Position numbers and translations under genes: made by a program
Notes under the pieces: model-generated
The model's database searches: none
Told to the model about the DNA's origin: nothing
Seen by the model: the letters and a program-made list of their open reading frames with translations, nothing else
From: Alphaproteobacteria bacterium
GTDB taxonomy: Bacteria; Pseudomonadota; Alphaproteobacteria; Caulobacterales; Aquidulcibacteraceae
DNA: 64,000 nucleotides
Direction of reading: 5' to 3'
NCBI GenBank assembly: GCA_018969015.1
Contig: JAGWZE010000018.1
Span: forward strand, 1-64,000
Shown: positions 1-64,000 of the stretch, piece after piece
How the letters are laid out: the number at the start of each line of letters is the position of its first letter
Numbering within the stretch: position 1 is the first letter of the stretch

Positions 1-219
1 GGGGTGACGCCCGAAAGAGTTGCGGTCAGGACCCGGGAAAACCTGCCTCGAGAGCAGGGTCGCCCCCGTGTGGGTGTGCGCGCCTATCTCAAGCCGGGTG
101 AGGGCGAGCTCCGGCCTCGGGTCTCAAGGAGGAATGCGAACATCGCGTGAAGCGCCGAAAACGTAGGCGACGATCTCGACCAGTAGCCCCTCGCCGGGTT
201 GACCAAACCGGCGCGCCGA
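1..219. other. No recognised gene at window edge
   Basis: Frame 1 on the plus strand is open from the window edge to a TGA at 148-150, but its third positions are much less GC-biased than in the genes nearby and I recognise no family, so it may be a gene end or chance. An AAGGAGG stretch at about 126-132 sits right against an ATG that opens only about ten codons. All three minus-strand frames are interrupted. No function is proposed. Confidence 0.3.
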
Positions 220-315
220 ACGCGGCGGAGAGGCCGAAAGCCACTCCTCCCCAAAAGCATGCACCCCAGGGTCGGCCGACCCAGGCTCACGCCTCTCCGC
301 CGCGTCCCTTTTTTT
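220..315 (+). terminator. Large inverted repeat followed by T7
   Basis: A perfect 15-bp inverted repeat (220-234 with 291-305) encloses 56 bases and is followed by seven T residues at 309-315. The enclosed segment holds a second perfect palindrome, GGGTCGGCCGACCC, at 269-282. Oriented for plus-strand transcription it would stop reads running toward the convergent hemY-like gene. The loop is far longer than in a classical intrinsic terminator, so it could instead be a structured RNA or a palindromic repeat. Confidence 0.45.
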
Positions 316-360
316 CTCGTTGAACCCGCAGGCGCAGGCGCGCCGTGCGGCCAAAGGCGC

Positions 361-1785
361 TTAGGCCGCCGCGCCCGGCGTCGCGCCGGTCGCGGGATTG
401 CGCACCGCGGCGTGCTCGGCGTCCTGGATCGCCGCGCGCGCGGCCGGCGGCAGCGCCAGCACCGAGCCTGCGCCGGCGTCACGGCCGCCGCGCTCCAGGC
501 GCGGATGGATCAGCTGGCCGGCGTCGCCGAACACATAGACGAGCCGCGCCCAGTCGGCGTCCTCGTACAGGAAGGCCGGGCCCTCCGGATCGAGATCGGA
601 CCAGTCCGCCTCGCGCGGCGCCACGGCGGCCTGCGCCAGCCATTGCCGCGCGGCGTTCTCGTCACCGCGCCCGCGCGCCAGCGCCGCGTACAGCGCACAG
701 ATCCGCGACGACGGATTTTCGCGATAGGCGTGGTCGAGCGCATCCTGCGCCGCGGCCCAGTCCATGCGCTCCATCGCGAGCTCGGCCGAGATGATCTTGC
801 TCTCGCGATGCTCCGGCTTCAGCTCGACGAGGCCCGCCATGCGCTTGGCGCGTTCCGCACGCGGCTCGTCCGATTTGAGATCGCGATAGGCGTGTGCGAT
901 CGCCGGGTGCGGCGCATGCTCCCACGCCTCCTCGAGCACGCTCTGCGCCTTCCACACCTTGCCTTCGCCGGCGAGAAGCCGCGCCGCGAGCGCCGCCGCC
1001 GGCGCAAAGCCCGGGGCGAGACGCAGCGCCTTCTCGGCCATGTCGTCGGCCTTCTCGGGGCGCCGCTCGCGCTCGGCCTGCGCGGCTGCCGCGGTCAGCA
1101 GCACCGCGCGCCGCCGCGTCGCCACCTTCGGCTCGACGAACCGCTTGCGTTCGCCGTCCTCGAGCGCATCGAGCGCGCCTTCCCAGTCCGCCGCCTGCAC
1201 GCGCAGCTCGAACAGCGATTTGAACGGCCATTCCGCGCTTTTCGCGAGCTTCATCGCCGCTTCGGCGTGCGTCATCGCGGCCGTGCGATCGCCGCGCTTC
1301 AACGCCGCCTGCAACAGCCCTTTGCGGCCGAGCAGCTCGGTGTCCTCGTGCGTGAGCATGCCGGAATAGGCGCGCTCGGCCGCGGCCGTATCGCCCGACA
1401 CCTCCGCCGCCCGCGCCTCGAGAAGCCCCGCCAGACGCGGCTCCTCGATCAGCTCGGCGCCGCGCGCGGCCTGCTTGCGCGCCTCTTCGAATTCGCCGCT
1501 CTCCGCCGCGATCAGGCCCAGCGCCAGCGCCTCCTGGCCGCGCTTGAGGCGGTTGCGCGCATTCGCTTTGCCCCAGCGGCCGGGCGCATCCATCACCACG
1601 CCGAGAAAGCGGATCGTCGGCATGAACACGGCGAGAAACGCGAAGAACACGATCACGGCGAACAGCGCCGTCATCTGCACCTGCCAGGCGCCCCATTCGA
1701 TCTGGACGCGTCCCTGGTCGCCGATCGACATCACCACGAGCGCGGCGCCGACGGCGATCAGGATTCCGAGCGCAAGACGAACCAT
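361..1785 (-). CDS. hemY: HemY-like TPR inner-membrane protein
   Basis: 474 aa. Two N-terminal membrane segments (about residues 4-22 and 38-60) are followed by the HemY_N-type region and a long alanine-rich stretch of TPR-like helical pairs to the end, ending in a low-complexity tail. Proteins of this type sit at the end of the hemC-hemD cluster in Proteobacteria; they are membrane-anchored scaffolds with no proven catalytic role, not to be confused with the protoporphyrinogen oxidase also named HemY. It starts 3 nt after the stop of the upstream mitofilin-like gene, so the two are co-transcribed with hemD and hemC. Family call is firm; the biochemical role is unknown. Confidence 0.9.
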   Translation of the reverse strand: MVRLALGILIAVGAALVVMSIGDQGRVQIEWGAWQVQMTALFAVIVFFAFLAVFMPTIRFLGVVMDAPGRWGKANARNRLKRGQEALALGLIAAESGEFEEARKQAARGAELIEEPRLAGLLEARAAEVSGDTAAAERAYSGMLTHEDTELLGRKGLLQAALKRGDRTAAMTHAEAAMKLAKSAEWPFKSLFELRVQAADWEGALDALEDGERKRFVEPKVATRRRAVLLTAAAAQAERERRPEKADDMAEKALRLAPGFAPAAALAARLLAGEGKVWKAQSVLEEAWEHAPHPAIAHAYRDLKSDEPRAERAKRMAGLVELKPEHRESKIISAELAMERMDWAAAQDALDHAYRENPSSRICALYAALARGRGDENAARQWLAQAAVAPREADWSDLDPEGPAFLYEDADWARLVYVFGDAGQLIHPRLERGGRDAGAGSVLALPPAARAAIQDAEHAAVRNPATGATPGAAA

Positions 1786-1788
1786 GGC

Positions 1789-3054
1789 TCAGCTCCCCTG
1801 CGCGGCGAGCTGGGCGCGGATCTTGGCGAGCCGCCCGTCGATCTCGAGCCGCGCGCGCGCCTGCGCGAGCCACGGCGCCGCGACCGTCGCCGGCGCGCCC
1901 GTCAATGTGGAGAGCTCCGCCACGCCGCCCGCGAGATCTTCCGCCGCGATGCGCTTGGAGGCGCGCTCGACGATGGCCGAGGCCGATCGTCCGGGATCGT
2001 CCAATCGCCGCACAACGATGAATTGCGCGAGCCACGCCTGGATCTGGCCCCACGCGCCGCCGCCCGCGTCACTCATGCGCGCCGCGCGGATGATCTCGAC
2101 TTCGAGCGTGCGGAAATCCTCCCGCAGCTCCCCGGTCGTCGGCGCGCCGGTCTTCGCGTAAGGCGCCAGCGCCGCCACGTTCGCGTCGCCGGGCAGGAGC
2201 GTGGCGAGCGCCGCATAGGCCGGCTCGAACGGCCCCGCCGCGCGCGCCGCATCCGTCGCGGCCGAAACGGCATAGGCCGCCGCCGCCGCCTTGCTCGCGC
2301 GCTCGGCGTCCTTCGCCACCTTGTCGAAGCCGACCTGCAGCCCGATCACCTGCTGCGCGATCGCCTGCACCTCCGCCGCGCTCGCCGCGGTCGAGAGACG
2401 ATCCTGCACGTCCTTCAGCCCGGTCTGCAGCGTCTGGATGCGCGTGGCGAGCTGCACGGGATCGCCGAACGCCGCCGCCGCCTCGAACGCGGCGCCTTTC
2501 GACGTGACTTCCTCGACCGTCGCCATCCGCGTCTGCAGCGCCGCAACCGCGCGCGCCACCTGCAGCGGCGTCGCGCCTTCCGCCGGCACCGCTTCGATCG
2601 CGGAGAGCCGCCGCCGCAGCGGCTCGAACTCGGCCGGGCCGCCGGCCATCAGCTGCAGGCCCTGTTCGTAGCGGGCGAGTTTCTTGTCGATCTCGGCGAG
2701 GCGGCTCTGCGCGTCGGCGAGTTCCGCGCGGCTCGGCAGCGCGCCCTCCGCGCTCGCGGTGTCGACGGCGGTCCGCACGCGGGTGAGGTCGCTGCGCACG
2801 GCGGCCAGGTCGTCCGGCGCCACGCGGTCCATCATCGCCGCGACGCCCGGCGCACGCGGCAGGAAGGCCCCGAGCGCCGCGCCGCTCACGGCGGCGATCA
2901 CGGAGGCGGTGACGACGGCCCCCATGCCGACGCCGCCGGATGGCGCGGCCGCAGGGGCGACGCCCTCCGATTTTCGTCCGCTTCGCCCGGCGGGCGTGAA
3001 GTCCGCGTCGATGGGCTCGGCGCGCGCGCGTTCTGCCGAATCGCTGCCGTTCAT
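1789..3054 (-). CDS. Mitofilin/HemX-like coiled-coil membrane protein
   Basis: 421 aa from the chosen ATG at 3054, preceded by AGCGGGGA; an in-frame ATG at 3102 would add 16 residues but lies close to the end of hemD and lacks a better ribosome binding site. An acidic, proline/alanine-rich cytoplasmic head is followed by one membrane helix (about residues 42-65) and a long periplasmic domain rich in heptads and alanine helices. This is the architecture of alphaproteobacterial mitofilin-like proteins (COG4223), which lie between hemD and the HemY-like gene and are related to mitochondrial Mic60. A role in membrane organisation or tetrapyrrole enzyme scaffolding is inference. Confidence 0.85.
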   Translation of the reverse strand: MNGSDSAERARAEPIDADFTPAGRSGRKSEGVAPAAAPSGGVGMGAVVTASVIAAVSGAALGAFLPRAPGVAAMMDRVAPDDLAAVRSDLTRVRTAVDTASAEGALPSRAELADAQSRLAEIDKKLARYEQGLQLMAGGPAEFEPLRRRLSAIEAVPAEGATPLQVARAVAALQTRMATVEEVTSKGAAFEAAAAFGDPVQLATRIQTLQTGLKDVQDRLSTAASAAEVQAIAQQVIGLQVGFDKVAKDAERASKAAAAAYAVSAATDAARAAGPFEPAYAALATLLPGDANVAALAPYAKTGAPTTGELREDFRTLEVEIIRAARMSDAGGGAWGQIQAWLAQFIVVRRLDDPGRSASAIVERASKRIAAEDLAGGVAELSTLTGAPATVAAPWLAQARARLEIDGRLAKIRAQLAAQGS

Positions 3055-3127
3055 GAAATCCCCGCTTCGCCGCGAAGCGCTTGAGCGCCCGCGACTCGTC
3101 ACTCTTACTTTTAGCCGGGGCGCCGGC

Positions 3128-3808
3128 TCAACCCTTCGCGGCTGTCAGGGTTGCCAGCAACGCGTTTTCCGTCGGTTCTTCAGCAACTTCGATCGATCGC
3201 CAGGCGCCCGCGTCGAGCCCCTGGGCGACGGCCGCGCTGAGCGCGATGGCGCGAACGTCGCGCAACGCCGCAATCCCGCGGGTGAGTCGCGAACTTATCC
3301 GCGCCCCCGCCGGGCTGTGGAACAGTGCGGCATGGAGCCCGTTCAGCGCCTCGTCCGCGAATCGTTCCGCATCCTGCGCGCGGTAGACGACCATCCCGCG
3401 GCCCCGACGCCCCACCGCCGCCAGGGCGCTCACGAGATCGACCGCCACCTCTTCCCCGCGCACGTGCAGGATCGTCGCGCCGGGCGGCGTCGCCTCCGAC
3501 AGCAAGACCGCGAGCGCCGCGCCGTCCTTCGCGGCCGAGCGCACGTCGCCATGCCCGGCCGCGGTCGCCGCCGCCGCCGTCGCGTCGCCGACGCAGAAGG
3601 TCGGCAGGTCGCGCCGCCCCGTCCAGAAGCGCACGCCCGCCGCGCTCGTGAAGGCGAGAGCGCTGACGTCGGGAACGACGGCCGGATCATGCGCAACCGG
3701 GCCCAGCGTGCGCACGGGCGCCAGAACCGGCTCGAATCCCAGCGCGCGCAGCCGCACGGCCGTCTCGTCCGCGCCCGGGTGCGACCGCGTGACGAGCACG
3801 CGCCGCAT
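3128..3808 (-). CDS. hemD: Uroporphyrinogen-III synthase
   Basis: 226 aa. Cyclises and inverts ring D of hydroxymethylbilane to give uroporphyrinogen III in the cytoplasm. The sequence is divergent, as usual for HemD, but starts with the family-typical RRVLVTRSHPGAD strand and has two Rossmann-like halves, with the late LSAAVAQGLD helix near residue 200. Its ATG overlaps the hemC stop codon (TGATG), so the pair is translationally coupled. Identification rests on fold-like features plus position directly after hemC. Confidence 0.9.
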   Translation of the reverse strand: MRRVLVTRSHPGADETAVRLRALGFEPVLAPVRTLGPVAHDPAVVPDVSALAFTSAAGVRFWTGRRDLPTFCVGDATAAAATAAGHGDVRSAAKDGAALAVLLSEATPPGATILHVRGEEVAVDLVSALAAVGRRGRGMVVYRAQDAERFADEALNGLHAALFHSPAGARISSRLTRGIAALRDVRAIALSAAVAQGLDAGAWRSIEVAEEPTENALLATLTAAKG

Positions 3809-4731
3809 CAGGCGTCGAACGTCAACGCCGCGCCGGCTTCCGCGCGGATTGCTTCGCCCGCGGCCCGCCCGATCGCGATCGCATCCGCCGCGGCGCCGCG
3901 CGCCTCGCGTCGCCAGCGCCGCGCCCCATCGGGCGTCAGCGCTTCGCCAAGGAAGGTGAGGGCGCCGCCGGCCACCACCGCATGCGCGGCGATCGGCGTG
4001 CGGCAAGAGCCGTCCAGCGCATCGAGGAACGCCCGCTCGGCCGCCACCGCGGCGAACGTGTCGGCGTCGTTGAGCCGCGCCAGCGCCTCGAGCGTGCGGG
4101 TGTCTCCGGCGCGCGCCGTGATGGCGAGCGCGCCTTGCCCGGCCGCTGGCGGCATCGCCACCGGATCGACGAGCGACGTCGCCTTGTCCGCAAGCCCGAG
4201 CCGTTTCAGGCCTGAAAGCGCAAGAAACGTCGCGTCCACCACGCCGTCGTCGAGCTTGCGCAGCCGGGTATCCACGTTGCCGCGCAGCATCTCGACCACG
4301 AGATCCGGGCGCCGGTGCAGCAATTGCGCCTGCCGCCGCAGGCTCGCCGTGCCGACCTTCGCGCCTTTCGGCAACTCGTCGATCGAGCCGGCGACGCGCG
4401 AAATGAAGGCGTCGCGCGCGTCCTCGCGCGCCGGCGTCGCCGCCAGAACGAGGCCCGCGGGCAGCTTGGTCGGCAGGTCCTTCAGCGAGTGCACCGCCAG
4501 ATCGATGCGGCCGTCCAGCAGCGCTTCGTCCAGCTCCTTCGTGAAGAGCCCTTTGCCGCCCGCGTCCTGCAGCCGGCGGTCGGTGATCCGGTCGCCGGTG
4601 GTGACGATCGGCGTGATCGGCACGGCGTCGATCTCCACGCCCAGGCTCGCCGCCAGGGCGGCCTGCACCAGCCCGGTCTGCGTCAAAGAGAGCGGCGACC
4701 CGCGCGCCCCGATCCGAAAACTCACTGTCAT
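3808..4731 (-). CDS. hemC: Porphobilinogen deaminase (hydroxymethylbilane synthase)
   Basis: 307 aa, standard length. Polymerises four porphobilinogens into hydroxymethylbilane for haem (and possibly cobalamin) synthesis. The N-terminal [13 protein letters not shown], the central [12 protein letters not shown] block and the dipyrromethane-cofactor cysteine in [11 protein letters not shown] (Cys243) are all present. It heads the leftward hemC-hemD-mitofilin-hemY operon and is divergent from tsaD with only about 70 bp between the starts, so both promoters lie in that gap. Confidence 0.97.
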
Positions 4732-4799
4732 GGGCGCCTGGAAGTCCCTGGAAGCTATTGTCGTTGCAATTGATCGGAAAAGGCCGATCTAGCCGCTGG

Positions 4800-5936
4800 A
4801 TGAGCCACCCTAAGCCACGCCTCACGGTCCTGGGAATCGAGACGAGCTGCGACGAAACGGCAGCCGCGATCGTACGCGTCCCCGCGGCCGGCGTCCAATC
4901 AGCGGATGGCGGGGCGGGCGGGGACGGCTTCGATGGCCCCGCCGAGATCCTGGCCGACGTGGTCTGGTCGCAGATCGAGGACCACGCGCCCTATCGCGGC
5001 GTGGTGCCCGAAATCGCCGCCCGCGCCCATGTCGAGAAGGTGGACGCCGCCGTCGCCGCCGCCCTGGCGGAGGCCGGCCTGGGCTTTGGCGATCTCGATG
5101 GCGTCGCCGCCACCGCCGGCCCGGGCCTGATCGGCGGCGTGATGGTCGGGCTCCTGACCGGGAAGGCCATCGCGCTGGCCCATGGGCTCCCGCTCATCGC
5201 GGTCAATCATCTCGAGGGCCACGCCCTGTCGCCCCGGCTCGGGGCGGCGACGCCCTTTCCTTATCTCCTGCTGCTGGCCTCGGGCGGGCACTGCCAGTTC
5301 CTCGCCGTCGACGGCCTCGGCCAGTACCGCCGCCTGGGCTCGACGATCGATGACGCCGCCGGCGAAGCCTTCGACAAGACCGCGAAACTTCTCGGGCTCG
5401 GGTTCCCCGGCGGCCCGCTGGTCGAGGCCGCCGCGCGGGGCGGGACCGCCGCCCGCTTCGATCTGCCACGCCCGCTCGTCGGCCGACCAGGCTGCGATTT
5501 GAGCTTTGCCGGCCTCAAGACGGCCGTCGCCCGGCAGGCCGCGGCGCTTGCGCCTCTGTCCCCGAAGGACCAGGCCGATCTTGCCGCCGCGTTCCAGGCC
5601 GCCGTCGTCGACGTGCTGGCTGATCGCACCCGCGCCGCCATGCGCCTCGCGCCGGACAGCCGCAGGCTGGTGCTCGCCGGCGGCGTCGCCGCCAATCAGG
5701 CCATTCGGAAGGCGCTCGAAGCGATTGCAGAATCGCAGGGCTGGAGCTTCGCCGCGCCGCCGCTGCGCCACTGCACGGACAACGCAGCCATGATCGCTCT
5801 CGCAGGTGCGGAAAGACTGCGCGCAGGCCTCGACGATCCCCTCGAAGCGCCGGCGCGCGCCCGCTGGCCCCTCGACGCCGCCGCCGCGGCCGCCGCCCCG
5901 GTCCACAAGCCGGGGCGCAAAGGCGCGAAAGCCTGA
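4800..5936 (+). CDS. tsaD: tRNA threonylcarbamoyladenosine transferase TsaD
   Basis: 378 aa. Transfers the threonylcarbamoyl group to A37 of ANN-decoding tRNAs in the TsaB-TsaD-TsaE complex. The start at 4800 puts the conserved [10 protein letters not shown] strand close to the N-terminus; an in-frame ATG at 4758 would add 14 unconserved residues. The metal-binding HLEGH motif and the ASKH-fold blocks [14 protein letters not shown] and LAGGVAANQ are visible. About 23 residues near position 30 look like a variable insert. The C-terminus is an alanine/lysine tail. The neighbourhood with hemC and gpsA is common in Alphaproteobacteria. Confidence 0.96.
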
Positions 5937-6040
5937 AGCGTCCTCGAACGCTCGTCGAAGGGAGATCCGGTCGAGCGAGGCGTGTGCGCCGAGTGCTGCG
6001 CCGCCTCGAAATTGCCCCATAAATGAATGGGCGGCCCAAA

Positions 6041-6071
6041 AGCAAAAGGCCTGGTCCTTTCGGACCAGGCC
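6041..6071 (-). terminator. Intrinsic terminator after tiny gene A
   Basis: A perfect 10-bp stem (6048-6057 with 6062-6071) closes a four-base loop that reads GAAA on the minus strand, followed there by TTTTGCTTTT. It lies 29 nt past the stop codon of the 38-aa gene at 6100-6216 and so ends that transcript. Confidence 0.9.
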
Positions 6072-6099
6072 CCCAGCTTCGACACCGTTTCCGGGCGGC

Positions 6100-6216
6100 T
6101 TACGCCATCACGCGTGCAGCCACCGAAACGAGCGGCGCCGAAGCGGCAGCGACGAGAACGATCGCGACCGCAATGGTGAAGAGACGAAACGTCGCCGTCG
6201 GTTGGGAGTTCGGCAT
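6100..6216 (-). CDS. Tiny single-TM protein A (38 aa)
   Basis: 38 aa, too short for standard gene callers. A perfect GGAGG stands 5 nt before the ATG (minus strand GAAGGAGGCTCCC then ATG). A polar ten-residue head with TFRLF is followed by one alanine/valine-rich membrane helix, a central AP, and the ending VMA. Aligned to the 37-aa gene at 6619-6732, about 15 of the last 30 residues are identical (shared FRL, VAAA, AP, VMA). It has its own upstream gap (6217-6380) and its own terminator. Function unknown; a membrane micropeptide is inference. Confidence 0.72.
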   Translation of the reverse strand: MPNSQPTATFRLFTIAVAIVLVAAASAPLVSVAARVMA

Positions 6217-6277
6217 GGGAGCCTCCTTCAGTTTTGGCCGGCGGGATTTCGCAAGTGCGAACGCCGACCCGGCTTAG

Positions 6278-6292
6278 ATGACGCTTCGTCAT
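6278..6292. promoter_or_regulatory. Palindrome upstream of tiny gene A
   Basis: ATGACG-CTT-CGTCAT lies 62 nt upstream of the 38-aa gene A start, in the only gap that can hold its promoter. A second looser inverted repeat, GCTTTG at 6323-6328 with CAAAGC at 6345-6350, surrounds TGCAT repeats in the same gap. Either could be an operator; no regulator is identified. Confidence 0.35.
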
Positions 6293-6380
6293 GGCTGCCG
6301 CCAGGGGCGCATTGGCGCCTCAGCTTTGCATTTTTGCATGCATCCAAAGCGGGGGCCGACCGCATCGTCGGCCCGCCAAA

Positions 6381-6412
6381 GAAAAAGGCGCGAGACCCGA
6401 AGGTCCCGCGCC
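6381..6412 (-). terminator. Intrinsic terminator after tiny genes C-B
   Basis: An 11-bp stem (6387-6397 with 6402-6412) has a UUCG tetraloop on the minus strand and a single G-U wobble, which is a mismatch on the plus strand, showing it works leftward. It is followed on the minus strand by TTTTTCTTT. It lies about 40 nt after the stop of the gene at 6454-6570. Confidence 0.9.
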
Positions 6413-6453
6413 TCGAGGCGGCGCCGGGAAGAGAGCGTGCGGCGCGGAAGGGA

Positions 6454-6570
6454 TCAGAAGAACAGCTTCGCCGCTTCCACGAGCGGGAGGGCGACGAAGG
6501 ACAGGGCGGCGACGGCCAGCAGCACGTTGCCGAACTGGTGGAAGGTGCGGGCGGCGGAGCGAGCGGTCAT
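6454..6570 (-). CDS. Tiny single-TM protein B (38 aa)
   Basis: 38 aa, ATG at 6570 preceded by GGAGAG eight bases upstream (minus strand CTGGAGAGTTCCCC). A basic head (TARSAARTF) leads into one hydrophobic helix (about residues 15-31) and ends in AAKLFF. It is the most divergent of the three tiny proteins but shares the TF-plus-helix-plus-PLV plan with protein A. It lies 48 nt downstream of gene C and shares its terminator, so C and B form a two-gene unit. Function unknown. Confidence 0.68.
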   Translation of the reverse strand: MTARSAARTFHQFGNVLLAVAALSFVALPLVEAAKLFF

Positions 6571-6618
6571 GGGGAACTCTCCAGTCGGAAGGGGCACGAG
6601 AGGGGCGGACGGTTGGCC

Positions 6619-6732
6619 TCAGGCCATCACGGCGCCGGCGAGCGACAGGACCGGCGCGGCCGCAGCGGCCACCGCGAGGGCGCCGAACGCCAGGGCGATG
6701 AGGCGGAAGATCGGGGAGCGGGCGTCGGTCAT
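6619..6732 (-). CDS. Tiny single-TM protein C (37 aa)
   Basis: 37 aa from ATG 6732, preceded by GGAGAT; longer in-frame starts up to 6816 lack a ribosome binding site and would add a non-conserved head. A short polar head with IFRL is followed by an alanine-rich membrane helix, a central AAP and the ending AGAVMA, closely matching protein A. Upstream on the minus strand TTGCAA and CATATA are separated by 17 nt and may be the promoter. Function unknown; a paralogue of protein A by sequence. Confidence 0.7.
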   Translation of the reverse strand: MTDARSPIFRLIALAFGALAVAAAAAPVLSLAGAVMA

Positions 6733-7037
6733 GGGGTCATCTCCGGGGCAGTTCGAGCGGCGAAGCATCGCCATGACCCCTATATGGCAGAACCCTGATC
6801 CGATTGCAATGAACAAAATGATTTTTATTCAGCAGTCATCCTGCGGGCGCGAAACGCAGGCGCGGAAGGGGCGCGCGGCGCGGTGCGCACGGCTTTGGCA
6901 GGGCGGGGGAAATGGCCGCGGACGCTGGCGGCCGGCCAGGCCGGCGCCGTCGGGCGCGTCGGGGTGAGCGGAGTCGCGTGTTCAGGCGATACTGGCCGCC
7001 AGGGGCGGTAGGTCCGGACAGGGAACGCGGCGGCGCC
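6733..7037. other. Gap between tiny genes and TetR gene
   Basis: 305 bases without a supported gene. The left end is the leader and probable promoter of tiny gene C and includes the only notably AT-rich stretch nearby (about 6785-6840). The right part is GC-rich with no clear hairpin. It is the downstream region of the leftward TetR gene. Confidence 0.5.
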
Positions 7038-7634
7038 TCAGGCGGTGCGCGTGTAGAGGCCTTTGAACAGCAGGTCGAGCACGCCTTCGAGCTCGCGCTC
7101 GAGCTTTGCGAGCGTCAGCTGTGAGAACAGCTGCGGGAACGCAAACTTCGCCGTGGCGCTTTGCAGCATTTCAGCGACGAAAACGTAGTTATCCGAGCGC
7201 ATGAAGACGCCCGCTTCCGCGCCTTCCTCGAGCAGCGCAGCCATGAAGACGCGCTCGTGGGCCAGCTGTTCGTTGGCGAACAGGGGGCGTTCGACGTGAA
7301 GAACCTCGGCAACCTCGAGAATCTTGGCGTTTTCAGCCACGAGGTGGAAGTTGTCCCGCATCCGCTTGAACAGGATCTCGCGCAGGCGCGCGTCGGCCGG
7401 CTGGTCCTTGCGGCGGGCGATGGCGGCCAACTCGAACTGCATGTCGGCGTAATGCATGCGCGCCATCGCCTCGGCGATGTCGATCTTGGCCTCGAAGAAG
7501 CGATAGATATTGCCCGGGCTCATCCCGCAATCGGCGGCGATCTCGGCCATGGTCGTCTTCCCGTAGCCGTAATGCTTGATCCGATGCATTGCGGCGTGAA
7601 GGATGCGCTCCCGGGTGGCTGTCTTTTCGTCCAT
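7038..7634 (-). CDS. TetR/AcrR-family transcriptional regulator
   Basis: 198 aa. Start at 7634 gives the standard TetR N-terminus (TRERILHAAMHRIKHYGYGKTT) with the helix-turn-helix MAEIAADCGMSPGNIYRFFEAK at about residues 29-50; the remaining all-helical domain binds an unknown ligand. It is divergent from gpsA with 55 bp between starts. A perfect 14-bp palindrome in that gap is the obvious operator, implying autoregulation and possible control of gpsA. The ligand and regulon cannot be read from the sequence. Confidence 0.93.
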   Translation of the reverse strand: MDEKTATRERILHAAMHRIKHYGYGKTTMAEIAADCGMSPGNIYRFFEAKIDIAEAMARMHYADMQFELAAIARRKDQPADARLREILFKRMRDNFHLVAENAKILEVAEVLHVERPLFANEQLAHERVFMAALLEEGAEAGVFMRSDNYVFVAEMLQSATAKFAFPQLFSQLTLAKLERELEGVLDLLFKGLYTRTA

Positions 7635-7656
7635 GACCGTACGATAAGGGCTGCCG

Positions 7657-7670
7657 ATTGAACGTTCAAT
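7657..7670. promoter_or_regulatory. 14-bp TetR-type operator
   Basis: ATTGAACGTTCAAT is a perfect palindrome in the 55-bp gap between the divergent TetR and gpsA genes, the size and position of a TetR-family operator. It covers the ATG at 7669, one reason to prefer the GTG at 7690 as the gpsA start. Confidence 0.7.
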
Positions 7671-7689
7671 GAAGAATTTAGGCGGTTCC

Positions 7690-8685
7690 GTGGCCACGAT
7701 CGCGATCATCGGCGCCGGCGCCTGGGGGACGGCGCTCGCCCAAGTCGCCGCCGCCGGCGGGGCGGACGTCAAGCTCTGGTGCTTCGAGCCCGAGGTCGCC
7801 CAGTCGATTTCGGCGCACAGGGTCAACGCGCTTTACCTGCCTGGGGCGCCGCTCGATCCGCGGATTTCTCCGACGACGGACCTTCCGGAGGCGGTCGACG
7901 GCGCCGCCGCCATCCTCCTGGTGGCGCCGGCCCAGCACACCCGGGGCGTCGTCCGTCGCCTCGCGCCGAGCGTCGGCCCCGAAACGCCCCTGGTCATGTG
8001 CGCCAAAGGCATCGAGCAGACGACGCTCGCCCTGATGACGGACGTGCTGGCCCAGGAGGCGCCGCACGCGCCGGCCGCCGTGCTGTCCGGGCCCGGCTTC
8101 GCGAAAGACGTCGTGCGCGGCCTGCCCACCGCCACCACCGTCGCCTGCGCCGATCCGAACATCGGCCGCGCGCTCGTCCGCCTGATCGGCCGCCCGACCT
8201 TCCGCCCGTATTTCACCGATGACCTCGTCGGCGCCGAGATCGGCGGGGCCGTGAAGAACGTCATCGCCATCGCCTGCGGCATCGCCGAAGGCCGCAAGCT
8301 CGGGGACGGAGCCCGCGCCGCGCTCGTCACCCGCGGTTTCGCCGAGCTGTCCCGCCTCGGCCGCGCGCTCGGCGCCCGGCAGGAAACCCTCAACGGCCTC
8401 TGCGGCCTCGGCGATCTCGTGCTCACCTGCGGCAGCCTCACCTCGCGCAACACCTCGCTCGGCGCCGCGCTCGGCGAGGGGCGCGCGTTGGCCGACATCA
8501 TGGCTGACCGCCGCAGCGTCGCCGAAGGGGCCGCGACCGCGCCGGCCGTGGTGGCGCTGGCGTCCAAGGTCGGGGTGGCGATGCCGATCTGCGAAGCGGT
8601 CGACGCCGTGCTGCGCGGCGCGCTCGGCGTTGACGCCGCCATCGAAGGCCTGCTTGCGCGGCCGTTCCGGGAGGAGGGAGTCTGA
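7690..8685 (+). CDS. gpsA: NAD(P)-dependent glycerol-3-phosphate dehydrogenase
   Basis: 331 aa from GTG 7690, which has AGGCGG four bases upstream and yields the family N-terminus ATIAIIGAGAWGTALA; an in-frame ATG at 7669 has no ribosome binding site and lies in the TetR palindrome. Reduces dihydroxyacetone phosphate to sn-glycerol 3-phosphate for phospholipid synthesis. The Rossmann GAGAWG, the SGPGFAKDV block, the catalytic lysine region GGAVKNVIAIACGI and the NGLCGLGDLVLTC block are all present. Its stop overlaps the start of the YciI gene (TGATG). Confidence 0.96.
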   Translation: MATIAIIGAGAWGTALAQVAAAGGADVKLWCFEPEVAQSISAHRVNALYLPGAPLDPRISPTTDLPEAVDGAAAILLVAPAQHTRGVVRRLAPSVGPETPLVMCAKGIEQTTLALMTDVLAQEAPHAPAAVLSGPGFAKDVVRGLPTATTVACADPNIGRALVRLIGRPTFRPYFTDDLVGAEIGGAVKNVIAIACGIAEGRKLGDGARAALVTRGFAELSRLGRALGARQETLNGLCGLGDLVLTCGSLTSRNTSLGAALGEGRALADIMADRRSVAEGAATAPAVVALASKVGVAMPICEAVDAVLRGALGVDAAIEGLLARPFREEGV

Positions 8686-8987
8686 TGCCGTTGTTCGTCG
8701 TTCAAGCGTTCGACAAGCCGGGGGCCGGCGCGGTGCGCGCGCAGACCCGCGAAGCCCATCTCGCGCACATTCGCGCGCTCGGCGCCGCCTGTCGTGTCGG
8801 CGGGCCGATGCTCGACGCGGCCGGCGCGCCGATCGGCTCGCTGCTGCTGTTCGACGCGCCCGACCGCGCGACCCTCGACGCCTGGGTCGCCGCCGATCCC
8901 TATACGAAGGCCGGCCTGTTCGCGCGCGTGGACATCTATCCCTTCCGGTGGGTGATCGGCGCGCCCGCGGATCTGGCGTCGCCGTGA
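8685..8987 (+). CDS. YciI-family protein
   Basis: 100 aa. Small ferredoxin-like alpha-beta fold with the YciI hallmark pattern: an R-x-x-H-L-x-H helix (TREAHLAHI), GGPMLD, then the D-P-Y-x-K-A-G-L-F strand-turn (residues about 68-78). YciI proteins are implicated in hydrolytic dechlorination-like or unknown chemistry; the conserved His/Asp pair is retained. The ATG overlaps the gpsA stop and its own stop overlaps the next GTG, so three genes are translationally coupled. A YciI gene after gpsA is common in this class. Confidence 0.9.
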   Translation: MPLFVVQAFDKPGAGAVRAQTREAHLAHIRALGAACRVGGPMLDAAGAPIGSLLLFDAPDRATLDAWVAADPYTKAGLFARVDIYPFRWVIGAPADLASP

Positions 8988-9400
8988 CGACGCCGGACGG
9001 CAAGCCCGATCCGGCGCGACCCGACCCGTTCCGAACGGTCGGCGCGGCCGCGCGGCCCGGCCCCGGCGTGGAGATCGCCGCCTTGTCCGACCTCCCCGAT
9101 CCCGGCGCGATCGTGCGGGACTTTCGGGAGGGCGATGCGCTGTTTTCGATCCTGCTCACCCGCCGGGGCGACGTCGTGCGCGCCTGGCGCAACATGTGTC
9201 CGCACGCGCGCTGGCCGCTCGAACGCCCGGACGGCCGCGTCGTCGTGCAGGAGGGGCGCTACGTGATCTGCTCGGCGCACGGCGCGAGCTTCACGCTGGA
9301 GGACGGCCGGTGCGTCGCGGGGCCGGGGCTCGGGCTCGGCCTGCAGGCGCTGCCGATCGTCGTGGTCGACGGGCGCATCCTCGCCGCCGCGGACGCCTGA
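8984..9400 (+). CDS. Rieske [2Fe-2S] ferredoxin-like protein
   Basis: 138 aa from a GTG at 8984 that overlaps the YciI stop (GTGA). A proline-rich head precedes a single Rieske domain whose ligands are in CPH (residues about 72-74) and CSAH (about 96-99), matching the C-x-H and C-x2-H pair. There is no signal peptide or membrane segment, so it is probably a cytosolic electron carrier or oxygenase-associated ferredoxin. No catalytic oxygenase subunit is nearby, so its partner is unknown. Confidence 0.88.
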   Translation: MTTPDGKPDPARPDPFRTVGAAARPGPGVEIAALSDLPDPGAIVRDFREGDALFSILLTRRGDVVRAWRNMCPHARWPLERPDGRVVVQEGRYVICSAHGASFTLEDGRCVAGPGLGLGLQALPIVVVDGRILAAADA

Positions 9401-9421
9401 GCGGCAATGCAGAACAGCCGA

Positions 9422-9449
9422 ACGGCCGTGCGGGGCGCCGCACGGCCGT
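9422..9449. terminator. Strong hairpin between convergent genes
   Basis: A perfect 12-bp stem, ACGGCCGTGCGG with its complement, closes a four-base loop (9434-9437) in the 74-bp gap between the Rieske gene and the DUF2167 gene. It lacks a T tract on either side, so it is a likely bidirectional stop or mRNA 3-prime end stabiliser rather than a textbook terminator. Confidence 0.55.
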
Positions 9450-9474
9450 CCGTCGTGTCATCGATCCGCGCGCC

Positions 9475-10566
9475 TCAGGACGACGGCGGCGTGATGTTCG
9501 GATCGGGCCCGGAGGGCGGCGGCGATTTGGGCGGCTCGGCCGGCTTCACCTCCTCGACCGAAGGCGTCATCGTCGCGGCGGGCGACGGCTCGGGCGGCGG
9601 CGTGACCGGGCGCGGCGTCAGGATGAGCGTATCCGCTTCCGGCGGCTCGGGCGGTTTGCGGCCATAGATCAACCACAGGATCAGCGGAACGCCGATCAGC
9701 GCGGCCCCGATCCAGGGGAACCAGGACGGCGCGTCCGAGCTCGCCGCGGCCTGCGGCTTCGGCCCGTCGACGCCGGCCGCCTCGGCGACCGCTTTCGTCG
9801 GGCGGGAGCCGGTGATCAGGCCCGGAACGTCGAAGCCAGAGTCGAGATCGCCCTGCTTGAAGTCGGCGTGGGCGCGGCCCGGCGGGAAGGCGACGGCGGC
9901 GATCGCCTTGGCCAGATCGGCCTTGCGGGCGTCGATATCGGCCGAGCGGCAATGGATCGTCACGCCCGTGAATCCGTCGCGGGCGAGCACGCGGCCTTCG
10001 ACACGGACGTTCCGGTCGCTCGGGCTGACGGCCTTGTATTGCTCCGCCCAGCTCAGGGAGGCGCGCTTGGCGTCATAGGCCGGCGGGACGGGCAGCGAGT
10101 CCGGCGCAGGGGCTGCAACGCCGCGGCCGGATTTCACGCTGTCGAGGAACGTGGGCTGGCCGAACTGGTCCGCGCCGGTGCCGGCGACATAGCCGATCGG
10201 CGACCAGGTGAGGACGGCGCCCCAGAACTCCTTGTCCGAAAGCTTGGCCTTTTCGGGCGCGATCATCCCCATGACGTCGCCCGGCGCGGCCGTTTTGCCG
10301 ATCCGGCCCAGATAGGCCTTCGCTTCCGGCGCGCCATAAAGCTTGTAGCCGGCAGGCACGACGATCGTGCCGCCGCTCGGCAGGGGCACGGTGCCGGTGA
10401 CGCCCGTCGGCGCGGCCGGGCCGGCGACCGGGGGCGGCGCGCCCGATCCGGCCTGCCGCAACGGCTTGGTCGCGCCTTTGCCATCGGCCCAGGCTGGCAT
10501 GACGCCGCCCGGCGCCGCGAAACACAGGAGCAGCGCCGCCGCCGCCGCTGCGATCCAACGAGTCAT
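9475..10566 (-). CDS. DUF2167 membrane-anchored protein
   Basis: 363 aa. A cleavable signal peptide (residues 1-27, ending AWA), the DUF2167 body with V-x-x-G-Y-K-L-Y and the FWGAVLTWSPIGYV region, one C-terminal membrane helix (about 280-300) and a roughly 60-residue proline/glutamate-rich cytoplasmic tail. The family (COG4714) is annotated elsewhere as a membrane-anchored protein linked to amylopullulanase regulation, which is weakly supported. Transcribed leftward and convergent with the Rieske gene. No specific function can be assigned. Confidence 0.88.
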   Translation of the reverse strand: MTRWIAAAAAALLLCFAAPGGVMPAWADGKGATKPLRQAGSGAPPPVAGPAAPTGVTGTVPLPSGGTIVVPAGYKLYGAPEAKAYLGRIGKTAAPGDVMGMIAPEKAKLSDKEFWGAVLTWSPIGYVAGTGADQFGQPTFLDSVKSGRGVAAPAPDSLPVPPAYDAKRASLSWAEQYKAVSPSDRNVRVEGRVLARDGFTGVTIHCRSADIDARKADLAKAIAAVAFPPGRAHADFKQGDLDSGFDVPGLITGSRPTKAVAEAAGVDGPKPQAAASSDAPSWFPWIGAALIGVPLILWLIYGRKPPEPPEADTLILTPRPVTPPPEPSPAATMTPSVEEVKPAEPPKSPPPSGPDPNITPPSS

Positions 10567-10645
10567 GAAGATCCCCCGATCTCGGTTTCCCCCAAGTGCT
10601 TCAACCGTTAACGGATGCGGACTGCTTTGTCGCGGGGGGCTGCAG

Positions 10646-11533
10646 TTACGGTTCGGTTACGTGCCCGAGATCGGCCGCAGCGGCCTTGAGGGCGTCCGTC
10701 ACCGCGGCCCGCCATGCCGGCAGCGTCGCCGCGCCGGCCGCGGCGGGGGGATAGAGCACGCTGCGCGACGCGTTGACGACGCCGCCTTCGAGCCGCCCGT
10801 CGGCGCCGCGCACGAACCCGGCCACCGCATCGGCCGCCGAGGCGCCCTGGGCGCCGTAGCCGGGCACGAGAAACAGCGCCGTCGGCATCAGCGCGCGCAG
10901 GCGTTTGGCTTCATCCGGCCAGGTGGCGCCGGCCACCGCCATCAGGCCGGACCAGCCGGTTTCACCTTGCAGGCGCGCCGCGAACGGCGCGAGCCCTTCG
11001 GCGACGCGCGCCCACACCGGCGCGCCGTCGACCCTCAGATCCTGCACGTCGCGCGCGCCCGGATTGGACGTCCGCACCAGCACCGCCACGCCCGCCCCGC
11101 TGCGCGCCGCGCGCGCCACGAACGGCTCGATCGTGTCGAAGCCCATGTAGGGATTGACCGTCACAGCATCGGCCGCGAACGGCGCGCCAAGCGCGGCTTC
11201 GGCATAGCCCTCCGCCGTCGTGCCGATATCGCCGCGCTTGGCGTCGAGAAGAACGAGCAGGCCAAGATCGCGCGCCATGGCGCACAGCCGTTGCGCCGCC
11301 GCGTAGCCCTCCGCGCCATAGCGCTCGAACAGGCCGAGCTGCGGCTTCACCACCGCCGCGCAGGGCGCCGCGAGCGTCAAGACTTCGGCGAAGAACGCCT
11401 CGACCGCGGCGACCGACGTCGCGGCGTCCCCGAACAAGGAGGGGATCTTGTCGGGAAACGGATCGAGGCCGACGCACAAGGGCGACCGGCGCCGCCGCAC
11501 CGCCTCGATCAGCCGGTCGGCGAATGGCGTCAT
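10646..11533 (-). CDS. pyrF: Orotidine-5-phosphate decarboxylase, type 2
   Basis: 295 aa. Last step of UMP synthesis. The long form with CVGLDPFPDKIP near the N-terminus and the catalytic block LLDAKRGDIGTTA (about residues 84-96) is diagnostic of subfamily 2, which is longer than the E. coli enzyme. The start at 11533 overlaps the stop of the upstream protease gene by 4 nt (ATGA), choosing it over an ATG six codons upstream. Pairing with a membrane protease is unusual, but the overlap shows they share a transcript. Confidence 0.95.
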   Translation of the reverse strand: MTPFADRLIEAVRRRRSPLCVGLDPFPDKIPSLFGDAATSVAAVEAFFAEVLTLAAPCAAVVKPQLGLFERYGAEGYAAAQRLCAMARDLGLLVLLDAKRGDIGTTAEGYAEAALGAPFAADAVTVNPYMGFDTIEPFVARAARSGAGVAVLVRTSNPGARDVQDLRVDGAPVWARVAEGLAPFAARLQGETGWSGLMAVAGATWPDEAKRLRALMPTALFLVPGYGAQGASAADAVAGFVRGADGRLEGGVVNASRSVLYPPAAAGAATLPAWRAAVTDALKAAAADLGHVTEP

Positions 11534-12381
11534 GGCTCGTTGGCCACGCAAACCACCGGCGCCACGGCGAGCGCGCGGCGCAGCTTGTCGGCCTCGAGGC
11601 CGTAATTGGTGAGCGTCAATTCGGGCGCCGGCGCGCCTTTCGGATCGACGGCGTTGAGCTTCAAGAGCTGCACGATGCTCGCCGGCGCGGCCGTGTAGAT
11701 GCGCCCGCGCCGCGCCGATTCCGCGATCGTCACGCCGACGACGCGGCCCTGGGCGTCGAACACCGGACCGCCGCTCATGCCGGCGAGCGTGCCGATGACG
11801 CCTTTGGTCCGGCCGAGTTCGGCCCAGGCCAGCACCGGCTCTTCGAGCTCGTAGCGGCCGCGTGCGATCAGCGTCTCGCGGCCGATCAGGCGCGTCGCGG
11901 CTTCGCCCGGCCGGCCTTGCGGGTAGCCGATGTGGAAGGCCGTCTGGCCGATGCGGAAATCGTCTTCGGAGAGGTCGAGCTTCAGCGGCTCGGGGGCGCG
12001 GTCAGTTTTGATCAGCGCCAGATCGGCGAAGCGCGCGATACGCACCTCCATCGCCTCGACGGCGCGCCCGCGACCCACCACCACGCCGACGCGGTCACAC
12101 GCATCGACGACGTGGCGCGCCGTCAGCCACCAGCCGTCCTTGTCGATCGCGAAGGCGGTGCCGACGCCCGAGGCCACCGGCCCGACCTCGACCATGACTT
12201 CGGGATCGAACTGCGAGGGGCCGGGCAGGAGCGGTCCGTCAACGCCGCCGGGTGCGGCCGGGGCTTCGAGTTCGGCCGGCGGGGCCGGCGGCGCGTCCGC
12301 CTGCTCGTCCACCCGGCTGAGCACCCACAGGAGGCCCACCAGGACGAGGACATAGATGAGCCAGTCGGGCAGGCGCGGCAT
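11530..12381 (-). CDS. Membrane-anchored trypsin-like serine protease
   Basis: 283 aa. A single N-terminal membrane helix (residues 7-22) and a proline/alanine linker precede a trypsin-like fold with the full triad: His90 in TARHVVD, Asp120 in FADLALIK, Ser203 in GMSGGP. There is no PDZ domain, so it is a short DegP-related S1C or trypsin_2 protease with its catalytic domain in the periplasm. It sits 6 nt downstream of the DUF350 gene and overlaps pyrF. Substrate unknown; envelope quality control is inference. Confidence 0.9.
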   Translation of the reverse strand: MPRLPDWLIYVLVLVGLLWVLSRVDEQADAPPAPPAELEAPAAPGGVDGPLLPGPSQFDPEVMVEVGPVASGVGTAFAIDKDGWWLTARHVVDACDRVGVVVGRGRAVEAMEVRIARFADLALIKTDRAPEPLKLDLSEDDFRIGQTAFHIGYPQGRPGEAATRLIGRETLIARGRYELEEPVLAWAELGRTKGVIGTLAGMSGGPVFDAQGRVVGVTIAESARRGRIYTAAPASIVQLLKLNAVDPKGAPAPELTLTNYGLEADKLRRALAVAPVVCVANEP

Positions 12382-12387
12382 GGCGGA

Positions 12388-12852
12388 TCAGCCGAAACCG
12401 GGCGCGAGGGCGGTCGTTCGGAAGAGGCTCAGGGAGGGATCGGTCACGGCGCCAGACAGGATGATCGCCACGCCCACCTTCACCGAGAACACCATCAGGG
12501 CGGCGGCGACGTCGCCTTCCGCGATCCTGCGCGGGAGCCCGTGAAGCACCATATCCACGACACGAAACGCGATCAGCTGGATGAGAAGGATGACCACGCC
12601 CCACACCACGAGGTCCAGCACGCCGAACGCGTGGGCCAGGCAGGAGGAGAGCGGAATGGCGAGACCGAGCACGACGCCGCCGAACGCCACCGCCGCGGAG
12701 GGGTTACCCTCGCGGATCAGCGCGAGCTCTTTGTGCGGCGTCAGCAGCACATAGATGACGAGCGCGGCCGAAAACATGCCGAGCGCCGCCCCGAGCTGGA
12801 TCAGGAAATCGTCGAACCCGGACAGGAAGGCTTGAACTGCGGACAATTCCAT
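12388..12852 (-). CDS. DUF350 integral membrane protein
   Basis: 154 aa with four predicted membrane helices (about residues 17-37, 52-72, 78-100, 118-138) separated by short loops; the REGNPSAAVAFGG motif after helix 1 and the internal two-fold repeat identify the DUF350 (UPF0719) family. The function of the family is not established; it is often near envelope or stress genes. It leads the three-gene leftward unit with the protease and pyrF. Confidence 0.88.
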   Translation of the reverse strand: MELSAVQAFLSGFDDFLIQLGAALGMFSAALVIYVLLTPHKELALIREGNPSAAVAFGGVVLGLAIPLSSCLAHAFGVLDLVVWGVVILLIQLIAFRVVDMVLHGLPRRIAEGDVAAALMVFSVKVGVAIILSGAVTDPSLSLFRTTALAPGFG

Positions 12853-12997
12853 GGTCGCCCAATCCTAGACAGCGGGTCCTCGCGGCCTAGCCGTTCATAT
12901 GTGAGGGCGTCAAGCGAAGAGGGCGCCTCGAGCGAAAGCGCGCCGCCGGACGGCCAAGCAGCGGCGCGCCGTCGCGCCAGGGAAAAAGGAGAACACC

Positions 12998-13783
12998 ATG
13001 CCGGATCGAACGAAGACCGCTATCGTCACGGGCTCCACCAGCGGCATCGGGCTGGCGATCGCCCAGGGCTTCGCCCGGTCGGGCATGAACGTCGTGCTGA
13101 ATGGGTTCGGCGACGCGGCCGCGATCGAGAAGATCCGCGCCGACCTCGAAAAGGAAACCGGCGCGCGCGTGTTCTATGACGGCGCCAACCTGATGAAGGC
13201 GGACGAAGCCGGCGCGCTCGTGACCCGGACCGAAGCGGCGCTGGGCAGCGTGGACGTGCTCGTCAACAATGCCGGCATCCAGCACGTCTCGCCGATCGAG
13301 GACTTCCCCCTCGAGAAGTGGGACCAGATCCTCGCCCTCAATCTCTCGGCGGCGTTCTGGACGATCCGCGCCGCCATGGCCGGGATGAAGGCGCGCCGCT
13401 ATGGCCGCATCATCAACACGGCCTCCGCGCACGCGCTCGTGGCCTCGCCGTTCAAGAGCGCCTATGTCGCCGCCAAGCACGGGATCCTCGGCCTGACGAA
13501 AACGGTCGCCCTGGAAGGCGCGCAGTTCAACGTGCGCTGCAACGCGATCTCGCCGGGCTACGTGCTCACGCCGCTCGTGGAAAACCAGATCCCCGACACC
13601 ATGAAGGCGCGGAACATGACGCGCGAACAGGTCATAAACGACGTCCTGCTCGCCGCGCAGCCGACGAAGGAATTCGTCAAGCCGGAGGACATCGCCGCGT
13701 TCTGCCTCTTCCTCGTCAGTGACGCCGCCAACCAGATCAACGGCGCCTCTCTCAGCATCGACGGCGGCTGGACCGCACAGTAA
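12998..13783 (+). CDS. bdhA: 3-hydroxybutyrate dehydrogenase (SDR)
   Basis: 261 aa. Oxidises D-3-hydroxybutyrate to acetoacetate with NAD, usually in polyhydroxybutyrate or ketone-body turnover. The nucleotide motif TGSTSGIG, NNAGIQH, catalytic Ser in TASAHALVAS and YVAAK (about residues 155-159) are present; NNAGIQHVSPIEDFP and the LVENQIPD substrate loop are characteristic of this enzyme within SDRs. GGAAAAAGGAGA precedes the ATG. It is divergent from the DUF350 gene. Confidence 0.95.
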   Translation: MPDRTKTAIVTGSTSGIGLAIAQGFARSGMNVVLNGFGDAAAIEKIRADLEKETGARVFYDGANLMKADEAGALVTRTEAALGSVDVLVNNAGIQHVSPIEDFPLEKWDQILALNLSAAFWTIRAAMAGMKARRYGRIINTASAHALVASPFKSAYVAAKHGILGLTKTVALEGAQFNVRCNAISPGYVLTPLVENQIPDTMKARNMTREQVINDVLLAAQPTKEFVKPEDIAAFCLFLVSDAANQINGASLSIDGGWTAQ

Positions 13784-13812
13784 TCAGACGCGCCACGCAC
13801 ACGGAGATCCTC

Positions 13813-14217
13813 ATGTCCGACAGCGCACAAAGTTATGGTCAAGGCGGCGACTCGGACGCGTGGCGATCCGAGGAGGGGCGCATCAGCGCGCTCGCCGTCT
13901 GGGGCCTTTATCTGTTGTCGATCCCGAGCTTCGCGGTGTTTGCGCTCGTCGGCGTGATCGTGGCCTACGTGCAGCGCGACGGCTCCGGCGCGCTCGCCGG
14001 CCGCCATTTCGACGCGCAGATTCGCCTGTTCTGGATCGCCTTCGCCTGGGGCGTGGCCTTGTTCTTCGCCTCGATCGCGGCCTGGGCGCTGACGATCGTG
14101 CTGATCGGCTTCCCGCTCCTGTGGCTGATCGGCGTGGCGGGCTTCATCGTGATGGTGTGGTTCACGGTGAAGAGCGTGTTCGGGCTCGTACGCCTGCTCG
14201 ACGGGCGCGGTCCCTGA
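13813..14217 (+). CDS. DUF4870-like small membrane protein
   Basis: 134 aa. A hydrophilic serine/glutamine-rich head is followed by three membrane helices (about residues 28-50, 70-92, 94-118). Layout and the H-F-D-x-Q motif after helix 1 (GRHFDAQIRLFW) fit the DUF4870/COG3671 group of predicted membrane proteins. It lies 29 nt after bdhA and 22 nt before the patatin gene, so the three are probably co-transcribed. Function unknown. Confidence 0.8.
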   Translation: MSDSAQSYGQGGDSDAWRSEEGRISALAVWGLYLLSIPSFAVFALVGVIVAYVQRDGSGALAGRHFDAQIRLFWIAFAWGVALFFASIAAWALTIVLIGFPLLWLIGVAGFIVMVWFTVKSVFGLVRLLDGRGP

Positions 14218-14239
14218 TCCAACGCAGGCGGGGACGCGC

Positions 14240-15382
14240 ATGGCCAGGCGGGGCGCCAAGAAGATCAATCTCGCGTTGCAGGGCGGCGGCGCGCTCGGCG
14301 CCTATACGTGGGGCGTGGTCGATCGTCTTCTGGAAGACGATCGGATCGAGATCGTCGCCGTCAGCGGCGCGAGCGCGGGGGCCATGAACGCCGTCGTGCT
14401 CGTCGAGGGGCTGGAAGAGGGCGGGCGCGAAGGCGCACGCGCGGCGCTGCGACGCTTCTGGACGGGCGTGGCCGACGCCGGGCGCGCCAATCCGTTCCGC
14501 CGCACGCCGCTCGAGGCCCTGCTGGGGCAGTGGGCGCCCGCCTGGGCCAGTGTCGCGCTCGTCAATCCGCTCGCGCTCTGGTTCGATATGCTCACGCGCG
14601 TCGCTTCGCCCTACGAATTCAATCCGCTCAACGTGAATCCGCTGAAGGAGGTGTTGTCCGATCTCGTCGATTTCGATCGCGTGCGCGCCTGCAAGGCCGT
14701 GCGCCTTTTCATTTCGGCCACGAACGTCGAGACCGGGCGCGTGCGCGTCTTCACCAATTCCGAGATCACCGCCGATCACGTCATGGCGTCGGCGTGTCTG
14801 CCGCTCCTGTTCCAGGCCGTCGAGATCGAGGGCGAGCCCTATTGGGACGGCGGCTACATGGGCAACCCGGCCTTGTTTCCGCTGTTCGAAACGCCGGATA
14901 CGGCGGATATCGTGATCGTCCAGATCAACCCGATCGAGCGCCCCGGCGCGCCGCGGCGCGCGCGCGACATCACCGCGCGCGTCAACGAGATCACCTTCAA
15001 CGCCGCGCTGCTGCGCGAACTGCGCGCGATCGAGTTCGTCGCGCGCCTTCTGGACGAAGGCCGTCTCGACGCCGTGCGGTACCGCAAGGTGCTCGTCCAC
15101 ACGATCAGCGACGATCCCTCGCTGCTCGCGCTCGACGTCCAGTCCGACATGAACACCGATTTCGTGTTTTTCGAGCGCCTGTTCGGCATCGGCCGCATGG
15201 CCTGCGATCGCTGGCTCGACGCGCATTTCGACGCGCTCGGCGACCGCTCGACGGTGGATCTGCGGCGCATGTTCCAGGGCGAGGTGGGGCCGCTCGCCGC
15301 GGCGCCCCGGCGGGAACGCACGATGAAGAGCCGGGCGCGCCGCGCCGCAGCGGACGACGGCGCAGGCGGCGACGCCGGCTGA
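14240..15382 (+). CDS. Patatin-like phospholipase
   Basis: 380 aa. Oxyanion loop GGGALG (residues 15-20), nucleophile elbow GASAG (Ser45) and catalytic Asp in WDGGY form the Ser-Asp dyad of bacterial patatins. No signal peptide is seen, so it is cytoplasmic or membrane-peripheral. The length and a basic C-terminal tail (RARRAAADDG) fit the group that lies near bdhA/phaZ in polyhydroxyalkanoate-forming Alphaproteobacteria, so a role in lipid or storage-granule metabolism is possible but inferred. Confidence 0.92.
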   Translation: MARRGAKKINLALQGGGALGAYTWGVVDRLLEDDRIEIVAVSGASAGAMNAVVLVEGLEEGGREGARAALRRFWTGVADAGRANPFRRTPLEALLGQWAPAWASVALVNPLALWFDMLTRVASPYEFNPLNVNPLKEVLSDLVDFDRVRACKAVRLFISATNVETGRVRVFTNSEITADHVMASACLPLLFQAVEIEGEPYWDGGYMGNPALFPLFETPDTADIVIVQINPIERPGAPRRARDITARVNEITFNAALLRELRAIEFVARLLDEGRLDAVRYRKVLVHTISDDPSLLALDVQSDMNTDFVFFERLFGIGRMACDRWLDAHFDALGDRSTVDLRRMFQGEVGPLAAAPRRERTMKSRARRAAADDGAGGDAG

Positions 15383-15412
15383 TCCTTTACGCACTCTTAA
15401 CGGCGCGGCGCG

Positions 15413-15883
15413 ATGCTCCGCGCCATGTCGATTTCGTCCCCCCGCATGTCCGTGTTGCGCGCCGGCGCGTTCGCCCTCGTCCTCGCCGTCGCGGCGTCGC
15501 CCGCGTTCGCGGCCGGCAAGCCCGCGGCGAAAGGCGGCGTCAACGACGAAGCCGCGCGCCGCATCACGGTGGCGGAATCCTACGTGCCGCAGTTCGGCCT
15601 GACCGCGACCGTGAGCGCGAACTATGCCCGCGCGGGGATGATCACCGTCGACGCCGGGCTCGACGTGCCCGATCCGGCGCTGCGGGCCAAGCTGCAGAAA
15701 ATGGCGCCGCGCGTGCGCGACGCCCTGCGCTCGGCGCTGGCGGAATACGCCAATACCCACTACCGGCCGGGCGCCGCGCCCGATCCGGATACGATCGCGC
15801 GCATGCTGCAACTCGCCATCAACCGCGAGACCGGCGGCGCCGGCGCGAAGGTCCTCCTCGCCAACGTGATGGTGCAGCGCTAG
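15413..15883 (+). CDS. Secreted FliL-like C-domain protein
   Basis: 156 aa; starts at 15413, 15425 and 15446 are all possible and none has a clear ribosome binding site. A signal peptide (ending AFA about residue 33) precedes one domain whose pattern, D-P-x-L-R-x-K-L then P-R-V-R-D-A-L then P-D-P-D-T-I then V-x-V-Q-R at the very end, resembles the C-terminal domain of FliL/stomatin-like flagellar proteins. No flagellar gene is nearby. Functional assignment beyond resemblance is not justified. Confidence 0.65.
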   Translation: MLRAMSISSPRMSVLRAGAFALVLAVAASPAFAAGKPAAKGGVNDEAARRITVAESYVPQFGLTATVSANYARAGMITVDAGLDVPDPALRAKLQKMAPRVRDALRSALAEYANTHYRPGAAPDPDTIARMLQLAINRETGGAGAKVLLANVMVQR

Positions 15884-15892
15884 CGCGCAGCG

Positions 15893-16453
15893 TCAGCGCT
15901 CGGCGCACGCCGGGTTGTAGGCGACCGTCGCCATGCCATTGCCTTTGATCGGCGCGAAGGCGGCGGTCGGCGTGTCCTCGCGCAGCACGGGCTTGGCGTT
16001 CTCGTCCTGGATTTCGCGACCGATGATCGCGAACTCCTGCGTCGCGCAGCGGTAGCGCAGCCGCACGAGCTCCTGGCTGTAGGCGACTTTGCGCACCACC
16101 GTCGGTTCGTCGATGGTGGTCTGCTGCGGATTGCCGTGGGTGATCCGGAGGAGAATGTCGACGACGCCTTCGGCGGGCTTCTTCAGCCCCTTCAGGTCGT
16201 AGGAGATGTTGCCGCCATCCGACGTGTTGGCGATCGGCACCCATTGCGGCAGCAGTTCGATGTAGCGCTCGCCGAGCGATTCCTGGTTCGGATCTTTCTG
16301 CGCGCCGGCCGCGGCGATCGCGGGGGCGGGGGCAGGGGCAGGGGCGGCGGCGGGCGCATCTTTCGCGGCCGGCGCCGGCTGGCCGCAGGCGGCCAGCGCG
16401 GCGGCAATGACGACGGCGCCGAGGCTACGGATCAGGATCGTGTTCGTGCGCAT
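15893..16453 (-). CDS. Predicted outer-membrane lipoprotein
   Basis: 186 aa. A lipoprotein signal with the lipobox LAAC (Cys22) is followed by an alanine/proline linker of about 25 residues and a soluble beta-rich domain of unknown family containing two cysteines (RYRCATQEF and NPACAER) that may form a disulphide. It lies 9 nt after the SDR gene, in the same direction. Similar to uncharacterised surface lipoproteins of Caulobacterales; no function is proposed. Confidence 0.8.
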   Translation of the reverse strand: MRTNTILIRSLGAVVIAAALAACGQPAPAAKDAPAAAPAPAPAPAIAAAGAQKDPNQESLGERYIELLPQWVPIANTSDGGNISYDLKGLKKPAEGVVDILLRITHGNPQQTTIDEPTVVRKVAYSQELVRLRYRCATQEFAIIGREIQDENAKPVLREDTPTAAFAPIKGNGMATVAYNPACAER

Positions 16454-16462
16454 GGCTTGGCC

Positions 16463-17239
16463 TCACATGGCGGAAATGCCGCCATCCACCTTGAATTCCG
16501 CGCCGGTGACGAACTTGCTTTCGTCGCTGGCCAGATAGGTCACCAGATAGGCGACGTCGTCGGGATCACCCAGGCGCCCGAGCGGGACTTGCCGCGCGAG
16601 CTTGGCGTACGCTTCTTCCTTGCCGAGCTGGCCGGCGATGCCGTCGAGGATCGGCGTCTTGATGAAGGTCGGGTGCACCGAGTTCGAGCGGATCTGCGGC
16701 TTGGAGCGGGCGCCGTGCAGCGCGATCGACTTGGAGAGCAGCCACACGCTCGCCTTGGCCGCATTGTAGGCGGCGTAGTTGTGCGAGGCGATGAGGCCGG
16801 CGATCGAGGAAATATTGACGATCGAGCCCGGCGCGCCGGATTCGCGCATCAGCGGCATGGCGTATTTCGCGCCGAGGAACACGCTGTCGACGTCGACCTC
16901 GAACACCTTCTTCCAGGTCGCGAAGTCTTCCGTCTCGACGGAGCCGAGCGAGCCGATCCCGGCATTGTTCACGAGGATATTGAGGCCGCCCATCTTCGCG
17001 GCGGCGTCCTTGAGGTTCGCTTCCCATGGCTCGGGAAGACGGACGTCCTGGGCGTAGGCGAAAGCCGAACCGGGATGATCGGCGTTGATCGCGGCGGCGA
17101 CGGCCTGGACCTTGTCGACGTTGAGATCGGAGAGCGCCACCTTCGCGCCCTCGCGGGCGAACATGCGGGCCGTGGCTTCGCCCAGACCCTGGGCCGCGCC
17201 CGTCACGTACGCCTTTTTTCCTGCCAGCCGTCCGGCCAT
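16463..17239 (-). CDS. Short-chain dehydrogenase/reductase
   Basis: 258 aa, classical SDR: TGAAQGLG cofactor motif, DL at the end of strand 2 (SDLNVDK, favouring NAD), NNAGI, catalytic Ser in SSIAG and YNAAK. The C-terminal GAEFKVDGG is typical. Resembles cyclopentanol/alpha-hydroxysteroid-type dehydrogenases that act on bulky alcohols, but the substrate cannot be read. The first gene of a leftward pair with the lipoprotein. Confidence 0.9.
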   Translation of the reverse strand: MAGRLAGKKAYVTGAAQGLGEATARMFAREGAKVALSDLNVDKVQAVAAAINADHPGSAFAYAQDVRLPEPWEANLKDAAAKMGGLNILVNNAGIGSLGSVETEDFATWKKVFEVDVDSVFLGAKYAMPLMRESGAPGSIVNISSIAGLIASHNYAAYNAAKASVWLLSKSIALHGARSKPQIRSNSVHPTFIKTPILDGIAGQLGKEEAYAKLARQVPLGRLGDPDDVAYLVTYLASDESKFVTGAEFKVDGGISAM

Positions 17240-17313
17240 GTGCGCCTCCCTTTGTGGTTATGGTCGTTCTTGCGCGCATCAAGCCCATCCGCCGCCTCGC
17301 GGGCAAGGGGCTC

Positions 17314-17598
17314 TCAGCCGGCGGCGGCGTCGCAGTAGCGGGCGAGTTCGAGATCGAGGGCGGTGACGCCGTCGGCGTCGTGCGTGGCGAGCAGAACATC
17401 CACGGTTGCGTAGACGTTCGACCATTCGGGGTGGTGGTCCATCTGCTCGGCCTTGAGCGCCACGCGCGTCATGAACGCGAAGGCGGCCTTGAAATCGGCG
17501 AACACGAACCGCTTGCGGATGGCGTCGCGCCCGTCGACGACGCTCCATCCCGGCAGCTGCGTGGCGGCGGCGGCGGCGCCGATTTTCTCTCGCGTCAT
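17314..17598 (-). CDS. phhB: Pterin-4a-carbinolamine dehydratase
   Basis: 94 aa, family-typical length. Dehydrates 4a-hydroxytetrahydrobiopterin to recycle the cofactor of aromatic amino-acid hydroxylases, or acts as a pterin-related accessory protein. The signature histidine pair in DHHPEWSN (residues about 54-61) and the FxxFxxAFAFM helix are present. No phenylalanine hydroxylase is in the window. Monocistronic, downstream of the tiny lipoprotein gene. Confidence 0.93.
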
Positions 17599-17637
17599 GG
17601 TCTGCGTCCTTTGCTTTTGGACGGCCTTATCAATGGC

Positions 17638-17745
17638 TCAGGACGGCGTCGAGGGGCGTTCCGGGGGCGCCGCGGGCAGGGTGGGATCGTCCCTGTCGCA
17701 GGCCGAAAGCGCGATCAGCGCGAGGACGGCAAGAAGGCTGCGCAT
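17638..17745 (-). CDS. Tiny lipoprotein (35 aa)
   Basis: 35 aa. A complete lipoprotein signal, MRSLLAVLALIALSAC, with the lipobox LSAC (Cys16), is followed by only 19 residues, acidic at first and then proline-rich (mature chain starts CDRDDPTLPAAPP). Third positions are strongly GC-biased and the reading frame ends in TGA 40 nt before the pterin dehydratase start. Length and layout resemble the small LptM/LPS-maturation or murein-associated lipoprotein class, but sequence similarity cannot be judged by eye. Confidence 0.65.
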   Translation of the reverse strand: MRSLLAVLALIALSACDRDDPTLPAAPPERPSTPS

Positions 17746-17783
17746 GGCGACTCCGGCGAACGGGGGCGGGCGGGCCCCAAGGC

Positions 17784-18428
17784 TCAGACCAGATCAAGTC
17801 CCGTCGCGGCTCTCAGTTCCTGCAGGGCCTGGGCCTCGCTGACGACCTTGATCGTGGCCATGCCCATGTCCCGCGCCGGCTTCAGGTTGATGCCGAGGTC
17901 GTCGAGATAGAGGCAGGTCCGCGGCTCCACCCCGATCGCTTCGCACATCAGGGCGTAGATGCGCGGATCGGGTTTGCGCAGGCCGACCTTGGAGCTTTCG
18001 ATCACGTGGTCGAACAGCGTCATGATGTCCGCGACCGCGGCGGCCTTGGCGGCGGTCCCGGCCATGCCGGCGCCTTCGCCGGTGCGCACGTTGTTGGTGA
18101 TGCAGCCGACCTTGAACCGCGCCTTGCAGGCCTTCAGCGCGGCCACCATCCGCGGCCGCACGTCGCCGGAGAGGAGGGGCAGCACGTCCGCGCCCCGCAC
18201 CTTGTGGCCGAGCACGGTGCTCTCGGCGAGGAACATCGTGTCGAACGTGGCGGTGTCGATCTTGGCCTGCTCGAACAGCGCCCAGGCGTTGCCGAGCGGG
18301 TTGGTGGCGTTGACCGTCCGGATGAAGTCCTTGGGCAGTCCCTGCTCCGCCTCGTAGCGGTTGAACGCCTCGAACGGCGAGGAGGTGAGAACCCCGCCGA
18401 AATCCCACAGCACGGCTTCGAGCGCCAT
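17784..18428 (-). CDS. HAD-superfamily hydrolase
   Basis: 214 aa. Motif I WDFGGVL (Asp9), motif II TNN (about residue 111), motif III lysine in KVGLRKPD and motif IV LDDLGIN are in order, with a helical cap between I and II: subfamily IA. The FGGVLT/S start and long cap resemble the phosphatase-like N-terminal domain of soluble epoxide hydrolase and ACAD10. The usual first-motif second Asp is replaced by Gly, which in this subgroup is common. Substrate unknown. Confidence 0.88.
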   Translation of the reverse strand: MALEAVLWDFGGVLTSSPFEAFNRYEAEQGLPKDFIRTVNATNPLGNAWALFEQAKIDTATFDTMFLAESTVLGHKVRGADVLPLLSGDVRPRMVAALKACKARFKVGCITNNVRTGEGAGMAGTAAKAAAVADIMTLFDHVIESSKVGLRKPDPRIYALMCEAIGVEPRTCLYLDDLGINLKPARDMGMATIKVVSEAQALQELRAATGLDLV

Positions 18429-18501
18429 CGCTTAACCCTGTTCCTTAACGCGGCCTTGAGGCGGCCGGGCGTAGGTTTGCCCGGAAACGGAGCTTTCCGC
18501 C

Positions 18502-18774
18502 ATGACCCGCTTCCTGGTTTCGGACGACAACCCCACCGGCTACCGGCTCGAGGACATCCTCACGGTCCTCCGCGCCGACGTTCTGAAGCGCTGCACCAAG
18601 ATCGCCCTGGACGAACGGCCGGAAGCCCAGCACGTCGTGACCAACAACATGGAGGTGCTGACGCACCTCACGGCTGCGATCGAGTTGGCCAAGGATTCTA
18701 CCCGCACGTTGGACAAGGCCTTCGGTCCGTCCCGCGCGGCGGAGGGCGGACCGCCCCGGATCGGCGTCGCCTGA
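18502..18774 (+). CDS. Conserved-looking small soluble protein
   Basis: 90 aa. Helical, polar, no signal or membrane segment; a tyrosine-rich start (SDDNPTGYRLEDIL) is followed by an LRADVLKRC helix and a T/N-rich region. GGAGC precedes the ATG and codon third positions are GC-rich, supporting a real gene. I do not recognise the family. It is flanked by the divergent HAD gene and the permease operon. Confidence 0.7.
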   Translation: MTRFLVSDDNPTGYRLEDILTVLRADVLKRCTKIALDERPEAQHVVTNNMEVLTHLTAAIELAKDSTRTLDKAFGPSRAAEGGPPRIGVA

Positions 18775-18969
18775 CCACGCGGTCGGCAAGATCCGCCCCC
18801 GAACCCGCGCCCCACGCGCCGGATGGCGCCCTTGCGCTCGTTTCGCGCGCAAAAACCTCGGCCTGAACGCGACGTAGGCCGCGGCGCCTTGCCACGCCCC
18901 GTGGCGCCGGCCTAGGGTCTCGCCCCAAAGCGGCGCCCGTGTTCGGGCGATCGCGGGGGAGTTCGAACC

Positions 18970-20490
18970 ATGGCGAATGGCCAGTTGTTCGCAAAGAAGT
19001 CGGTCGCGCAGATCCAGGCCGAGTTCAACAAAGGCGAGTTGAAACGCACGCTGGGGCCGCTGAACCTCGTCAGCCTCGGCGTCGGCGCCATCATCGGCGC
19101 GGGCATTTTCGTCATGACGGGGCAGGCGGCGGCCGATTTCGCCGGCCCGGCGGTCATGCTGTCGTTCATCGTCGCTGGCTTCGCCTGCGCCTTCGCGGGC
19201 CTCTGCTACGCCGAGCTCGCCTCGACGATGCCGGTGTCCGGCTCGGCCTACTCCTATTCCTATGTGACGCTCGGCGAAGTGTTCGCCTGGTCGATGGGCT
19301 GGCTCCTTCTCCTTGAATATGGCGTCGCCGCGTCGACGGTCGCCGTCGGCTGGTCCGGCTACGTGGTCAGCTTCCTGAAGGATTTCGGCATCCTCGTGCC
19401 GCAGACGATGGCGCAATCCACCGTCCAGCTGGTCGACGGCAAGCTCGAGGTGCTGCCGCAGATCAACCTGATCGCCTCGCTCGGCATCCTCATCGTCACC
19501 GGCCTGCTGGTCGTGGGCGTGAGCGAGTCCGCGCAGGTCAACAACATCATCGTGCTCATCAAGGTGGCCGTGCTGCTCGCGTTCATCGCGATCGGCTTCA
19601 CCTACGTGAACCCGGCAAACTGGCAGCCCTTCATCCCGGAGAACACCGGAGGCTTCCACTATGGCTGGGAGGGCGTGCTGCGCGCGGCCTCGATCATCTT
19701 CTTCGCCTATGTGGGCTTCGAGGCGGTCTCAACGGCCGCGGGCGAAGCGCGCAATCCGCAGAAGGACATTCCGGTCGGGATTCTCGGCTCGCTGTTCATC
19801 TGCACGATCATCTACATGGCCGTCGCCGCGGTGATGACGGGCGTGGTTCCCTACAAGCAGCTCGGCGTGCCAGACCCGATCGCCGTCGCCGTCGACGCGA
19901 TGGGCCTGCCGTGGTTCTCGTTCCTGGTGAAGATCGGCGCGATCACGGGCCTGTCTTCGGTCATGCTCGTGCTCTGCTATGCGCAGACGCGCGTGTTCTA
20001 CCAGATGTCGAAGGACGGCCTGCTGCCGCAGGTGTTCTCGCGCGTGCACCCGCAGTTCCGCACGCCGGCGTCGGGCACCGTGGTGCTCGGCGTGGTCATC
20101 GCGATCGCCGCCTCGATCCTGCCGCTGCGCGTTCTGGGCGACCTCGTGAGCCTCGGCACCGCGTTGGCGTTCACGATCGTCTGCGTCAGCGTCATGTACC
20201 TGCGCGCGCACAATCCCGATCTCGCCCGGCCGTTCCGCGCCCCGTTCGGCGCGCCGACGCTCGGCGTGATCTTCTGCGTGCTGTTCATGATGGGCCCGAT
20301 CCTGCTCGACATCGTGTCGAAGGCGATCGGCTACGACGTGCTCGGCGGCATGATGGGCTCTCCGGGTGAGGTCGATCGCGATCCCGTCGCGCTCGGCATT
20401 CTCGTCGGCTACATCATCCTCGGCGTGCTGATCTACGCGTTCTACGGCTACAAGAACTCGAAGATCTCGCATCCGCAGCCGGCCGAATGA
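18970..20490 (+). CDS. APC-family amino-acid permease
   Basis: 506 aa with about 12-14 membrane helices. The consensus GVGAIIGAGIFVMTG in helix 1 and the conserved AxxEAR-like stretch FEAVSTAAGEARNPQKDIP place it in the cationic amino-acid transporter (CAT, YhdG-like) branch. Imports or exchanges amino acids across the inner membrane; the substrate is unproven. The TGA overlaps two ATGs of the GST gene (ATGATGA), suggesting one transcript that runs on into the ccm genes. Confidence 0.93.
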   Translation: MANGQLFAKKSVAQIQAEFNKGELKRTLGPLNLVSLGVGAIIGAGIFVMTGQAAADFAGPAVMLSFIVAGFACAFAGLCYAELASTMPVSGSAYSYSYVTLGEVFAWSMGWLLLLEYGVAASTVAVGWSGYVVSFLKDFGILVPQTMAQSTVQLVDGKLEVLPQINLIASLGILIVTGLLVVGVSESAQVNNIIVLIKVAVLLAFIAIGFTYVNPANWQPFIPENTGGFHYGWEGVLRAASIIFFAYVGFEAVSTAAGEARNPQKDIPVGILGSLFICTIIYMAVAAVMTGVVPYKQLGVPDPIAVAVDAMGLPWFSFLVKIGAITGLSSVMLVLCYAQTRVFYQMSKDGLLPQVFSRVHPQFRTPASGTVVLGVVIAIAASILPLRVLGDLVSLGTALAFTIVCVSVMYLRAHNPDLARPFRAPFGAPTLGVIFCVLFMMGPILLDIVSKAIGYDVLGGMMGSPGEVDRDPVALGILVGYIILGVLIYAFYGYKNSKISHPQPAE

Positions 20491-21119
20491 TGAAGCTGTT
20501 CTATGCGCCGGGCACATGCGCGCTCGCGCCGCATATCCTGCTGGAAGAGATCGGGCGGCCTTTCGAGGCCGTCCGGCTCGACTTCACGGCGAATGAACAG
20601 CGCAGTGCGGCCTATCTCGAACTGAACCCGCGCGGGCGCGTGCCCCTGCTCGTCACCGAGCAGGGGTCTTTGCGCGAGAACGTGGCGATCAGCCTCTATC
20701 TCGCCGATCTCGAGCCCGCGCGCGGTCTCCTGCCCAGCGATCCCTGGCGGCGGGCGCAGGCGATCTCGGTGATGTCGTGGATGAGCGGCACCGTGCACGG
20801 GCAGGCCTTCGCCGGCTGGTTCCGTGCGGCGCGCTTCACGGACGATCCGGCCGCGCAGGAAACCGTGAAGGCCAAAGGCCGCGCTGACGCGCTCGCCCAT
20901 CTCGCCGAGATGGACGCCATGCTCGCCGGCAAGACGTGGTTCACGGACGAGCGCTTCACCGCCGCCGATCCGATGTTCATGATCCTGCGGCGCTGGGGCA
21001 TCCGCATCGGCCTCGACGTCTCTCCTTTCAAAGCCCTTGCGGCGCATTCCGAGCGTCTGGCGGCGCGCCCCGCGGTGGCGCGCGTGCTGGAGCGCGAGGG
21101 GATCAGGTTCGACGCGTGA
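20487..21119 (+). CDS. Glutathione S-transferase
   Basis: 210 aa. An N-terminal thioredoxin-like domain (KLFYAPGTCALAPHILLEE, with Ser/Thr-Cys typical of beta-class GSTs) and a helical C-domain. The glutathione-binding PLL and ENVAI (E-S-x-A-I variant) positions are recognisable. Start 20487 or 20490 both overlap the permease stop; its own stop overlaps the GTG of ccmA. Cysteine near residue 10 matches bacterial beta GSTs, which bind rather than only conjugate glutathione. Confidence 0.9.
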   Translation: MMKLFYAPGTCALAPHILLEEIGRPFEAVRLDFTANEQRSAAYLELNPRGRVPLLVTEQGSLRENVAISLYLADLEPARGLLPSDPWRRAQAISVMSWMSGTVHGQAFAGWFRAARFTDDPAAQETVKAKGRADALAHLAEMDAMLAGKTWFTDERFTAADPMFMILRRWGIRIGLDVSPFKALAAHSERLAARPAVARVLEREGIRFDA

Positions 21120-21742
21120 GCTTCGCGCTGACGGTCGACGGCCTGGCGCTGGAGCGGGGCGGCCGCGCGCTGTTCCAGGACCTGAGCTTCGCCGCCGCGC
21201 CGGGCGCGTTCGTCGAACTCGTCGGCCCGAACGGCGCCGGCAAGACGAGTCTTCTGCGAGCATTGGCCGGCTTCCTTCGCCCCGCCGGCGGGCGCATTTC
21301 GGCGACGGAGGACGGCGCCGCGCTCGACGATGACCAGCGGCCCACGCGGCTGCATCTGCTCGGTCATCGCGACGGCCTGAAATCGACGCTGGACGCGCGC
21401 GCGCACCTGACGTTCTGGCGCGATCTCCTCGGCGGCGGGGCCGAAGGCGCAAGCATCGATGACGCGCTCGCACGTGTCGGTCTCGCGCGGCTCGGCGATC
21501 TGCCGGCGCGCGCCTTTTCGGCGGGCCAGGGCCGCCGGCTCGCGCTTGCGAGGCTGCTCGTGGCGCCCCGCCCGTTGTGGCTTCTCGACGAACCGGCGGC
21601 CGCGCTCGACCGCGCCGGCAAGGCGCTGCTGGGCGAGGTGATCGCCGCGCACCGCGCGACCGGCGGCGTCGTGATCGCGGCGCTGCACGAGCCGCTCGAC
21701 GCGAAGGCCGACGCCACCGTCACGATCGGCGCCACGCCATGA
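21116..21742 (+). CDS. ccmA: Haem exporter ATPase CcmA
   Basis: 208 aa from a GTG that overlaps the GST stop (GTGA). ABC-type ATP-binding subunit of the CcmABCD complex, which moves haem or releases it from CcmE for cytochrome c maturation. Walker A GPNGAGKTS (residues 37-45), signature FSAGQGRRLALARL and Walker B LWLLDEP are intact. The signature SAGQ form is typical of CcmA. Confidence 0.93.
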   Translation: MSFALTVDGLALERGGRALFQDLSFAAAPGAFVELVGPNGAGKTSLLRALAGFLRPAGGRISATEDGAALDDDQRPTRLHLLGHRDGLKSTLDARAHLTFWRDLLGGGAEGASIDDALARVGLARLGDLPARAFSAGQGRRLALARLLVAPRPLWLLDEPAAALDRAGKALLGEVIAAHRATGGVVIAALHEPLDAKADATVTIGATP

Positions 21743-22413
21743 CGGCCCCGTTCGCCGACGTCGCCGCCGTGTTTCGGCGTGACCTCAAGCTCGCCTGGGC
21801 GGCGGGCGGGGGCGCGGCGACGCCGGTGGCGTTCTTCCTCGGCGCGACGACGCTCGTGCCGCTCGCCGTCGGCGCCGACCCGCGCCAGCTCGCCACGATC
21901 GGCCCGCCGCTGGTGTGGATCACCGCGGCGCTTGCCGCGCTGCTCGTACTCGAGCGCCTGTTCCAGGCCGATCTGGAAGACGGGTCGCTCGATCAGCTCC
22001 TGCTGGCGTCGACGCCGCTCGAACTCATCGTCCTCGCCAAAGGCGCGGCGCTGTGGACGGCGGTCGGGCTGCCGCTCGCCGTCGCGGCCGCGCCGATCGC
22101 CATCGCGCTGCAGGCGCCGGTGGCCGCCACGCCGGTGATCGTGGCGGGACTGCTGCTCGGGATGGCGGCGTTCATCGGCTTCGGGGTGCTCGGCGCCGCG
22201 TTGGCGGCGGGTGTGCGGCGCGGCGGGGTGCTGATCGCGATCCTCGTGCTGCCGTTCTTCGCGCCGCCGATCATTTTCGGGGCGGCTTCGGCCGCGGCGG
22301 CGGCGAGCGGGACGCCATCGGACGCGTTCCTCCTGCTTTCGGGCTGTGCGGCGGCGGCCGTGGCGCTCGGCCCGCTCGGCGCGGCGGCGGCGCTGCGCTT
22401 CCAGGCGGAGTGA
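21739..22413 (+). CDS. ccmB: Haem exporter permease CcmB
   Basis: 224 aa, about six membrane helices. Membrane partner of CcmA. The first conserved region (FRRDLKLAW) and the LVWITAALAALLVLERLFQADLEDGSL block with LLLASTPLELIVLAK are CcmB hallmarks. Starts with ATG overlapping the ccmA TGA by 4 nt. Confidence 0.94.
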   Translation: MTAPFADVAAVFRRDLKLAWAAGGGAATPVAFFLGATTLVPLAVGADPRQLATIGPPLVWITAALAALLVLERLFQADLEDGSLDQLLLASTPLELIVLAKGAALWTAVGLPLAVAAAPIAIALQAPVAATPVIVAGLLLGMAAFIGFGVLGAALAAGVRRGGVLIAILVLPFFAPPIIFGAASAAAAASGTPSDAFLLLSGCAAAAVALGPLGAAAALRFQAE

Positions 22414-22464
22414 GGAGATGCGTCGCATGGACGCTGGCCCCGCACGCGCTTACTTGGTCCCAAC

Positions 22465-23193
22465 ATGCTGACCCGTTACGCCAATCCCGCGCGCTTCATG
22501 GCGCTGTCCTCCTGGGCCATGCCGCTGGCCGCGGTGCTGGCCGTCGCGGCCTTCGCCATCGGTCTGCCCTGGGGCCTGCTCTACGCCCCGGCCGACTATC
22601 AGCAGGGCGAGAGCGTGCGCATCCTCTATGTCCACGTCCCCGCGGCGTGGTGGGCGCTCGGCATCTACACCGCCATGACCGTCGCCAGCGTGATGAGCCT
22701 CGTCTGGCGCCACCTCCTGGCCGACGTCGCCGCACGCGCCATGGCGCCGGTCGGCGCGGCCTACTGCGGGCTGTGCTTGGTGACGGGCTCCCTGTGGGGC
22801 GAGCCGACCTGGGGCACCTGGTGGGTGTGGGATGCGCGCCTGACGTCGATGCTCGTGCTGTTTCTCACCTATCTGGGCTATCTCGCGCTCTGGGCCTCGG
22901 TCGAGGACGAGACGCGCGCGGCCCGGCTCGCTGCGATCCTCTGCCTCGCCGGCTTCATCAACATCCCGATCGTGCGCTTTTCGGTGGAGTGGTGGAGCAC
23001 GCTGCACCAGGGGCCGAGCCTGTTGCGCCAGGGCGGATCGGCGATCGATCCCTCGATGCTGACGCCGCTCCTGATCATGGCGGGCGCCTATGCCGCCGCG
23101 GCCGCCGCGATCGTGATGGCGCTGATGCGCGCCGAAATCTATCGACGCCGGGCGATGGCGGCGGCCACGCGCCGCGCCGCCCAGCCCGCGTGA
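22465..23193 (+). CDS. ccmC: Haem exporter protein CcmC
   Basis: 242 aa, six membrane helices. Loads haem onto CcmE. The tryptophan-rich signature EPTWGTWWVWDARLTSMLV lies around residue 114, with conserved periplasmic histidines (YVHVP near residue 53 and TLHQGPS near 178). Gap of 51 nt after ccmB. Confidence 0.96.
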   Translation: MLTRYANPARFMALSSWAMPLAAVLAVAAFAIGLPWGLLYAPADYQQGESVRILYVHVPAAWWALGIYTAMTVASVMSLVWRHLLADVAARAMAPVGAAYCGLCLVTGSLWGEPTWGTWWVWDARLTSMLVLFLTYLGYLALWASVEDETRAARLAAILCLAGFINIPIVRFSVEWWSTLHQGPSLLRQGGSAIDPSMLTPLLIMAGAYAAAAAAIVMALMRAEIYRRRAMAAATRRAAQPA

Positions 23194-23201
23194 GCGCCGC
23201 C

Positions 23202-23363
23202 ATGACCGCAAACCTCGCCGATCCGCACTTCGCTTTCGTCTGGCCGTCCTATGGCCTGCTGATCCTCGTTCTCGTCGGCCTCGCCGCGCTGGCGTTCGGC
23301 CGGCTCACGCATTGGGCGCGGCGGGCGAAAGCCGGCGACGACGAACCCGGACGATCCGCATGA
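23202..23363 (+). CDS. ccmD: Haem exporter protein CcmD
   Basis: 53 aa; a GTG at 23190 would add four residues. One membrane helix (about residues 14-34) preceded by FVWPSYGLL, the usual CcmD tyrosine/hydrophobic start, and followed by a basic cytoplasmic tail. Helps hold haem-CcmE in the CcmABCD complex. Stop overlaps ccmG. Confidence 0.9.
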   Translation: MTANLADPHFAFVWPSYGLLILVLVGLAALAFGRLTHWARRAKAGDDEPGRSA

Positions 23364-23899
23364 AGCGGCTCCTCGCGCTCGCGCCGCTCCTGGTGTTCCT
23401 GGCGATCGTCGCCGTTGGCGGCGTGGTGCTGATGAATGGCGGCGCCCGCCAGGACTTCGGCAAGGCCGGTCTGATCGGCCGTCCGGTTCCGGCCTATCAG
23501 TTCGAACGTCTCGAAGGCGGGCCGGTGGTGACGCCGGCGGCCTTCGCGGGCCGCCCCTACATGATCAATGTCTTCGCGTCGTGGTGCGCGCCGTGCCGGC
23601 TCGAGCACCCGAACCTGATGACGCTCGCGGAGGAAGGCGTGCCGATCCTCGGCATCGCCTACAAGGACAAGCCCACGGCCACCGCCGCGATGCTGGCGGA
23701 GCTCGGCCATCCGTTCGCGGCTGTCGGGCTCGATCCGGACGGCCGCTATGGCCTCGACATTGGCGTCACGGGCGTGCCGGAGACGTTTCTCGTCGACGGG
23801 CAGGGCCGCATCCGCCTGATCCAGCGCGGGCCGATCGACGACGTCGCGCTCGAGAAGAAGATCCGTCCGATGCTGAAGGCGATGGACGAAGGGCGCTGA
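23360..23899 (+). CDS. ccmG: Periplasmic thiol-disulphide oxidoreductase CcmG/DsbE
   Basis: 179 aa. An N-terminal anchor helix (residues 5-25) then a thioredoxin fold with WCAPC (Cys76, Cys79), reducing apocytochrome cysteines in the periplasm. The cis-proline loop is in GVPETFLVD. Overlaps ccmD by 4 nt and closes the operon at a bidirectional terminator. ccmE, ccmF, ccmH and ccmI are not in the window and must be elsewhere, as is usual in this class. Confidence 0.95.
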   Translation: MKRLLALAPLLVFLAIVAVGGVVLMNGGARQDFGKAGLIGRPVPAYQFERLEGGPVVTPAAFAGRPYMINVFASWCAPCRLEHPNLMTLAEEGVPILGIAYKDKPTATAAMLAELGHPFAAVGLDPDGRYGLDIGVTGVPETFLVDGQGRIRLIQRGPIDDVALEKKIRPMLKAMDEGR

Positions 23900-23922
23900 G
23901 CCCCGCACGCCGCGCCGCAACG

Positions 23923-23950
23923 AAAAAGGCCCCGCGCGAGCGGGGCCTTT
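23923..23950. terminator. Bidirectional intrinsic terminator
   Basis: A perfect 8-bp GC stem (23928-23935 with 23940-23947) with a four-base loop is flanked by AAAAA on the left and TTT on the right. It ends the ccm operon rightward and, with the five T residues on the minus strand, the MarR gene leftward. Confidence 0.9.
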
Positions 23951-23990
23951 CCGTATTGCCTGCGCGCTTTTCGAGCGCAGCGGTGCGCGC

Positions 23991-24632
23991 TCAGCGGCGA
24001 CCGGTCTTTTTCGGCTTGCGGGCCGCAGCCTTGGCCGGCGCGCGCTTGGGCACAGCCGCCGCCTTGGGACGACCGACGGGTTTCGCCGCCGCCTTGCGGC
24101 CGGCCTTGGCCGGCGCCTTGGCGGGCTTTGCGGCCGCGCCGCGGCGCGCCGGGGCCTTCGCCGGCTTCGGCGCGGGCGCCGGCGGCTCGGCGACTTCGGC
24201 CGCTTCGGCGATCAGCAGCAGCGCGGACACCAGCCCGCCCTGCTTGGAGGCCGGCAGCGCCGCCATCAGCGCACGGTCCGCGGCCACCGCGCTCGGCGCG
24301 GCGCTGTTCAGCACGGAACGGCCCTGGGCCGTGAGCGTGACCGACTTGGCGCGGCGGTCAGCTTCGGCCTTGTCGCGGACGACGAGGCCGCGATCTTCCA
24401 TCCGGCCGATCATGTCGGCGAGCGTGGAGCGGTCGATACCCGTGGCGCGGACGAGGTCCGTTTGCGTCTGACCGGCCTGTTCGCCGACGGCCGCGAGCAG
24501 CGCGAATTGGCGCAGCGTCAAGTCCGTTCGTCCGAGTTCGGCGGTGAAGCGATCGGCTGCAAATTGCTGGGCGCGGTGGAGCAGGTGGCTCACGGAGCGC
24601 GCCAGCGCGAAATCTGAAGTCTTGGACGCCAT
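23991..24632 (-). CDS. MarR-family regulator with histone H1-like tail
   Basis: 213 aa from ATG 24632. Residues 1-140 are a MarR winged helix (recognition region [27 protein letters not shown], wing [13 protein letters not shown]). Residues about 148-213 are a basic, low-complexity run of alanine, proline and lysine with repeated PAKAPA- and AAAKP-type units, resembling eukaryotic histone H1 and the tails of some Alphaproteobacterial DNA-binding proteins. The tail would bind DNA non-specifically. Divergent from the Nudix gene with 161 bp between starts; target genes unknown. Confidence 0.9.
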
Positions 24633-24793
24633 GTTCAGCCCTTTCACCCACACCACGCGCAGGGTGTTCCCCTGGCTCGCGTTCGTCAAATCGAGAAACC
24701 GCGGTTGGGTTCCTAGCGACGCTTACCGTGATGTCTATGTCACTCGCCTATGGAGCTAGACGAAACCGGGTCGCGCACGCCACAACTTTACAC

Positions 24794-25327
24794 ATGGCGA
24801 CCAATGCTCCGAACCCCAATTTTCGTCTCGAGACCCCCGAAGGCGACGACCGGCAGCGGCAGGTCTGCGGCACGTGCGGTTTCATCAACTACGTCAATCC
24901 GAAGATCGTGGTCGGCTCGGTCGTCACGCACGGCGACAAGATTCTCTTTTGCCGGCGCGCGATCGAGCCGCGTCGCGGGTTCTGGACCTTGCCCGCTGGG
25001 TTCATGGAGGAAGGCGAAACCGTGGAGGAGGGCGCGATGCGGGAGGCGCGCGAGGAGGCCTGCGCCACGATCGAGATCGACGGGCTCTTGGCGGTGTATT
25101 CGATCCCGCGCATCAGTCAGGTTCAGCTGATGTTCCGGGCCCGGCTCGTCGATTCGGCGGTTGCGCCGGGGCCGGAAAGTCTCGAGGTGGCGCTGCTCGG
25201 CTGGGACGAGATCCCGTGGAGCGAGCTCGCCTTTCCCTCGGTGAAGTGGGCGCTCGAGCAGCACCGCGCGATGCTGGCCGGCGCGACCGGCCCGTTCGGC
25301 AACCCGCCGGGAACCCTCTATCGCTGA
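24794..25327 (+). CDS. Nudix hydrolase with zinc-ribbon-like N-terminus
   Basis: 177 aa from ATG 24794; upstream in-frame ATGs add an unlikely head. A CxxC (Cys25, Cys28) followed by GFINYVNPK is the vestigial zinc ribbon seen in NudC-like and ADP-ribose pyrophosphatase-related proteins. The Nudix box runs from Gly69 with all catalytic glutamates ([16 protein letters not shown]), but the final conserved Gly is Cys90. Cleaves nucleoside-diphosphate-linked compounds; substrate unknown. Confidence 0.9.
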
Positions 25328-25371
25328 GCGACGGCGCCGCGCGCGCGTGCGTCTTGCGCGGCGGCGGTGCG

Positions 25372-26037
25372 TCACCGCGCCGCGTGATCCTCCGGCGCCG
25401 GCGCATCGGCCGACTCGTCGGTCTTGCCCATGTACTTCAACGTGATCGGCAGATTGGCGAGCAGGAACAAAAACGTGATCGGAATCACGCCGACGACTTT
25501 GAAGTTCGCCCAGAAGGCTTCGGTCTGCGTGCGCCAGATGAATTCATTCAGACCGGCCAGGAACACGTAGAACAGGCCCCAGCGCACGGCGAGGATCGTC
25601 CAGATCCGTTCGGGCAGCTCGAACGCGCTCTGGAACAGGAGCTTCCAGACGTTCCGCTTCACCAGCAGGCCGCCGAAAATCGCCGACGCGAACAACAGGT
25701 TGATGATGGTCGGCTTGATGTAGGCGAAGGTCGCGTCGTGCAGATAGAGCGTGAGCCCGCCGAACACGAGCACGATCACGGCGGTGACGAGCAGCATCGG
25801 CGGCGCGCGCTTCTGCACCAGGAACGCCCAGCCGAGCGCGATCGCGGTGGCGGCCATGAAGAGGCCGGTGGACCAGAAGATCGCGTTGGCCGGATCGGAG
25901 CGCCGGGCAAGGTTGTAGCTCACCATGAAGACGAGCGCCGGGCCGAGATCGACCGCGAGCTGACCCATCGGCGAGAGGCGGGGCGCGCTGCTCGCGGGCG
26001 CGTCGGGTTTGGGCGCGACGGTATCCTGGGCGGACAT
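25372..26037 (-). CDS. yciB: YciB/IspZ inner-membrane septation protein
   Basis: 221 aa. A polar 20-residue head then about five membrane helices; the D-x-x-P-x-x-x-F motif (DLGPALVFMVSYNL), KPTIINLLFA and NEFIWRTQTEAFWANFKV are characteristic. In E. coli YciB links cell elongation and division machinery. Longer than the usual 180 aa because of the head and an acidic tail. It follows ftsY with a 31-nt gap, the standard alphaproteobacterial position. Confidence 0.94.
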   Translation of the reverse strand: MSAQDTVAPKPDAPASSAPRLSPMGQLAVDLGPALVFMVSYNLARRSDPANAIFWSTGLFMAATAIALGWAFLVQKRAPPMLLVTAVIVLVFGGLTLYLHDATFAYIKPTIINLLFASAIFGGLLVKRNVWKLLFQSAFELPERIWTILAVRWGLFYVFLAGLNEFIWRTQTEAFWANFKVVGVIPITFLFLLANLPITLKYMGKTDESADAPAPEDHAAR

Positions 26038-26068
26038 GTGTGTTTTCTCCGCAGTCGAACGTAGCGCG

Positions 26069-27097
26069 TCAGGCCAGTCCGACGAGCGCGCGGGCGTAAG
26101 CGCGCGCATCAAATGGCTGTAGGTCCTCGGCGCTTTCGCCGACGCCGACGAAATGGATCGGGATCGCGTGGCGTTCGGCGATCGCGACGAGCACGCCGCC
26201 CTTCGCGGTGCCGTCGAGTTTGGTCATCACGAGGCCCGTCACGCCCGCCGCGCTGCGGAAGGCCTCCATCTGCGACAGGGCGTTCTGACCGACGGTGGCG
26301 TCGAGCACGAGGAGCGTCTCGTGCGGGGCGTCCTCGTCGACCTTGCGGATCGCACGCAGGATTTTCGCGAGCTCCGACATCAGCTCTTCGCGGTTCTGCA
26401 GCCGGCCTGCGGTGTCGATCAGGCAGACGTCGGCGTTCTGCGCGCGCGCGGCCTCCACGGCCTCGAACGCGACGCCGGCGGCGTCGGCGCCCTGGCCGCG
26501 GGCGATGAAGGCGGCGCCGGAGCGATCGGCCCACACCTTGAGCTGCTCGATGGCGGCGGCGCGGAAGGTGTCGGCGGCGCCCACGACCACACGCGCGCCG
26601 TTGCGCTGCAGCAGAGCGCAGAGCTTGCCGATGGTGGTCGTCTTGCCGGACCCGTTCACGCCGATCACCAGCACGACGCGCGGCCGCGGGCCGACGCTGA
26701 GATCGAGCGGGGCCTCGCGCGGGGCCATCAGCGTGGCGATCTCGTCGGCGAGGGCGGCCTTGATCTCGTCGTCGGTCGCTTCCTTGCCGAAGCGCTCCTT
26801 GGCGATGCCGGCGGTGATCTTGGCGGCGGCGGGAGCGCCCATGTCGGAACGGATCAGGAGCTCCTCGAGCTCTTCGAGCGCCTCGGCGTCGAGCTTGCGC
26901 TTGCCGAAGACGCCGGTGAGGCCGTCCGCGAGCTTTGCCGAGGATTTGGCGAGGCCGCCGAACAGGCGGCCGAACAGGCCGGGCTCCTTGGTTTCGGGAG
27001 CGGTCGCGGCGGCCGGCGCAGGTTCGGGGGCGGGCGTGGCGGCGGCGGTCTCGGACGGCGCGGCGCCGTCCTTCTTCTTCAGGAAACCCCAGATCAT
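26069..27097 (-). CDS. ftsY: Signal recognition particle receptor FtsY
   Basis: 342 aa. GTPase that docks SRP-ribosome complexes at the membrane. A short alanine/proline/glutamate-rich A domain (residues about 8-40) leads to the NG domain with P-loop GVNGSGKT (146-153), DTFRAAAIEQL, DTAGRLQ and TKLDGTAKGG. ATG overlaps the mtaB stop by 4 nt. Confidence 0.97.
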   Translation of the reverse strand: MIWGFLKKKDGAAPSETAAATPAPEPAPAAATAPETKEPGLFGRLFGGLAKSSAKLADGLTGVFGKRKLDAEALEELEELLIRSDMGAPAAAKITAGIAKERFGKEATDDEIKAALADEIATLMAPREAPLDLSVGPRPRVVLVIGVNGSGKTTTIGKLCALLQRNGARVVVGAADTFRAAAIEQLKVWADRSGAAFIARGQGADAAGVAFEAVEAARAQNADVCLIDTAGRLQNREELMSELAKILRAIRKVDEDAPHETLLVLDATVGQNALSQMEAFRSAAGVTGLVMTKLDGTAKGGVLVAIAERHAIPIHFVGVGESAEDLQPFDARAYARALVGLA

Positions 27098-28446
27098 GCC
27101 GCGCTCCCGCTCAGCGTTTCGCCGTCTTGGCTCTCGATCCGAACCCGGACGAACGCGCCGGCGGCGGCGCCGGGCGCCGAAACCGGCGTGAAATCCCGCA
27201 ACCGGCCCGCGCCGTCGCGCTCGGCGAGCATCACGGCCTCGCGGCCGATCCAGCCGTCGAGATGCGCGCGCAGGCGCTCGGCCCCCTTGGCGCGCAGACG
27301 CGCGGCGCGCGCCTTCACCACGGCGGGGGCGACCTGCGGCATGCGCGCGGCCGGCGTGCCCGTGCGCGGGCTGAAGGGAAAGACGTGCAGGAAGGCGAGG
27401 CCCGCCTCGTCGACGAAGGAAAGCATCGTTTCGAAGTGTGCGTCCGTCTCGGTCGGGAAGCCGGCGATGAGATCGGCGCCGAGCGCGATGTCGGGCCGGG
27501 CCGCGCGCAGCCGGGCGCAGAGCTCCAGCGCCTGCGCGCGCGCGTGGCGCCGCTTCATGCGCTTCAGGATCAGGTCGTCGCCATGCTGCAGGGACAGATG
27601 CAGATGCGGCGCGACGCGCGGCTCGCCGGTGACGAGCTCGAAGAGCTGGTCGTCCATCTCGATCACGTCGAGGGAGGAGAGGCGCAGCGAGGGCAGGTCC
27701 GGCACGAGCTTGAGGATGCGTGCGACGAGATTGCCGAGCTTCGGCGCGCCGGGGAGGTCCGCGCCCCAGCTCGTGAGGTCGACGCCCGTCAGCACCACTT
27801 CCGGGCAGCCGGAGGCGGCGAGGCGCGCGATCTGCTCGACGACGGCGCCGGCGGGCACCGAGCGCGAGTTCCCGCGGCCGTACGGGATGATGCAGAAGGT
27901 GCAGCGGTGGTCGCAGCCGTTCTGCACCTCGACATAGGCGCGGGTGCGTTCGGCGAAGCCGGCGATGAGGTGCGGCGCGGTTTCGCGCACGGCCATGATG
28001 TCGGCCACGCGCACGCGCGGGCCGCCGTCTGCGGGGGCGAAGGCGCGCGCAGTCATCTTCTCGGCGTTGCCGAGCACGCGGTCGACTTCGGGCATCGCGG
28101 CGAAGGCGGCGGGATCGATCTGGGCGGCGCAGCCGGTGACGATGATGGTGGCGTCGGGCCGGTCGCGGCGGGCGCGGCGGATGGTCTGGCGGGCCTGGCG
28201 CACGGCCTCGTTGGTGACGGCGCAGGTGTTGATGACGACCGCGCCCGTAAGCCCCGCTTCGGCGGCAAGATCACGCATCGCCTCGGACTCGTAGGCGTTC
28301 AGGCGACAGCCGAGCGTGATGATGTCGACGCCGTTCCGCGCCGCGCTCGCGCCGGCTTCGGCCACGGGCGCGCACGCGTCGTTCGCGTCCTGACACGGGG
28401 ACGCAGGATCGCTCGTGATGGGGGCGGCGTCGGGGGCCATGACCAC
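27094..28446 (-). CDS. mtaB: tRNA t6A37 methylthiotransferase MtaB
   Basis: 450 aa. Converts t6A37 to ms2t6A37 using two iron-sulphur clusters. The MTTase domain has Cys in LGCRLN, NTCAV and TGCAAQ; the radical SAM motif is CDHRCTFC (about residues 183-190). About 38 residues precede the conserved ITLGCRLN strand, longer than usual, so the true start may lie inside. Its substrate tRNA is also modified by TsaD, encoded 22 kb away. Confidence 0.95.
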   Translation of the reverse strand: MVMAPDAAPITSDPASPCQDANDACAPVAEAGASAARNGVDIITLGCRLNAYESEAMRDLAAEAGLTGAVVINTCAVTNEAVRQARQTIRRARRDRPDATIIVTGCAAQIDPAAFAAMPEVDRVLGNAEKMTARAFAPADGGPRVRVADIMAVRETAPHLIAGFAERTRAYVEVQNGCDHRCTFCIIPYGRGNSRSVPAGAVVEQIARLAASGCPEVVLTGVDLTSWGADLPGAPKLGNLVARILKLVPDLPSLRLSSLDVIEMDDQLFELVTGEPRVAPHLHLSLQHGDDLILKRMKRRHARAQALELCARLRAARPDIALGADLIAGFPTETDAHFETMLSFVDEAGLAFLHVFPFSPRTGTPAARMPQVAPAVVKARAARLRAKGAERLRAHLDGWIGREAVMLAERDGAGRLRDFTPVSAPGAAAGAFVRVRIESQDGETLSGSAA

Positions 28447-28494
28447 CCTGACGTGCGGGTGCGAAGGCGCGGCGTCAAGCGACGCCGCGGCGCC

Positions 28495-28887
28495 TCAGCC
28501 TTCGATCTTTTCGGCTTCGCCGCGCGGGCCGCCGGCGCGCTCGGTGATGCGGGCCGACTTGCCGCGACGATCGCGCAGGTAATAGAGCTTCGAACGGCGG
28601 ACTTCGCCGCGGCGCACGACGTCGATCGATTCGACGGTGGGGCCGTAGAGCGGGAACACGCGCTCGACGCCTTCGCCGAACGAGATCTTGCGGACCGTGA
28701 AGTTGGCGTTGAGACCGCCACCCGAGCGCGCGATGCAGACGCCTTCGTAGGCCTGGACGCGCTCGCGGTCGCCTTCCTTGATCTTCACGTTCACGCGCAG
28801 CGTGTCGCCCGGACGGAACTCCGGGATCGTCTTGCCGGCGGCGACGCGCGCCAGTTCTTCTTGTTCGAGTTTGGCGATCAGGTTCAT
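28495..28887 (-). CDS. rplS: 50S ribosomal protein L19
   Basis: 130 aa. Starts with [12 protein letters not shown] and contains the family-typical [13 protein letters not shown] and [14 protein letters not shown]. Length is slightly above E. coli because of a charged C-terminal tail. In the usual operon it follows trmD directly; here an M20 hydrolase gene and a palindromic repeat intervene. Confidence 0.98.
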
Positions 28888-29015
28888 GGCAATAGCTCGC
28901 GCCCGGCGGAGGCCGCCAGACCCTGGAGAAATCGAGGAAGCGGGGCGTATACGCGAAGGGGCGGGGCTTGTCGAGGGGCGTGCGCCAAGTTGGCGGCGTG
29001 CTGCCGCCCATCCCT

Positions 29016-29182
29016 GCGTCATTCCGGGGCGGCCAACGGCCGAACCCGGAACCCAGGAGACGGAGCAGGCGGTTTCAGAGCCCGCATTCACGAGCGCTTG
29101 TTTGTCTGGCGCTTGCGCTGCGCCCCTGGGTTCCGGGTTCCGGGTTCCGGGTTCGCGCGTGCCGCGCGCCCCGGAATGACGC
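29016..29182. repeat. Palindromic repeat family A, copy 1
   Basis: Bounded by perfect inverted ends GCGTCATTCCGGGG and its complement. Each arm continues with a variable small stem and the unit GAACCCGGAACCCAGG or its complement. The right arm carries tandem GGTTCC units (about 29127-29150). Between the arms lie about 60 unpaired bases. Other copies are at 59919-60057 and 61937-61977. It separates the M20 gene from rplS. Confidence 0.85.
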
Positions 29183-29198
29183 AAGGGTGAGCGAATGC

Positions 29199-30524
29199 TT
29201 ACTTTCCCAAAAACGCTTTCGCCGCCGTCACATAGCCCTCGACGGCGCCGCGCACGGCCGGCTCCGGCTTGATGATGAACAGCGGCGAGTGGTGGGGCGG
29301 GGCCTTGGAGAGGTCGTCCGTCACCGAGCCACCCACCCTGAACCAGACCGTCTTCACCGAGCCCCATTCCGGCGCTCCATAATAAGCGAAATCCTCGGCA
29401 TTCATCCCCGGGCGCGGGACCTGCGACATCCGTCCCTCGCCGAACGCCCGGATCAGGGCATCGCGCACTTTCGCCGCCGATGCGGGGTCATTGAGATTGG
29501 ACGGCGCGGCTTCGGACGTGGCCGTCACGACCGGCATGCGATCGCCCGGCACGCCATAGGCCCGCGCGACACCCTCCGCCACGCGCTTGATCCCGTCGAG
29601 CAATTGCGTGCGCACCTCGGGGCTGTCGGCGCGGACGGTGAGCTGCATCGTCACGGTTTCCGGGATGACGTTGCGCTTGGTCCCGCCCTGGATGACGCCG
29701 ACGGTGACGATGCCCGGCTGCAGCGGATCGATCGTGCGCGACACCAGCGTCTGCAGCGCCATGACGATGTTCGACGCGACCACGATCGGATCGATCGCTT
29801 TTTGCGGCACGGCGCCGTGCCCGCCCACGCCCTTGACCAGGATATCGATGCTGTCAGCACTCGAGCTGGCGACGCGGTCCTCTACACGGAACCTGCCCGG
29901 CTCCATGCCGCTGGTGACGTGGATGCCGAGCGCGATGTCCGGCTTGGGGAAACGGGAATAGAGCCCGTCCTTGAGCATCGCGAGCGCGCCGCCAAATCGC
30001 TCTTCGGCCGGTTGGAAGACGAACACGACCGTGCCGCGCCAGCTGCGTTTGTCGGCAACGAGCCGGCGCGCCGCGCCGACGAGCGCCGTCATGTGCACGT
30101 CGTGCCCGCAGGCGTGCATCACGGGCATCTCGACGCCGTCGGCGTCGATCTGGCGGACCTTGGATTGGTAGGGCAGGCCATTGCGCTCCTCGATCGGCAA
30201 CGCGTCCATCTCGGCGCGCAGCATCACGGTCGGCCCGGCGCCGTTGCGCAGGACGCCAACGACGCCCGTGCCGCCAACCTTCTCGGTCACCTCGATGCCC
30301 ATGTCCTTCAGCTCTTTGGCGAGGCGGGCGGCCGTCCGGGTCTCCCGGAAAGACAGTTCAGGATGGGCGTGCAGGTCCTCGAACAGCGATTTCAGATTGG
30401 CTTGATAGTCTTTCGCGACAGCCGCGCTGAGCGCGTCGCCGCTCGCGGACCGGGCCAGCGCCGGCGTGCCGCCGCCCACCGCCAGAATTGCAGACAATGC
30501 CAATACGGGTCGCCGGATTTCCAT
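29199..30524 (-). CDS. M20-family amidohydrolase, secreted
   Basis: 441 aa from ATG 30524. A signal peptide (ending ALA about residue 24) precedes an M20/aminoacylase-type dinuclear metallohydrolase: HPELSFRE, the metal motif [16 protein letters not shown], and the [13 protein letters not shown] dimerisation-domain His. Likely a periplasmic hydrolase of N-acyl amino acids or similar amides. It sits, in the same direction, between trmD and rplS, where most relatives have no gene. Confidence 0.93.
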
Positions 30525-30583
30525 GGCTGTGACTCCCCCGCGCCGCAGTGCGCGGCGAGCAAGCCCGGCCGCGGAGGGATCCG

Positions 30584-31282
30584 TCAATCGGTCTGGCCCG
30601 GACCATCGCCCAGATCGGGCCGCCGCGTGCGCGTGAGGCGTTCGCGCTGGGCTCGACGCCACGCCGCCACCTTCGCATGGTCGCCGGAGAGGAGAACCTC
30701 CGGAATATCCCGACCCTCGAACGTCCGCGGACGCGTGTAGTGCGGATGCTCGAGCAGCCCGTCGCTGAAGCTTTCCTCGGCGATGCTCTCCGCATTGCCG
30801 AGCACGCCCGGGAGAAGCCGCGTCACGGCCTCCAGGATGAGCAGCGCCGCGACCTCGCCGCCCGCCAGAACGGCGTCCCCGACGCACACCTCCTGGAGCC
30901 CGCGCGCCTCGATCACGCGCTCGTCCAGCCCTTCGAAGCGGCCGCACAGAAGGATGAGTCCCGGCCCGTTCGCCCAGTCCTGCGCCATGGCCTGGGTGAA
31001 GGGGCGCCCGCGCGGGGACGGGTAGAGGATCGGCCGCCCGCCCCGGTCGATGGAATCGATCGCCGCCGCCGTCACGTCCGCGCGCAGCACGAGGCCCGCG
31101 CCGCCGCCGGCAGGGGCGTCATCGACCTTGCGGTGTGGGCCCTCGCCGAACGCGCGCAGGTCGATGGTTTCGAGCGTCCAGAGCCCGCGGTCGAGACCGC
31201 GGCCGATCACGGAGAGGCCGAGCGTTCCAGGGAAGGCTTCGGGGAAGAGCGTGATGACCGTGGCGGCGAAGGGGGCGCTCAT
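30584..31282 (-). CDS. trmD: tRNA (guanine-37-N1)-methyltransferase
   Basis: 232 aa. SPOUT-class methyltransferase making m1G37, which prevents frameshifting. The knot region SPRGRPFTQAMAQ, GRFEGLDERV and the YVLSGGE-like GDAVLAGGEVAAL are present, with the C-terminal DNA/tRNA-binding helices. Start overlaps the rimM stop by 1 nt (TGATG). Confidence 0.97.
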   Translation of the reverse strand: MSAPFAATVITLFPEAFPGTLGLSVIGRGLDRGLWTLETIDLRAFGEGPHRKVDDAPAGGGAGLVLRADVTAAAIDSIDRGGRPILYPSPRGRPFTQAMAQDWANGPGLILLCGRFEGLDERVIEARGLQEVCVGDAVLAGGEVAALLILEAVTRLLPGVLGNAESIAEESFSDGLLEHPHYTRPRTFEGRDIPEVLLSGDHAKVAAWRRAQRERLTRTRRPDLGDGPGQTD

Positions 31283-31965
31283 CAGTCGCCGCCGCTGCCG
31301 CCGCCGTCGCCGCCCGCCTCGGCCCCGCTGGAGTCCGTGGCGCTCGTGTCGGCGCCCTCGTGCTCGGGGGCGTCCTCGTCCGGCGCGTCGTCATCGGCGC
31401 CGCCGCCGTCACCTTCGGCTTCGCCCGCTTCGATGTCGTCGTCGTCATCGGCCGCCGGCGGTGGAACCGCGACGATGCGGCGGGCCTTCACGTCGACGAC
31501 CGGCGCCGCTGCGCGCGTGAACGGGAGGAACTGCGTCTTGCCGTCGGCGCCGCGGACGGCGAGCAGATCGCCGGCGCCGAAATCGTGGACCGCGAGAACC
31601 TCGCCGAGCGGAGTCCCGTCGAGGGCTTCGACGCGGCAGCCGATCAGGTCGACGTGGTAGAATTCGTCGTCGTCCGGAGGCGGAAGATCGGCGCGCGCGA
31701 CGTGCAGTGCGGTGTTGCGCAACGCCTCGGCCTGTTCGCGTGTCGTCACTTCCGGCGCCGTGACGGCGAGGCCGTCCTTGATCGGGCGCCAGCGCTTGGG
31801 CGTCAGGACGACACGGCCGGCGGCGTCACGGAGCGGGCCGTAGGAGACCACGCCCGTGACGTCCGACGTGAAGCTGCGCACGCGCACTTCGCCGTGCACG
31901 CCGAAGGCGCCGGCGATAGCGCCGACGACGACGAGGTCGCGGCCGGGCGGCGGTGTTTCAGCCAT
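31282..31965 (-). CDS. rimM: 16S rRNA processing protein RimM with acidic tail
   Basis: 227 aa, versus about 170 for the family. Residues 1-90 are the RimM N-domain (GAIAGAFGVHGEVRVRSFT) and about 95-170 the PRC-barrel (YHVDLIGCRVEALDGTPLGEV). From about residue 172 to the end is a tail of aspartate, glutamate, glycine, alanine and serine that has no known counterpart in the core family. RimM binds S19 and helps 30S maturation. Confidence 0.95.
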   Translation of the reverse strand: MAETPPPGRDLVVVGAIAGAFGVHGEVRVRSFTSDVTGVVSYGPLRDAAGRVVLTPKRWRPIKDGLAVTAPEVTTREQAEALRNTALHVARADLPPPDDDEFYHVDLIGCRVEALDGTPLGEVLAVHDFGAGDLLAVRGADGKTQFLPFTRAAAPVVDVKARRIVAVPPPAADDDDDIEAGEAEGDGGGADDDAPDEDAPEHEGADTSATDSSGAEAGGDGGGSGGD

Positions 31966-31976
31966 GCATCAGGCTC

Positions 31977-32071
31977 CGTCATCCTCGACCGAGCGGAGCG
32001 AGGTCGGGGATCCAGCGGGCGCAGCGCCGCTTCTGGATCCCCGTCGCGCCGTTGGCGCGCCGAGGATGACG
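31977..32071. repeat. Palindromic repeat family B, copy 1
   Basis: Perfect inverted ends CGTCATCCTCG and its complement, with an inner inverted pair around GGGGATCCAG and CTGGATCCCC, fill the whole rpsP-rimM gap. The left arm contains CGAGCGGAGCGAGGTCGGGG. The second copy is at 52859-52960. RNA from either strand would fold into a long hairpin. Confidence 0.88.
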
Positions 32072-32086
32072 CAGATCAACGATGCC

Positions 32087-32437
32087 TCACTCGGCCGGCG
32101 CCGCAGCCTTTTCGGCCTTTTCCTTGGCGCGCTCGGTCATTTTCTTGCCGGGCACGGCCTTTTCCGGGTTGTTGCGCGCGTCGCGCTTCACGAGGCCGGC
32201 CTGCGCGAGCATGCGGGCGACGCGGTCCGTCGGTTGCGCGCCCTTGGCGAGCCAGTCCTGCACGCGCTCGACCTTCAGCACGACGCGCTTTTCGGCGTCG
32301 CCCGGCAGCGTCGGCGAATAGGTGCCGATCTTCTCGATGAAGCGGCCGTCGCGCGGGGAGCGGCTGTCGGCGACGACGATCGAATAGAAGGGCTCTTTCT
32401 TCTTGCCGCCGCGCGACAGACGGATTTTCAGGGACAT
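32087..32437 (-). CDS. rpsP: 30S ribosomal protein S16
   Basis: 116 aa. [30 protein letters not shown] is the family N-terminus (given here in part: [17 protein letters not shown]). A lysine/alanine-rich tail extends the usual 80-residue core. Lies between ffh and rimM in the standard order. Confidence 0.97.
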
Positions 32438-32466
32438 GCTGTTCTCCTTTGAACGGTGTTTGGGAG

Positions 32467-33984
32467 TTACTTCTTGTCTTTCGCGCCCGGAAGACCGGGC
32501 AGGCCGGGAAGGCCAGGCAGGCCGCCGCCAGCGCCCGGAAGTCCGGGCAAAGCGGGGCCGCCGCCGCCGAGGCCGGGCAGCTTGCCGCCGCCCAGCGCCT
32601 TCAATTGCTCCGGGCTCGGCATTCTCCCGCCGCCCGGCATGCCAGGCATGTTCGGCATCATGCCGCCGAACGGGTTCTTGCCCTTGCCCATCGACTTGAC
32701 CATGTCGGCCATGCCGCGGTGCATCTTGAGGACCTTGTTCACTTCCGCGACGTCGACGCCGGCGCCCTTGGCGATGCGGCGACGGCGCGAGGCGTTGAGA
32801 AGATCCGGTTTCTGACGTTCCGCTTTCGTCATCGAGCGGATCACGGCGATCTGCCGGCGGATGATCTTGTCGTCGAGGTTCGCGTCGGCGATCTGGCCCT
32901 TGAGCTTCTGCACGCCGGGCAGCATGCCCATGATGCCCTTCATGCCGCCGAGCGTGAGCACCTGACCGAGCTGGTTGGCCATGTCGTCCAGGTCGAACTG
33001 ACCTTTCGCGAGCTTCTTGGCCATTTTCTCGGCCTGGTCGCGATCGATCGTCTCGACGGCCTTCTCGACGAGGCTGACGACGTCGCCCTGGCCGAGGATG
33101 CGGCCGGCGACGCGCCGGGCGTCGAACACTTCGAGGCCTTCCGGCTTTTCGCCCACGCCGAGGAACTTGATCGGCAGGCCGGTGACCGCGCGCATCGAGA
33201 GCGCGGCGCCGCCGCGGCCGTCGCCGTCAGCGCGGGTGAGGACGAGGCCGGTGAGGGCGAGGCGTTCGTGGAAGCGTCGCGCGGTCTCGACGGCGTCCTG
33301 GCCGGTCAAGCTGTCGGCGACCAGCAGGATCTCGCCGGGCTTGGCGATGGCGGCGACCTCGGCGGCCTCCGTCATCATCTGCTCGTCGAGGGTGGTGCGG
33401 CCGGCGGTGTCGAGGATGAGGACGTCGTAGCCGCCGAGGCGCGCGGCCTGCAGCGCGCGGCGGGTGATGTCCGGCGGGGCCTGGCCGGGCATGATCGGCA
33501 GCGTGTCGACGCCGATCGTGCGGCCCAGCACGGCCAGCTGCTCCATGGCGGCGGGACGGCGCACGTCCAGCGAGGCCATCAGCACCTTCTTGCGGTCGCT
33601 CTTGGTGAGCCGCAGGCCGAGCTTGCCGGTCGTGGTGGTTTTGCCGGAGCCCTGGAGGCCGGCCATCATGATGACGTTGGGCGGTTCGCCGGCGATGCGC
33701 AGGCCTTGGGGCTCGCCATCGCCGCCCAGGGTTTCGACCAGCTGGTCGTAGACGATCTTGATGATCTGCTGGCCGGGCGTGACCGAGCGGATGACCGCTT
33801 CGCCGACGGCCGCCTCGCGCACCTTGGCGATGAAGTCCTTGGCGACCGGCAGCGCGACGTCGGCCTCGAGCAGGGCGACCCGCACCTCGCGCAGGGCGGA
33901 GTCGACGTCCTTCTCGGAGAGCGCGCCACGACCGGTCAGCCGGTCGAAGACGCCCGTCAGCCGTTCGGTCAGCGTATCGAACAT
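32467..33984 (-). CDS. ffh: Signal recognition particle protein Ffh
   Basis: 505 aa. GTPase that binds signal sequences and 4.5S RNA. N domain, G domain with P-loop GLQGSGKT (109-116), [22 protein letters not shown], and a methionine-rich M domain (about residues 330-450) followed by an unusual glycine/proline/leucine-rich tail. The first gene of the leftward ribosomal/tRNA-modification operon; divergent from the histidine kinase. Confidence 0.97.
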
Positions 33985-34174
33985 CGCCGCTCCACGCCGC
34001 GGCTGGACCGGTTGGTCATTACAGCCGCCAAAACGAAATGCCCCGCCGGACGATCACGTCGGGCGGGGGTGTCGCTCAAAACGAGCGACGGACCCTGGTT
34101 TTTACGCGCCGGGCCCGGCCGCGTCAACGCGAGGGGCAACCAAGGTTTAAGTGCAGCCGGCTTAACCTTACGCG

Positions 34175-36907
34175 ATGAACACGTTTCAGAAGGCCTGGGC
34201 CAATCTCGACCTGCTGCCGAAGCTGGCGATCGCCATGGGGCTCGCCTTGGCGCCGTCGCTCGCCCTGGGGGTGGTCTTTGTGGACACCCTGCGGCGGGAC
34301 GCGGCGGACACGCAGCGCGAGCGCCTGGGCGTGGCCGAGGCGCAGGACGTCTGGCGGGTGCTGACGGCCGCGGCGGCCTCGAACGAGGTGGGTCCGGACA
34401 TTCTGGCCGCCACGTCGCGGCTGGAGAACGGGGCGGTTGCACAGGATGCGGAGGCGCGCACGGTTCGCCATCTGCGCCGGCTCGTGGCGGCGACGCAGGC
34501 GGCCGAGTCGCCCCGTGACCTCATCGATCCGTCGGTGCGGCTGATGCGCGCGGTGGGCGACAGCTCGCGCCTGATGCTCGACCCCGTGCACGACACCTAT
34601 CACGCCGCCGATCTCCTGGTGATGCGGACGCCCGAGCTTGCGGCGTCCGCGGATGCGGTGGGAGCGGCGGCTACGCGCGGCGCCGCCCGACCGTCCGCGG
34701 CGCACAGCGCCGATGCGCGCGAACAGAACGGCCGGCTGCGCCTCGCCCTCGAGCAGACCGAGATCGGGCTCGACGCCTTGATCGTCTCGGCGGACGATCC
34801 GGACCTGGAGCGTCGTCTGGACGGAAAGCTGCAGGCGATCCGCGGGCGCGTGGCGCTGATCGAAAAGGACCTGCAGCTGATGGCGACCAGCCGCGGCGCG
34901 CAGGCGCGCGATGCGGCGGCGCGCGTGGGCGTGCAGGAGATCGGCCTGCAGCGGGACATCGACGCGCTCTGGCGCGAGGTGGCGGCGGCGCTCGATGCGC
35001 GGCTCGCGGCGCGGGTGGCGCGCAAGCACGCCGACATCACGCTGCACGGCGCCGCGGCGCTGCTGCTGATGCTGCTCGCGGGGCTCGTCGCGGGGGCCAT
35101 CGCGATCGGCTCGACGAAAGCGATGCGTCGCCAGATCGAGGCCATCGCCCGTATCGCCGATGGGGACACGCAGGCGCCGGCGCCGGATCTCGATCGCCGC
35201 AACCAGTTCGGACGATTGGCGCAGAGCGTCGAAGCGTTCCGCCGCGCCAAGATCGATCACGATGCGCTCGCCGCCGAGCTCTCGGCGGCGCGGGAATCGC
35301 TGGAAATGCGGGTGGAGGCGCGGACGCGCGAACTTGCCGAAGCGTCGCGGCGCGTGGCGCATCTGGCGCTGATCGCGCAGCACGCCAACGATCCCATGCT
35401 GATCCTCGACGCCAATGGCTGCATCGAGTGGGTCAACGAAACGCAGACGGCGCTGAGCGGCTTCACGCTGGAAGAGCTCGTCGGGCGCCGGCCGGACGAC
35501 ATGTTCTGCGGGCCGCTCACCGATCTGCGCACGGTCGGCGAGATCGCGCAGGCGATGGCGGCGCGGCGCACGATCTCGTGCGAGATCGTGCAGTATGCGC
35601 GCTCGGGGCAGGCTTATGTCGTCGATGTCTCGATCACGCCGGTCGTCGATCCCGAGACGGGGCTCTGGCGGTTCGTGACGGTGGGCCGCGACGTGACGCT
35701 GCGCAAGGAGCTCGAAACGCAGCTGCAGGCCGCGCGCATTCAGGCCGAAGAGGCGAACGCCGCGAAATCGGCCTTCCTGGCAAACATGAGCCACGAACTG
35801 CGCACGCCGCTGAACGCCGTCATCGGGTATGCGGAAATTCTCGCCGAGGACCTGCGCGCCGAGCAGCGCGACGAGGCTGCGGGCGACGCCGAGCGCATCC
35901 GCGCCGCCGCGCGCCACCTGCTCGCGCTGATCAACGAAGTTCTCGATCTCTCCAAGATCGAAGCGGGCCGGATGGAGCTGCACGTCGCCGACGTGGACGG
36001 CGCGGCGCTGGTGCGGGAAGCCACGCAGGCGCTCGAGCTGACGGCCCGCGGGAAGGGCGTGACCATCGACGTGGAGATCGATCCGGCGCTGGCGCATCTG
36101 CGGACGGACGGCGTGAAGCTGCGGCAGTGCGTGCTGAACCTCTTGTCGAATGCGGTGAAGTTCACGCCGGCGGGGACGGTGTCGGTGCGGGCGCGCCTGG
36201 ACGGCGGGCTGGTGCGGGTCGGCGTGAAGGACACCGGCATCGGCATGAGTCCCGAGCAGGTGAAGCGGCTGTTCCAGCCGTTCGTGCAGGCGAACTCCGA
36301 GACGAGCGCGCGCTTCGGCGGGACGGGCCTTGGACTCGCGATCACGCGGCGCCTGGCGATGTTGATGGGCGGCGACGTCACGGTGCGCAGCGCGCCGGGC
36401 GAGGGCTCCACGTTCGAGCTGACGATCGCCGCGCGCCTGGGAGAGCGGGCGGTCGACGACGCCGCCGCAGCGATCGGCGTCGACGGGCGCTACGTGCTCG
36501 TCATCGAGGACGGCGCGGATTCACGCGATATCGTCGCGCGGGCGACGACGATGCTCGGTCTGCGCAGCATCGGCGTCACGCATGGACATGAGGGGCTTGC
36601 GCAGGCGCGTGCGCGGCCGCCGAGCGTGATCGTGCTGGATATCGGGCTGCCCGATGGATCGGGCTGGTCGATCCTCTCGGCGCTCAAAGCCGATGCGGCG
36701 ACGCGGGACGTTCCGGTGATCGTGTATTCGATCGAGGATGACCGCCGCACGTCCCTGCAGCTCGGCGCCTGCGAGCATCTGGTGAAGCCGGTGGACCGCG
36801 CCACGTTGGCGGCGGCGATCGCGCGGTTCGCGCTGGGCGGGGCGCCGGTGGGCGGCCAGGACGCCGCGGACAGTGACGCCACCGCCCGCGGCGCGCAGCG
36901 GGCCTAG
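34175..36907 (+). CDS. Hybrid sensor histidine kinase
   Basis: 910 aa. Two membrane helices (about residues 22-40 and 290-312) bracket a periplasmic helical sensor; then HAMP (about 312-365), coiled coil, PAS (about 400-500), HisKA with phospho-accepting His in [11 protein letters not shown], HATPase with N box [10 protein letters not shown]1 DTGIGMS and G2 GGTGLGLAI, and a C-terminal receiver (Asp in [11 protein letters not shown], Lys in LVKPVD). Autophosphorylates and passes phosphate to its own receiver; no partner is adjacent. Its stop overlaps the convergent ahpD-like stop by 4 nt. Confidence 0.93.
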
Positions 36908-37437
36908 GCGGCGAGCGCGCTTTCCGCGCGGATTACGGCGCTCGCGGCGTTGACCACGGCGGCGATGCGGATGGCCGCCTGGATGTGGGTGTTCGGCACG
37001 CCGCGCTTGCGCAGCTCTTCCTCGTGGCTGTCGAGGCACATGCCGCAGCCATTGATCGCGGAGACGGCGAGCGACCACAGCTCGAAGTCCACCTTGTCCA
37101 CGCCCGGGTTCATCATGATGTTCATGCGCAGGCCGGCCCGCAGCGTGCGGTACTCCTGGTTCTGCAGCAGGTGCATCGACCGATAGTAGACATTGTTCAT
37201 GCCCATGATCGCAGCGGCGGCCTTCGCGGCCGTGGCGGCTTCGGGCGAGATCTTGCCGGCGACTTCCGCCTCGATCGCCTTGACGACTTGCGGCACGCCG
37301 ATGGCGTGCGCGGAGGCGAGGAAGCAGCCCCATTTCTGCTGATCCGTCAGCAGCGTTTCGGCGGCCAGCGAGCCAAGATTGAGTTTCTGGTCCTTCGCGT
37401 AGTCAGGCAAAGCGTCGCGCAGGGCGTCGAGGGACAT
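36904..37437 (-). CDS. ahpD: AhpD-like alkylhydroperoxidase
   Basis: 177 aa. Carboxymuconolactone-decarboxylase fold with the active site E-x-x-x-x-C-x-x-C-x-x-x-H: Cys131 and Cys134 in [10 protein letters not shown], His138. Acts as a thiol reductant for AhpC in systems lacking AhpF. Lies downstream of ahpC in the same direction across a 143-bp gap that contains two hairpins. Confidence 0.95.
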
Positions 37438-37480
37438 GGTCCGGATTCCTTCAAAGACGAATGCGGGAGGCGGATACGAA

Positions 37481-37571
37481 ATCTCCCCCGATGGAGCGGG
37501 GGAGATCGCGTACCTCGACGAAAAGGGCGCTCGCGCCGCCTGTAGGCTGGGTGGGGGACGGCGGCGCGAGC
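37481..37571 (-). promoter_or_regulatory. Two hairpins in the ahpC-ahpD gap
   Basis: A 12-bp perfect stem (37529-37540 with 37560-37571, 19-base loop) lies just after the ahpC stop on the minus strand and is followed by GCCCTTTTC; a 10-bp stem (37481-37490 with 37497-37506, six-base loop) follows. The first looks like a partial terminator that would make ahpC transcript exceed ahpD; the pair may also be a dispersed palindromic element. Confidence 0.6.
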
Positions 37572-37580
37572 TGGCGGCGG

Positions 37581-38135
37581 TTAGGCCGCTTTCAGCGTGT
37601 CGCCGCCGACGGGGCGGTTGCACGGGCAGAGTTCGTCGGTCTGCAGCGCGTCGAGCACGCGCAGCGTGTCTTGCGGGTTGCGGCCGACATTGAGGTTCGT
37701 GACGTACACGTGCTGCACGACGTTGTGCGGGTCGACGACGAACGTCGCGCGGTAGGCGACGCCGTCCGGCGAGCGCACGCCGAGGCCGTCGGTCAGCGAG
37801 CCGTTCGTGTCGGCGAACTGCCAGTGGCCGAGCTTGTTGAGGTCCTTGTGGTCGCGGCGCCAGGCGAGCTTCACGAACTCGTTGTCCGTCGAGCCGCCGA
37901 GGACGACCGCGTCACGCGCTTCGAATTCCTTCGCGAGGCGGCCGAATTCCGCGATCTCGGTCGGGCAAACGAAGGTGAAGTCCTTCGGGTAGAAGTAGAT
38001 GACCTTCCACTTGCCCGAGAACGAGTCCTGCGTGAGCTCCTCGAAGGCGGACACGCCGTTCTCTTCGTGGTTGTTGAAGCCCGGCTTCACGCCGGTGACT
38101 TTGAACGCGGGAAGTTTCTCGCCGATGCCGAGCAT
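37581..38135 (-). CDS. ahpC: Peroxiredoxin AhpC
   Basis: 184 aa. Typical 2-Cys peroxiredoxin reducing H2O2 and organic hydroperoxides. Peroxidatic Cys57 in [12 protein letters not shown]; the C-terminal CPC (Cys170, Cys172) matches the AhpC type that is recycled by AhpD. AGGAG precedes the ATG. Expected to be activated by the divergent OxyR (see 38199-38231). Confidence 0.97.
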
Positions 38136-38198
38136 GTGTGTCTCCTGGGAGGAAAGAGGGCCGGACCGGTAGTCGGTTCGCGCCAGGGGGGCAAACTG

Positions 38199-38231
38199 AT
38201 AATAGGAATACCCCCTATAGGCAAAATCTAT
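38199..38231 (-). promoter_or_regulatory. ahpC promoter with OxyR half-sites
   Basis: TATTAT (minus strand, 38199-38204) is a good -10 element about 64 nt upstream of ahpC. The -35 region has no good match but is covered by ATAG-N7-CTAT (38217-38231), the repeating OxyR half-site pattern. Further ATAG and CTAT words lie at 38202-38205 and 38215-38218 with imperfect spacing. Confidence 0.6.
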
Positions 38232-38337
38232 ATCTAGAGCCCCCTCCCTTTCGGTGGCGTCTATAGCGTGGACGGGGCGCGGCCGGCCGTTCGGGCGTCG
38301 CAGGCGATCGGCGGAATTGATCGTCGGCGCTATTGAG

Positions 38338-38352
38338 ATAGATAACGCCTAT
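38338..38352 (+). promoter_or_regulatory. OxyR-type site at the oxyR start
   Basis: ATAG-ATAACGC-CTAT, a perfect ATAG-N7-CTAT, overlaps the oxyR ATG; ATTG 22 bp upstream (38316-38319) is a further near-match in phase. The position suits negative autoregulation, usual for LysR-type regulators. Confidence 0.55.
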
Positions 38353-39292
38353 GACAAATCTCGATCCTCTGCCGCGCGGGGCCTTGCCGACGCTGCGTCA
38401 GCTCCAGTTTCTCGCCGCCCTCCAGGCGCACGGCTCGTTCGTGCGGGCCGCCGATGCGGTGGGCGTGACGCAGCCGACATTGTCCGCCGGGGTGAAGGAG
38501 CTCGAGGCCATTCTGGGCGTGACGCTGGTCGATCGGGCTCGCGGCGCGGCCTTGACCCCGGCGGGAGAAGAGGCGGCGAGCCGGGCGGTGCGCATCCTGT
38601 CCGAGACCGAGGAGCTCGTGCGGGCGCTGCACGGCGCGTCCGGGCCGCTGGTCGGGCCGTTCCGGCTGGGCGCGATCCCGACGATCGCGCCGTTCCTTTT
38701 GCCCAAGGCGCTGCCGGCGCTGCGCGGCCAGTTTCCGGACCTGCGGCTTCTGCTGCGCGAGGACGTGTCGAACCGGCTCGTGGATCAGGTGCGGGCGCGG
38801 GCGCTGGATGCGGCGATCATCGCGCTGCCCTACGAGGCGTCCGGGCTGGAGATCGAAGTGATCGGCGAGGACGAGTTCCTTCTGGCTGCCCCGAAAGGCC
38901 ATCCGCTCGTGCGCCGCAACGACCTGACGCCGGAAGATCTGGCCGGCGAAGACGTGCTGCTGCTGGAGGACGGGCATTGCCTGCGTGATCACGCGCTGCG
39001 GTTCTGCGGCGCGGCGCCCGGGCGGCAGGCGGCGGACGTCAGCGCCACGAGCCTCTACACGCTCGTGCAGATGGTGGCCGGCGGCATGGGCGTGACGCTG
39101 CTGCCGCGTCTGGCCTCGGAAGCGGGCACGGCGGCGGGCCCGGCGGTGGAGGTGCGACCGTTCTCGGCGCCGGTCGTGGGGCGCTCGATCGGGGTGGCGT
39201 GGCGGGCCGGGAGCCCCCGCAGCGGCGAGTGCCGGCTTCTGGCGGCCGCGCTGCGCGAGGTGGTCAGCGGGTCGGCCAGTCCGGCGCCGTGA
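38351..39292 (+). CDS. oxyR: Hydrogen-peroxide sensor OxyR
   Basis: 313 aa. LysR-type regulator: N-terminal winged helix (RQLQFLAALQAHGSFVRAA, DAVGVTQPTLSAGVKELE) and effector domain with the redox pair Cys210 and Cys219 in GHCLRDHALRFC, nine residues apart as in E. coli Cys199/Cys208. Oxidation forms the disulphide that activates ahpC. No leader binding site other than the ATAG-N7-CTAT overlap is visible. The 3-prime end overlaps the convergent membrane gene by 29 nt. Confidence 0.95.
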   Translation: MTNLDPLPRGALPTLRQLQFLAALQAHGSFVRAADAVGVTQPTLSAGVKELEAILGVTLVDRARGAALTPAGEEAASRAVRILSETEELVRALHGASGPLVGPFRLGAIPTIAPFLLPKALPALRGQFPDLRLLLREDVSNRLVDQVRARALDAAIIALPYEASGLEIEVIGEDEFLLAAPKGHPLVRRNDLTPEDLAGEDVLLLEDGHCLRDHALRFCGAAPGRQAADVSATSLYTLVQMVAGGMGVTLLPRLASEAGTAAGPAVEVRPFSAPVVGRSIGVAWRAGSPRSGECRLLAAALREVVSGSASPAP

Positions 39293-39602
39293 GGCGGCGG
39301 GACAGGCTTGGCAGGCGCACGATCAGCCAGATCGCGGCCCAGACGTTGCCGAGCGCGAGCATCGGCGCGGCCCACAAGAGCCCGACCAGAAATGACCGCT
39401 CCGCCAACATCATGATCATCGCCATGAGGGCGAAGCCGACATAGAGGTCGAGCATCGCCACCACGCCCCAGGGGAGCGTGAGCAGCACGCTGCCCTGCTG
39501 CCAGATGTTCCCGTGCAGTTCGCCCGAGGTCAGGATGGCCCAGGCAATCGCGCCCACGAGCGCGAAAGCGAGGATCGCCGCAAAAATCCGCCACCAAGTC
39601 AT
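39264..39602 (-). CDS. DUF1475-like small membrane protein
   Basis: 112 aa with three membrane helices (about residues 7-25, 38-66, 74-96). LPWGVVAMLDLYVGF and the E-R-x-F-L-V-G-L-L-W plus ALGNVWAAIWL pattern resemble the DUF1475 family. It lies 22 nt after the symporter stop region on the same strand, and its end overlaps oxyR. Function unknown. Confidence 0.75.
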   Translation of the reverse strand: MTWWRIFAAILAFALVGAIAWAILTSGELHGNIWQQGSVLLTLPWGVVAMLDLYVGFALMAMIMMLAERSFLVGLLWAAPMLALGNVWAAIWLIVRLPSLSRRLTAPDWPTR

Positions 39603-39624
39603 CGGCGCACCCTAGCGTCTGGAT

Positions 39625-40911
39625 TCAGGCCGGCAAAGGCTGAGGCTGCTTTGCGGGCTCGTCTTCGTCGGCGGGCCCATCCTTGAGCTCCTTTTCCCAC
39701 TTGGCGGTCACGGCGGTGGCGACGGCGTTCCCGACCACGTTGGTGGCGCTGCGGCCCATGTCCAGGAACTGGTCGATGGCGAGGATCAGCAGCAGGCCCG
39801 CTTCCGGGATCTTGAAGAAGGCGAGCGTCGCGGCGATCACGACGAGCGACGCGCGGGGCACGCCGGCCATGCCTTTCGACGTGAGCATGAGCAGCAGCAG
39901 CATCGTGATCTTCTGCGCCCAGGTCAGTTCGATGCCATAGGCCTGCGCGATGAAGATCGTCGCGAAGGTGCAGTACATCATCGAGCCGTCGAGATTGAAC
40001 GAGTAGCCGAGCGGCAGGACGAAGCCGGAAATGCGCTTGGGCACGCCGAAGCGCCGCAGCCCCTCCATCGTGCGCGGGTAGGCGGCTTCCGAGCTCGCCG
40101 TGGAGAAGGCGAGGAGGATCGGCTCGCGCAGCTGGCCGATCAGGCCGAAGGTGCGCGCGCCAAGAACCACCGCGCTGGCGAGCAGCAGCACGACCCACAA
40201 GACGCCGAGCGCGGCGTAGAAGCCGGCGATGAACTTGCCATAGGTCCACAGGATCTCGAGGCCGTGCTTGGCGACGGTCGCGGCGATGGCGGCGAACACC
40301 GCGATCGGCGCGACGAGCATGACGTAGCCCGTGATCTTCAGCATCACCTCGACCATCTGCTCGGCAAGCACCACGAGCTGTTTGGTCTTTTCGCCGAGCG
40401 AGGCGAGCGCCACGCCGACGAACAGCGAGAACACCACGATCTGCAGGATCTCGTTCGTCGCCATCGCCTCGAAGAACGATTTCGGGAAGACGTGGGTGAG
40501 GAAGTCCTTGAAGGAGAGCGCCGACGCCTTGATGCCGCTTTGCGCGTCCGCCGCAGGGAGCGGCAGGTTCAGGCCCGCGCCCGGCTGCAGGATCGTCACG
40601 GCGACGATGCCGAGCGTGAGCGAGACGAGCGAGGCGCCGAGGAACCACGCCATCGTGCGCAGGCCGATTCGTCCGATCGCCGAGCCCGAGCCCATGTGCG
40701 CGATGCCGGCCACGAGCGTGGAGAACACCAGCGGCGCGATGATCATCTTGATCAGGCGCAGGAAGATGTCGGTGACGACCTTGAAGCCGTCGGCCCATTG
40801 CGCGGCGGTCTCGGTCGGCAGGTAGGCGTTGATCGCCCACCCCGTCCCGATGCCGAGGATCATGCCGATCAGGATGTAGAGCGAGAACGAGCGCGACATG
40901 GCGGGCCTCAA
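39625..40911 (-). CDS. Dicarboxylate/amino-acid:cation symporter
   Basis: 428 aa, DAACS (SDF) family: about eight membrane helices plus two re-entrant loops. The serine-rich loop AFSTASSEAAYPRTME, PLGYSFNLDGSMMY and the late GxxxxDxxLDMGRSATNVVGNAVAT are signatures for Na+- or H+-coupled uptake of C4-dicarboxylates or glutamate/aspartate. Starts overlapping the prolyl oligopeptidase stop by 4 nt. Confidence 0.94.
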   Translation of the reverse strand: MRPAMSRSFSLYILIGMILGIGTGWAINAYLPTETAAQWADGFKVVTDIFLRLIKMIIAPLVFSTLVAGIAHMGSGSAIGRIGLRTMAWFLGASLVSLTLGIVAVTILQPGAGLNLPLPAADAQSGIKASALSFKDFLTHVFPKSFFEAMATNEILQIVVFSLFVGVALASLGEKTKQLVVLAEQMVEVMLKITGYVMLVAPIAVFAAIAATVAKHGLEILWTYGKFIAGFYAALGVLWVVLLLASAVVLGARTFGLIGQLREPILLAFSTASSEAAYPRTMEGLRRFGVPKRISGFVLPLGYSFNLDGSMMYCTFATIFIAQAYGIELTWAQKITMLLLLMLTSKGMAGVPRASLVVIAATLAFFKIPEAGLLLILAIDQFLDMGRSATNVVGNAVATAVTAKWEKELKDGPADEDEPAKQPQPLPA

Positions 40912-43040
40912 TCCATCAGACGTTTCATGAGGTAGGTCATCTCGAGCGCGCGGCGCGACGCCTGCTCCTGCAGGTTCGCGGCGGCCGAGTGCCCGCCATC
41001 GATGTTCTCATAGTAGTAGAACGGCATCCCGAGCTCTTCGAGGCGCGCGCCGTACTTGCGGGCGTGGGCCGGGTGGACGCGGTCGTCCTTGGTCGAGGTG
41101 ACGAGGAACGGCACGGGATAATCCGCCCGCTTGCGCAGATTGGCGTAGGGCGAAAGCTTTTCGAGGAACTTGCGCTCGTCCGGGTGCGTCGGGCGCCCGT
41201 TCGGGCCGATCGTGGGATCGCCGTATTCGTCGACCCACGACGCGCCGGCGAGCATCTGGTTGTAGCGCAGCATGTCCAGCAGCGGCACCTGCACGACGGC
41301 GGCGTTGAAGAGCTCGGGGCGCTGCGTGAGCATCACGCCCATCAGAAGCCCGCCGTTCGAGCCGCCCATGATGCCGAGGCGGCGCGGGCTCGTGATCTTG
41401 CGGGCGATGAGGTCTTCGGCGACGGCGATGAAGTCGTCATAGACGACCTGGCGATTGGTCTTCAGGCCGGCCTGGTGCCAGGCGGGGCCGAACTCGCCGC
41501 CGCCGCGGATGTTGGCGAGCACGTACACCCCGCCGCGCTCCAGCCACAACTTGCCCGTGAAGGCGGAGTAGGCGGGCGTCATCGAGATCTGGAAGCCGCC
41601 ATAGCCGTAGAGCAGCGTCGGGTTCGAGCCGTCGAGCTTCACGTCCTTCGCGCGGATGATGAAGTACGGCACTTTCGTTCCGTCGCGGCTCGTCGCCTCG
41701 TACTGCTCGGAGACGAACCGCGAGGCGTCGAACTTCGGCGTGAGAGCGCGGACTTGTTTCGCCGATCCGGTCGTGGAGTCGAGCGCGTAGAGCGTGTCGG
41801 GGCGAAGGAAGTCCTCGAAGACGGCGAAGGCCGTTGACGTGTCGGAGGCGGCGCCGGCAATCGTCACGGCGCCGTTCGGCGGCAGCGGGATCTGGCTTTC
41901 CACCCAGGCGCGGCCGTCAAACGTGAGGCGCAGCATCGCCGCGCGCACGTTGCGATAGAGGGAGACGATCACCGCATCGCGCGCGATCGCGACGTCCTCG
42001 ACGCTTTCGCGCGGGCCGGGGCCGTAGAGCAGGCGCACGGGCGGCGCCGCGCTCGACGCGGCGGAGAGCGGCATCGAGAGCAGGGAGCCGCGGGCGAACT
42101 TCGTCGCGCCGCCGGGCGGCGTCCAATCCTCTTCGGTGGTGAAGACGAGTTCGCCCTTGTGCAGGCCGCGCAGCGTGGCGCGGCCGGGCAGCGTCAGGGT
42201 CTGCGGGCCGCCCTGCGCGTCGAGCCGTTTGTACACGGAGGAAAAGAACGTCTGCGCCTCCGCCGCGATCACGGCGCGCTGGCCGTCCTCGCCGGTGAAG
42301 GCGGACATGAAGACGCCGACGTCGGAGACGTCGCCGCGCATGATCTCGACGGCGGAGGAAAGCGGCGCGCCGCGGCGCAGCTCCTTCACGACGATCGGGT
42401 AGCCGGACTCCGAGAGCGAGCCGGGGCCCCAATCGGTCGCGACGTAGGGGGTGTCGGCGTCCTTCCACTGCACGTCGCTCTTGGCTTCGGGCAGGGAGAA
42501 GCCGCCGGGCACGAAGGCCTTCGCCTTGATGTCGTACTCGCGGCGCACCGCGGCGTCCTTGCCGCCGTCGGACAGGCGGATGAGGCAGCGCGTCTCTTCG
42601 GGCGGCAGGCAGGTCGCGCCCTGGAAGACCCAGTTCTTGTTCTCGGCGACGGAGAGGGCGTCGACGTCGAGCAGCGTTTCCCACACGGGCTTGCCGGCGG
42701 TGAAGTCCGCGATCGGGGAACGACGCCACGCGCCGCGCACCTGCGCCTCGTCCTGCCAGAAATTGTAGACATAGCCGCCGCGCACCGCGCCGGTCGGCAG
42801 ACGATCGCGGGCGTTGACGATGGCGCGCGCATCGGCCTCGAGCTGGGCGAAGCGCGGATCGGCCTTCAGTTCGGCCAGCGTGCGCGTGTTCTGCGCGCGC
42901 ACCCATTCGAGTGCGCGCGGGCCCTCCACGTCTTCCATGTAGAGGTAGGGATCGGCGCGTTGGGTCAAAGAGGACATGGCGGCGCAGCCGGACAAGAGCG
43001 TCGCAACGGCGGCCGCCGCGACGACTTTGGACAAGGACAT
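40908..43040 (-). CDS. Prolyl oligopeptidase, lipoprotein form
   Basis: 710 aa from ATG 43040. A lipoprotein signal LLSGC (about Cys18) precedes an N-terminal beta-propeller and a C-terminal alpha/beta hydrolase domain of peptidase family S9A: nucleophile Ser in GGSNGG, Asp in TKDDRVHP, His in DGGHSAA. Cleaves short peptides after proline, probably in the periplasm. Most bacterial relatives lack the lipobox or have a normal signal peptide. Confidence 0.93.
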   Translation of the reverse strand: MSLSKVVAAAAVATLLSGCAAMSSLTQRADPYLYMEDVEGPRALEWVRAQNTRTLAELKADPRFAQLEADARAIVNARDRLPTGAVRGGYVYNFWQDEAQVRGAWRRSPIADFTAGKPVWETLLDVDALSVAENKNWVFQGATCLPPEETRCLIRLSDGGKDAAVRREYDIKAKAFVPGGFSLPEAKSDVQWKDADTPYVATDWGPGSLSESGYPIVVKELRRGAPLSSAVEIMRGDVSDVGVFMSAFTGEDGQRAVIAAEAQTFFSSVYKRLDAQGGPQTLTLPGRATLRGLHKGELVFTTEEDWTPPGGATKFARGSLLSMPLSAASSAAPPVRLLYGPGPRESVEDVAIARDAVIVSLYRNVRAAMLRLTFDGRAWVESQIPLPPNGAVTIAGAASDTSTAFAVFEDFLRPDTLYALDSTTGSAKQVRALTPKFDASRFVSEQYEATSRDGTKVPYFIIRAKDVKLDGSNPTLLYGYGGFQISMTPAYSAFTGKLWLERGGVYVLANIRGGGEFGPAWHQAGLKTNRQVVYDDFIAVAEDLIARKITSPRRLGIMGGSNGGLLMGVMLTQRPELFNAAVVQVPLLDMLRYNQMLAGASWVDEYGDPTIGPNGRPTHPDERKFLEKLSPYANLRKRADYPVPFLVTSTKDDRVHPAHARKYGARLEELGMPFYYYENIDGGHSAAANLQEQASRRALEMTYLMKRLMD

Positions 43041-43094
43041 GGGCAGATCTCCCCGTGCGCACACAAGCAGATCGTTTCGGGCGAGGGAAGGCGT

Positions 43095-43853
43095 CTAGCC
43101 GGTCACGATCGCGCTGCGTTCGGCCTCGGTGAGGAGACGCCACCGCCCTTCGGGCAGGTCGCCGAGGCGCAGCGGGCCGATCCGGACGCGGTGGAGATCG
43201 ACGACGAAGAGGTCGACGAGCTCGGCCATGCGGCGGATTTGCCGGTTGCGGCCTTCGCGCAGGACGAAGCGCAGGCGGCCGTCGCGCAGCTGGGTGACCT
43301 GGGCGGGTTTGAGCTTGCGCCCGTCCAGTTCGAGGCCGTGGCGCAGCCAGGCGAGCTTGCGTTCGGTGACCCCGCCTTCGACGGCGACGAGGTATTCCTT
43401 GTCGAGCGTCGAGTCCGGGCCGATCACCGCCTTGGCGAGCACGCCGTCCTGCGAGAGCAGCAGGAGGCCGCGCGAGTCCTGGTCGAGGCGGCCGAGCGGC
43501 GGCAGGCTCGCGGTCGGGGGCGGCGGGGCGCCGGGGCCGACGAGATTGGCTTGGGTCAGCAGGCGCGCCGCCGGGATTTGGCCGGGCTCGGGCTGGGCCG
43601 AAACGTAGCCGACGGGCTTGTGGATCACCACGCTGAGCGCCGGGGCGAGGCCCGCGCCGGCGCGGTCGGCGAGGGTCAAGGTCTGGCCCGCCTCGATCTT
43701 GCGGCCCGGATCGGTGACGGGGGCGCCATCGATCGAGACCAGGCCGCGCGCGATCAGGTCCTCCGCTTCGCGACGCGAGCAGACGCCATTCTGGGCCAGC
43801 CATTTGTTGACCCGCTGGGGCTCCGGGCCCGAATAGGTGCGCGTCCACGCCAT
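43095..43853 (-). CDS. 23S rRNA pseudouridine synthase, RluB/RluF type
   Basis: 252 aa. S4 RNA-binding domain at the N-terminus (RVNKWLAQNGVCSRREAEDLI) and a RsuA-family catalytic domain with the active Asp in GRLDQDSRGLLLL; the NRQIRRM motif near the C-terminus is also conserved. RluB/RluE/RluF cannot be told apart with confidence by eye. Divergent from dapF. Confidence 0.92.
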   Translation of the reverse strand: MAWTRTYSGPEPQRVNKWLAQNGVCSRREAEDLIARGLVSIDGAPVTDPGRKIEAGQTLTLADRAGAGLAPALSVVIHKPVGYVSAQPEPGQIPAARLLTQANLVGPGAPPPPTASLPPLGRLDQDSRGLLLLSQDGVLAKAVIGPDSTLDKEYLVAVEGGVTERKLAWLRHGLELDGRKLKPAQVTQLRDGRLRFVLREGRNRQIRRMAELVDLFVVDLHRVRIGPLRLGDLPEGRWRLLTEAERSAIVTG

Positions 43854-43962
43854 CCTGGTGCATTGGCGCGTCCGGACGCGCGCCGCAAGCGGGCAGGATT
43901 GGCGATCGGGGGTGAGGCCCCTATTCTTCTTTGCAGTCGCGGCGCTGCGGGGCGGAGGGTGG

Positions 43963-44793
43963 ATGCGCTATTTCAAGATGAACGGGTGCGGGAACGACTT
44001 CGTCATCTTCGACGCCCGCGCATACGGCGCCTTGAATCTCTCGCCCGAGCAGGCGCGGGCGATCGCTGATCGGCGAACGGGGGTGGGCTGCGATCAGGTA
44101 ATCGCGCTCGAAACCTCGATCCGCGGCGACGCCTTCATGCGCATCTGGAACGCCGACGGCGAAGAGGTCTCGGCCTGCGGCAACGCTGCCCGCTGCGTCG
44201 GCTGGATCCTCGGGAGCGAGGGGCTGGCCCGGCCCGTGAAGATCGAAACCAAGGCCGGCCTTCTGACGGCGACGGGCGCGGGCGAGAACCGCGTCACCGT
44301 CGACATGGGCTCGCCGCTGCTGAAGTGGGAGGAAATCCCGGTCGCGCGCGCCACGGACACCGTCCGGATGGACTACGCGGCGCCGGGGCCCTGGGGCCTG
44401 ACGGGGCCGGGCGGCGTGAATATGGGCAATCCGCATGCGGTGTTCGCGGTCGACGACGTCGACGCGCTGCCCGTCCACAAGATCGGACCTCTGGTGGAGC
44501 GGGACCCGTTCTTCCCGGAAGGGGTCAATGTCGGGTTCGTCTCGGTGCGGGGGGCGCGGAGCCTGCGGTTGCGGGTGTGGGAGCGGGGCGCGGGGCTGAC
44601 GAAGGCCTGCGGCACGGGCGCCTGCGCCGCCGTGGTCGCGGCAAGCCGCATGGGGCTCGTCGATCGCTATGCCGAACTGCAGCTGGATGGCGGCGTGCTG
44701 GAGCTCGAGTGGCGGGCCAAGGATGACCACGTCATCATGACGGGCCCGGTGGAGCTCGAAGGCGAGGACGATCTGGTGTCGCCTGCGGGATAG
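43963..44793 (+). CDS. dapF: Diaminopimelate epimerase
   Basis: 276 aa. Interconverts LL- and meso-diaminopimelate for lysine and peptidoglycan. Catalytic cysteines in SACGNAARC (Cys72) and KACGTGAC; the first motif has Ala where many bacteria have Gly, which is normal in Alphaproteobacteria. The start at 43963 follows GGAGGGTGG and gives MRYFKMNGCGNDF; longer starts are unlikely. Unlike many relatives it is not beside mtaB. Confidence 0.96.
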   Translation: MRYFKMNGCGNDFVIFDARAYGALNLSPEQARAIADRRTGVGCDQVIALETSIRGDAFMRIWNADGEEVSACGNAARCVGWILGSEGLARPVKIETKAGLLTATGAGENRVTVDMGSPLLKWEEIPVARATDTVRMDYAAPGPWGLTGPGGVNMGNPHAVFAVDDVDALPVHKIGPLVERDPFFPEGVNVGFVSVRGARSLRLRVWERGAGLTKACGTGACAAVVAASRMGLVDRYAELQLDGGVLELEWRAKDDHVIMTGPVELEGEDDLVSPAG

Positions 44794-44826
44794 GCGAGGC
44801 CGGGCGGGGCGGGCCGGCTGACGACG

Positions 44827-45027
44827 TCAGACCGTGATGTCGACGCCGCCGCGGGCGGCCGCTTCCTTTTCGCGCACGGCGTCGAGAACGATCTGAATCG
44901 CCTGCGGATCCATTTTGGCCGGCGGAAGCACGTTCAGCGCCGCATCGCGGACGCGGGGCGAACTCGACGCCAGGGCCATCGAGATTTCCCGGACCGTCGG
45001 GGCGGGCGGAACATTGGACGCGCTCAT
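44827..45027 (-). CDS. Small soluble protein, unknown family
   Basis: 66 aa from ATG 45027, chosen over an ATG ten codons upstream because GAAGGAGGGGAAG stands directly before it. A Ser/Pro-rich head, then two helices (SPRVRDAALNVLP, PQAIQIVLDAVREKEAA) reminiscent of a single HEAT- or armadillo-like pair, then GGVDITV. No signal or membrane segment. I do not recognise it. Confidence 0.7.
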   Translation of the reverse strand: MSASNVPPAPTVREISMALASSSPRVRDAALNVLPPAKMDPQAIQIVLDAVREKEAAARGGVDITV

Positions 45028-45137
45028 CTTCCCCTCCTTCTGCGGGGTTGAGCCCATTGTGGGCCGACGCGACCAGTGTTTCCCTTACACCCGTTAAGTC
45101 CCCGTCAAGGAACATGGTAAATTCGTTCGATCGCCCG

Positions 45138-45737
45138 TCATTCCGCGGCGGTGCGCAGATAGATCGAGTTTTTCGGCCGTTCGAACACCCGGCGCAGCAT
45201 CGGCTCGAAGGCCGCCAAGGGCATGGACTCATAGGCCGGGTCGAAGGCGTTCTGGTCGTGGCGATGGCAGAAGCGGGCCGTCAGCTCGAAATGCGGGTGG
45301 CCGCGGAACTGATCGCGCATGTTCCGATCAAGGCCCAGGTGGTGAAAGAAGTAATACCCCTGAAAGATCCCGTGGTGCTCGATCATCCAGTGGTGGGCTT
45401 CGGACACGAAGGGCTTCAGGATCGCGGCGGCGATGTCGGCGTGGTTCGACGGGCCGAGCGTGTCGCCGATGTCGTGCAGCAGGGCGCAGACGACGTATTC
45501 TTCGTCCATGCCGTCCCGATGGGCGAGGGTGGCCGATTGCAGAGAGTGCGTCAGGCGATCGACGGGGAAGCCGCCGAAATCGCCATCGAGGAGCTTCAGG
45601 TGCGTCAGGATGCGATCGGGCAGACCCTTGGCGAACGGGGCGGCGCAGGCGCCGATCTTGGCCCAGTCCTCGGCGGTGCCCTCCTGCATCGCCTTGAAGG
45701 TCGCGCGATCGCCCGAGTGATGTCCGTCCGCCGCCAT
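45138..45737 (-). CDS. HD-domain metal-dependent protein
   Basis: 199 aa. HD motif ALLHDIGD (about residues 83-90), an earlier His in RLTHSLQS and later histidines in HHWMIEHHGIFQGYYFFHHLG and CHRHDQ supply a full set of ligands for a dinuclear site. The arrangement resembles the PhnZ/MIOX-like oxygenase branch as much as classical HD phosphohydrolases, so either activity is possible. Lies between two convergent or divergent unlinked genes. Confidence 0.85.
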   Translation of the reverse strand: MAADGHHSGDRATFKAMQEGTAEDWAKIGACAAPFAKGLPDRILTHLKLLDGDFGGFPVDRLTHSLQSATLAHRDGMDEEYVVCALLHDIGDTLGPSNHADIAAAILKPFVSEAHHWMIEHHGIFQGYYFFHHLGLDRNMRDQFRGHPHFELTARFCHRHDQNAFDPAYESMPLAAFEPMLRRVFERPKNSIYLRTAAE

Positions 45738-45814
45738 GGGGCTCCTCCGAGTGTATGTCGTTTCCCCCAGGAGGCGGCGCCCGGGCCGGGTCTGTCAATG
45801 CGCTTGGGGCGATC

Positions 45815-46465
45815 ATGACTACGGCGGCGCAGGACGACGCGATGATGCGCCGGGCGCTGGCGCAGGCCGCCGCGCAACTGGGGCGGACGGCGCCCAATCC
45901 CAGCGTGGGGTGCGTGCTGGCGCGCGACGGCGTGGTGATCGCCGCCGCGGCGACGGGCGATGGCGGGCGCCCGCATGCGGAGGAGCAGGCCGTGGCGGCC
46001 GCAGGCGACGCCGCCCGGGGCGCCACCGCCTATGTGACGCTCGAACCCTGCGCGCGGCGGTCGTCTGGCGCGGCCTCGTGCACGGACGTCCTGATCGCGG
46101 CGGGTGTTGCGCGCGTGGTGATCGCGGTCGCTGATCCGCATCGGTTCGCGGACGGGGCGGGCCTGGCGCGATTGCGCGCGGCCGGGATCGAGATCGTGAC
46201 GGGCGTGTGCGAGGCCGAGGCGGCCGATCTCAATGCCGGGTTCTTCCGGGTGGTGCGCGAGGGGCTGCCGCTGGTGCAGTGGGCGTCGGGCTCTGACGCG
46301 GCGAGGTACGAGCGGCGGTTCACGGCCGCGCCGGGCGAGGATCTGCGGGCGGCGCTCGAGGCTGAGGCGGCGGCCGGCGCCACGCGGCTTTACGTGGACG
46401 ATCCGCGGCTGGCCGCCGCGCTCGAAGCGGCCGGCCTGCTCAGCCCGCCGCCGCGGACGCCTTGA
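45815..46465 (+). CDS. RibD-like deaminase, degenerate reductase half
   Basis: 216 aa, about 60% of RibD. The zinc motif HAE (in PHAEEQAV) and PC-x-C in EPCARRSSGAASC are in place for deamination of diaminohydroxyphosphoribosylaminopyrimidine, but the usual CSH-x-G-R-T-P-P-C sequence is not conserved and the reductase domain stops after about 60 residues (NAGFFRVV region). Either a specialised deaminase or a decaying riboflavin gene. Its 3-prime end overlaps the convergent glycosyltransferase by 26 nt. Confidence 0.75.
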   Translation: MTTAAQDDAMMRRALAQAAAQLGRTAPNPSVGCVLARDGVVIAAAATGDGGRPHAEEQAVAAAGDAARGATAYVTLEPCARRSSGAASCTDVLIAAGVARVVIAVADPHRFADGAGLARLRAAGIEIVTGVCEAEAADLNAGFFRVVREGLPLVQWASGSDAARYERRFTAAPGEDLRAALEAEAAAGATRLYVDDPRLAAALEAAGLLSPPPRTP

Positions 46466-47483
46466 TCTTGTCGTAGAGCGCCATGGCGGCGCGGACGAAC
46501 GCGATGCGCGTGAAGCGGGCTTCGTAGGCGCGACGGCCGTTGTCGACGAGGCGGCGGGCGGTCTCGCCATCCTCGAGCACGCGTCGGATCGCGTCGCGCA
46601 GGGCGGCTACGTCGTCCTTCGGCACGAGCAGGGCGTCCTCGTCGTGCGTGACGGTGGCGGCGGGGCCGGCGCTGTCTGCGACGACGAGCGGCTTGCCGGC
46701 GGCCCAGGCCTCCACGGTGACCGTGCCGAACGGCTCGTAGCGCGAGGGGAAGGCGACCACGTCGCACGCGGCGAGCAGGGCGGAGCGGTCGTTGCGCCAG
46801 CCCAGGAAGCGGATGCGCGCGTCGAGGCCGGCGGCGGTCGCGCGGGCTTTCAGTTCGGCTTCGAGCGGACCGGCGCCGGCGATCCATCCGTACACGCCGG
46901 GAAGCTGGGCCAGCGCATCGATCAGCGTGTCGATGCCCTTTTTCCAATGCAGGCGGGCGAGCGCGAGCACCACGGGCGCATCGTCCGGAGTCGACAGGCT
47001 CGCGCGCGAGACGGGCGGCGCGGCGGTGATGTTGGCGTAGGTGTGCAGCACGCCGACGCGCTCGGGCGGCGCGCCCTGTTCGACGATGTGGCGCGCGATG
47101 TCGGACGTGACGCCGACATGCCAGCTGCAGTTCTTGAAGCGGTTCAGTTTGTAGTAGCCGCCGTACCAGGCGAGGTTCTTCGCGCGCCACCGGCCGGGCG
47201 CGAACTCGCCCGCGCGGCCCATCCAGTAGTGGACGACGTCGGGCTGCAGCTCGTCGTGCGCGGACCTGATGCGCGCGGCGGTGTCGGCGCGCCAGAGGCG
47301 GTTGAACGAGGCGGTGCGCACCGGCACGCCGGCGGCGGCGAGGGCGGCGAGCCGTTCGGGGGAGTCCTGGCGCGTGACGACGCTCTGCGACACGCCGGCC
47401 TCGGCCAGCGCGAGCGCTCCGTCGAGCATCATGGTTTCAGCGCCGCCTTCCTTGGCGCCGGCCATCACGTGCAGCACGCGCAT
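46440..47483 (-). CDS. GT4-family glycosyltransferase
   Basis: 347 aa. GT-B fold with N-terminal glycine-rich loop GAKEGGAETM, acceptor domain and donor domain with the retaining E-x7-E motif EPFGTVTVE (about residues 262-270). Transfers a nucleotide sugar to a lipid or polysaccharide acceptor; no membrane segment. Next to kdsA in the same direction, so a role in LPS or exopolysaccharide assembly is plausible. Confidence 0.92.
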   Translation of the reverse strand: MRVLHVMAGAKEGGAETMMLDGALALAEAGVSQSVVTRQDSPERLAALAAAGVPVRTASFNRLWRADTAARIRSAHDELQPDVVHYWMGRAGEFAPGRWRAKNLAWYGGYYKLNRFKNCSWHVGVTSDIARHIVEQGAPPERVGVLHTYANITAAPPVSRASLSTPDDAPVVLALARLHWKKGIDTLIDALAQLPGVYGWIAGAGPLEAELKARATAAGLDARIRFLGWRNDRSALLAACDVVAFPSRYEPFGTVTVEAWAAGKPLVVADSAGPAATVTHDEDALLVPKDDVAALRDAIRRVLEDGETARRLVDNGRRAYEARFTRIAFVRAAMALYDKIKASAAAG

Positions 47484-47618
47484 GCGCTGTCCCCAGCCGC
47501 TTGGGACGCGCCCCGGCGGGCGGCCTGCGGTTCGCCCTCCTGTAACGGAACCGTCACCTGCCGGTCAAATGCTTGACGTCAAACGATGATCAGCGCGGGC
47601 CAAGGCGCGCGCTGCGCG

Positions 47619-48479
47619 TTACGCCCGCCCTTTGGCCAGCGCATCGAAGCGCATCAGCGTTTCGACGAGCGCGGGGAGTTCGGCGAACGGCACCATGTTC
47701 GGGCCGTCGCTCGGCGCCTTGTCGGGGTTTGGGTGGCTTTCGATGAACACCGCGGCGACGCCGATCGCCACCGCCGCGCGCGCCAGCACCGGCACGAACT
47801 CGCGCTCGCCGCCGGAGCTCTCGCCGCGGCCGCCGGGCTGCTGCACGGAGTGCGTCGCGTCGAACACCACCGGCGCGCCGATCGCTTTCAGGATCGGCAG
47901 CGCGCGCATGTCGGAGACGAGCGTGTTGTAGCCGAAGCTCACGCCGCGCTCGCACGTCATCACGTTCGGATTGCCCGAGCCCGTGATCTTGGCGACGACG
48001 TTTTTCATGTCCCAGGGCGCGAGGAACTGGCCCTTCTTGACGTTGATCGGCTTGCCCGTCTCGGCGGCCGCCACGAGCAGGTCGGTCTGGCGGGAGAGGA
48101 AGGCGGGGATCTGCAGCACGTCGGCGACGGCGGCGACGTCGGCGCATTGCTCCGGCAGGTGCACGTCCGTCAGGACCGGCACGTCGAGGCGCTCGCGGAT
48201 TTCCTGGAAGACGGGGCCGGCATAGTCGAGGCCGGCGCCGCGTGCGCCCTTGAGGCTGGAGCGGTTCGCCTTGTCGAAGCTCGTCTTGTAGATGAAGCCC
48301 GCCCCGGCCTTCTCGAACACGCCCTTGAGCCATTCCGCCGTTTCGAGCGCGTGCTCGCGGCTCTCCATGGCGCACGGGCCGCAGATGAAGGTGAGCGGCA
48401 GGTCGTTGCCGATGCGGACGGGACCGCTGCGCGGGCGGGGAACGGAGACGATGGAGGCGGGGGAGGTCATGCCGCTCAT
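47619..48479 (-). CDS. kdsA: 3-deoxy-8-phosphooctulonate synthase
   Basis: 286 aa. Condenses arabinose-5-phosphate with phosphoenolpyruvate to Kdo-8-phosphate for LPS. GPCAMES near residue 34 has Cys where the E. coli enzyme has Asn, the mark of the metal-dependent class typified by Aquifex. KTSFDKANRSS and FDATHSVQQPGG are present. Works with kdsD, encoded 2.3 kb away. Confidence 0.96.
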   Translation of the reverse strand: MSGMTSPASIVSVPRPRSGPVRIGNDLPLTFICGPCAMESREHALETAEWLKGVFEKAGAGFIYKTSFDKANRSSLKGARGAGLDYAGPVFQEIRERLDVPVLTDVHLPEQCADVAAVADVLQIPAFLSRQTDLLVAAAETGKPINVKKGQFLAPWDMKNVVAKITGSGNPNVMTCERGVSFGYNTLVSDMRALPILKAIGAPVVFDATHSVQQPGGRGESSGGEREFVPVLARAAVAIGVAAVFIESHPNPDKAPSDGPNMVPFAELPALVETLMRFDALAKGRA

Positions 48480-48523
48480 GTAGGGGATGGGCGGCGCGGG
48501 GTAAACCGGGGGGAGCCGTCGCG

Positions 48524-48826
48524 CTAGGCCGCGGCGGGAGGCTCAATACTGACAGACAGCTTCAAGCCGAGCGCTTTCAGCACCCCCAGCAGGGTCGTCA
48601 AACGCGGATTGCCATCGACGCTCAGCGATTTGTAGAGCGCTTCGCGTGTGACGCCCGCGCGTTCCGCGATCAGCGCCATGCCCTTCGACCGGGCAATGTC
48701 GCCTAACGTCGACGCGATGATCTGCGGATCGCCGTCTTCGAACGCCTCTTCGAGGTAGGCGACGACAGCTTCCGGGGTGTCGATGTAGTCGGCGCTGTCG
48801 AAGGGCTCGACGGATAACTTGCTCAT
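48524..48826 (-). CDS. HigA-type antitoxin (HTH)
   Basis: 100 aa. An acidic N-terminal region is followed by a helix-turn-helix (IAERAGVTREALYKSLS, about residues 53-69) and a closing TTLLGVLKALGLKLSV strand: the addiction-module antidote family that pairs with phage Gp49-like toxins. Its start overlaps the toxin stop by 4 nt, in the toxin-first order of HigBA systems. It should bind the operator at 49138-49155 together with the toxin. Confidence 0.92.
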   Translation of the reverse strand: MSKLSVEPFDSADYIDTPEAVVAYLEEAFEDGDPQIIASTLGDIARSKGMALIAERAGVTREALYKSLSVDGNPRLTTLLGVLKALGLKLSVSIEPPAAA

Positions 48827-49128
48827 GGGGCTTCCGATTCCCACTCTTTCGCCAGTGCCTTGGCGGTCTCGATGTCTTGGGTTTGGCTTGACTTGTCACC
48901 ACCTGCCAGCAGAAGGACCAACGCAGTACCGCGGGCGGCGAAGTAGACCCGATATCCTGGGCCCGTGTTGATGCGCATCTCGCTCACTCCGGATCCGACA
49001 GGGCGCACATCTCCGGCATTTCCGGCGGCAAGTCGCTTGATCCGATTGGTGATCTGCGCCCGCCCGCGCAGATCACGCAGACCTACAAACCAAGCGTTGA
49101 AGGCGGCAGTTCTCTGCACCTCTAGCAT
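48823..49128 (-). CDS. HigB/RelE-type toxin
   Basis: 101 aa. Phage-derived Gp49/HigB killer family (RelE superfamily mRNA interferases): TAAFNAWFVGLRDLRGRAQI start, GYRVYFAARGT and the LLLAGGDKSSQTQDIE terminus are typical. Cleaves mRNA at the ribosome when free of antitoxin. Predicted transcription start is only about 8 nt upstream of its ATG. Genes on both sides are chromosomal housekeeping genes. Confidence 0.93.
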   Translation of the reverse strand: MLEVQRTAAFNAWFVGLRDLRGRAQITNRIKRLAAGNAGDVRPVGSGVSEMRINTGPGYRVYFAARGTALVLLLAGGDKSSQTQDIETAKALAKEWESEAP

Positions 49129-49137
49129 TCGGACGTC

Positions 49138-49171
49138 TGTAGTTTATAGATTACAACGGCTGCTCTTTCAA
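49138..49171 (-). promoter_or_regulatory. Toxin-antitoxin promoter and operator
   Basis: On the minus strand TTGAAA (49166-49171), 17 bp, and TATAAA (49143-49148) form a near-consensus promoter. It overlaps TGTAGTTTATAGATTACA (49138-49155), in which 14 of 18 positions are palindromic. The pair is the expected autoregulatory site, ending about 10 nt before the toxin ATG. Confidence 0.82.
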
Positions 49172-49216
49172 GGTTGATCCATCGCTTCGACGGCGCAAAG
49201 CGCGGCGTCGCCCACT

Positions 49217-49588
49217 TCAGGCCTGCCCCGCGCCCTTCATCATCGTCGCGAGGTCGAAGTATTCGCGCCAGACGGTGATCTTCCCGTTTTGGACCTCCAT
49301 CACGCCGGTCACCGGGAGTTCGAACCAGCCCGTCGCGCTGCGGTGGCGGTCGAGGCGTTCGACGAAGACGACGGGGCCGTCGGCGGCGGTGCGCAGCAGG
49401 CGGAACTCGTTTTCGAGGATCGGGTCGAAGAAGGGCTCGAGCACGGATCGCACGCCTTCGGGGCCGCGCACCGTGCCCATGGGCAGGTTGGTGTATTCGC
49501 AGTCCGGCGCGATCAGCGCGAGCGCGGTGGCGTAGTCCATCTTCTCCATCGCGTTGAGGAAGGCGAGGACGGTGTCGAGCGGGGTCAT
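49217..49588 (-). CDS. Limonene-1,2-epoxide hydrolase/SnoaL-fold protein
   Basis: 123 aa from ATG 49588. Cone-shaped fold with DCEYTNLPMG, RGPEGVRSVLEPFF and WREYFDLATM; the Asp-Arg-Asp set of limonene epoxide hydrolase is partly recognisable (R in RGPEG, D in EYFD). Opens epoxides or isomerises polyketide-like compounds; the substrate is unproven. Separated from galE by 90 bp. Confidence 0.88.
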   Translation of the reverse strand: MTPLDTVLAFLNAMEKMDYATALALIAPDCEYTNLPMGTVRGPEGVRSVLEPFFDPILENEFRLLRTAADGPVVFVERLDRHRSATGWFELPVTGVMEVQNGKITVWREYFDLATMMKGAGQA

Positions 49589-49678
49589 GGCGGCGTCTCC
49601 CAGTGCCTGAGGAGACGATGCGCCGGGCGAGGGAAGCGTCGCAATTACCTCGCACGTCAAGTGGCTACGTCGTCGGGA

Positions 49679-50686
49679 TCAGTTGAAGACGCGCGCTTCC
49701 ATTTGCGAATGCCACGCCCAGGCGTCGGCGAGGATGGTGTCGAGCGTGCGCGTCGGCCGCCAGCCGAGCATCGTCGCGGCCTTGGAGGCGTCGGCCACCA
49801 GCGCGGGCGCGTCGCCGGGGCGGCGCGGGGCGACGGCGGCGTCGAGCGGACGGCCGGTGACGCGTTCGATGGCGGCGAGCAGCTCCTTCACGGTGACGCC
49901 ATCGCCGGTGCCGAGATTGAAGGCCTGCGTGTCGCCGCCGTCGAGCAGGCGGCGCAGCGCGCGCACGTGCGCGTCAGCGAGGTCGAGGACGTGGATGTAG
50001 TCGCGCACGCAGGTGCCGTCGCGGGTGTCGTAGTCGTCGCCGAACACGGAGAAGCCCTGGCGCCGGCCAAGCTGCGCGAACAGCGCGAGCGGGATCGCGT
50101 GCGTTTCGGGGGAGTGGCGCTCGCCGAGGCCCAGGTCCGGCGCGGCGCCGGCGGCGTTGAAATAGCGCAGAAGCGCGGCGCGCAGGCCATAGGCGGCGCC
50201 CATGTCCAGGATGGCGCGCTCCACCATCAGCTTCGTCCAGCCATAGGGATTGATCGGCGCCTGGGGATGGGTCTCGTCCAGCGGCAGCCGTTGCGGCGGG
50301 CCGTAGGTGGCGCAGGTCGAGGAGAACACGATCTTGTCGACGTCGTTCGCGCGCATGGCGGCGAGCAGCGCAAGGGCGCCGCGGACGTTGACGTCATAGA
50401 AGGCGGCCGGGTCCTTCACGCTTTCGCCGACCTCGATCAGGGCCGCGAAGTGCAGGACGGCGGCGGGGCGGACGGCGCGGATCAGGGCGGTCATCGCCGC
50501 CTCGTCGCGAATGTCGATCTCGTGCAGGGGGCCGAACTTGGCGAAGGCGCGGTGGCCGTTGGTCAGCGTGTCTACGACCTCGACGCGGTAGCCCGCCTGG
50601 CTCAAAGCGAAACAGGTATGCGCGCCGACATAGCCCGCGCCGCCGGTCACGAGGATCGTTTCCCGGCTCTCGTCCGTTGTGGTCAT
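49679..50686 (-). CDS. galE: UDP-glucose 4-epimerase
   Basis: 335 aa. Extended SDR interconverting UDP-glucose and UDP-galactose for cell-surface sugars. TGGAGYVG, SSTCATYG, YGWTK (YxxxK) and the C-terminal PRRPGDAPAL are present. Start at 50686 avoids an unconserved 19-residue head. Divergent from kdsD. Confidence 0.95.
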   Translation of the reverse strand: MTTTDESRETILVTGGAGYVGAHTCFALSQAGYRVEVVDTLTNGHRAFAKFGPLHEIDIRDEAAMTALIRAVRPAAVLHFAALIEVGESVKDPAAFYDVNVRGALALLAAMRANDVDKIVFSSTCATYGPPQRLPLDETHPQAPINPYGWTKLMVERAILDMGAAYGLRAALLRYFNAAGAAPDLGLGERHSPETHAIPLALFAQLGRRQGFSVFGDDYDTRDGTCVRDYIHVLDLADAHVRALRRLLDGGDTQAFNLGTGDGVTVKELLAAIERVTGRPLDAAVAPRRPGDAPALVADASKAATMLGWRPTRTLDTILADAWAWHSQMEARVFN

Positions 50687-50833
50687 GGCCCAGCCTCCAT
50701 GGGGCGTCGCCGTGGCCGGCGCGCCGCCCGTCTGGAAATGCACGTTCCGGGCCGGGGGTCCACCGGCGGAGGACGCCTCGGTCCGGCCCGCGGCGCCTGT
50801 GGCGGGGCCGGCCCGGCGGGGCTAAGAGGGCGC

Positions 50834-51817
50834 ATGAGCCTGACCATCGATCCCGCCGCCGCCCGCGCGGCCGCCGCCGACACCCTCGAAGCCGAGGCCG
50901 AGGGCCTGCACGCCATGACCCGCGCCCTCGATGGCGCGCTTGGGGAAGCCTTCGTCGCCGCCTGCGCCGCCCTGGCCGCGGTGAAGGGGCGCGTCGTCGT
51001 GACCGGGATGGGCAAGAGCGGCCACATCGCGCGCAAGATCGCCGCGACCTTCGCCTCCACCGGCACGCCGGCGCAATTCGTTCACCCGGCCGAAGCGAGC
51101 CATGGCGATCTCGGCATGATCACGGCGGACGATTGCGTCCTGGCCCTGTCGCGGTCGGGCGACACCGCCGAGCTGACGGACCTGATCCACCATTGCCGGC
51201 GTCTCGGTATTCCGCTGATCGGGGTGACGTTCCGGGCCGAGAGCGCCCTGGCCAAAGCGTCGACCGTCGCGCTGACATTGCCCGATTGCGGCGAGGCGAG
51301 CGACGAGGCGCCGGCGCCGACGACGTCCACCACCATGACGCTGGCGATGGGCGACGCGCTCGCGGTGGCGCTGCTGCGGGCCGCCGGGTTCGACCAGCGC
51401 GCGTTCGGGCGCCTGCATCCGGGCGGCAAGCTCGGCGCGCTGTTGAAGCACGTGCGCGACGTGATGCGCGCGGGCGACGGCGCCCCTCTGGTGCGCGCGG
51501 GGACGCCGACGCGCGAGGTGCTCGACGCGATGACGCGCGGCGGTATCGGCGCGGCCGGCGTCGTGGACGGCGCGGGCAAGCTCGTCGGCGTCGTCACCGA
51601 TGGGGATCTGCGCCGGCGTCTCACGCCGGAGACCTATGCCGGCACGGTCGAAGCGCTGATGACCGCCGACCCCAAGCACATCGCCGCGGACGCGCCGCTC
51701 GCCGACGCGATCGCCTTCATGAACGCCCGCAAGATCACGAACCTGTTTGTGGTCGAGGCCGGGCGTCCCGTGGGTGTTGTGCATCTTCACGATCTGTTGT
51801 CCGCTGGCGTCCGCTGA
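50834..51817 (+). CDS. kdsD: Arabinose-5-phosphate isomerase KdsD
   Basis: 327 aa. An SIS domain (TGMGKSGHIARKIAATFASTGTPAQFVHP) and two C-terminal CBS domains. Converts ribulose-5-phosphate to arabinose-5-phosphate, the substrate of KdsA. The histidine of SHGDLG and the LHPGGKLG motif mark this family. Twenty-nine nt upstream of the GST gene. Confidence 0.95.
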   Translation: MSLTIDPAAARAAAADTLEAEAEGLHAMTRALDGALGEAFVAACAALAAVKGRVVVTGMGKSGHIARKIAATFASTGTPAQFVHPAEASHGDLGMITADDCVLALSRSGDTAELTDLIHHCRRLGIPLIGVTFRAESALAKASTVALTLPDCGEASDEAPAPTTSTTMTLAMGDALAVALLRAAGFDQRAFGRLHPGGKLGALLKHVRDVMRAGDGAPLVRAGTPTREVLDAMTRGGIGAAGVVDGAGKLVGVVTDGDLRRRLTPETYAGTVEALMTADPKHIAADAPLADAIAFMNARKITNLFVVEAGRPVGVVHLHDLLSAGVR

Positions 51818-51845
51818 CGCGGGACGTCCAGCCAGGGAGGCTCCC

Positions 51846-52826
51846 ATGCAACCGCCGTTTCGCCTGTTCGGCGCGGAGTTGTCGCCCTATTCGGTGAAGG
51901 TGCGGTCGTACCTGCGCTACAAGGGCATCGCGCACACCTGGATCCCGCGCGGACCGGCCGCGCAGGCCGAGTTCCAGAAATACGCCAAGCTGCCGCTGGT
52001 GCCGCTGATCGTCGGCGCCGACGACGTGGCGATGCAGGACTCCACGCCGATCCTCGAGCGTCTCGAAGCCGCGCATCCCGCGCCCTCGATCACGCCGGAC
52101 GATCCGCGCGCGGCGTTCCTCTCGTCGCTGATCGAGGAGTACGCGGACGAGTGGCTCAACAAGGCCATGTTCCATTTCCGTTGGGCCTACGAGGCCGATC
52201 AGCTGTGGGCCGCCAAGCGCATCGTCGACATGATGACCGAGGGCGCGCCGGCGCCGGATCGCCGCCCGATCGAGGCGGCCGTGCGCGAGCGCATGATCGG
52301 TCGGTTGTCGTTCGTCGGCTCCAACAGCCTGACGGGGCCGTTCATCGAGCGCTCGTTCCGGCGCTTCGCCGATCTCCTCGAGGCGCATCTGCGCGGCCGC
52401 CCCTATCTCTTCGGGCACCGGCCGGCGCTCGCCGATTTCGGCGTCTTCGGGCAGGTGTACGAACTGCTCTCGGATCCGACGCCCGGCGGCATCCTGCGGG
52501 CGCACCATCCGCACGTGGTCGACTATGTCGAGCGCATGCTGGAGCCGGAGCCGCAGGGCGAGTGGGATCCGCCCGAGGCGCTGGCGCCGACGCTCGCGCC
52601 GCTGCTGCAAAGCGAGGTGCGGGTGTTCCTGCGCTGGAGCGCGGCGAACGCCGCGGCGGGCGACGCTCCGTACACGGTCGATCTCGACGGCGCGGCGTTC
52701 AGCCAGGAGCCGCAGAAATATGCTGTGAAGTCGCTGGCGGCGATCCGGGAGAAGTACCGCGCCGCGAAACGCGACGACCTCGACGCCCTTCTGGGCGCCG
52801 AGGCCGCTGCCGTGCTTGCGGGTTAG
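51846..52826 (+). CDS. Glutathione S-transferase-like protein
   Basis: 326 aa, longer than typical. An N-terminal GST domain (FRLFGAELSPYSVKVRSYLR) and a long helical C-terminal region with W-rich helices, as in the DUF952/GstA-like or metaxin-like group. The Ser in SPYS suits glutathione thiolate activation. Substrate unknown; shares a short gap with kdsD and may be co-transcribed. Confidence 0.85.
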   Translation: MQPPFRLFGAELSPYSVKVRSYLRYKGIAHTWIPRGPAAQAEFQKYAKLPLVPLIVGADDVAMQDSTPILERLEAAHPAPSITPDDPRAAFLSSLIEEYADEWLNKAMFHFRWAYEADQLWAAKRIVDMMTEGAPAPDRRPIEAAVRERMIGRLSFVGSNSLTGPFIERSFRRFADLLEAHLRGRPYLFGHRPALADFGVFGQVYELLSDPTPGGILRAHHPHVVDYVERMLEPEPQGEWDPPEALAPTLAPLLQSEVRVFLRWSAANAAAGDAPYTVDLDGAAFSQEPQKYAVKSLAAIREKYRAAKRDDLDALLGAEAAAVLAG

Positions 52827-52858
52827 GGAGCGGGGAGGAAACGCTCCCGGAAGACCGA

Positions 52859-52960
52859 TCTCCGTCATCCTCGACCGAGCGACGCGAGGTCGGGGATCCA
52901 GCGACCGCGGCGCCGCCCTGGATCCCCGACGCGCCTACGGCGCGCCGAGGATGACGGAGA
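52859..52960. repeat. Palindromic repeat family B, copy 2
   Basis: Inverted ends TCTCCGTCATCCTCG and its complement, with CGACGCGAGGTCGGGG in the left arm and the same GGGGATCCAG / CTGGATCCCC inner pair as the copy at 31977-32071. It fills the convergent gap between the GST and hsp20 genes, where it may act as a two-way terminator. Confidence 0.88.
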
Positions 52961-52968
52961 AGGCGCGT

Positions 52969-53430
52969 TTACTCCGCCGCGACGGCGTCCGTGCGGACGG
53001 TGCGCGGGGTCTTGCCGGTGGCGATCGCGATTTTCCGCGGCTTCAGGCTGTCGGGGATGATGCGGACGAGATCGATCGTCAGCATGCCGTTGACGAGCCG
53101 CGCGCCGTCGACGCGCACATAGTCGGCGAGGCCGAACTTGCGCTCGAAATTGCGCTCCGCGATGCCGCGATGGAGGAACCGACGCGCCTCCTCGACGGGC
53201 GCCTTGCGGCCCGTCACGACGAGGCTGTTTTCCTTGTACTCGATCGCCAGTTCGTCCTCGGAGAACCCGGCCACGGCGAGCTCGATCCGGAACGTGTCGT
53301 CGCCCGTCTGTTCGATGTTGAAGGGGGGATAGCCGCCGGCGCCGTCATTGCGCAGGGCCTGATCCATGAGCTGGTTGATGCGGTCGAAACCGACGAGCGT
53401 GCGGTACAGGGGGGAAAGATCGTTCGACAT
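52969..53430 (-). CDS. Small heat-shock protein, Hsp20/IbpA type
   Basis: 153 aa. ATP-independent chaperone. The alpha-crystallin domain (about residues 38-130) has the conserved NIEQTGDDTFRIELAVAGF, the L-x-G-R-like LVVTGRKAP and GxLxxxLxRxxP-like GMLTIDLVRIIP. Heat-inducibility is likely but no consensus sigma-32 site is obvious; a cluster of CGAAAC words precedes it (see 53459-53617). Confidence 0.93.
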   Translation of the reverse strand: MSNDLSPLYRTLVGFDRINQLMDQALRNDGAGGYPPFNIEQTGDDTFRIELAVAGFSEDELAIEYKENSLVVTGRKAPVEEARRFLHRGIAERNFERKFGLADYVRVDGARLVNGMLTIDLVRIIPDSLKPRKIAIATGKTPRTVRTDAVAAE

Positions 53431-53458
53431 GAGATGTCCTCTTCAGCGACACGTCACG

Positions 53459-53617
53459 CCCCGAAACGGCGGGGCTCCGGGCGGCGATCCGGCCCCGAAA
53501 CGGCGGCTGGACCTCCAGCGGGACCTCACCGGAGCGTCCCGCGTTGAGCGAGGTGGGAACGGGTGCGGCCGGGTTCAAGGGGACGAAACGGGGGGACGCA
53601 ACGGGACGGTTTCGTCC
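53459..53617. repeat. CGAAAC cluster upstream of hsp20
   Basis: CCCCGAAACGGCGG occurs twice (53459-53472 and 53493-53506), and an inverted pair, GGACGAAAC at 53581-53589 with GTTTCGTCC at 53609-53617, follows. Four CGAAAC/GTTTCG words in 160 bp of otherwise gene-free sequence upstream of hsp20 suggest binding sites, but the factor is unknown. Confidence 0.45.
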
Positions 53618-53646
53618 GGCGCGGCGGCGCCCTAGGGTGCGCGCCC

Positions 53647-53699
53647 AAGGTCTGGCGCCAAAGGATTGGCGTCCAAGGCGGCGCCAAAGAATCGGCGCC
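53647..53699. repeat. Degenerate GGCGCC tandem
   Basis: Four units of 11-15 bp, each beginning AAAG or AAGG and ending GGCGCC or GGCGTCC, run end to end (53647-53659, 53660-53674, 53675-53685, 53686-53699), 60-110 nt upstream of the methyltransferase-like gene. Could be a regulatory array or slippage product. Confidence 0.4.
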
Positions 53700-53759
53700 C
53701 TGCGCAGCGACCGTCCGAAGGCGGCGCAGCGCGGCGAAAGAACGGGTGAGGAGAGGACG

Positions 53760-54650
53760 ATGACGGGTTTGGCCGGAGGGCGTGCGCGCCTGATCGCGGC
53801 GGCGGTGGCGGCGGCGGTCCTGATCACGGGCTGCGAGACGACCATGGGGCCTGGGCCCGCGGCGCCCTACGTGTCCGCCGATCCGGTGCTGCGCGCGGTC
53901 CTGGCCGGCCCGCAGCGTCCGCCGACGAGCGTTGCGCGCGACGCGGCCCGCCACCCGGCGCAGACGCTCGACTTCTGGGGCCTCAAGCCCGGGATGACGG
54001 TCATCGAAGTCCAGCCCGGCGCCGAGGCCTGGTACACCGAAATCCTCGCGCCCTATGCGGCGCGCACGGGCGGGCGCTACATCGCAGGCCATGCGGATCT
54101 GTCCAACCCCCGCATCTCCGAGAACGCCAAGCGCAGCCGCGCGGACTTCGAAGCGCGCTTCGCCGACACCCGCACCTACGGGGCGGTGCGCACGGTCGGG
54201 TTCGGGCCGGTGTCCCCGCCGCTCGGCGCGCCGGACTCGGCCGATCTGGTGCTCAGCGCCGGCGCGGCCCATGGCTGGCTGCGCGTCGGCATGCTCGACA
54301 AGGCGATGGCCGATTTCTACGCCGTGCTGAAGCCGGGCGGCGTGCTCGGCATCGAGCAGGCGCGCGCGCCCGCCGGCCAGTCCGATCTGAAATGGATGAT
54401 GGACAGCGGCTATGTCTCCGAGGACGTCGTGATCCAGGCGGCGGCGAAGGCCGGGTTCCGCCTCGCGGGCCGGTCCGACGTCAACGCCAACCCGCGCGAC
54501 ACCAAGGATCATCCGTTCGGGGTCTGGACCCTGCCGCCGACGCGGCGGACCTCGCCGTTCGGCCAGCCCGACAATCCGGCCTTCGACCGCGCCAGGTACG
54601 ATGCGATCGGCGAGCCCGACCGCATGACTCTCAAGTTCGTGAAGCCGTAG
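53760..54650 (+). CDS. Exported methyltransferase-fold lipoprotein 1
   Basis: 296 aa. A lipoprotein signal with LITGC (Cys25) precedes a domain like predicted methyltransferases of COG4798: motif-I-like strand TVIEVQPGAEAWYTEILAP, an acidic loop near residue 110 and LKPGGVLGIEQ (post-motif strand). The glycine-rich SAM loop is degenerate. The block VNANPRDTKDHPFGVWTLPP near residue 250 is shared with the adjacent paralogue. Exported, where SAM should be absent, so catalysis is unclear. Confidence 0.85.
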   Translation: MTGLAGGRARLIAAAVAAAVLITGCETTMGPGPAAPYVSADPVLRAVLAGPQRPPTSVARDAARHPAQTLDFWGLKPGMTVIEVQPGAEAWYTEILAPYAARTGGRYIAGHADLSNPRISENAKRSRADFEARFADTRTYGAVRTVGFGPVSPPLGAPDSADLVLSAGAAHGWLRVGMLDKAMADFYAVLKPGGVLGIEQARAPAGQSDLKWMMDSGYVSEDVVIQAAAKAGFRLAGRSDVNANPRDTKDHPFGVWTLPPTRRTSPFGQPDNPAFDRARYDAIGEPDRMTLKFVKP

Positions 54651-54698
54651 CCGCGGCCCGGGCGCGATGGTAGCAGCGTCCATGATGAGTCTCGCGTC

Positions 54699-55595
54699 AT
54701 GACCTCTGCGCCGTTCCGCCGTCGCGCCGTACTGGCGGGCCTGGCCGCCGCGCCGCTCGCCGCCTGCGGCGACGAGAAGCCGAAGCCGCCGCCGCCGAAG
54801 CTCGATCTGCCCACGCCGCCTTTGGGATCGCTCGAATGGGCGGCCGCGGGGCCATGGCGGCTCGATCCGGAGCGGGACGCATGGCGCCACCCGGTCGAGA
54901 CGCTGAAGTTCTTCGGCATCCGCGCCAACATGTCGGTGATCGAGGTGCTGCCGGGGCGGGGCTGGTACACGGCGATTCTCGCGCCGTTCCTGGCGCAGGG
55001 CGGCGGCGCCCTGACCGTCGCCACGTTCGACCGCACGCAGGCGACCGAAGCGCAGCTGACCGCGCTCAAGGGGTTCGAGGCGCGGTTCCTCTCCGATCCG
55101 AAGCTCTATGGCGCCATTACGATGTCGGCGATCGGCCCCAAGGTGGCGGCGATCGCGCCGGACGGTTCGGCCGATCTCGCGATCGTCATGCGCAACATCC
55201 ACACCTTCATGGCCGAAGGGTATCTCGAGGTCGCGTTGAAGCTGATCTTCCGCGCGCTGAAGCCGGGCGGCGTGCTCGGCGTCGAGGAGCACCGCGCGCG
55301 CTCGACGGGCCTGCAGGATCCGCGCGCGGCCACGGGCTACGTGCAGGAGGCGTTCGTGCGCAGCATCGCGCAGGACGTGGGCTTCGAGTTCGGCGGATCG
55401 AGCGAAATCAACGCCAACCCGAAGGACACGAAGGATCACCCGTTCGGAGTCTGGACCTTGCCGCCCGTTTTGCGCACCGCGCCGCTTGGCATGGCGCCCA
55501 ATCCGGATTTCGATTCCCGCCCGTATGCGGCCATCGGCGAAAGCGACCGCATGACGCTGAAGTTCATCAAGCCCGGCGCGGCGCCGAAATCCTGA
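54699..55595 (+). CDS. Exported methyltransferase-fold lipoprotein 2
   Basis: 298 aa. The signal FRRRAVLAG with lipobox LAAC (Cys23) looks like a Tat-type lipoprotein signal, which would carry an already folded protein. The body repeats the scheme of its neighbour: VIEVLPGRGWYTAILAP, RALKPGGVLGVEEH and INANPKDTKDHPFGVWTLPP. It starts 48 nt after the first gene, so the two are a tandem duplication in one transcript. Role unknown. Confidence 0.87.
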   Translation: MTSAPFRRRAVLAGLAAAPLAACGDEKPKPPPPKLDLPTPPLGSLEWAAAGPWRLDPERDAWRHPVETLKFFGIRANMSVIEVLPGRGWYTAILAPFLAQGGGALTVATFDRTQATEAQLTALKGFEARFLSDPKLYGAITMSAIGPKVAAIAPDGSADLAIVMRNIHTFMAEGYLEVALKLIFRALKPGGVLGVEEHRARSTGLQDPRAATGYVQEAFVRSIAQDVGFEFGGSSEINANPKDTKDHPFGVWTLPPVLRTAPLGMAPNPDFDSRPYAAIGESDRMTLKFIKPGAAPKS

Positions 55596-55641
55596 CGATC
55601 GGGCCGGCCGCGCTGCGGGGGTGAGGGCAAGGGGCGGGACG

Positions 55642-56373
55642 ATGCGTGCAAGACGACCGTTTGCGACGGCACGCGCGATCGGCGCCGCGCTGCTCGCTTT
55701 GCTTGGCCTTTTCGGCGCGCTCGACCGCGGGGCGCTGGCGCAGACGCCGGCCCGTTCGGCGACGCCCGCACGCGCGGGCGTGTTCGACTATTACGTCCTC
55801 GCCTTGTCGTGGAGCCCGACCTATTGCGCCGATCCCCGGGCCGCGGCGCGGGATCAGGCGCAGTGCGGATCGGCGCGGCGCTACGCCTTTGTCGTGCACG
55901 GGCTGTGGCCGCAGAACGAGGTGGGCTGGCCGCAGGACTGCGCGACGGCCGTGCGCGAGGCGCCGCCCGCACTGGCGCAGCAGCAATTGGACATCATGCC
56001 TTCGGCGCGGCTGGTGCAGCACGAGTGGAGAACGCACGGCGCCTGTTCGGGCCTGACGCCGCAGGCCTATTTCGATCTGACGCGTCGGCTGCGCGCGGCG
56101 ATCGCGACGCCGCCGGCCTATGCGGCGCCGGACCGGCCCTTGCTCGTGACGGCCGCGGACGTACGGGCGAACTTCATCGCCGCCAATCCGAAGCTGCGCG
56201 CCGACGGGCTCGCCATTCGATGCCGCAACGGCCGGCTGCAGGACGTGCGCGTGTGCTTCACCAAGGCCGGCGCGCCGCGGACATGCGGGCGCGACGTCCG
56301 GGACCGCTGCGACGGCCGCGTGCAGATGCCGCCGGTGCGCGCGGGCGCCGCGCCTCCGGCGACGCGGCGCTGA
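55642..56373 (+). CDS. Secreted ribonuclease T2
   Basis: 243 aa; a GTG at 55621 would add seven residues. Signal peptide (ending ALA about residue 32) then an RNase T2 fold with CAS-I FVVHGLWPQ (His86) and CAS-II QHEWRTHGACS (His127, Glu128, His132) and paired cysteines. Degrades RNA to nucleoside 3-phosphates in the periplasm or outside. Follows the methyltransferase-like pair with 46 nt between. Confidence 0.95.
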   Translation: MRARRPFATARAIGAALLALLGLFGALDRGALAQTPARSATPARAGVFDYYVLALSWSPTYCADPRAAARDQAQCGSARRYAFVVHGLWPQNEVGWPQDCATAVREAPPALAQQQLDIMPSARLVQHEWRTHGACSGLTPQAYFDLTRRLRAAIATPPAYAAPDRPLLVTAADVRANFIAANPKLRADGLAIRCRNGRLQDVRVCFTKAGAPRTCGRDVRDRCDGRVQMPPVRAGAAPPATRR

Positions 56374-56437
56374 GCGGCGCACAGGATGGGCGGTGAACGC
56401 GTTGATGTGAGGCGTCGCGCTTCGCATCGTTGGGCGC

Positions 56438-56788
56438 GTGGGACCGCGCGAGACGCTCGATGGCGATGCTTGGATAGGCCCCGCTTCGGTGGGATCGATC
56501 GTGCGCGCGGTGGTGTTGCGCAGCGCCCTGTCGCCCTGGACGGGCCGGCGTCGCTACCGCGCGGTGATGGCGCCGGCGGGCGCGCCGCCCGCGCCGCGGG
56601 GCGACGACGCCTTCGAGTACGTGCTCGTGGCGGTGCGGCTGCGCGTCAACTGCGCGCTTCCGGGGCGGGCGTCTTGGGCGTTCGCGATCGACGCCGACGC
56701 GTCCTGCATGCCCGTCGTACATGCAGTCGGGGACGTCACGCGTGTCGAGGCCCGCGCGCGCGCCGCCGAGGCGACCGCCGCCGCCTAG
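56438..56788 (+). CDS. Hypothetical protein, weak evidence
   Basis: 116 aa. An unremarkable start and no ribosome binding site, but third positions become strongly GC-biased after residue 40. The C-terminal part has two Cys and a mixed alpha/beta look (FEYVLVAVRLRVNCALPG). Competing frames here are arginine-rich and unlikely. The rest of the 450-bp gap between RNase T2 and the carboxylase gene holds nothing else I recognise. Confidence 0.35.
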   Translation: MGPRETLDGDAWIGPASVGSIVRAVVLRSALSPWTGRRRYRAVMAPAGAPPAPRGDDAFEYVLVAVRLRVNCALPGRASWAFAIDADASCMPVVHAVGDVTRVEARARAAEATAAA

Positions 56789-56822
56789 CGACGCATGCAG
56801 TCTGCCCCGGGAGGCAAACCGC

Positions 56823-58370
56823 CTAGGGACGCATCCCGAACGTGCTTGGGCCGCGTGCGAGCGTGCGCTGCGCGAGGTGCGCCCATTCCACGAGGAGCGG
56901 GCGGGTGTCGCGCGGGTCGATGATTTCCTCGGCGTAGAAGGCTTCGGCCGTGCGGAAGGGCGAGCGCATCGCCTCCATGCGCGCGCGCACGCTTTGCAGG
57001 AACGCTTCGGGATCAGCGGCGGTTTCGATGTCGCGCTTGAACGCCGCCTCGATGCCGCCCTCCATCGGCAGCGAGCCCCAATCGCCGGACGGCCAGCAAT
57101 AGCGGTACTTGGCGCGCGAGGGATTGGACATCGCCGAGCCGGCAAGCCCATAGGCCTTGCGCACGACGATCGCACACCACGGCACGCGCGCCTGGTAGAT
57201 CGCGGCCATCGCCTGCACGCCGAGGCGCACGATGCCCGCACGCTCGTGCTTCACGCCGACGGCGAAGCCGGGGCAATCCACGAAATGCACGACGGGCATG
57301 TGGAACGTCTGGGCGGTGTCGACGAAGCGGATGATCTTGCGGCAGGCGTCGGCCGTCCATGCGCCGCCGAGGAACATCGGGTCGCCCGCCAGCACCGCGA
57401 CGGGATAGCCGTCGATCCGCGCGAAGCCGGTGATGATCGGCCGGCCCCATTGGCGGCCGATCTCGAAGAAGGAGCCCTGATCGAGCGTCGCTTCGAGGAT
57501 GCGGCGCATCTTGTAGGGGACCATGCGGTCGCGCGGGATGAGATCGACGAGGAAATCCTCTCGCCGGTCGGGCCGGTCGCGCGGAGGCGCGCGCTGCGGC
57601 AGATCGTCGATCGAGGCGGGCAGGTAGGAGAGGAAGCGGCGCGCGGCCTCGAACGCGGCGGCCTCGCTGTCGACGATGTCGTCGACGGTGCCGTTCTTGC
57701 CGTTGATCTCGGCGCCGCCCAGCTGCTCCTTGTCGACGTCCTCGCCGATCGCCTTGGCGACGGGCGGGCCGGCGACGAACACCTGGCTCATGCCACGCAC
57801 CATGACGCTGTAGTGGCTCGCCGCGACCCGGCCGGCGCCGAGCCCGGCGCAGGGCCCGAGCGCGAGCGCGACGACGGGCACGGTCGACAGATTGGCCACG
57901 ACCCATTCCCAGCCGGGCGTGGCGGGAATGTAGGTGCGCGGGTCCTTCTCGAGCATTTTCACGGAGCCGCCGCCGCCGGTGCCGTCGACGAGGCGGATCA
58001 GCGGCATCCGGTATTCGTTCGCCATCTGCTCGGCGAGGACCATCTTTTGCCAGATCGCGGCGTCGGCGGCGCCGCCGCGGACGGTGAAGTCGTCGGCCTG
58101 CACCATCACGGGCCGGCCGGCGACGCGGCCGCGGCCGACGACGAAATTGGAGGCGCGGAAGCTCTCCAGCGCGCCATCGGCGTCGTAACGCGCCTCCCCG
58201 GCGATCTTGCCGATCTCGTGCAGCGATCCCGGATCCAAAAGCGCGTCCACGCGCTCGCGCACGGTGAGCTTGCCGAGGCTCTTCTGGCGGGCGACGCGCT
58301 CGCCGCCGCCCATCTCCTCGGCCATGGCCTCGCGGGCCCGAAGTTCGTCGATGTCCTTGCGCCAGCTCAT
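56823..58370 (-). CDS. Acyl-CoA carboxylase, carboxyltransferase subunit
   Basis: 515 aa. Biotin-dependent carboxylase beta chain (propionyl/acetyl/methylcrotonyl type): crotonase fold in two halves with the GGSVKMLEK-linked oxyanion glycines (GTGGGGSVK), acyl-CoA site and C-half GGAWTADACRKIIRFVD. Transfers carboxyl from biotin to acyl-CoA. The biotin-carboxylase partner is not adjacent. Substrate range cannot be read from the sequence. Confidence 0.93.
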   Translation of the reverse strand: MSWRKDIDELRAREAMAEEMGGGERVARQKSLGKLTVRERVDALLDPGSLHEIGKIAGEARYDADGALESFRASNFVVGRGRVAGRPVMVQADDFTVRGGAADAAIWQKMVLAEQMANEYRMPLIRLVDGTGGGGSVKMLEKDPRTYIPATPGWEWVVANLSTVPVVALALGPCAGLGAGRVAASHYSVMVRGMSQVFVAGPPVAKAIGEDVDKEQLGGAEINGKNGTVDDIVDSEAAAFEAARRFLSYLPASIDDLPQRAPPRDRPDRREDFLVDLIPRDRMVPYKMRRILEATLDQGSFFEIGRQWGRPIITGFARIDGYPVAVLAGDPMFLGGAWTADACRKIIRFVDTAQTFHMPVVHFVDCPGFAVGVKHERAGIVRLGVQAMAAIYQARVPWCAIVVRKAYGLAGSAMSNPSRAKYRYCWPSGDWGSLPMEGGIEAAFKRDIETAADPEAFLQSVRARMEAMRSPFRTAEAFYAEEIIDPRDTRPLLVEWAHLAQRTLARGPSTFGMRP

Positions 58371-58591
58371 GTCTTCTCCTGCCGTGCGAGCCTAACGGCT
58401 GCGCGGGCGGGCGCAAAGGCGGGCGCTTGCCGCGGGGCGGTCGCAGGGGCGGGGGGCGTCCGGGCCGTACGGCGGTTCTGGCGGGCGCGGTTCCCGCCCG
58501 CTCCGGCCCGTCTTGCAAGCAACTTCGGCTCCCCTTGCCAGCGGCAATGTCCTCGTGTGTAAGGGTGCTTCTCCATGGGAGGAGTGAAATC

Positions 58592-58891
58592 ATGACGTTC
58601 GATGAAATCTATCAGCGCTTCGCGGCGGCCGGCGCGACGGTGCCGGGCAAAAAGGTGAAGTTCGACTTCGGCGGCGACGGCAAGATCTTCCTCGACGGCG
58701 CGGCGGGCGCGGTTTCGAAGGACGACGGCGCGGCCGACACGACGCTGCAACTGGCCCTGGCCGATTTCATCGCGATGGCCGAAGGCAAGCTCGATCCGAC
58801 GATGGCCTTCATGCAAGGCAAGCTGAAGGTGCTGGGCGACATGGGCGTCGCGATGCAGCTTCAGAGCGTCATGGCGAAGCTGCGGGGCTGA
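58592..58891 (+). CDS. SCP2 sterol-transfer-domain protein
   Basis: 99 aa, a single SCP2 domain. Hydrophobic tunnel fold that binds fatty acyl-CoA or other lipids; ends with the family-like GKLKVLGDMGVAMQLQSVM helix. GGGAGGAG precedes the ATG. The alpha/beta hydrolase gene follows after 6 nt, suggesting shared lipid metabolism. Confidence 0.92.
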   Translation: MTFDEIYQRFAAAGATVPGKKVKFDFGGDGKIFLDGAAGAVSKDDGAADTTLQLALADFIAMAEGKLDPTMAFMQGKLKVLGDMGVAMQLQSVMAKLRG

Positions 58892-58897
58892 GCCTGA

Positions 58898-59845
58898 ATG
58901 CCGTTCGTCCGCGTATCCGGGAATCTCGAACCTGACGGCGCGGAAGAGCTGTGGCTGGAGGGCCGCGGGGGCGTGAAGCTGCGAGCACTGCTCGCGCCCG
59001 CGCTCGGCGGCCCTTCACGCGGCACGGTGCTGCTGTGCAATGGCCGAACGGAGTTCATCGAAAAGTATTTCGAGGTCATCAGCGAACTGCAGATGCGCGG
59101 GTTCGTCGTGTTCACGATGGACTGGCGCGGGCAGGGCCTTTCGAGCCGCCTGATCTCGAACCCGCAAAAAGGTCACCTCGAGACGCTGGACGATCCGGCC
59201 AACGATCTCGGTGACGCGGTGCGCGCGCTTGGCGATCGTCTGCCCAAGCCGCACATCATCCTGGCCCATTCGATGGGCGGCGGCATCTCACTGCGCGCGA
59301 TGCAGATGCGCCGCATCGAGGTCGACGCGGCGGCCTTCTCCGCGCCGATGTGGGGCATTCCGGGCCTGAAGAACTCCACGCTGCGCTTCGTGCGCTTCAT
59401 GGCGGCGGCGGGCCTTGGCTCGATGTTCGCGCCCGGCGTCGAGACGCAATGGCGCAAGGAAAAGTTCAAGACCAATCGCGTCACCCATGACGCCGAACGG
59501 TTTGCGCGCGCGCAGGCGGCGGTGGAGAACGAACCGCGCCTCGCGCTCGCGGGGCCGACGATCGGCTGGGTCAATGCGGCGGCCGAGGCGTTCGAGACGT
59601 TCCGGCGCCCGTCCGCGCTTGCCAATATCCGCGTGCCGATCCTGGTGGCGAGCGCCGGCGAGGAAAAGCTCGTCGACAACGAGAGCCACGCCGAACTCGC
59701 GCGGCTTCTGGCCAACGCGCGCCACGTCACGATCGAGGGCGCGATGCACGAGATCCTGATGGAGCTCGACGACAAGCGCGCCCGGTTCTGGCGCGAGTTC
59801 GATGAGCTCGTCGCGCAGGTCGCGCCGTTGCGGGTGATGGCGTAG
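58898..59845 (+). CDS. Alpha/beta hydrolase, lysophospholipase-like
   Basis: 315 aa. Monoglyceride-lipase/PldB-like serine hydrolase (S33): DWRGQGLSSR, nucleophile Ser in AHSMGG (about residue 128), Asp in EEKLVDN and His in GAMHEI. No signal peptide. Probably hydrolyses lysophospholipids or monoacylglycerols; partner of the SCP2 protein by position. Confidence 0.92.
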   Translation: MPFVRVSGNLEPDGAEELWLEGRGGVKLRALLAPALGGPSRGTVLLCNGRTEFIEKYFEVISELQMRGFVVFTMDWRGQGLSSRLISNPQKGHLETLDDPANDLGDAVRALGDRLPKPHIILAHSMGGGISLRAMQMRRIEVDAAAFSAPMWGIPGLKNSTLRFVRFMAAAGLGSMFAPGVETQWRKEKFKTNRVTHDAERFARAQAAVENEPRLALAGPTIGWVNAAAEAFETFRRPSALANIRVPILVASAGEEKLVDNESHAELARLLANARHVTIEGAMHEILMELDDKRARFWREFDELVAQVAPLRVMA

Positions 59846-59918
59846 GGCGTCGCCTGCGCGGCGCACCCATGCAGCCCGCGTCCCAACCTCCGCGATCCAC
59901 GGCTCTTGCCGTTCTCAT

Positions 59919-60057
59919 CGCTCCGTCATTCCGGGGCGCGCGGCACGCGCGAACCCGGAACCCAGGGGATTGGGCTCAACTGTTCTTCTTCGAAATTCCA
60001 GCGCACGATCTCCTAGGTTCCGGGTTCGGCCTTCGGCCGCCCCGGAATGACGGAGCG
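59919..60057. repeat. Palindromic repeat family A, copy 2
   Basis: Inverted ends CGCTCCGTCATTCCGGGG and its complement, GAACCCGGAACCCAGG in the left arm, TAGGTTCCGGGTTCGG in the right arm and about 45 unpaired central bases. Same family as 29016-29182. It fills the convergent gap between the hydrolase and the SDR genes. Confidence 0.88.
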
Positions 60058-60082
60058 ATGCGGGCGGGCGGCGCGGATCACC

Positions 60083-60832
60083 CTATGGCGTGATCTCCGC
60101 CCCATCCCACGCAAACACCCGCCCCGTCTGCGCCGGCGTAAGGCCGTCCAGCACCGAGAGCAGGGCGGCGGCGGAATAGTCCGGTTCGAAGATCTCGTTG
60201 GCGGTGTAGCCGGCGAGGAAGGGTTCGGAGAGGGCGGTGCGCACGGTGCCGGGATGCAGGGCGACGCAGACGAGGTCGCGGCGTTTGGCGGCGAGTTCGA
60301 TGGCGGTGGTGCGCACGATCTGGTTCAGCGCGGCCTTGGCGGCGCGGTAGCCGTACCAGCCGCCTTTGCGATTGTCCGAGATCGAACCGACGCGGGCGGA
60401 GAGCGCGGCGAGCGCCGTCTTGCCGGTGCGGGCGAGGCGCGGGGCGGCGTGCTTGAAAACGAGCGCCGGGCCGATCGTGTTGAGTGCGAAGGCGCGCGCG
60501 AGCGCGGCGGCGTCGAGATCGCGCAGCGCTTTCTCCGGGCCGCGGCCGTCGATGCGCACGCCGCCGACGGCGACGATGACGAGGCGCAGATCCTCGCTCG
60601 TCCGGGCGAAGGCGGCCTCGATCGTCGCTTCGTCGGCGAGGTCGATCGGGACCGGCGTCACGCGCGGATGTGCGGGCACGGCGCCGGAGCGCGACAGCGC
60701 GAGCACGTGGCGCACGGCGGGATCGTCCGCGAGGCGCCGGGTCAGCGCGGCGCCGATGCCGCCGCTCGCGCCGACCACGACCGCCTCGAACGGGGTGGGA
60801 AAGGAGTTCAGGAACCCGGTGTCATCGCTCAT
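60083..60832 (-). CDS. C-factor-like SDR oxidoreductase
   Basis: 249 aa. Divergent short-chain dehydrogenase: VVVGASGGIGAAL, strand-4 AVGG, SARVGSISDN and Y-R-A-A-K (YGYRAAKAALN). Resembles CsgA/C-factor-type proteins. Substrate unknown. Starts within the 3-prime end of the following zinc-type reductase gene (overlap ATGA). Confidence 0.9.
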   Translation of the reverse strand: MSDDTGFLNSFPTPFEAVVVGASGGIGAALTRRLADDPAVRHVLALSRSGAVPAHPRVTPVPIDLADEATIEAAFARTSEDLRLVIVAVGGVRIDGRGPEKALRDLDAAALARAFALNTIGPALVFKHAAPRLARTGKTALAALSARVGSISDNRKGGWYGYRAAKAALNQIVRTTAIELAAKRRDLVCVALHPGTVRTALSEPFLAGYTANEIFEPDYSAAALLSVLDGLTPAQTGRVFAWDGAEITP

Positions 60833-61857
60833 GCGAGCGGAAGTGGCGGGTCCGTGATTTTCAGCAACTGCTTGCCGAGATTTTTTCCCTCGAACAGCCG
60901 CCGCAGCGTGGCGGGCACGTTCTCGAAGCCGGTCTGCACGTCGTCCGCGACCTTCAGCTTGCCTTCCGCGATCAGCTTGGAGAGCGCCATCACGCCTTCG
61001 GCGTAGCGCGCGGCGTAGTCGAGGATGATGAAGCCCTCCATGCGCGAGCGCGTCACAGTGAGCTGCATGTAAGGGCGGATGCCCGTGGGCTCGACTTCGT
61101 TGTACGAGCTGATCCCGCCGCACAGCACCACGCGGGCGCGCTGGGCGAGGTTCATCAAGGCGGCCTCGAGGATCTCGCCGCCGACATTCTCGAACACGAC
61201 GTTCACGCCCTTCGGCGCGAGCTCCTTGATGCGGCGGGCGACGTTCTCGCTCTTGTAGTCGATGCAGGCGTCGGCGCCCGCGACGGAGGTGACCCAGCCG
61301 CATTTGTCCGGCCCGCCGGCGATGCCGATCACGCGGCAGCCGAGCGCCTTGGCGAGCTGGATGACGACCGAGCCCGTCGCGCCGGCCGCGCCGGAGACGA
61401 GCACGGTGTCGCCCGCGACCGGCTTGCCCACGTCCGTCAGGCCGAAATAGGCGGTGAGGCCGGTGATGCCGAACACGCCCAGCGCCTGCTCCGGCGTCAC
61501 GCCCGGATGCAGGATCGAGACGGGCATGAACTCCGTCATGCCGGACGAGACGAAATAGTCCTGCCAGCCGAAGCCGCCCTGCACGAGCTGGCCGACTTTG
61601 AACCCGGGGTGGTTCGACTTGACGACCTGGCCGACGCCGCCGGCGCGCACGACGTCGCCGATCTTCACGGCCGGGAGGTAGGTGTCGGCGGTGATCCAGC
61701 CGCGCTGCGTCGGGTCGAAGGAGAGGTGCGTGACGCGCACCAGGAATTCGCCGGGGCCGGGCTCGGGGGCGGGCTCGTGGACGAGCTTGAAGTCCGTGTC
61801 CTTGACCATGCCGTGCGGGCGCGCGGCGAGAAGCCAGCGGCGGTTCGTGTCGGTCAT
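60829..61857 (-). CDS. NADPH-dependent enone/quinone reductase (MDR)
   Basis: 342 aa. Zinc-free medium-chain reductase of the leukotriene-B4 12-hydroxydehydrogenase/prostaglandin-reductase type: FDPTQRGWI, GGFGWQDYFVSSG, VSGAAGATGSVVIQLAKALGCRVIGIAGG cofactor site (given in part: SGAAGATGSVV), YNEVEPTGIRPYM. Reduces the double bond of alpha,beta-unsaturated ketones. Coupled to the SDR downstream. Confidence 0.93.
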   Translation of the reverse strand: MTDTNRRWLLAARPHGMVKDTDFKLVHEPAPEPGPGEFLVRVTHLSFDPTQRGWITADTYLPAVKIGDVVRAGGVGQVVKSNHPGFKVGQLVQGGFGWQDYFVSSGMTEFMPVSILHPGVTPEQALGVFGITGLTAYFGLTDVGKPVAGDTVLVSGAAGATGSVVIQLAKALGCRVIGIAGGPDKCGWVTSVAGADACIDYKSENVARRIKELAPKGVNVVFENVGGEILEAALMNLAQRARVVLCGGISSYNEVEPTGIRPYMQLTVTRSRMEGFIILDYAARYAEGVMALSKLIAEGKLKVADDVQTGFENVPATLRRLFEGKNLGKQLLKITDPPLPLA

Positions 61858-61936
61858 CGTGTTCCTCCGGTTGTGGGTTTTGGTTTAGCGGACTTCCGCG
61901 TCTGCGGGTACAGGCGGCGCGCGCCGATCCCGGTCG

Positions 61937-61977
61937 CCTGGGTTCCGGGTTCGGCCTTCGGCCGCCCCGGAATGACG
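61937..61977. repeat. Palindromic repeat family A, half copy
   Basis: CCTGGGTTCCGGGTTCGGCC followed by the small stem around TTCG and GCCGCCCCGGAATGACG: one arm of the family A element, without the second arm. It lies in the 139-bp gap between the reductase start and the metallo-beta-lactamase stop, on the leftward transcript. Confidence 0.82.
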
Positions 61978-61997
61978 TCGCCGGTATGCTGCGCCGC

Positions 61998-62852
61998 TCA
62001 GGGGCGACCGGCGCGTTCCTCGGCGAGGCGTTTGGCGAGGTTGGCGCGGGCGGTCGCCGCGTAGGTCTTGCAGGCGCGCCCGTTCACGAGCGGGGCTTCG
62101 CCGTGCAGGCGCGCAAACAGGTTGCTCGCGATCGGGTGCGGGGTGACGAGGATGTCGCACTTCAAGCCGGCGACCGTGTCGAAGCTGCGATTGAGGGCCT
62201 CGACGCGCTCGGGATGATCGAGGAAGCGATACCCGTCGCGCGATACGGCGGAGAGGCTGTCGGCATAGGCGATCGCGCGGCAGCGCCCGCCTTCGCAGGC
62301 GCGCCAGGTCCAGGACGTGCCGCCGGCGGAGTGGCCCGGCGTCAGGTGTGCCGTAAGGGCGATGCGGCCGAGGCGAATGACTTCGCCGTCCGCGAGGGGC
62401 GGGCCGACGCGCGCGGCCGGCGGGGCTTCGATGAGGCCGAACTGCGGGTCGTTCGGATCGACGATCCCGCCGGCAAGCACGGGCGTTGCGGCGGGGGACA
62501 CCCGAAGCGTCGCGCCGCTGGCCTTCTGCAGCGCGGCGAGGCCACCGACATGGTCGTGATGCTCGTGCGTGGCGAGCAGAAGCTTCACGTCGGTGATCTT
62601 GTAGCCGAGCGCTTCGATGTTGCGCTGGACGATCGGCGCGGCGCTGGCGGGGCCGGCGTCGATCAGCACCAGGCCGGCCGGATCCGTGAGGAGCACGGCC
62701 GCGATGCCGCAGGTCCCCACGTTGTAGGCGTTGGCGAAGATGCGGATCGGCGGCGCGGGATCGCTCCAGCCGTCCTTGCCGCGGCAGGCGCTCGCGTGGT
62801 CTGCGGGGGAAGCCGCGGCGAGGGCGGCGGCGGCGATCACGGCGGCCAACAT
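61998..62852 (-). CDS. Subclass B3 metallo-beta-lactamase
   Basis: 284 aa from ATG 62852. A signal peptide (about residues 1-21) precedes the MBL fold: ATHEHHDHVGG (His96, His98, Asp100, His101), TPGHSAGG (His about 169) and VTPHPIASN, the HxHxDH-H-H arrangement of subclass B3 with the late His before proline, as in L1 and THIN-B relatives. Could be a true carbapenemase or a related hydrolase; two cysteines elsewhere may pair. No resistance mobile element is nearby. Confidence 0.9.
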   Translation of the reverse strand: MLAAVIAAAALAAASPADHASACRGKDGWSDPAPPIRIFANAYNVGTCGIAAVLLTDPAGLVLIDAGPASAAPIVQRNIEALGYKITDVKLLLATHEHHDHVGGLAALQKASGATLRVSPAATPVLAGGIVDPNDPQFGLIEAPPAARVGPPLADGEVIRLGRIALTAHLTPGHSAGGTSWTWRACEGGRCRAIAYADSLSAVSRDGYRFLDHPERVEALNRSFDTVAGLKCDILVTPHPIASNLFARLHGEAPLVNGRACKTYAATARANLAKRLAEERAGRP

Positions 62853-62933
62853 GGGGAAGTCTCTTGTCTTGCCGCCCGAACGCGGCTCACCCGGCTCTAC
62901 TGAAGCGCGGCCGCGCGTGCCATAGGTCTCGAC

Positions 62934-63830
62934 ATGCCCTCGTGGGTCTGGATCCCCATCACCATCGCCGCCGCCGGGTTCCAGACGGCGCGCAACGCGT
63001 TCCAGCGCGGGCTTGTCGGCGAGGCGGGGCCGTGGGGGGCGACGCTGGTGCGGTTCGCCTTCGGGCTGCCGTTCGCGGCGGTATGGCTGGCGGCAGCGAC
63101 GCTGCTGGACCCGCCCCAGGCCGCGGTGCGGGACTTCGCAGCGTTCGCGGCCGCCTGCGTGATCGGGGCAACGGCGCAGGTGGTGGCGACGGCGGCGCTG
63201 CTCGTAGCCATGCGGCGGGCGAGCTTCGCGATCGGCACGGCGTTCCAGCAGAGCTCGCTGCCGTTCTCCGCGCTGGTCGGGCTCGGCGTCGGCGACACGC
63301 TGGCGCCGCTCGGCTGGGCGGGGGTGGCGCTGGCGACCGTCGGGCTCGCGGTGCTCTCGTGGCCGAAAGAGGGGGCGGGCCGGGACGGCTGGAGCGCGGC
63401 GGCGTTCGGCCTGGCGTCCGGGGCGGCGTTCGCGATCTCGGCGAACGCGTTCCGTGTGTCGGCGCACGCCCTGGCGCCGGGCGATCCCGTGTTCGGGGCG
63501 GCGGCCAGCCTGGTGGTCGTGCAGATTCTGCAGACGGTCGGCCTCGGCGCGTGGCTGGCGTTTCGCGATCCCGCCGCACTGCGCGCGGCGTTGGCCGCGG
63601 GGCGGCGCGCCTGGGGCGCGGGCTTCTGCGGCGCCGCCGCATCGATCGGCTGGTTCACGGCCGTGGCGCTGGCGCCGGCTGCGGCGGTTCGCGCCGTCGG
63701 CGTCGTCGACATGCCGATGGCGGCCTGGGCCGGCCGGCGCCTTTTCGCAGAACACCTTGGTTGGCGACAGATTTTTGGCGCTGTCGCGACCGCCGCCGGC
63801 GTGGTGGCGGCCTCGCTTGGGCATTCGTAG
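62934..63830 (+). CDS. EamA-family (DMT) transporter
   Basis: 298 aa, ten membrane helices in two EamA repeats (about residues 1-140 and 150-295). The mid-linker YxR-like GRDGWSAAAFGLASG and the second-repeat start are recognisable. Exports a small metabolite; the substrate is unknown. Divergent from the metallo-beta-lactamase gene. Confidence 0.9.
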   Translation: MPSWVWIPITIAAAGFQTARNAFQRGLVGEAGPWGATLVRFAFGLPFAAVWLAAATLLDPPQAAVRDFAAFAAACVIGATAQVVATAALLVAMRRASFAIGTAFQQSSLPFSALVGLGVGDTLAPLGWAGVALATVGLAVLSWPKEGAGRDGWSAAAFGLASGAAFAISANAFRVSAHALAPGDPVFGAAASLVVVQILQTVGLGAWLAFRDPAALRAALAAGRRAWGAGFCGAAASIGWFTAVALAPAAAVRAVGVVDMPMAAWAGRRLFAEHLGWRQIFGAVATAAGVVAASLGHS

Positions 63831-64000
63831 CGCGCGTGCGCTACGAAATGACCGCACGACAAGCGCTTGCATCGCGCCACAACGCGCGGCAGACGTTAAC
63901 CATCGTGCGAATTTCTGAACGAGTCGTCGGTTGGAAGCGTCGCGGGTCGCCAAGAGCGGCGCCAGGACGCTGTCAGCAGACGTCACCGACCGTTTCGCGG
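63831..64000. other. Trailing gap at window edge
   Basis: 170 bases to the end of the window with no supported gene, terminator or repeat. GC is lower than in the flanking genes and a TTAAC pair lies near 63895-63901. It probably holds the promoter of a gene beyond the window. Confidence 0.4.

Follow-up and report, generated by a model that had tools for sequence, protein, structure and literature searches.

A family of very short, single-helix membrane micropeptides driven by a CRP-type regulator, with a branch of three genes controlled by a TetR regulator, is our best overall explanation for the DNA studied here, at a probability of roughly 0.6. The three genes lie in the window, that is, the whole stretch of 64,000 nucleotides that was analysed. 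A sequence-only reading had noticed this trio; it had not foreseen that the family is far larger and that most copies lie behind a CRP-type promoter that the trio lacks. That there is a real family with a shared promoter appears very likely from the sequences compared.

The trio: position, layout and coding signal

Reading of the ORFs and of their ribosome-binding sites bears out three tiny minus-strand genes of 37, 38 and 38 codons, as first described, all with a GGAG/GAGG-type Shine-Dalgarno sequence in front.

6619..6732, minus strand: first micropeptide gene, 37 aa (P0001), from the ORF list and translation
6740..6744, minus strand: Shine-Dalgarno GGAGA of the first gene, read from the sequence
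6454..6570, minus strand: middle micropeptide gene, FHQFG-type subfamily, 38 aa (P0002), from the ORF list and translation
6385..6414, minus strand: intrinsic terminator (TTCG loop), 3' of the first two genes, from the hairpin scan
6100..6216, minus strand: last micropeptide gene, 38 aa (P0003), from the ORF list and translation
6045..6074, minus strand: intrinsic terminator (GAAA loop), 3' of the last gene, from the hairpin scan

The likeness seen earlier between the first and last proteins stands at 15 identities, counted by hand across their final 29 residues. Both of the proposed terminators are present, with TTCG and GAAA loops and U-rich tails. The terminator scan of positions 5500-7500 gives exactly two hairpins, against an average of 1.8 in shuffles of the region, and is by itself not significant. 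Recurrence in relatives is better terminator evidence: as judged by eye, 13 of 16 aligned sequences have a GC-rich hairpin that separates the first gene from the last. One helix had been claimed for each protein, and this is found for the first, the only one modelled, whose structure prediction gives a single helix at residues 7-36 (mean pLDDT 87). According to the ORF lists, the order hemC - tsaD - trio - TetR - gpsA is shared by the window and three relatives; TetR excepted, these are presumed names, given by eye from the sequences. The last unit of the trio is convergent with tsaD.

Scanning the named genomes with an alignment of the TetR protein yielded 22 loci: 16 with TetR at 66-79% identity, five at 47-48%, and L113, which reached a contig end and was dropped. 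Orthologues of the first gene lie behind TetR in 16 of the 16 closer loci, and those of the last gene are present in 15. Orthologues of the middle gene occur in two of these loci (L092 and L094), and 3 of the 60 genomes from the bacterial family contain a match to it. No trio-like gene was seen in the five loci with TetR at 47-48% identity (L108-L112); L112 has one 24-aa hydrophobic ORF. At about 2490-2610 of L039, the position of the middle gene holds a short ORF that is not hydrophobic and starts with MSARTWSEL.

Differences among orthologues of the first and last genes pile up at third codon positions. By codon position, the pairwise differences are 0.36/0.20/0.44 for the first gene (11 sequences, pN/pS 0.59) and 0.35/0.16/0.51 for the last (16 sequences, pN/pS 0.53). 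Near-neutral synonymous/non-synonymous ratios had been named as evidence that would count against the proposal; those obtained depart from neutrality, and the constraint is only moderate (pN/pS 0.53-0.64) with strongly diverged synonymous sites. A column-shuffle test was applied to the first and last trio genes, to the set of 30-aa copies from the window's own genome presented below, and to 74 distinct 30-codon genes. For the first and the last gene each, the frame-0 sum-of-pairs protein score is above all 300 shuffles, and the true frame scores higher than the other five. The observed protein score is reached by 0 of 300 shuffles of the own-genome set and by 0 of 100 for the 74 genes. Given synteny of the first gene in 16 of 16 loci and a coding signal above every shuffle for both the first and the last gene, we regard the trio ORFs, from sequence comparison, as real genes.

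A larger, lineage-specific family

A search with the 37-aa first protein retrieved the last gene of the window (E 0.018) and, with weak E-values, more short ORFs of the same genome. A profile search of this genome gives at least 21 matches at E ≤ 0.1, and the 19 copies outside the window all begin with ATG and are exactly 30 aa long. Against the A1 profile, of which both are rows, the first and last genes of the trio reach 38.5 and 37.4 bits; independent evidence for their membership comes from the single-sequence search and the syntenic orthologues. The middle gene, which is not a row of this profile, is absent among its matches and represents a separate, narrow subfamily. As to the proposal of a duplicated regulatory micropeptide family, duplication, dedicated terminators and coding constraint are upheld, and a regulatory action of the peptides is unproven.

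A search across the order had also been suggested. Of the order's 299 genomes searched, 40 have a match at E ≤ 0.001, calculated per genome, and among the matches listed all belong to the window's own family. The 299 genomes searched include, without a match, 20 listed members of this family and 239 unlisted genomes of the order. Three genomes (G008, G018 and G074) have a single match each, which may be chance or a lone gene. The highest copy number among the matches listed is 25, in G029 and G076, where at most 27 candidates were scored.

Length is constant to a large degree, with 30 aa in 78 of 92 copies. All 63 distinct 30-mers have A10 and A25, 62 of them carry K or R at position 3, and neither D nor E occurs; conservation shows weak helical periodicity (P 0.03-0.07). 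A lipoprotein reading was dropped, C11 being found in just 25 of the 63 peptides. Six proteins gave nothing above cut-off in Pfam/NCBIfam, and PDB sequences contain no family above cut-off. A Pfam search on 32 members returned one stray match (E 0.009, one member). We describe the family as lineage-specific micropeptides with a 30-aa core and a 37-42-aa long form, presumably located in the membrane through a single helix.

The conserved end of the peptide could also be read as a processed export product, in which a Sec signal sequence is cleaved after A25 and a C-terminal pentapeptide A-x-I-V-A is freed. The pre-Phr peptides of Bacillus offer a comparison for such an exported and processed signal peptide. 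The invariance of A25 (63/63) would suit this, as would the conservation of A26, I28, V29 and A30 (59, 53, 58 and 58 of 63) and a proline ahead of the tail in 26 of 63. However, 28 of the 63 peptides have N, H or M at residue 23, which would be the -3 position, and signal peptidase I disfavours these residues there; moreover, the Pfam match to PhrC_PhrF has an E-value of 0.1, under cut-off. On balance, we find processing of this kind improbable.

A shared promoter in front of the 30-aa units

Upstream regions were compared for a sample of 92 copies that make up 66 transcription units; it draws on 13 genomes of five genera, was picked by protein match and not by promoter, and comprises part of all copies. 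A dyad, GTGNC-N4-GTCAC or GTGAC-N4-GNCAC, is located 77-102 nt before the start codon in 65 of the 66 units. The unit without a dyad is represented by only 58 nt of upstream DNA, and one G017 locus is counted twice, which gives 64 of 65 distinct units. A -10 element (TAnnnT) starts 22 nt past the dyad in 61 of 65. With the transcription start inferred in this way, the dyad centre falls near -41.5, the position at which the site is centred in class II CRP promoters. The 30-aa units would thereby fit a class II CRP-type promoter geometry.

The background frequency is 5 dyads per 169 kb, with none in the 64-kb window. The window's genome (3.4 Mb) has 20 perfect dyads versus 0 of the reversed control. 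Eighteen precede family members, namely 17 30-aa units and one 53-aa relative, the other two look like chance, and an 18th 30-aa unit of this genome has a GTGCC variant of the dyad. The strict full promoter pattern is present in 21 of 60 genomes, the control in 0 of 60. The 53-aa relative (L116 2798-3100, G000 C63:58097) is divergent, with one hydrophobic stretch, a proline-rich tail, and dyad and -10 placed as in the 30-aa units.

The promoter was also used to predict genes. Of the 21 dyads in G009 and G016 that are explained by no listed copy, 20 were read. Thirteen have no -10 and look like chance; among the seven with a -10, two hit contig ends and four of the other five lead to hydrophobic ORFs of 30-37 aa (L204, L213, L217 and L221). 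The fifth testable promoter, L216 (G016 C4:85992-86005, minus strand), is followed by a larger protein of secreted type, which may be a target of the regulator outside the micropeptides. Since one of the five testable promoters serves such a protein, the regulon is not wholly private.

Between the promoter and the Shine-Dalgarno sequence, the leader folds in 62 of 65 units; whole leaders have a mean z of -1.34, and 60% are below -1. This folding (mean z about -1.3), and the fact that close copies are alike at the level of the cassette, could indicate that the units function through dispersed small RNAs carrying a 5' hairpin, the ORF being incidental or secondary as in a dual-function RNA. A CRP-controlled dual-function RNA with a 29-aa ORF is known, according to the available part of its description (PMC8672173). 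However, the constraint is frame-specific, the length of 30 aa is kept in the great majority of copies (see above), stem sequences vary between copies, and no Rfam family reaches gathering score in ten related loci, the window locus giving four sub-threshold matches only. An RNA as the main product therefore seems a poor candidate.

The likeness between near-identical copies of the window's genome is limited to a stretch running roughly from the dyad to the stop codon. It covers -86 to +92 in the L084 pair (97%) and -90 to +88 in copies 2 and 3 of L079 (96%). Copies in other genomes are alike from a start at -35 to -102 as far as +95 to +305, partly from tandem pairing. A copy step of the size of one unit is plain in the window's genome only. 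In L079 and L084 the near-identical units are about 1 kb apart and their flanks are unrelated.

Tandem pairs account for 26 of the 66 units, and these peptides may be compared with type I toxin-antitoxin systems, in which tandem hydrophobic peptides would depolarise the membrane and antisense RNAs would restrain them. Besides tandem pairing, the size, hydrophobicity, positive charge and high copy number are like those of toxins of the Ldr/Ibs type; LdrD and type I systems are described in PMC8309996. In the window's genome, however, likeness between close copies stops at the stop codon, so that no conserved 3' antisense gene lies there; in other genomes it continues to +95 to +305. A sigma-70 scan of positions 5500-7500 on both strands, ill-suited to this lineage, found no promoter-like site, and 32 members have no match in PADLOC, a library of defence systems. 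We judge a toxin-antitoxin role to be unlikely, if less so than the export and RNA readings.

A candidate CRP-type regulator

The window's genome encodes two proteins over the HTH_Crp_2 cut-off, plus three weaker matches. One of the two carries the helix GITIETVSR and is FNR-like; the other, our candidate regulator, combines the recognition helix GASREKVNR with a cNMP-binding domain (PF00027) and PF13545. The FNR-like and CRP-like assignments are our own reading of the helices. The closest solved relative of the candidate is the Crp/Fnr-family protein 3d0s, which we take to be Crp of Mycobacterium tuberculosis, and it resembles this protein in its cNMP-binding domain, its Crp-type HTH and a GASRE-V-N recognition helix. 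Unlike 3d0s, it has an inferred regulon dominated by one peptide family. With 64.2 bits against a cut-off of 266 in the NCBIfam CRP model it is not a CRP equivalog; its sequence places it as a CRP/FNR-superfamily protein.

In L078 (727-2299; G000 C63:35726-37298), a 30-aa copy with its dyad, the CRP-type gene and a class III cyclase follow each other on one strand, and a search for class III cyclases detected only this one in the genome. The copy directly upstream of the CRP gene could suggest that the micropeptides are leader (attenuation) peptides of the genes downstream. However, the units of the window end in terminators, the last one facing the convergent tsaD, and the sequences downstream of the own-genome copies differ, which leaves attenuation very improbable. 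The adjacency in L078 does not recur as a rule. A conserved CRP-micropeptide neighbourhood was rejected, a micropeptide unit being inside the fetched flanks of 7 of 30 CRP loci, and so was a conserved CRP-cyclase neighbourhood (1 of 30 loci by tblastn). In G009 a cyclase-domain match lies about 1.6 kb from the CRP gene, just beyond the stretch compared.

Co-occurrence links the CRP-type protein with the family. Its orthologues (E<1e-50) are present in 35 of 60 family genomes, all among the 40 micropeptide carriers in the matches listed (Fisher p 1.3e-11, uncorrected for ancestry, most carriers being of one genus). Among the matches listed, these 35 genomes contain 312 dyads versus 46 in the control (mean 8.9 versus 1.3), and the 20 genomes with neither the orthologue nor the micropeptides contain 48 versus 44 (mean 2.4 versus 2.2). 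Five genomes have micropeptide matches with no orthologue of the regulator detected (G025, G072, G008, G074 and G018), two of these assemblies being 79-83% complete. Dyads also turn up where the regulator gene is undetected, since these five carriers hold 24 against 6 in the control, among the matches listed. G020 and G015 have the CRP orthologue, and only trio-type genes were seen in them. Class III cyclases are found in 40 of 60 genomes among the matches listed and overlap imperfectly with the carriers (absent from G020 and G064, present in G023 and G030, again among the matches listed).

Binding of the regulator to the dyad in a cAMP-dependent manner is thus putative, with co-occurrence and helix similarity as its basis. 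That this CRP-type protein is the activator of the 30-aa units seems to us quite probable.

Control of the trio

None of the 33 regions upstream of trio-type genes contains a CRP-type dyad, and for this reason the trio is treated as a separately controlled branch of the family. The following elements surround it.

7658..7673, minus strand: own promoter core of the TetR gene, TTCATTGAACGTTCAA, with TTCATTG, by eye
7038..7634, minus strand: regulator of the TetR family, 198 aa, immediately upstream of the trio (TetR_N 6e-12, synteny)
6810..6831, minus strand: dyad TGAAYAAAAW..WTTTTRTTCA, sequence TGAACAAAATGATTTTTATTCA, likely TetR operator by the -35, from by-eye alignment
6804..6809, minus strand: candidate -35 TTGCAA, 17 nt from the -10, deduced from the sequence and unreported by the promoter scan
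6781..6786, minus strand: candidate -10 CATATA, likewise deduced and unreported by the promoter scan
6278..6292, minus strand: palindrome ATGACGCTTCGTCAT, in front of the last gene; among the aligned loci it can be made out by eye in L092-L094 only
6248..6261, minus strand: palindrome TTCGCA-N2-TGCGAA, TTCGCAAGTGCGAA, in the leader of the last gene, from a 16-sequence alignment

Palindromes upstream of the genes had been pointed out before, and TGAACAAAATGATTTTTATTCA, TTCGCAAGTGCGAA and ATGACGCTTCGTCAT are indeed there. The TGAAYAAAAW..TTTTATTCATTG element sits at the candidate -35 of the first gene. By eye, a TTCATTG core adjoins the first-gene dyad in 15 of 17 aligned sequences and is found in 17 of 17 TetR promoters. 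The leader of the last gene is conserved as GTTCGCAnnTGCARCATC in 16 aligned sequences. The simplest reading of these arrangements would be an autoregulated TetR repressor that also governs the first unit, and control of the trio by TetR is, in our opinion, reasonably likely.

Comparison with known systems

AzuC, reportedly 28 aa long, is of similar size to the peptides described here. VcdRP, with a VcdP ORF of 29 aa, and AzuCR are CRP-controlled short RNAs according to the available part of PMC8672173. The likeness lies in a very short ORF on a short CRP-controlled transcript, such control being inferred in the present case. However, both of these RNAs are CRP-repressed in the same available text (PMC8672173), whereas the micropeptide units have the class II geometry of activation. 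Unlike VcdRP and AzuCR, the family also reaches up to about 25 paralogues per genome, among the matches listed, and its product is a predicted membrane helix.

The Ibs toxins belong to the same field of comparison, and Ldr and Ibs loci are arranged in tandem. Like Ldr, Ibs and Fst, the micropeptides are short, hydrophobic and helical, several of them with tandem copies; unlike them, they have a CRP-type promoter, and our sequence searches found neither a family match nor an antisense antitoxin. LdrD, of a type I system, has 35 aa in the accessible text of PMC8309996. Small coding sequences of Caulobacter crescentus have been mapped by ribosome profiling, as reported in the part of PMC4117421 available. 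They are of the same order and of similar size, and were missed in earlier annotation; unlike them, the micropeptide matches are confined to one family of the order, among the matches listed. A literature search, with supplements outside its range, gave no earlier report on the micropeptide family among the matches listed.

Proposed model and significance

In the model that we propose, most members are dispersed single genes or tandem pairs built on one plan: CRP-type dyad, -10 at 22 nt, leader hairpin, Shine-Dalgarno sequence and ORF. The CRP-type activator with the SREKVNR helix most likely turns these units on jointly as cAMP rises, and the number of genes would determine how much is made of a single kind of membrane peptide, short, cationic and free of acidic residues. 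The trio may represent a second input to a like product. The TetR repressor next door would control the first (and middle) gene through an operator core common to its own promoter and the trio promoter, the last gene probably being under a separate conserved promoter region. The peptides may reside in the inner membrane and make helix-helix contacts with a membrane protein or with each other. A membrane-modulating role is a tentative suggestion, with odds somewhat short of even. Family, coding capacity, copy number, promoter grammar, synteny and co-occurrence are the parts of this picture that can be read directly from the genomes.

It is also conceivable, with low probability, that this is a peptide system of Gram-negative bacteria in which some twenty dispersed copies under a cAMP-CRP switch encode a 30-residue precursor cut on export, the invariant A25 and the tail constituting a peptide signal. 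If so, copy number would set the strength of the signal, and the likeness from dyad to stop codon in the window's genome would be the trace of a still-multiplying cassette.

Descriptions of small membrane proteins in bacteria usually concern single genes. Here, one micropeptide is amplified to about 20 genes in a genome, in a largely private regulon and within a single family of environmental bacteria, and the system has a second branch that is probably under TetR control. This raises a directly testable question: why a cell would carry as many as twenty genes that encode a 30-residue membrane peptide, and what cAMP may mean to these bacteria.
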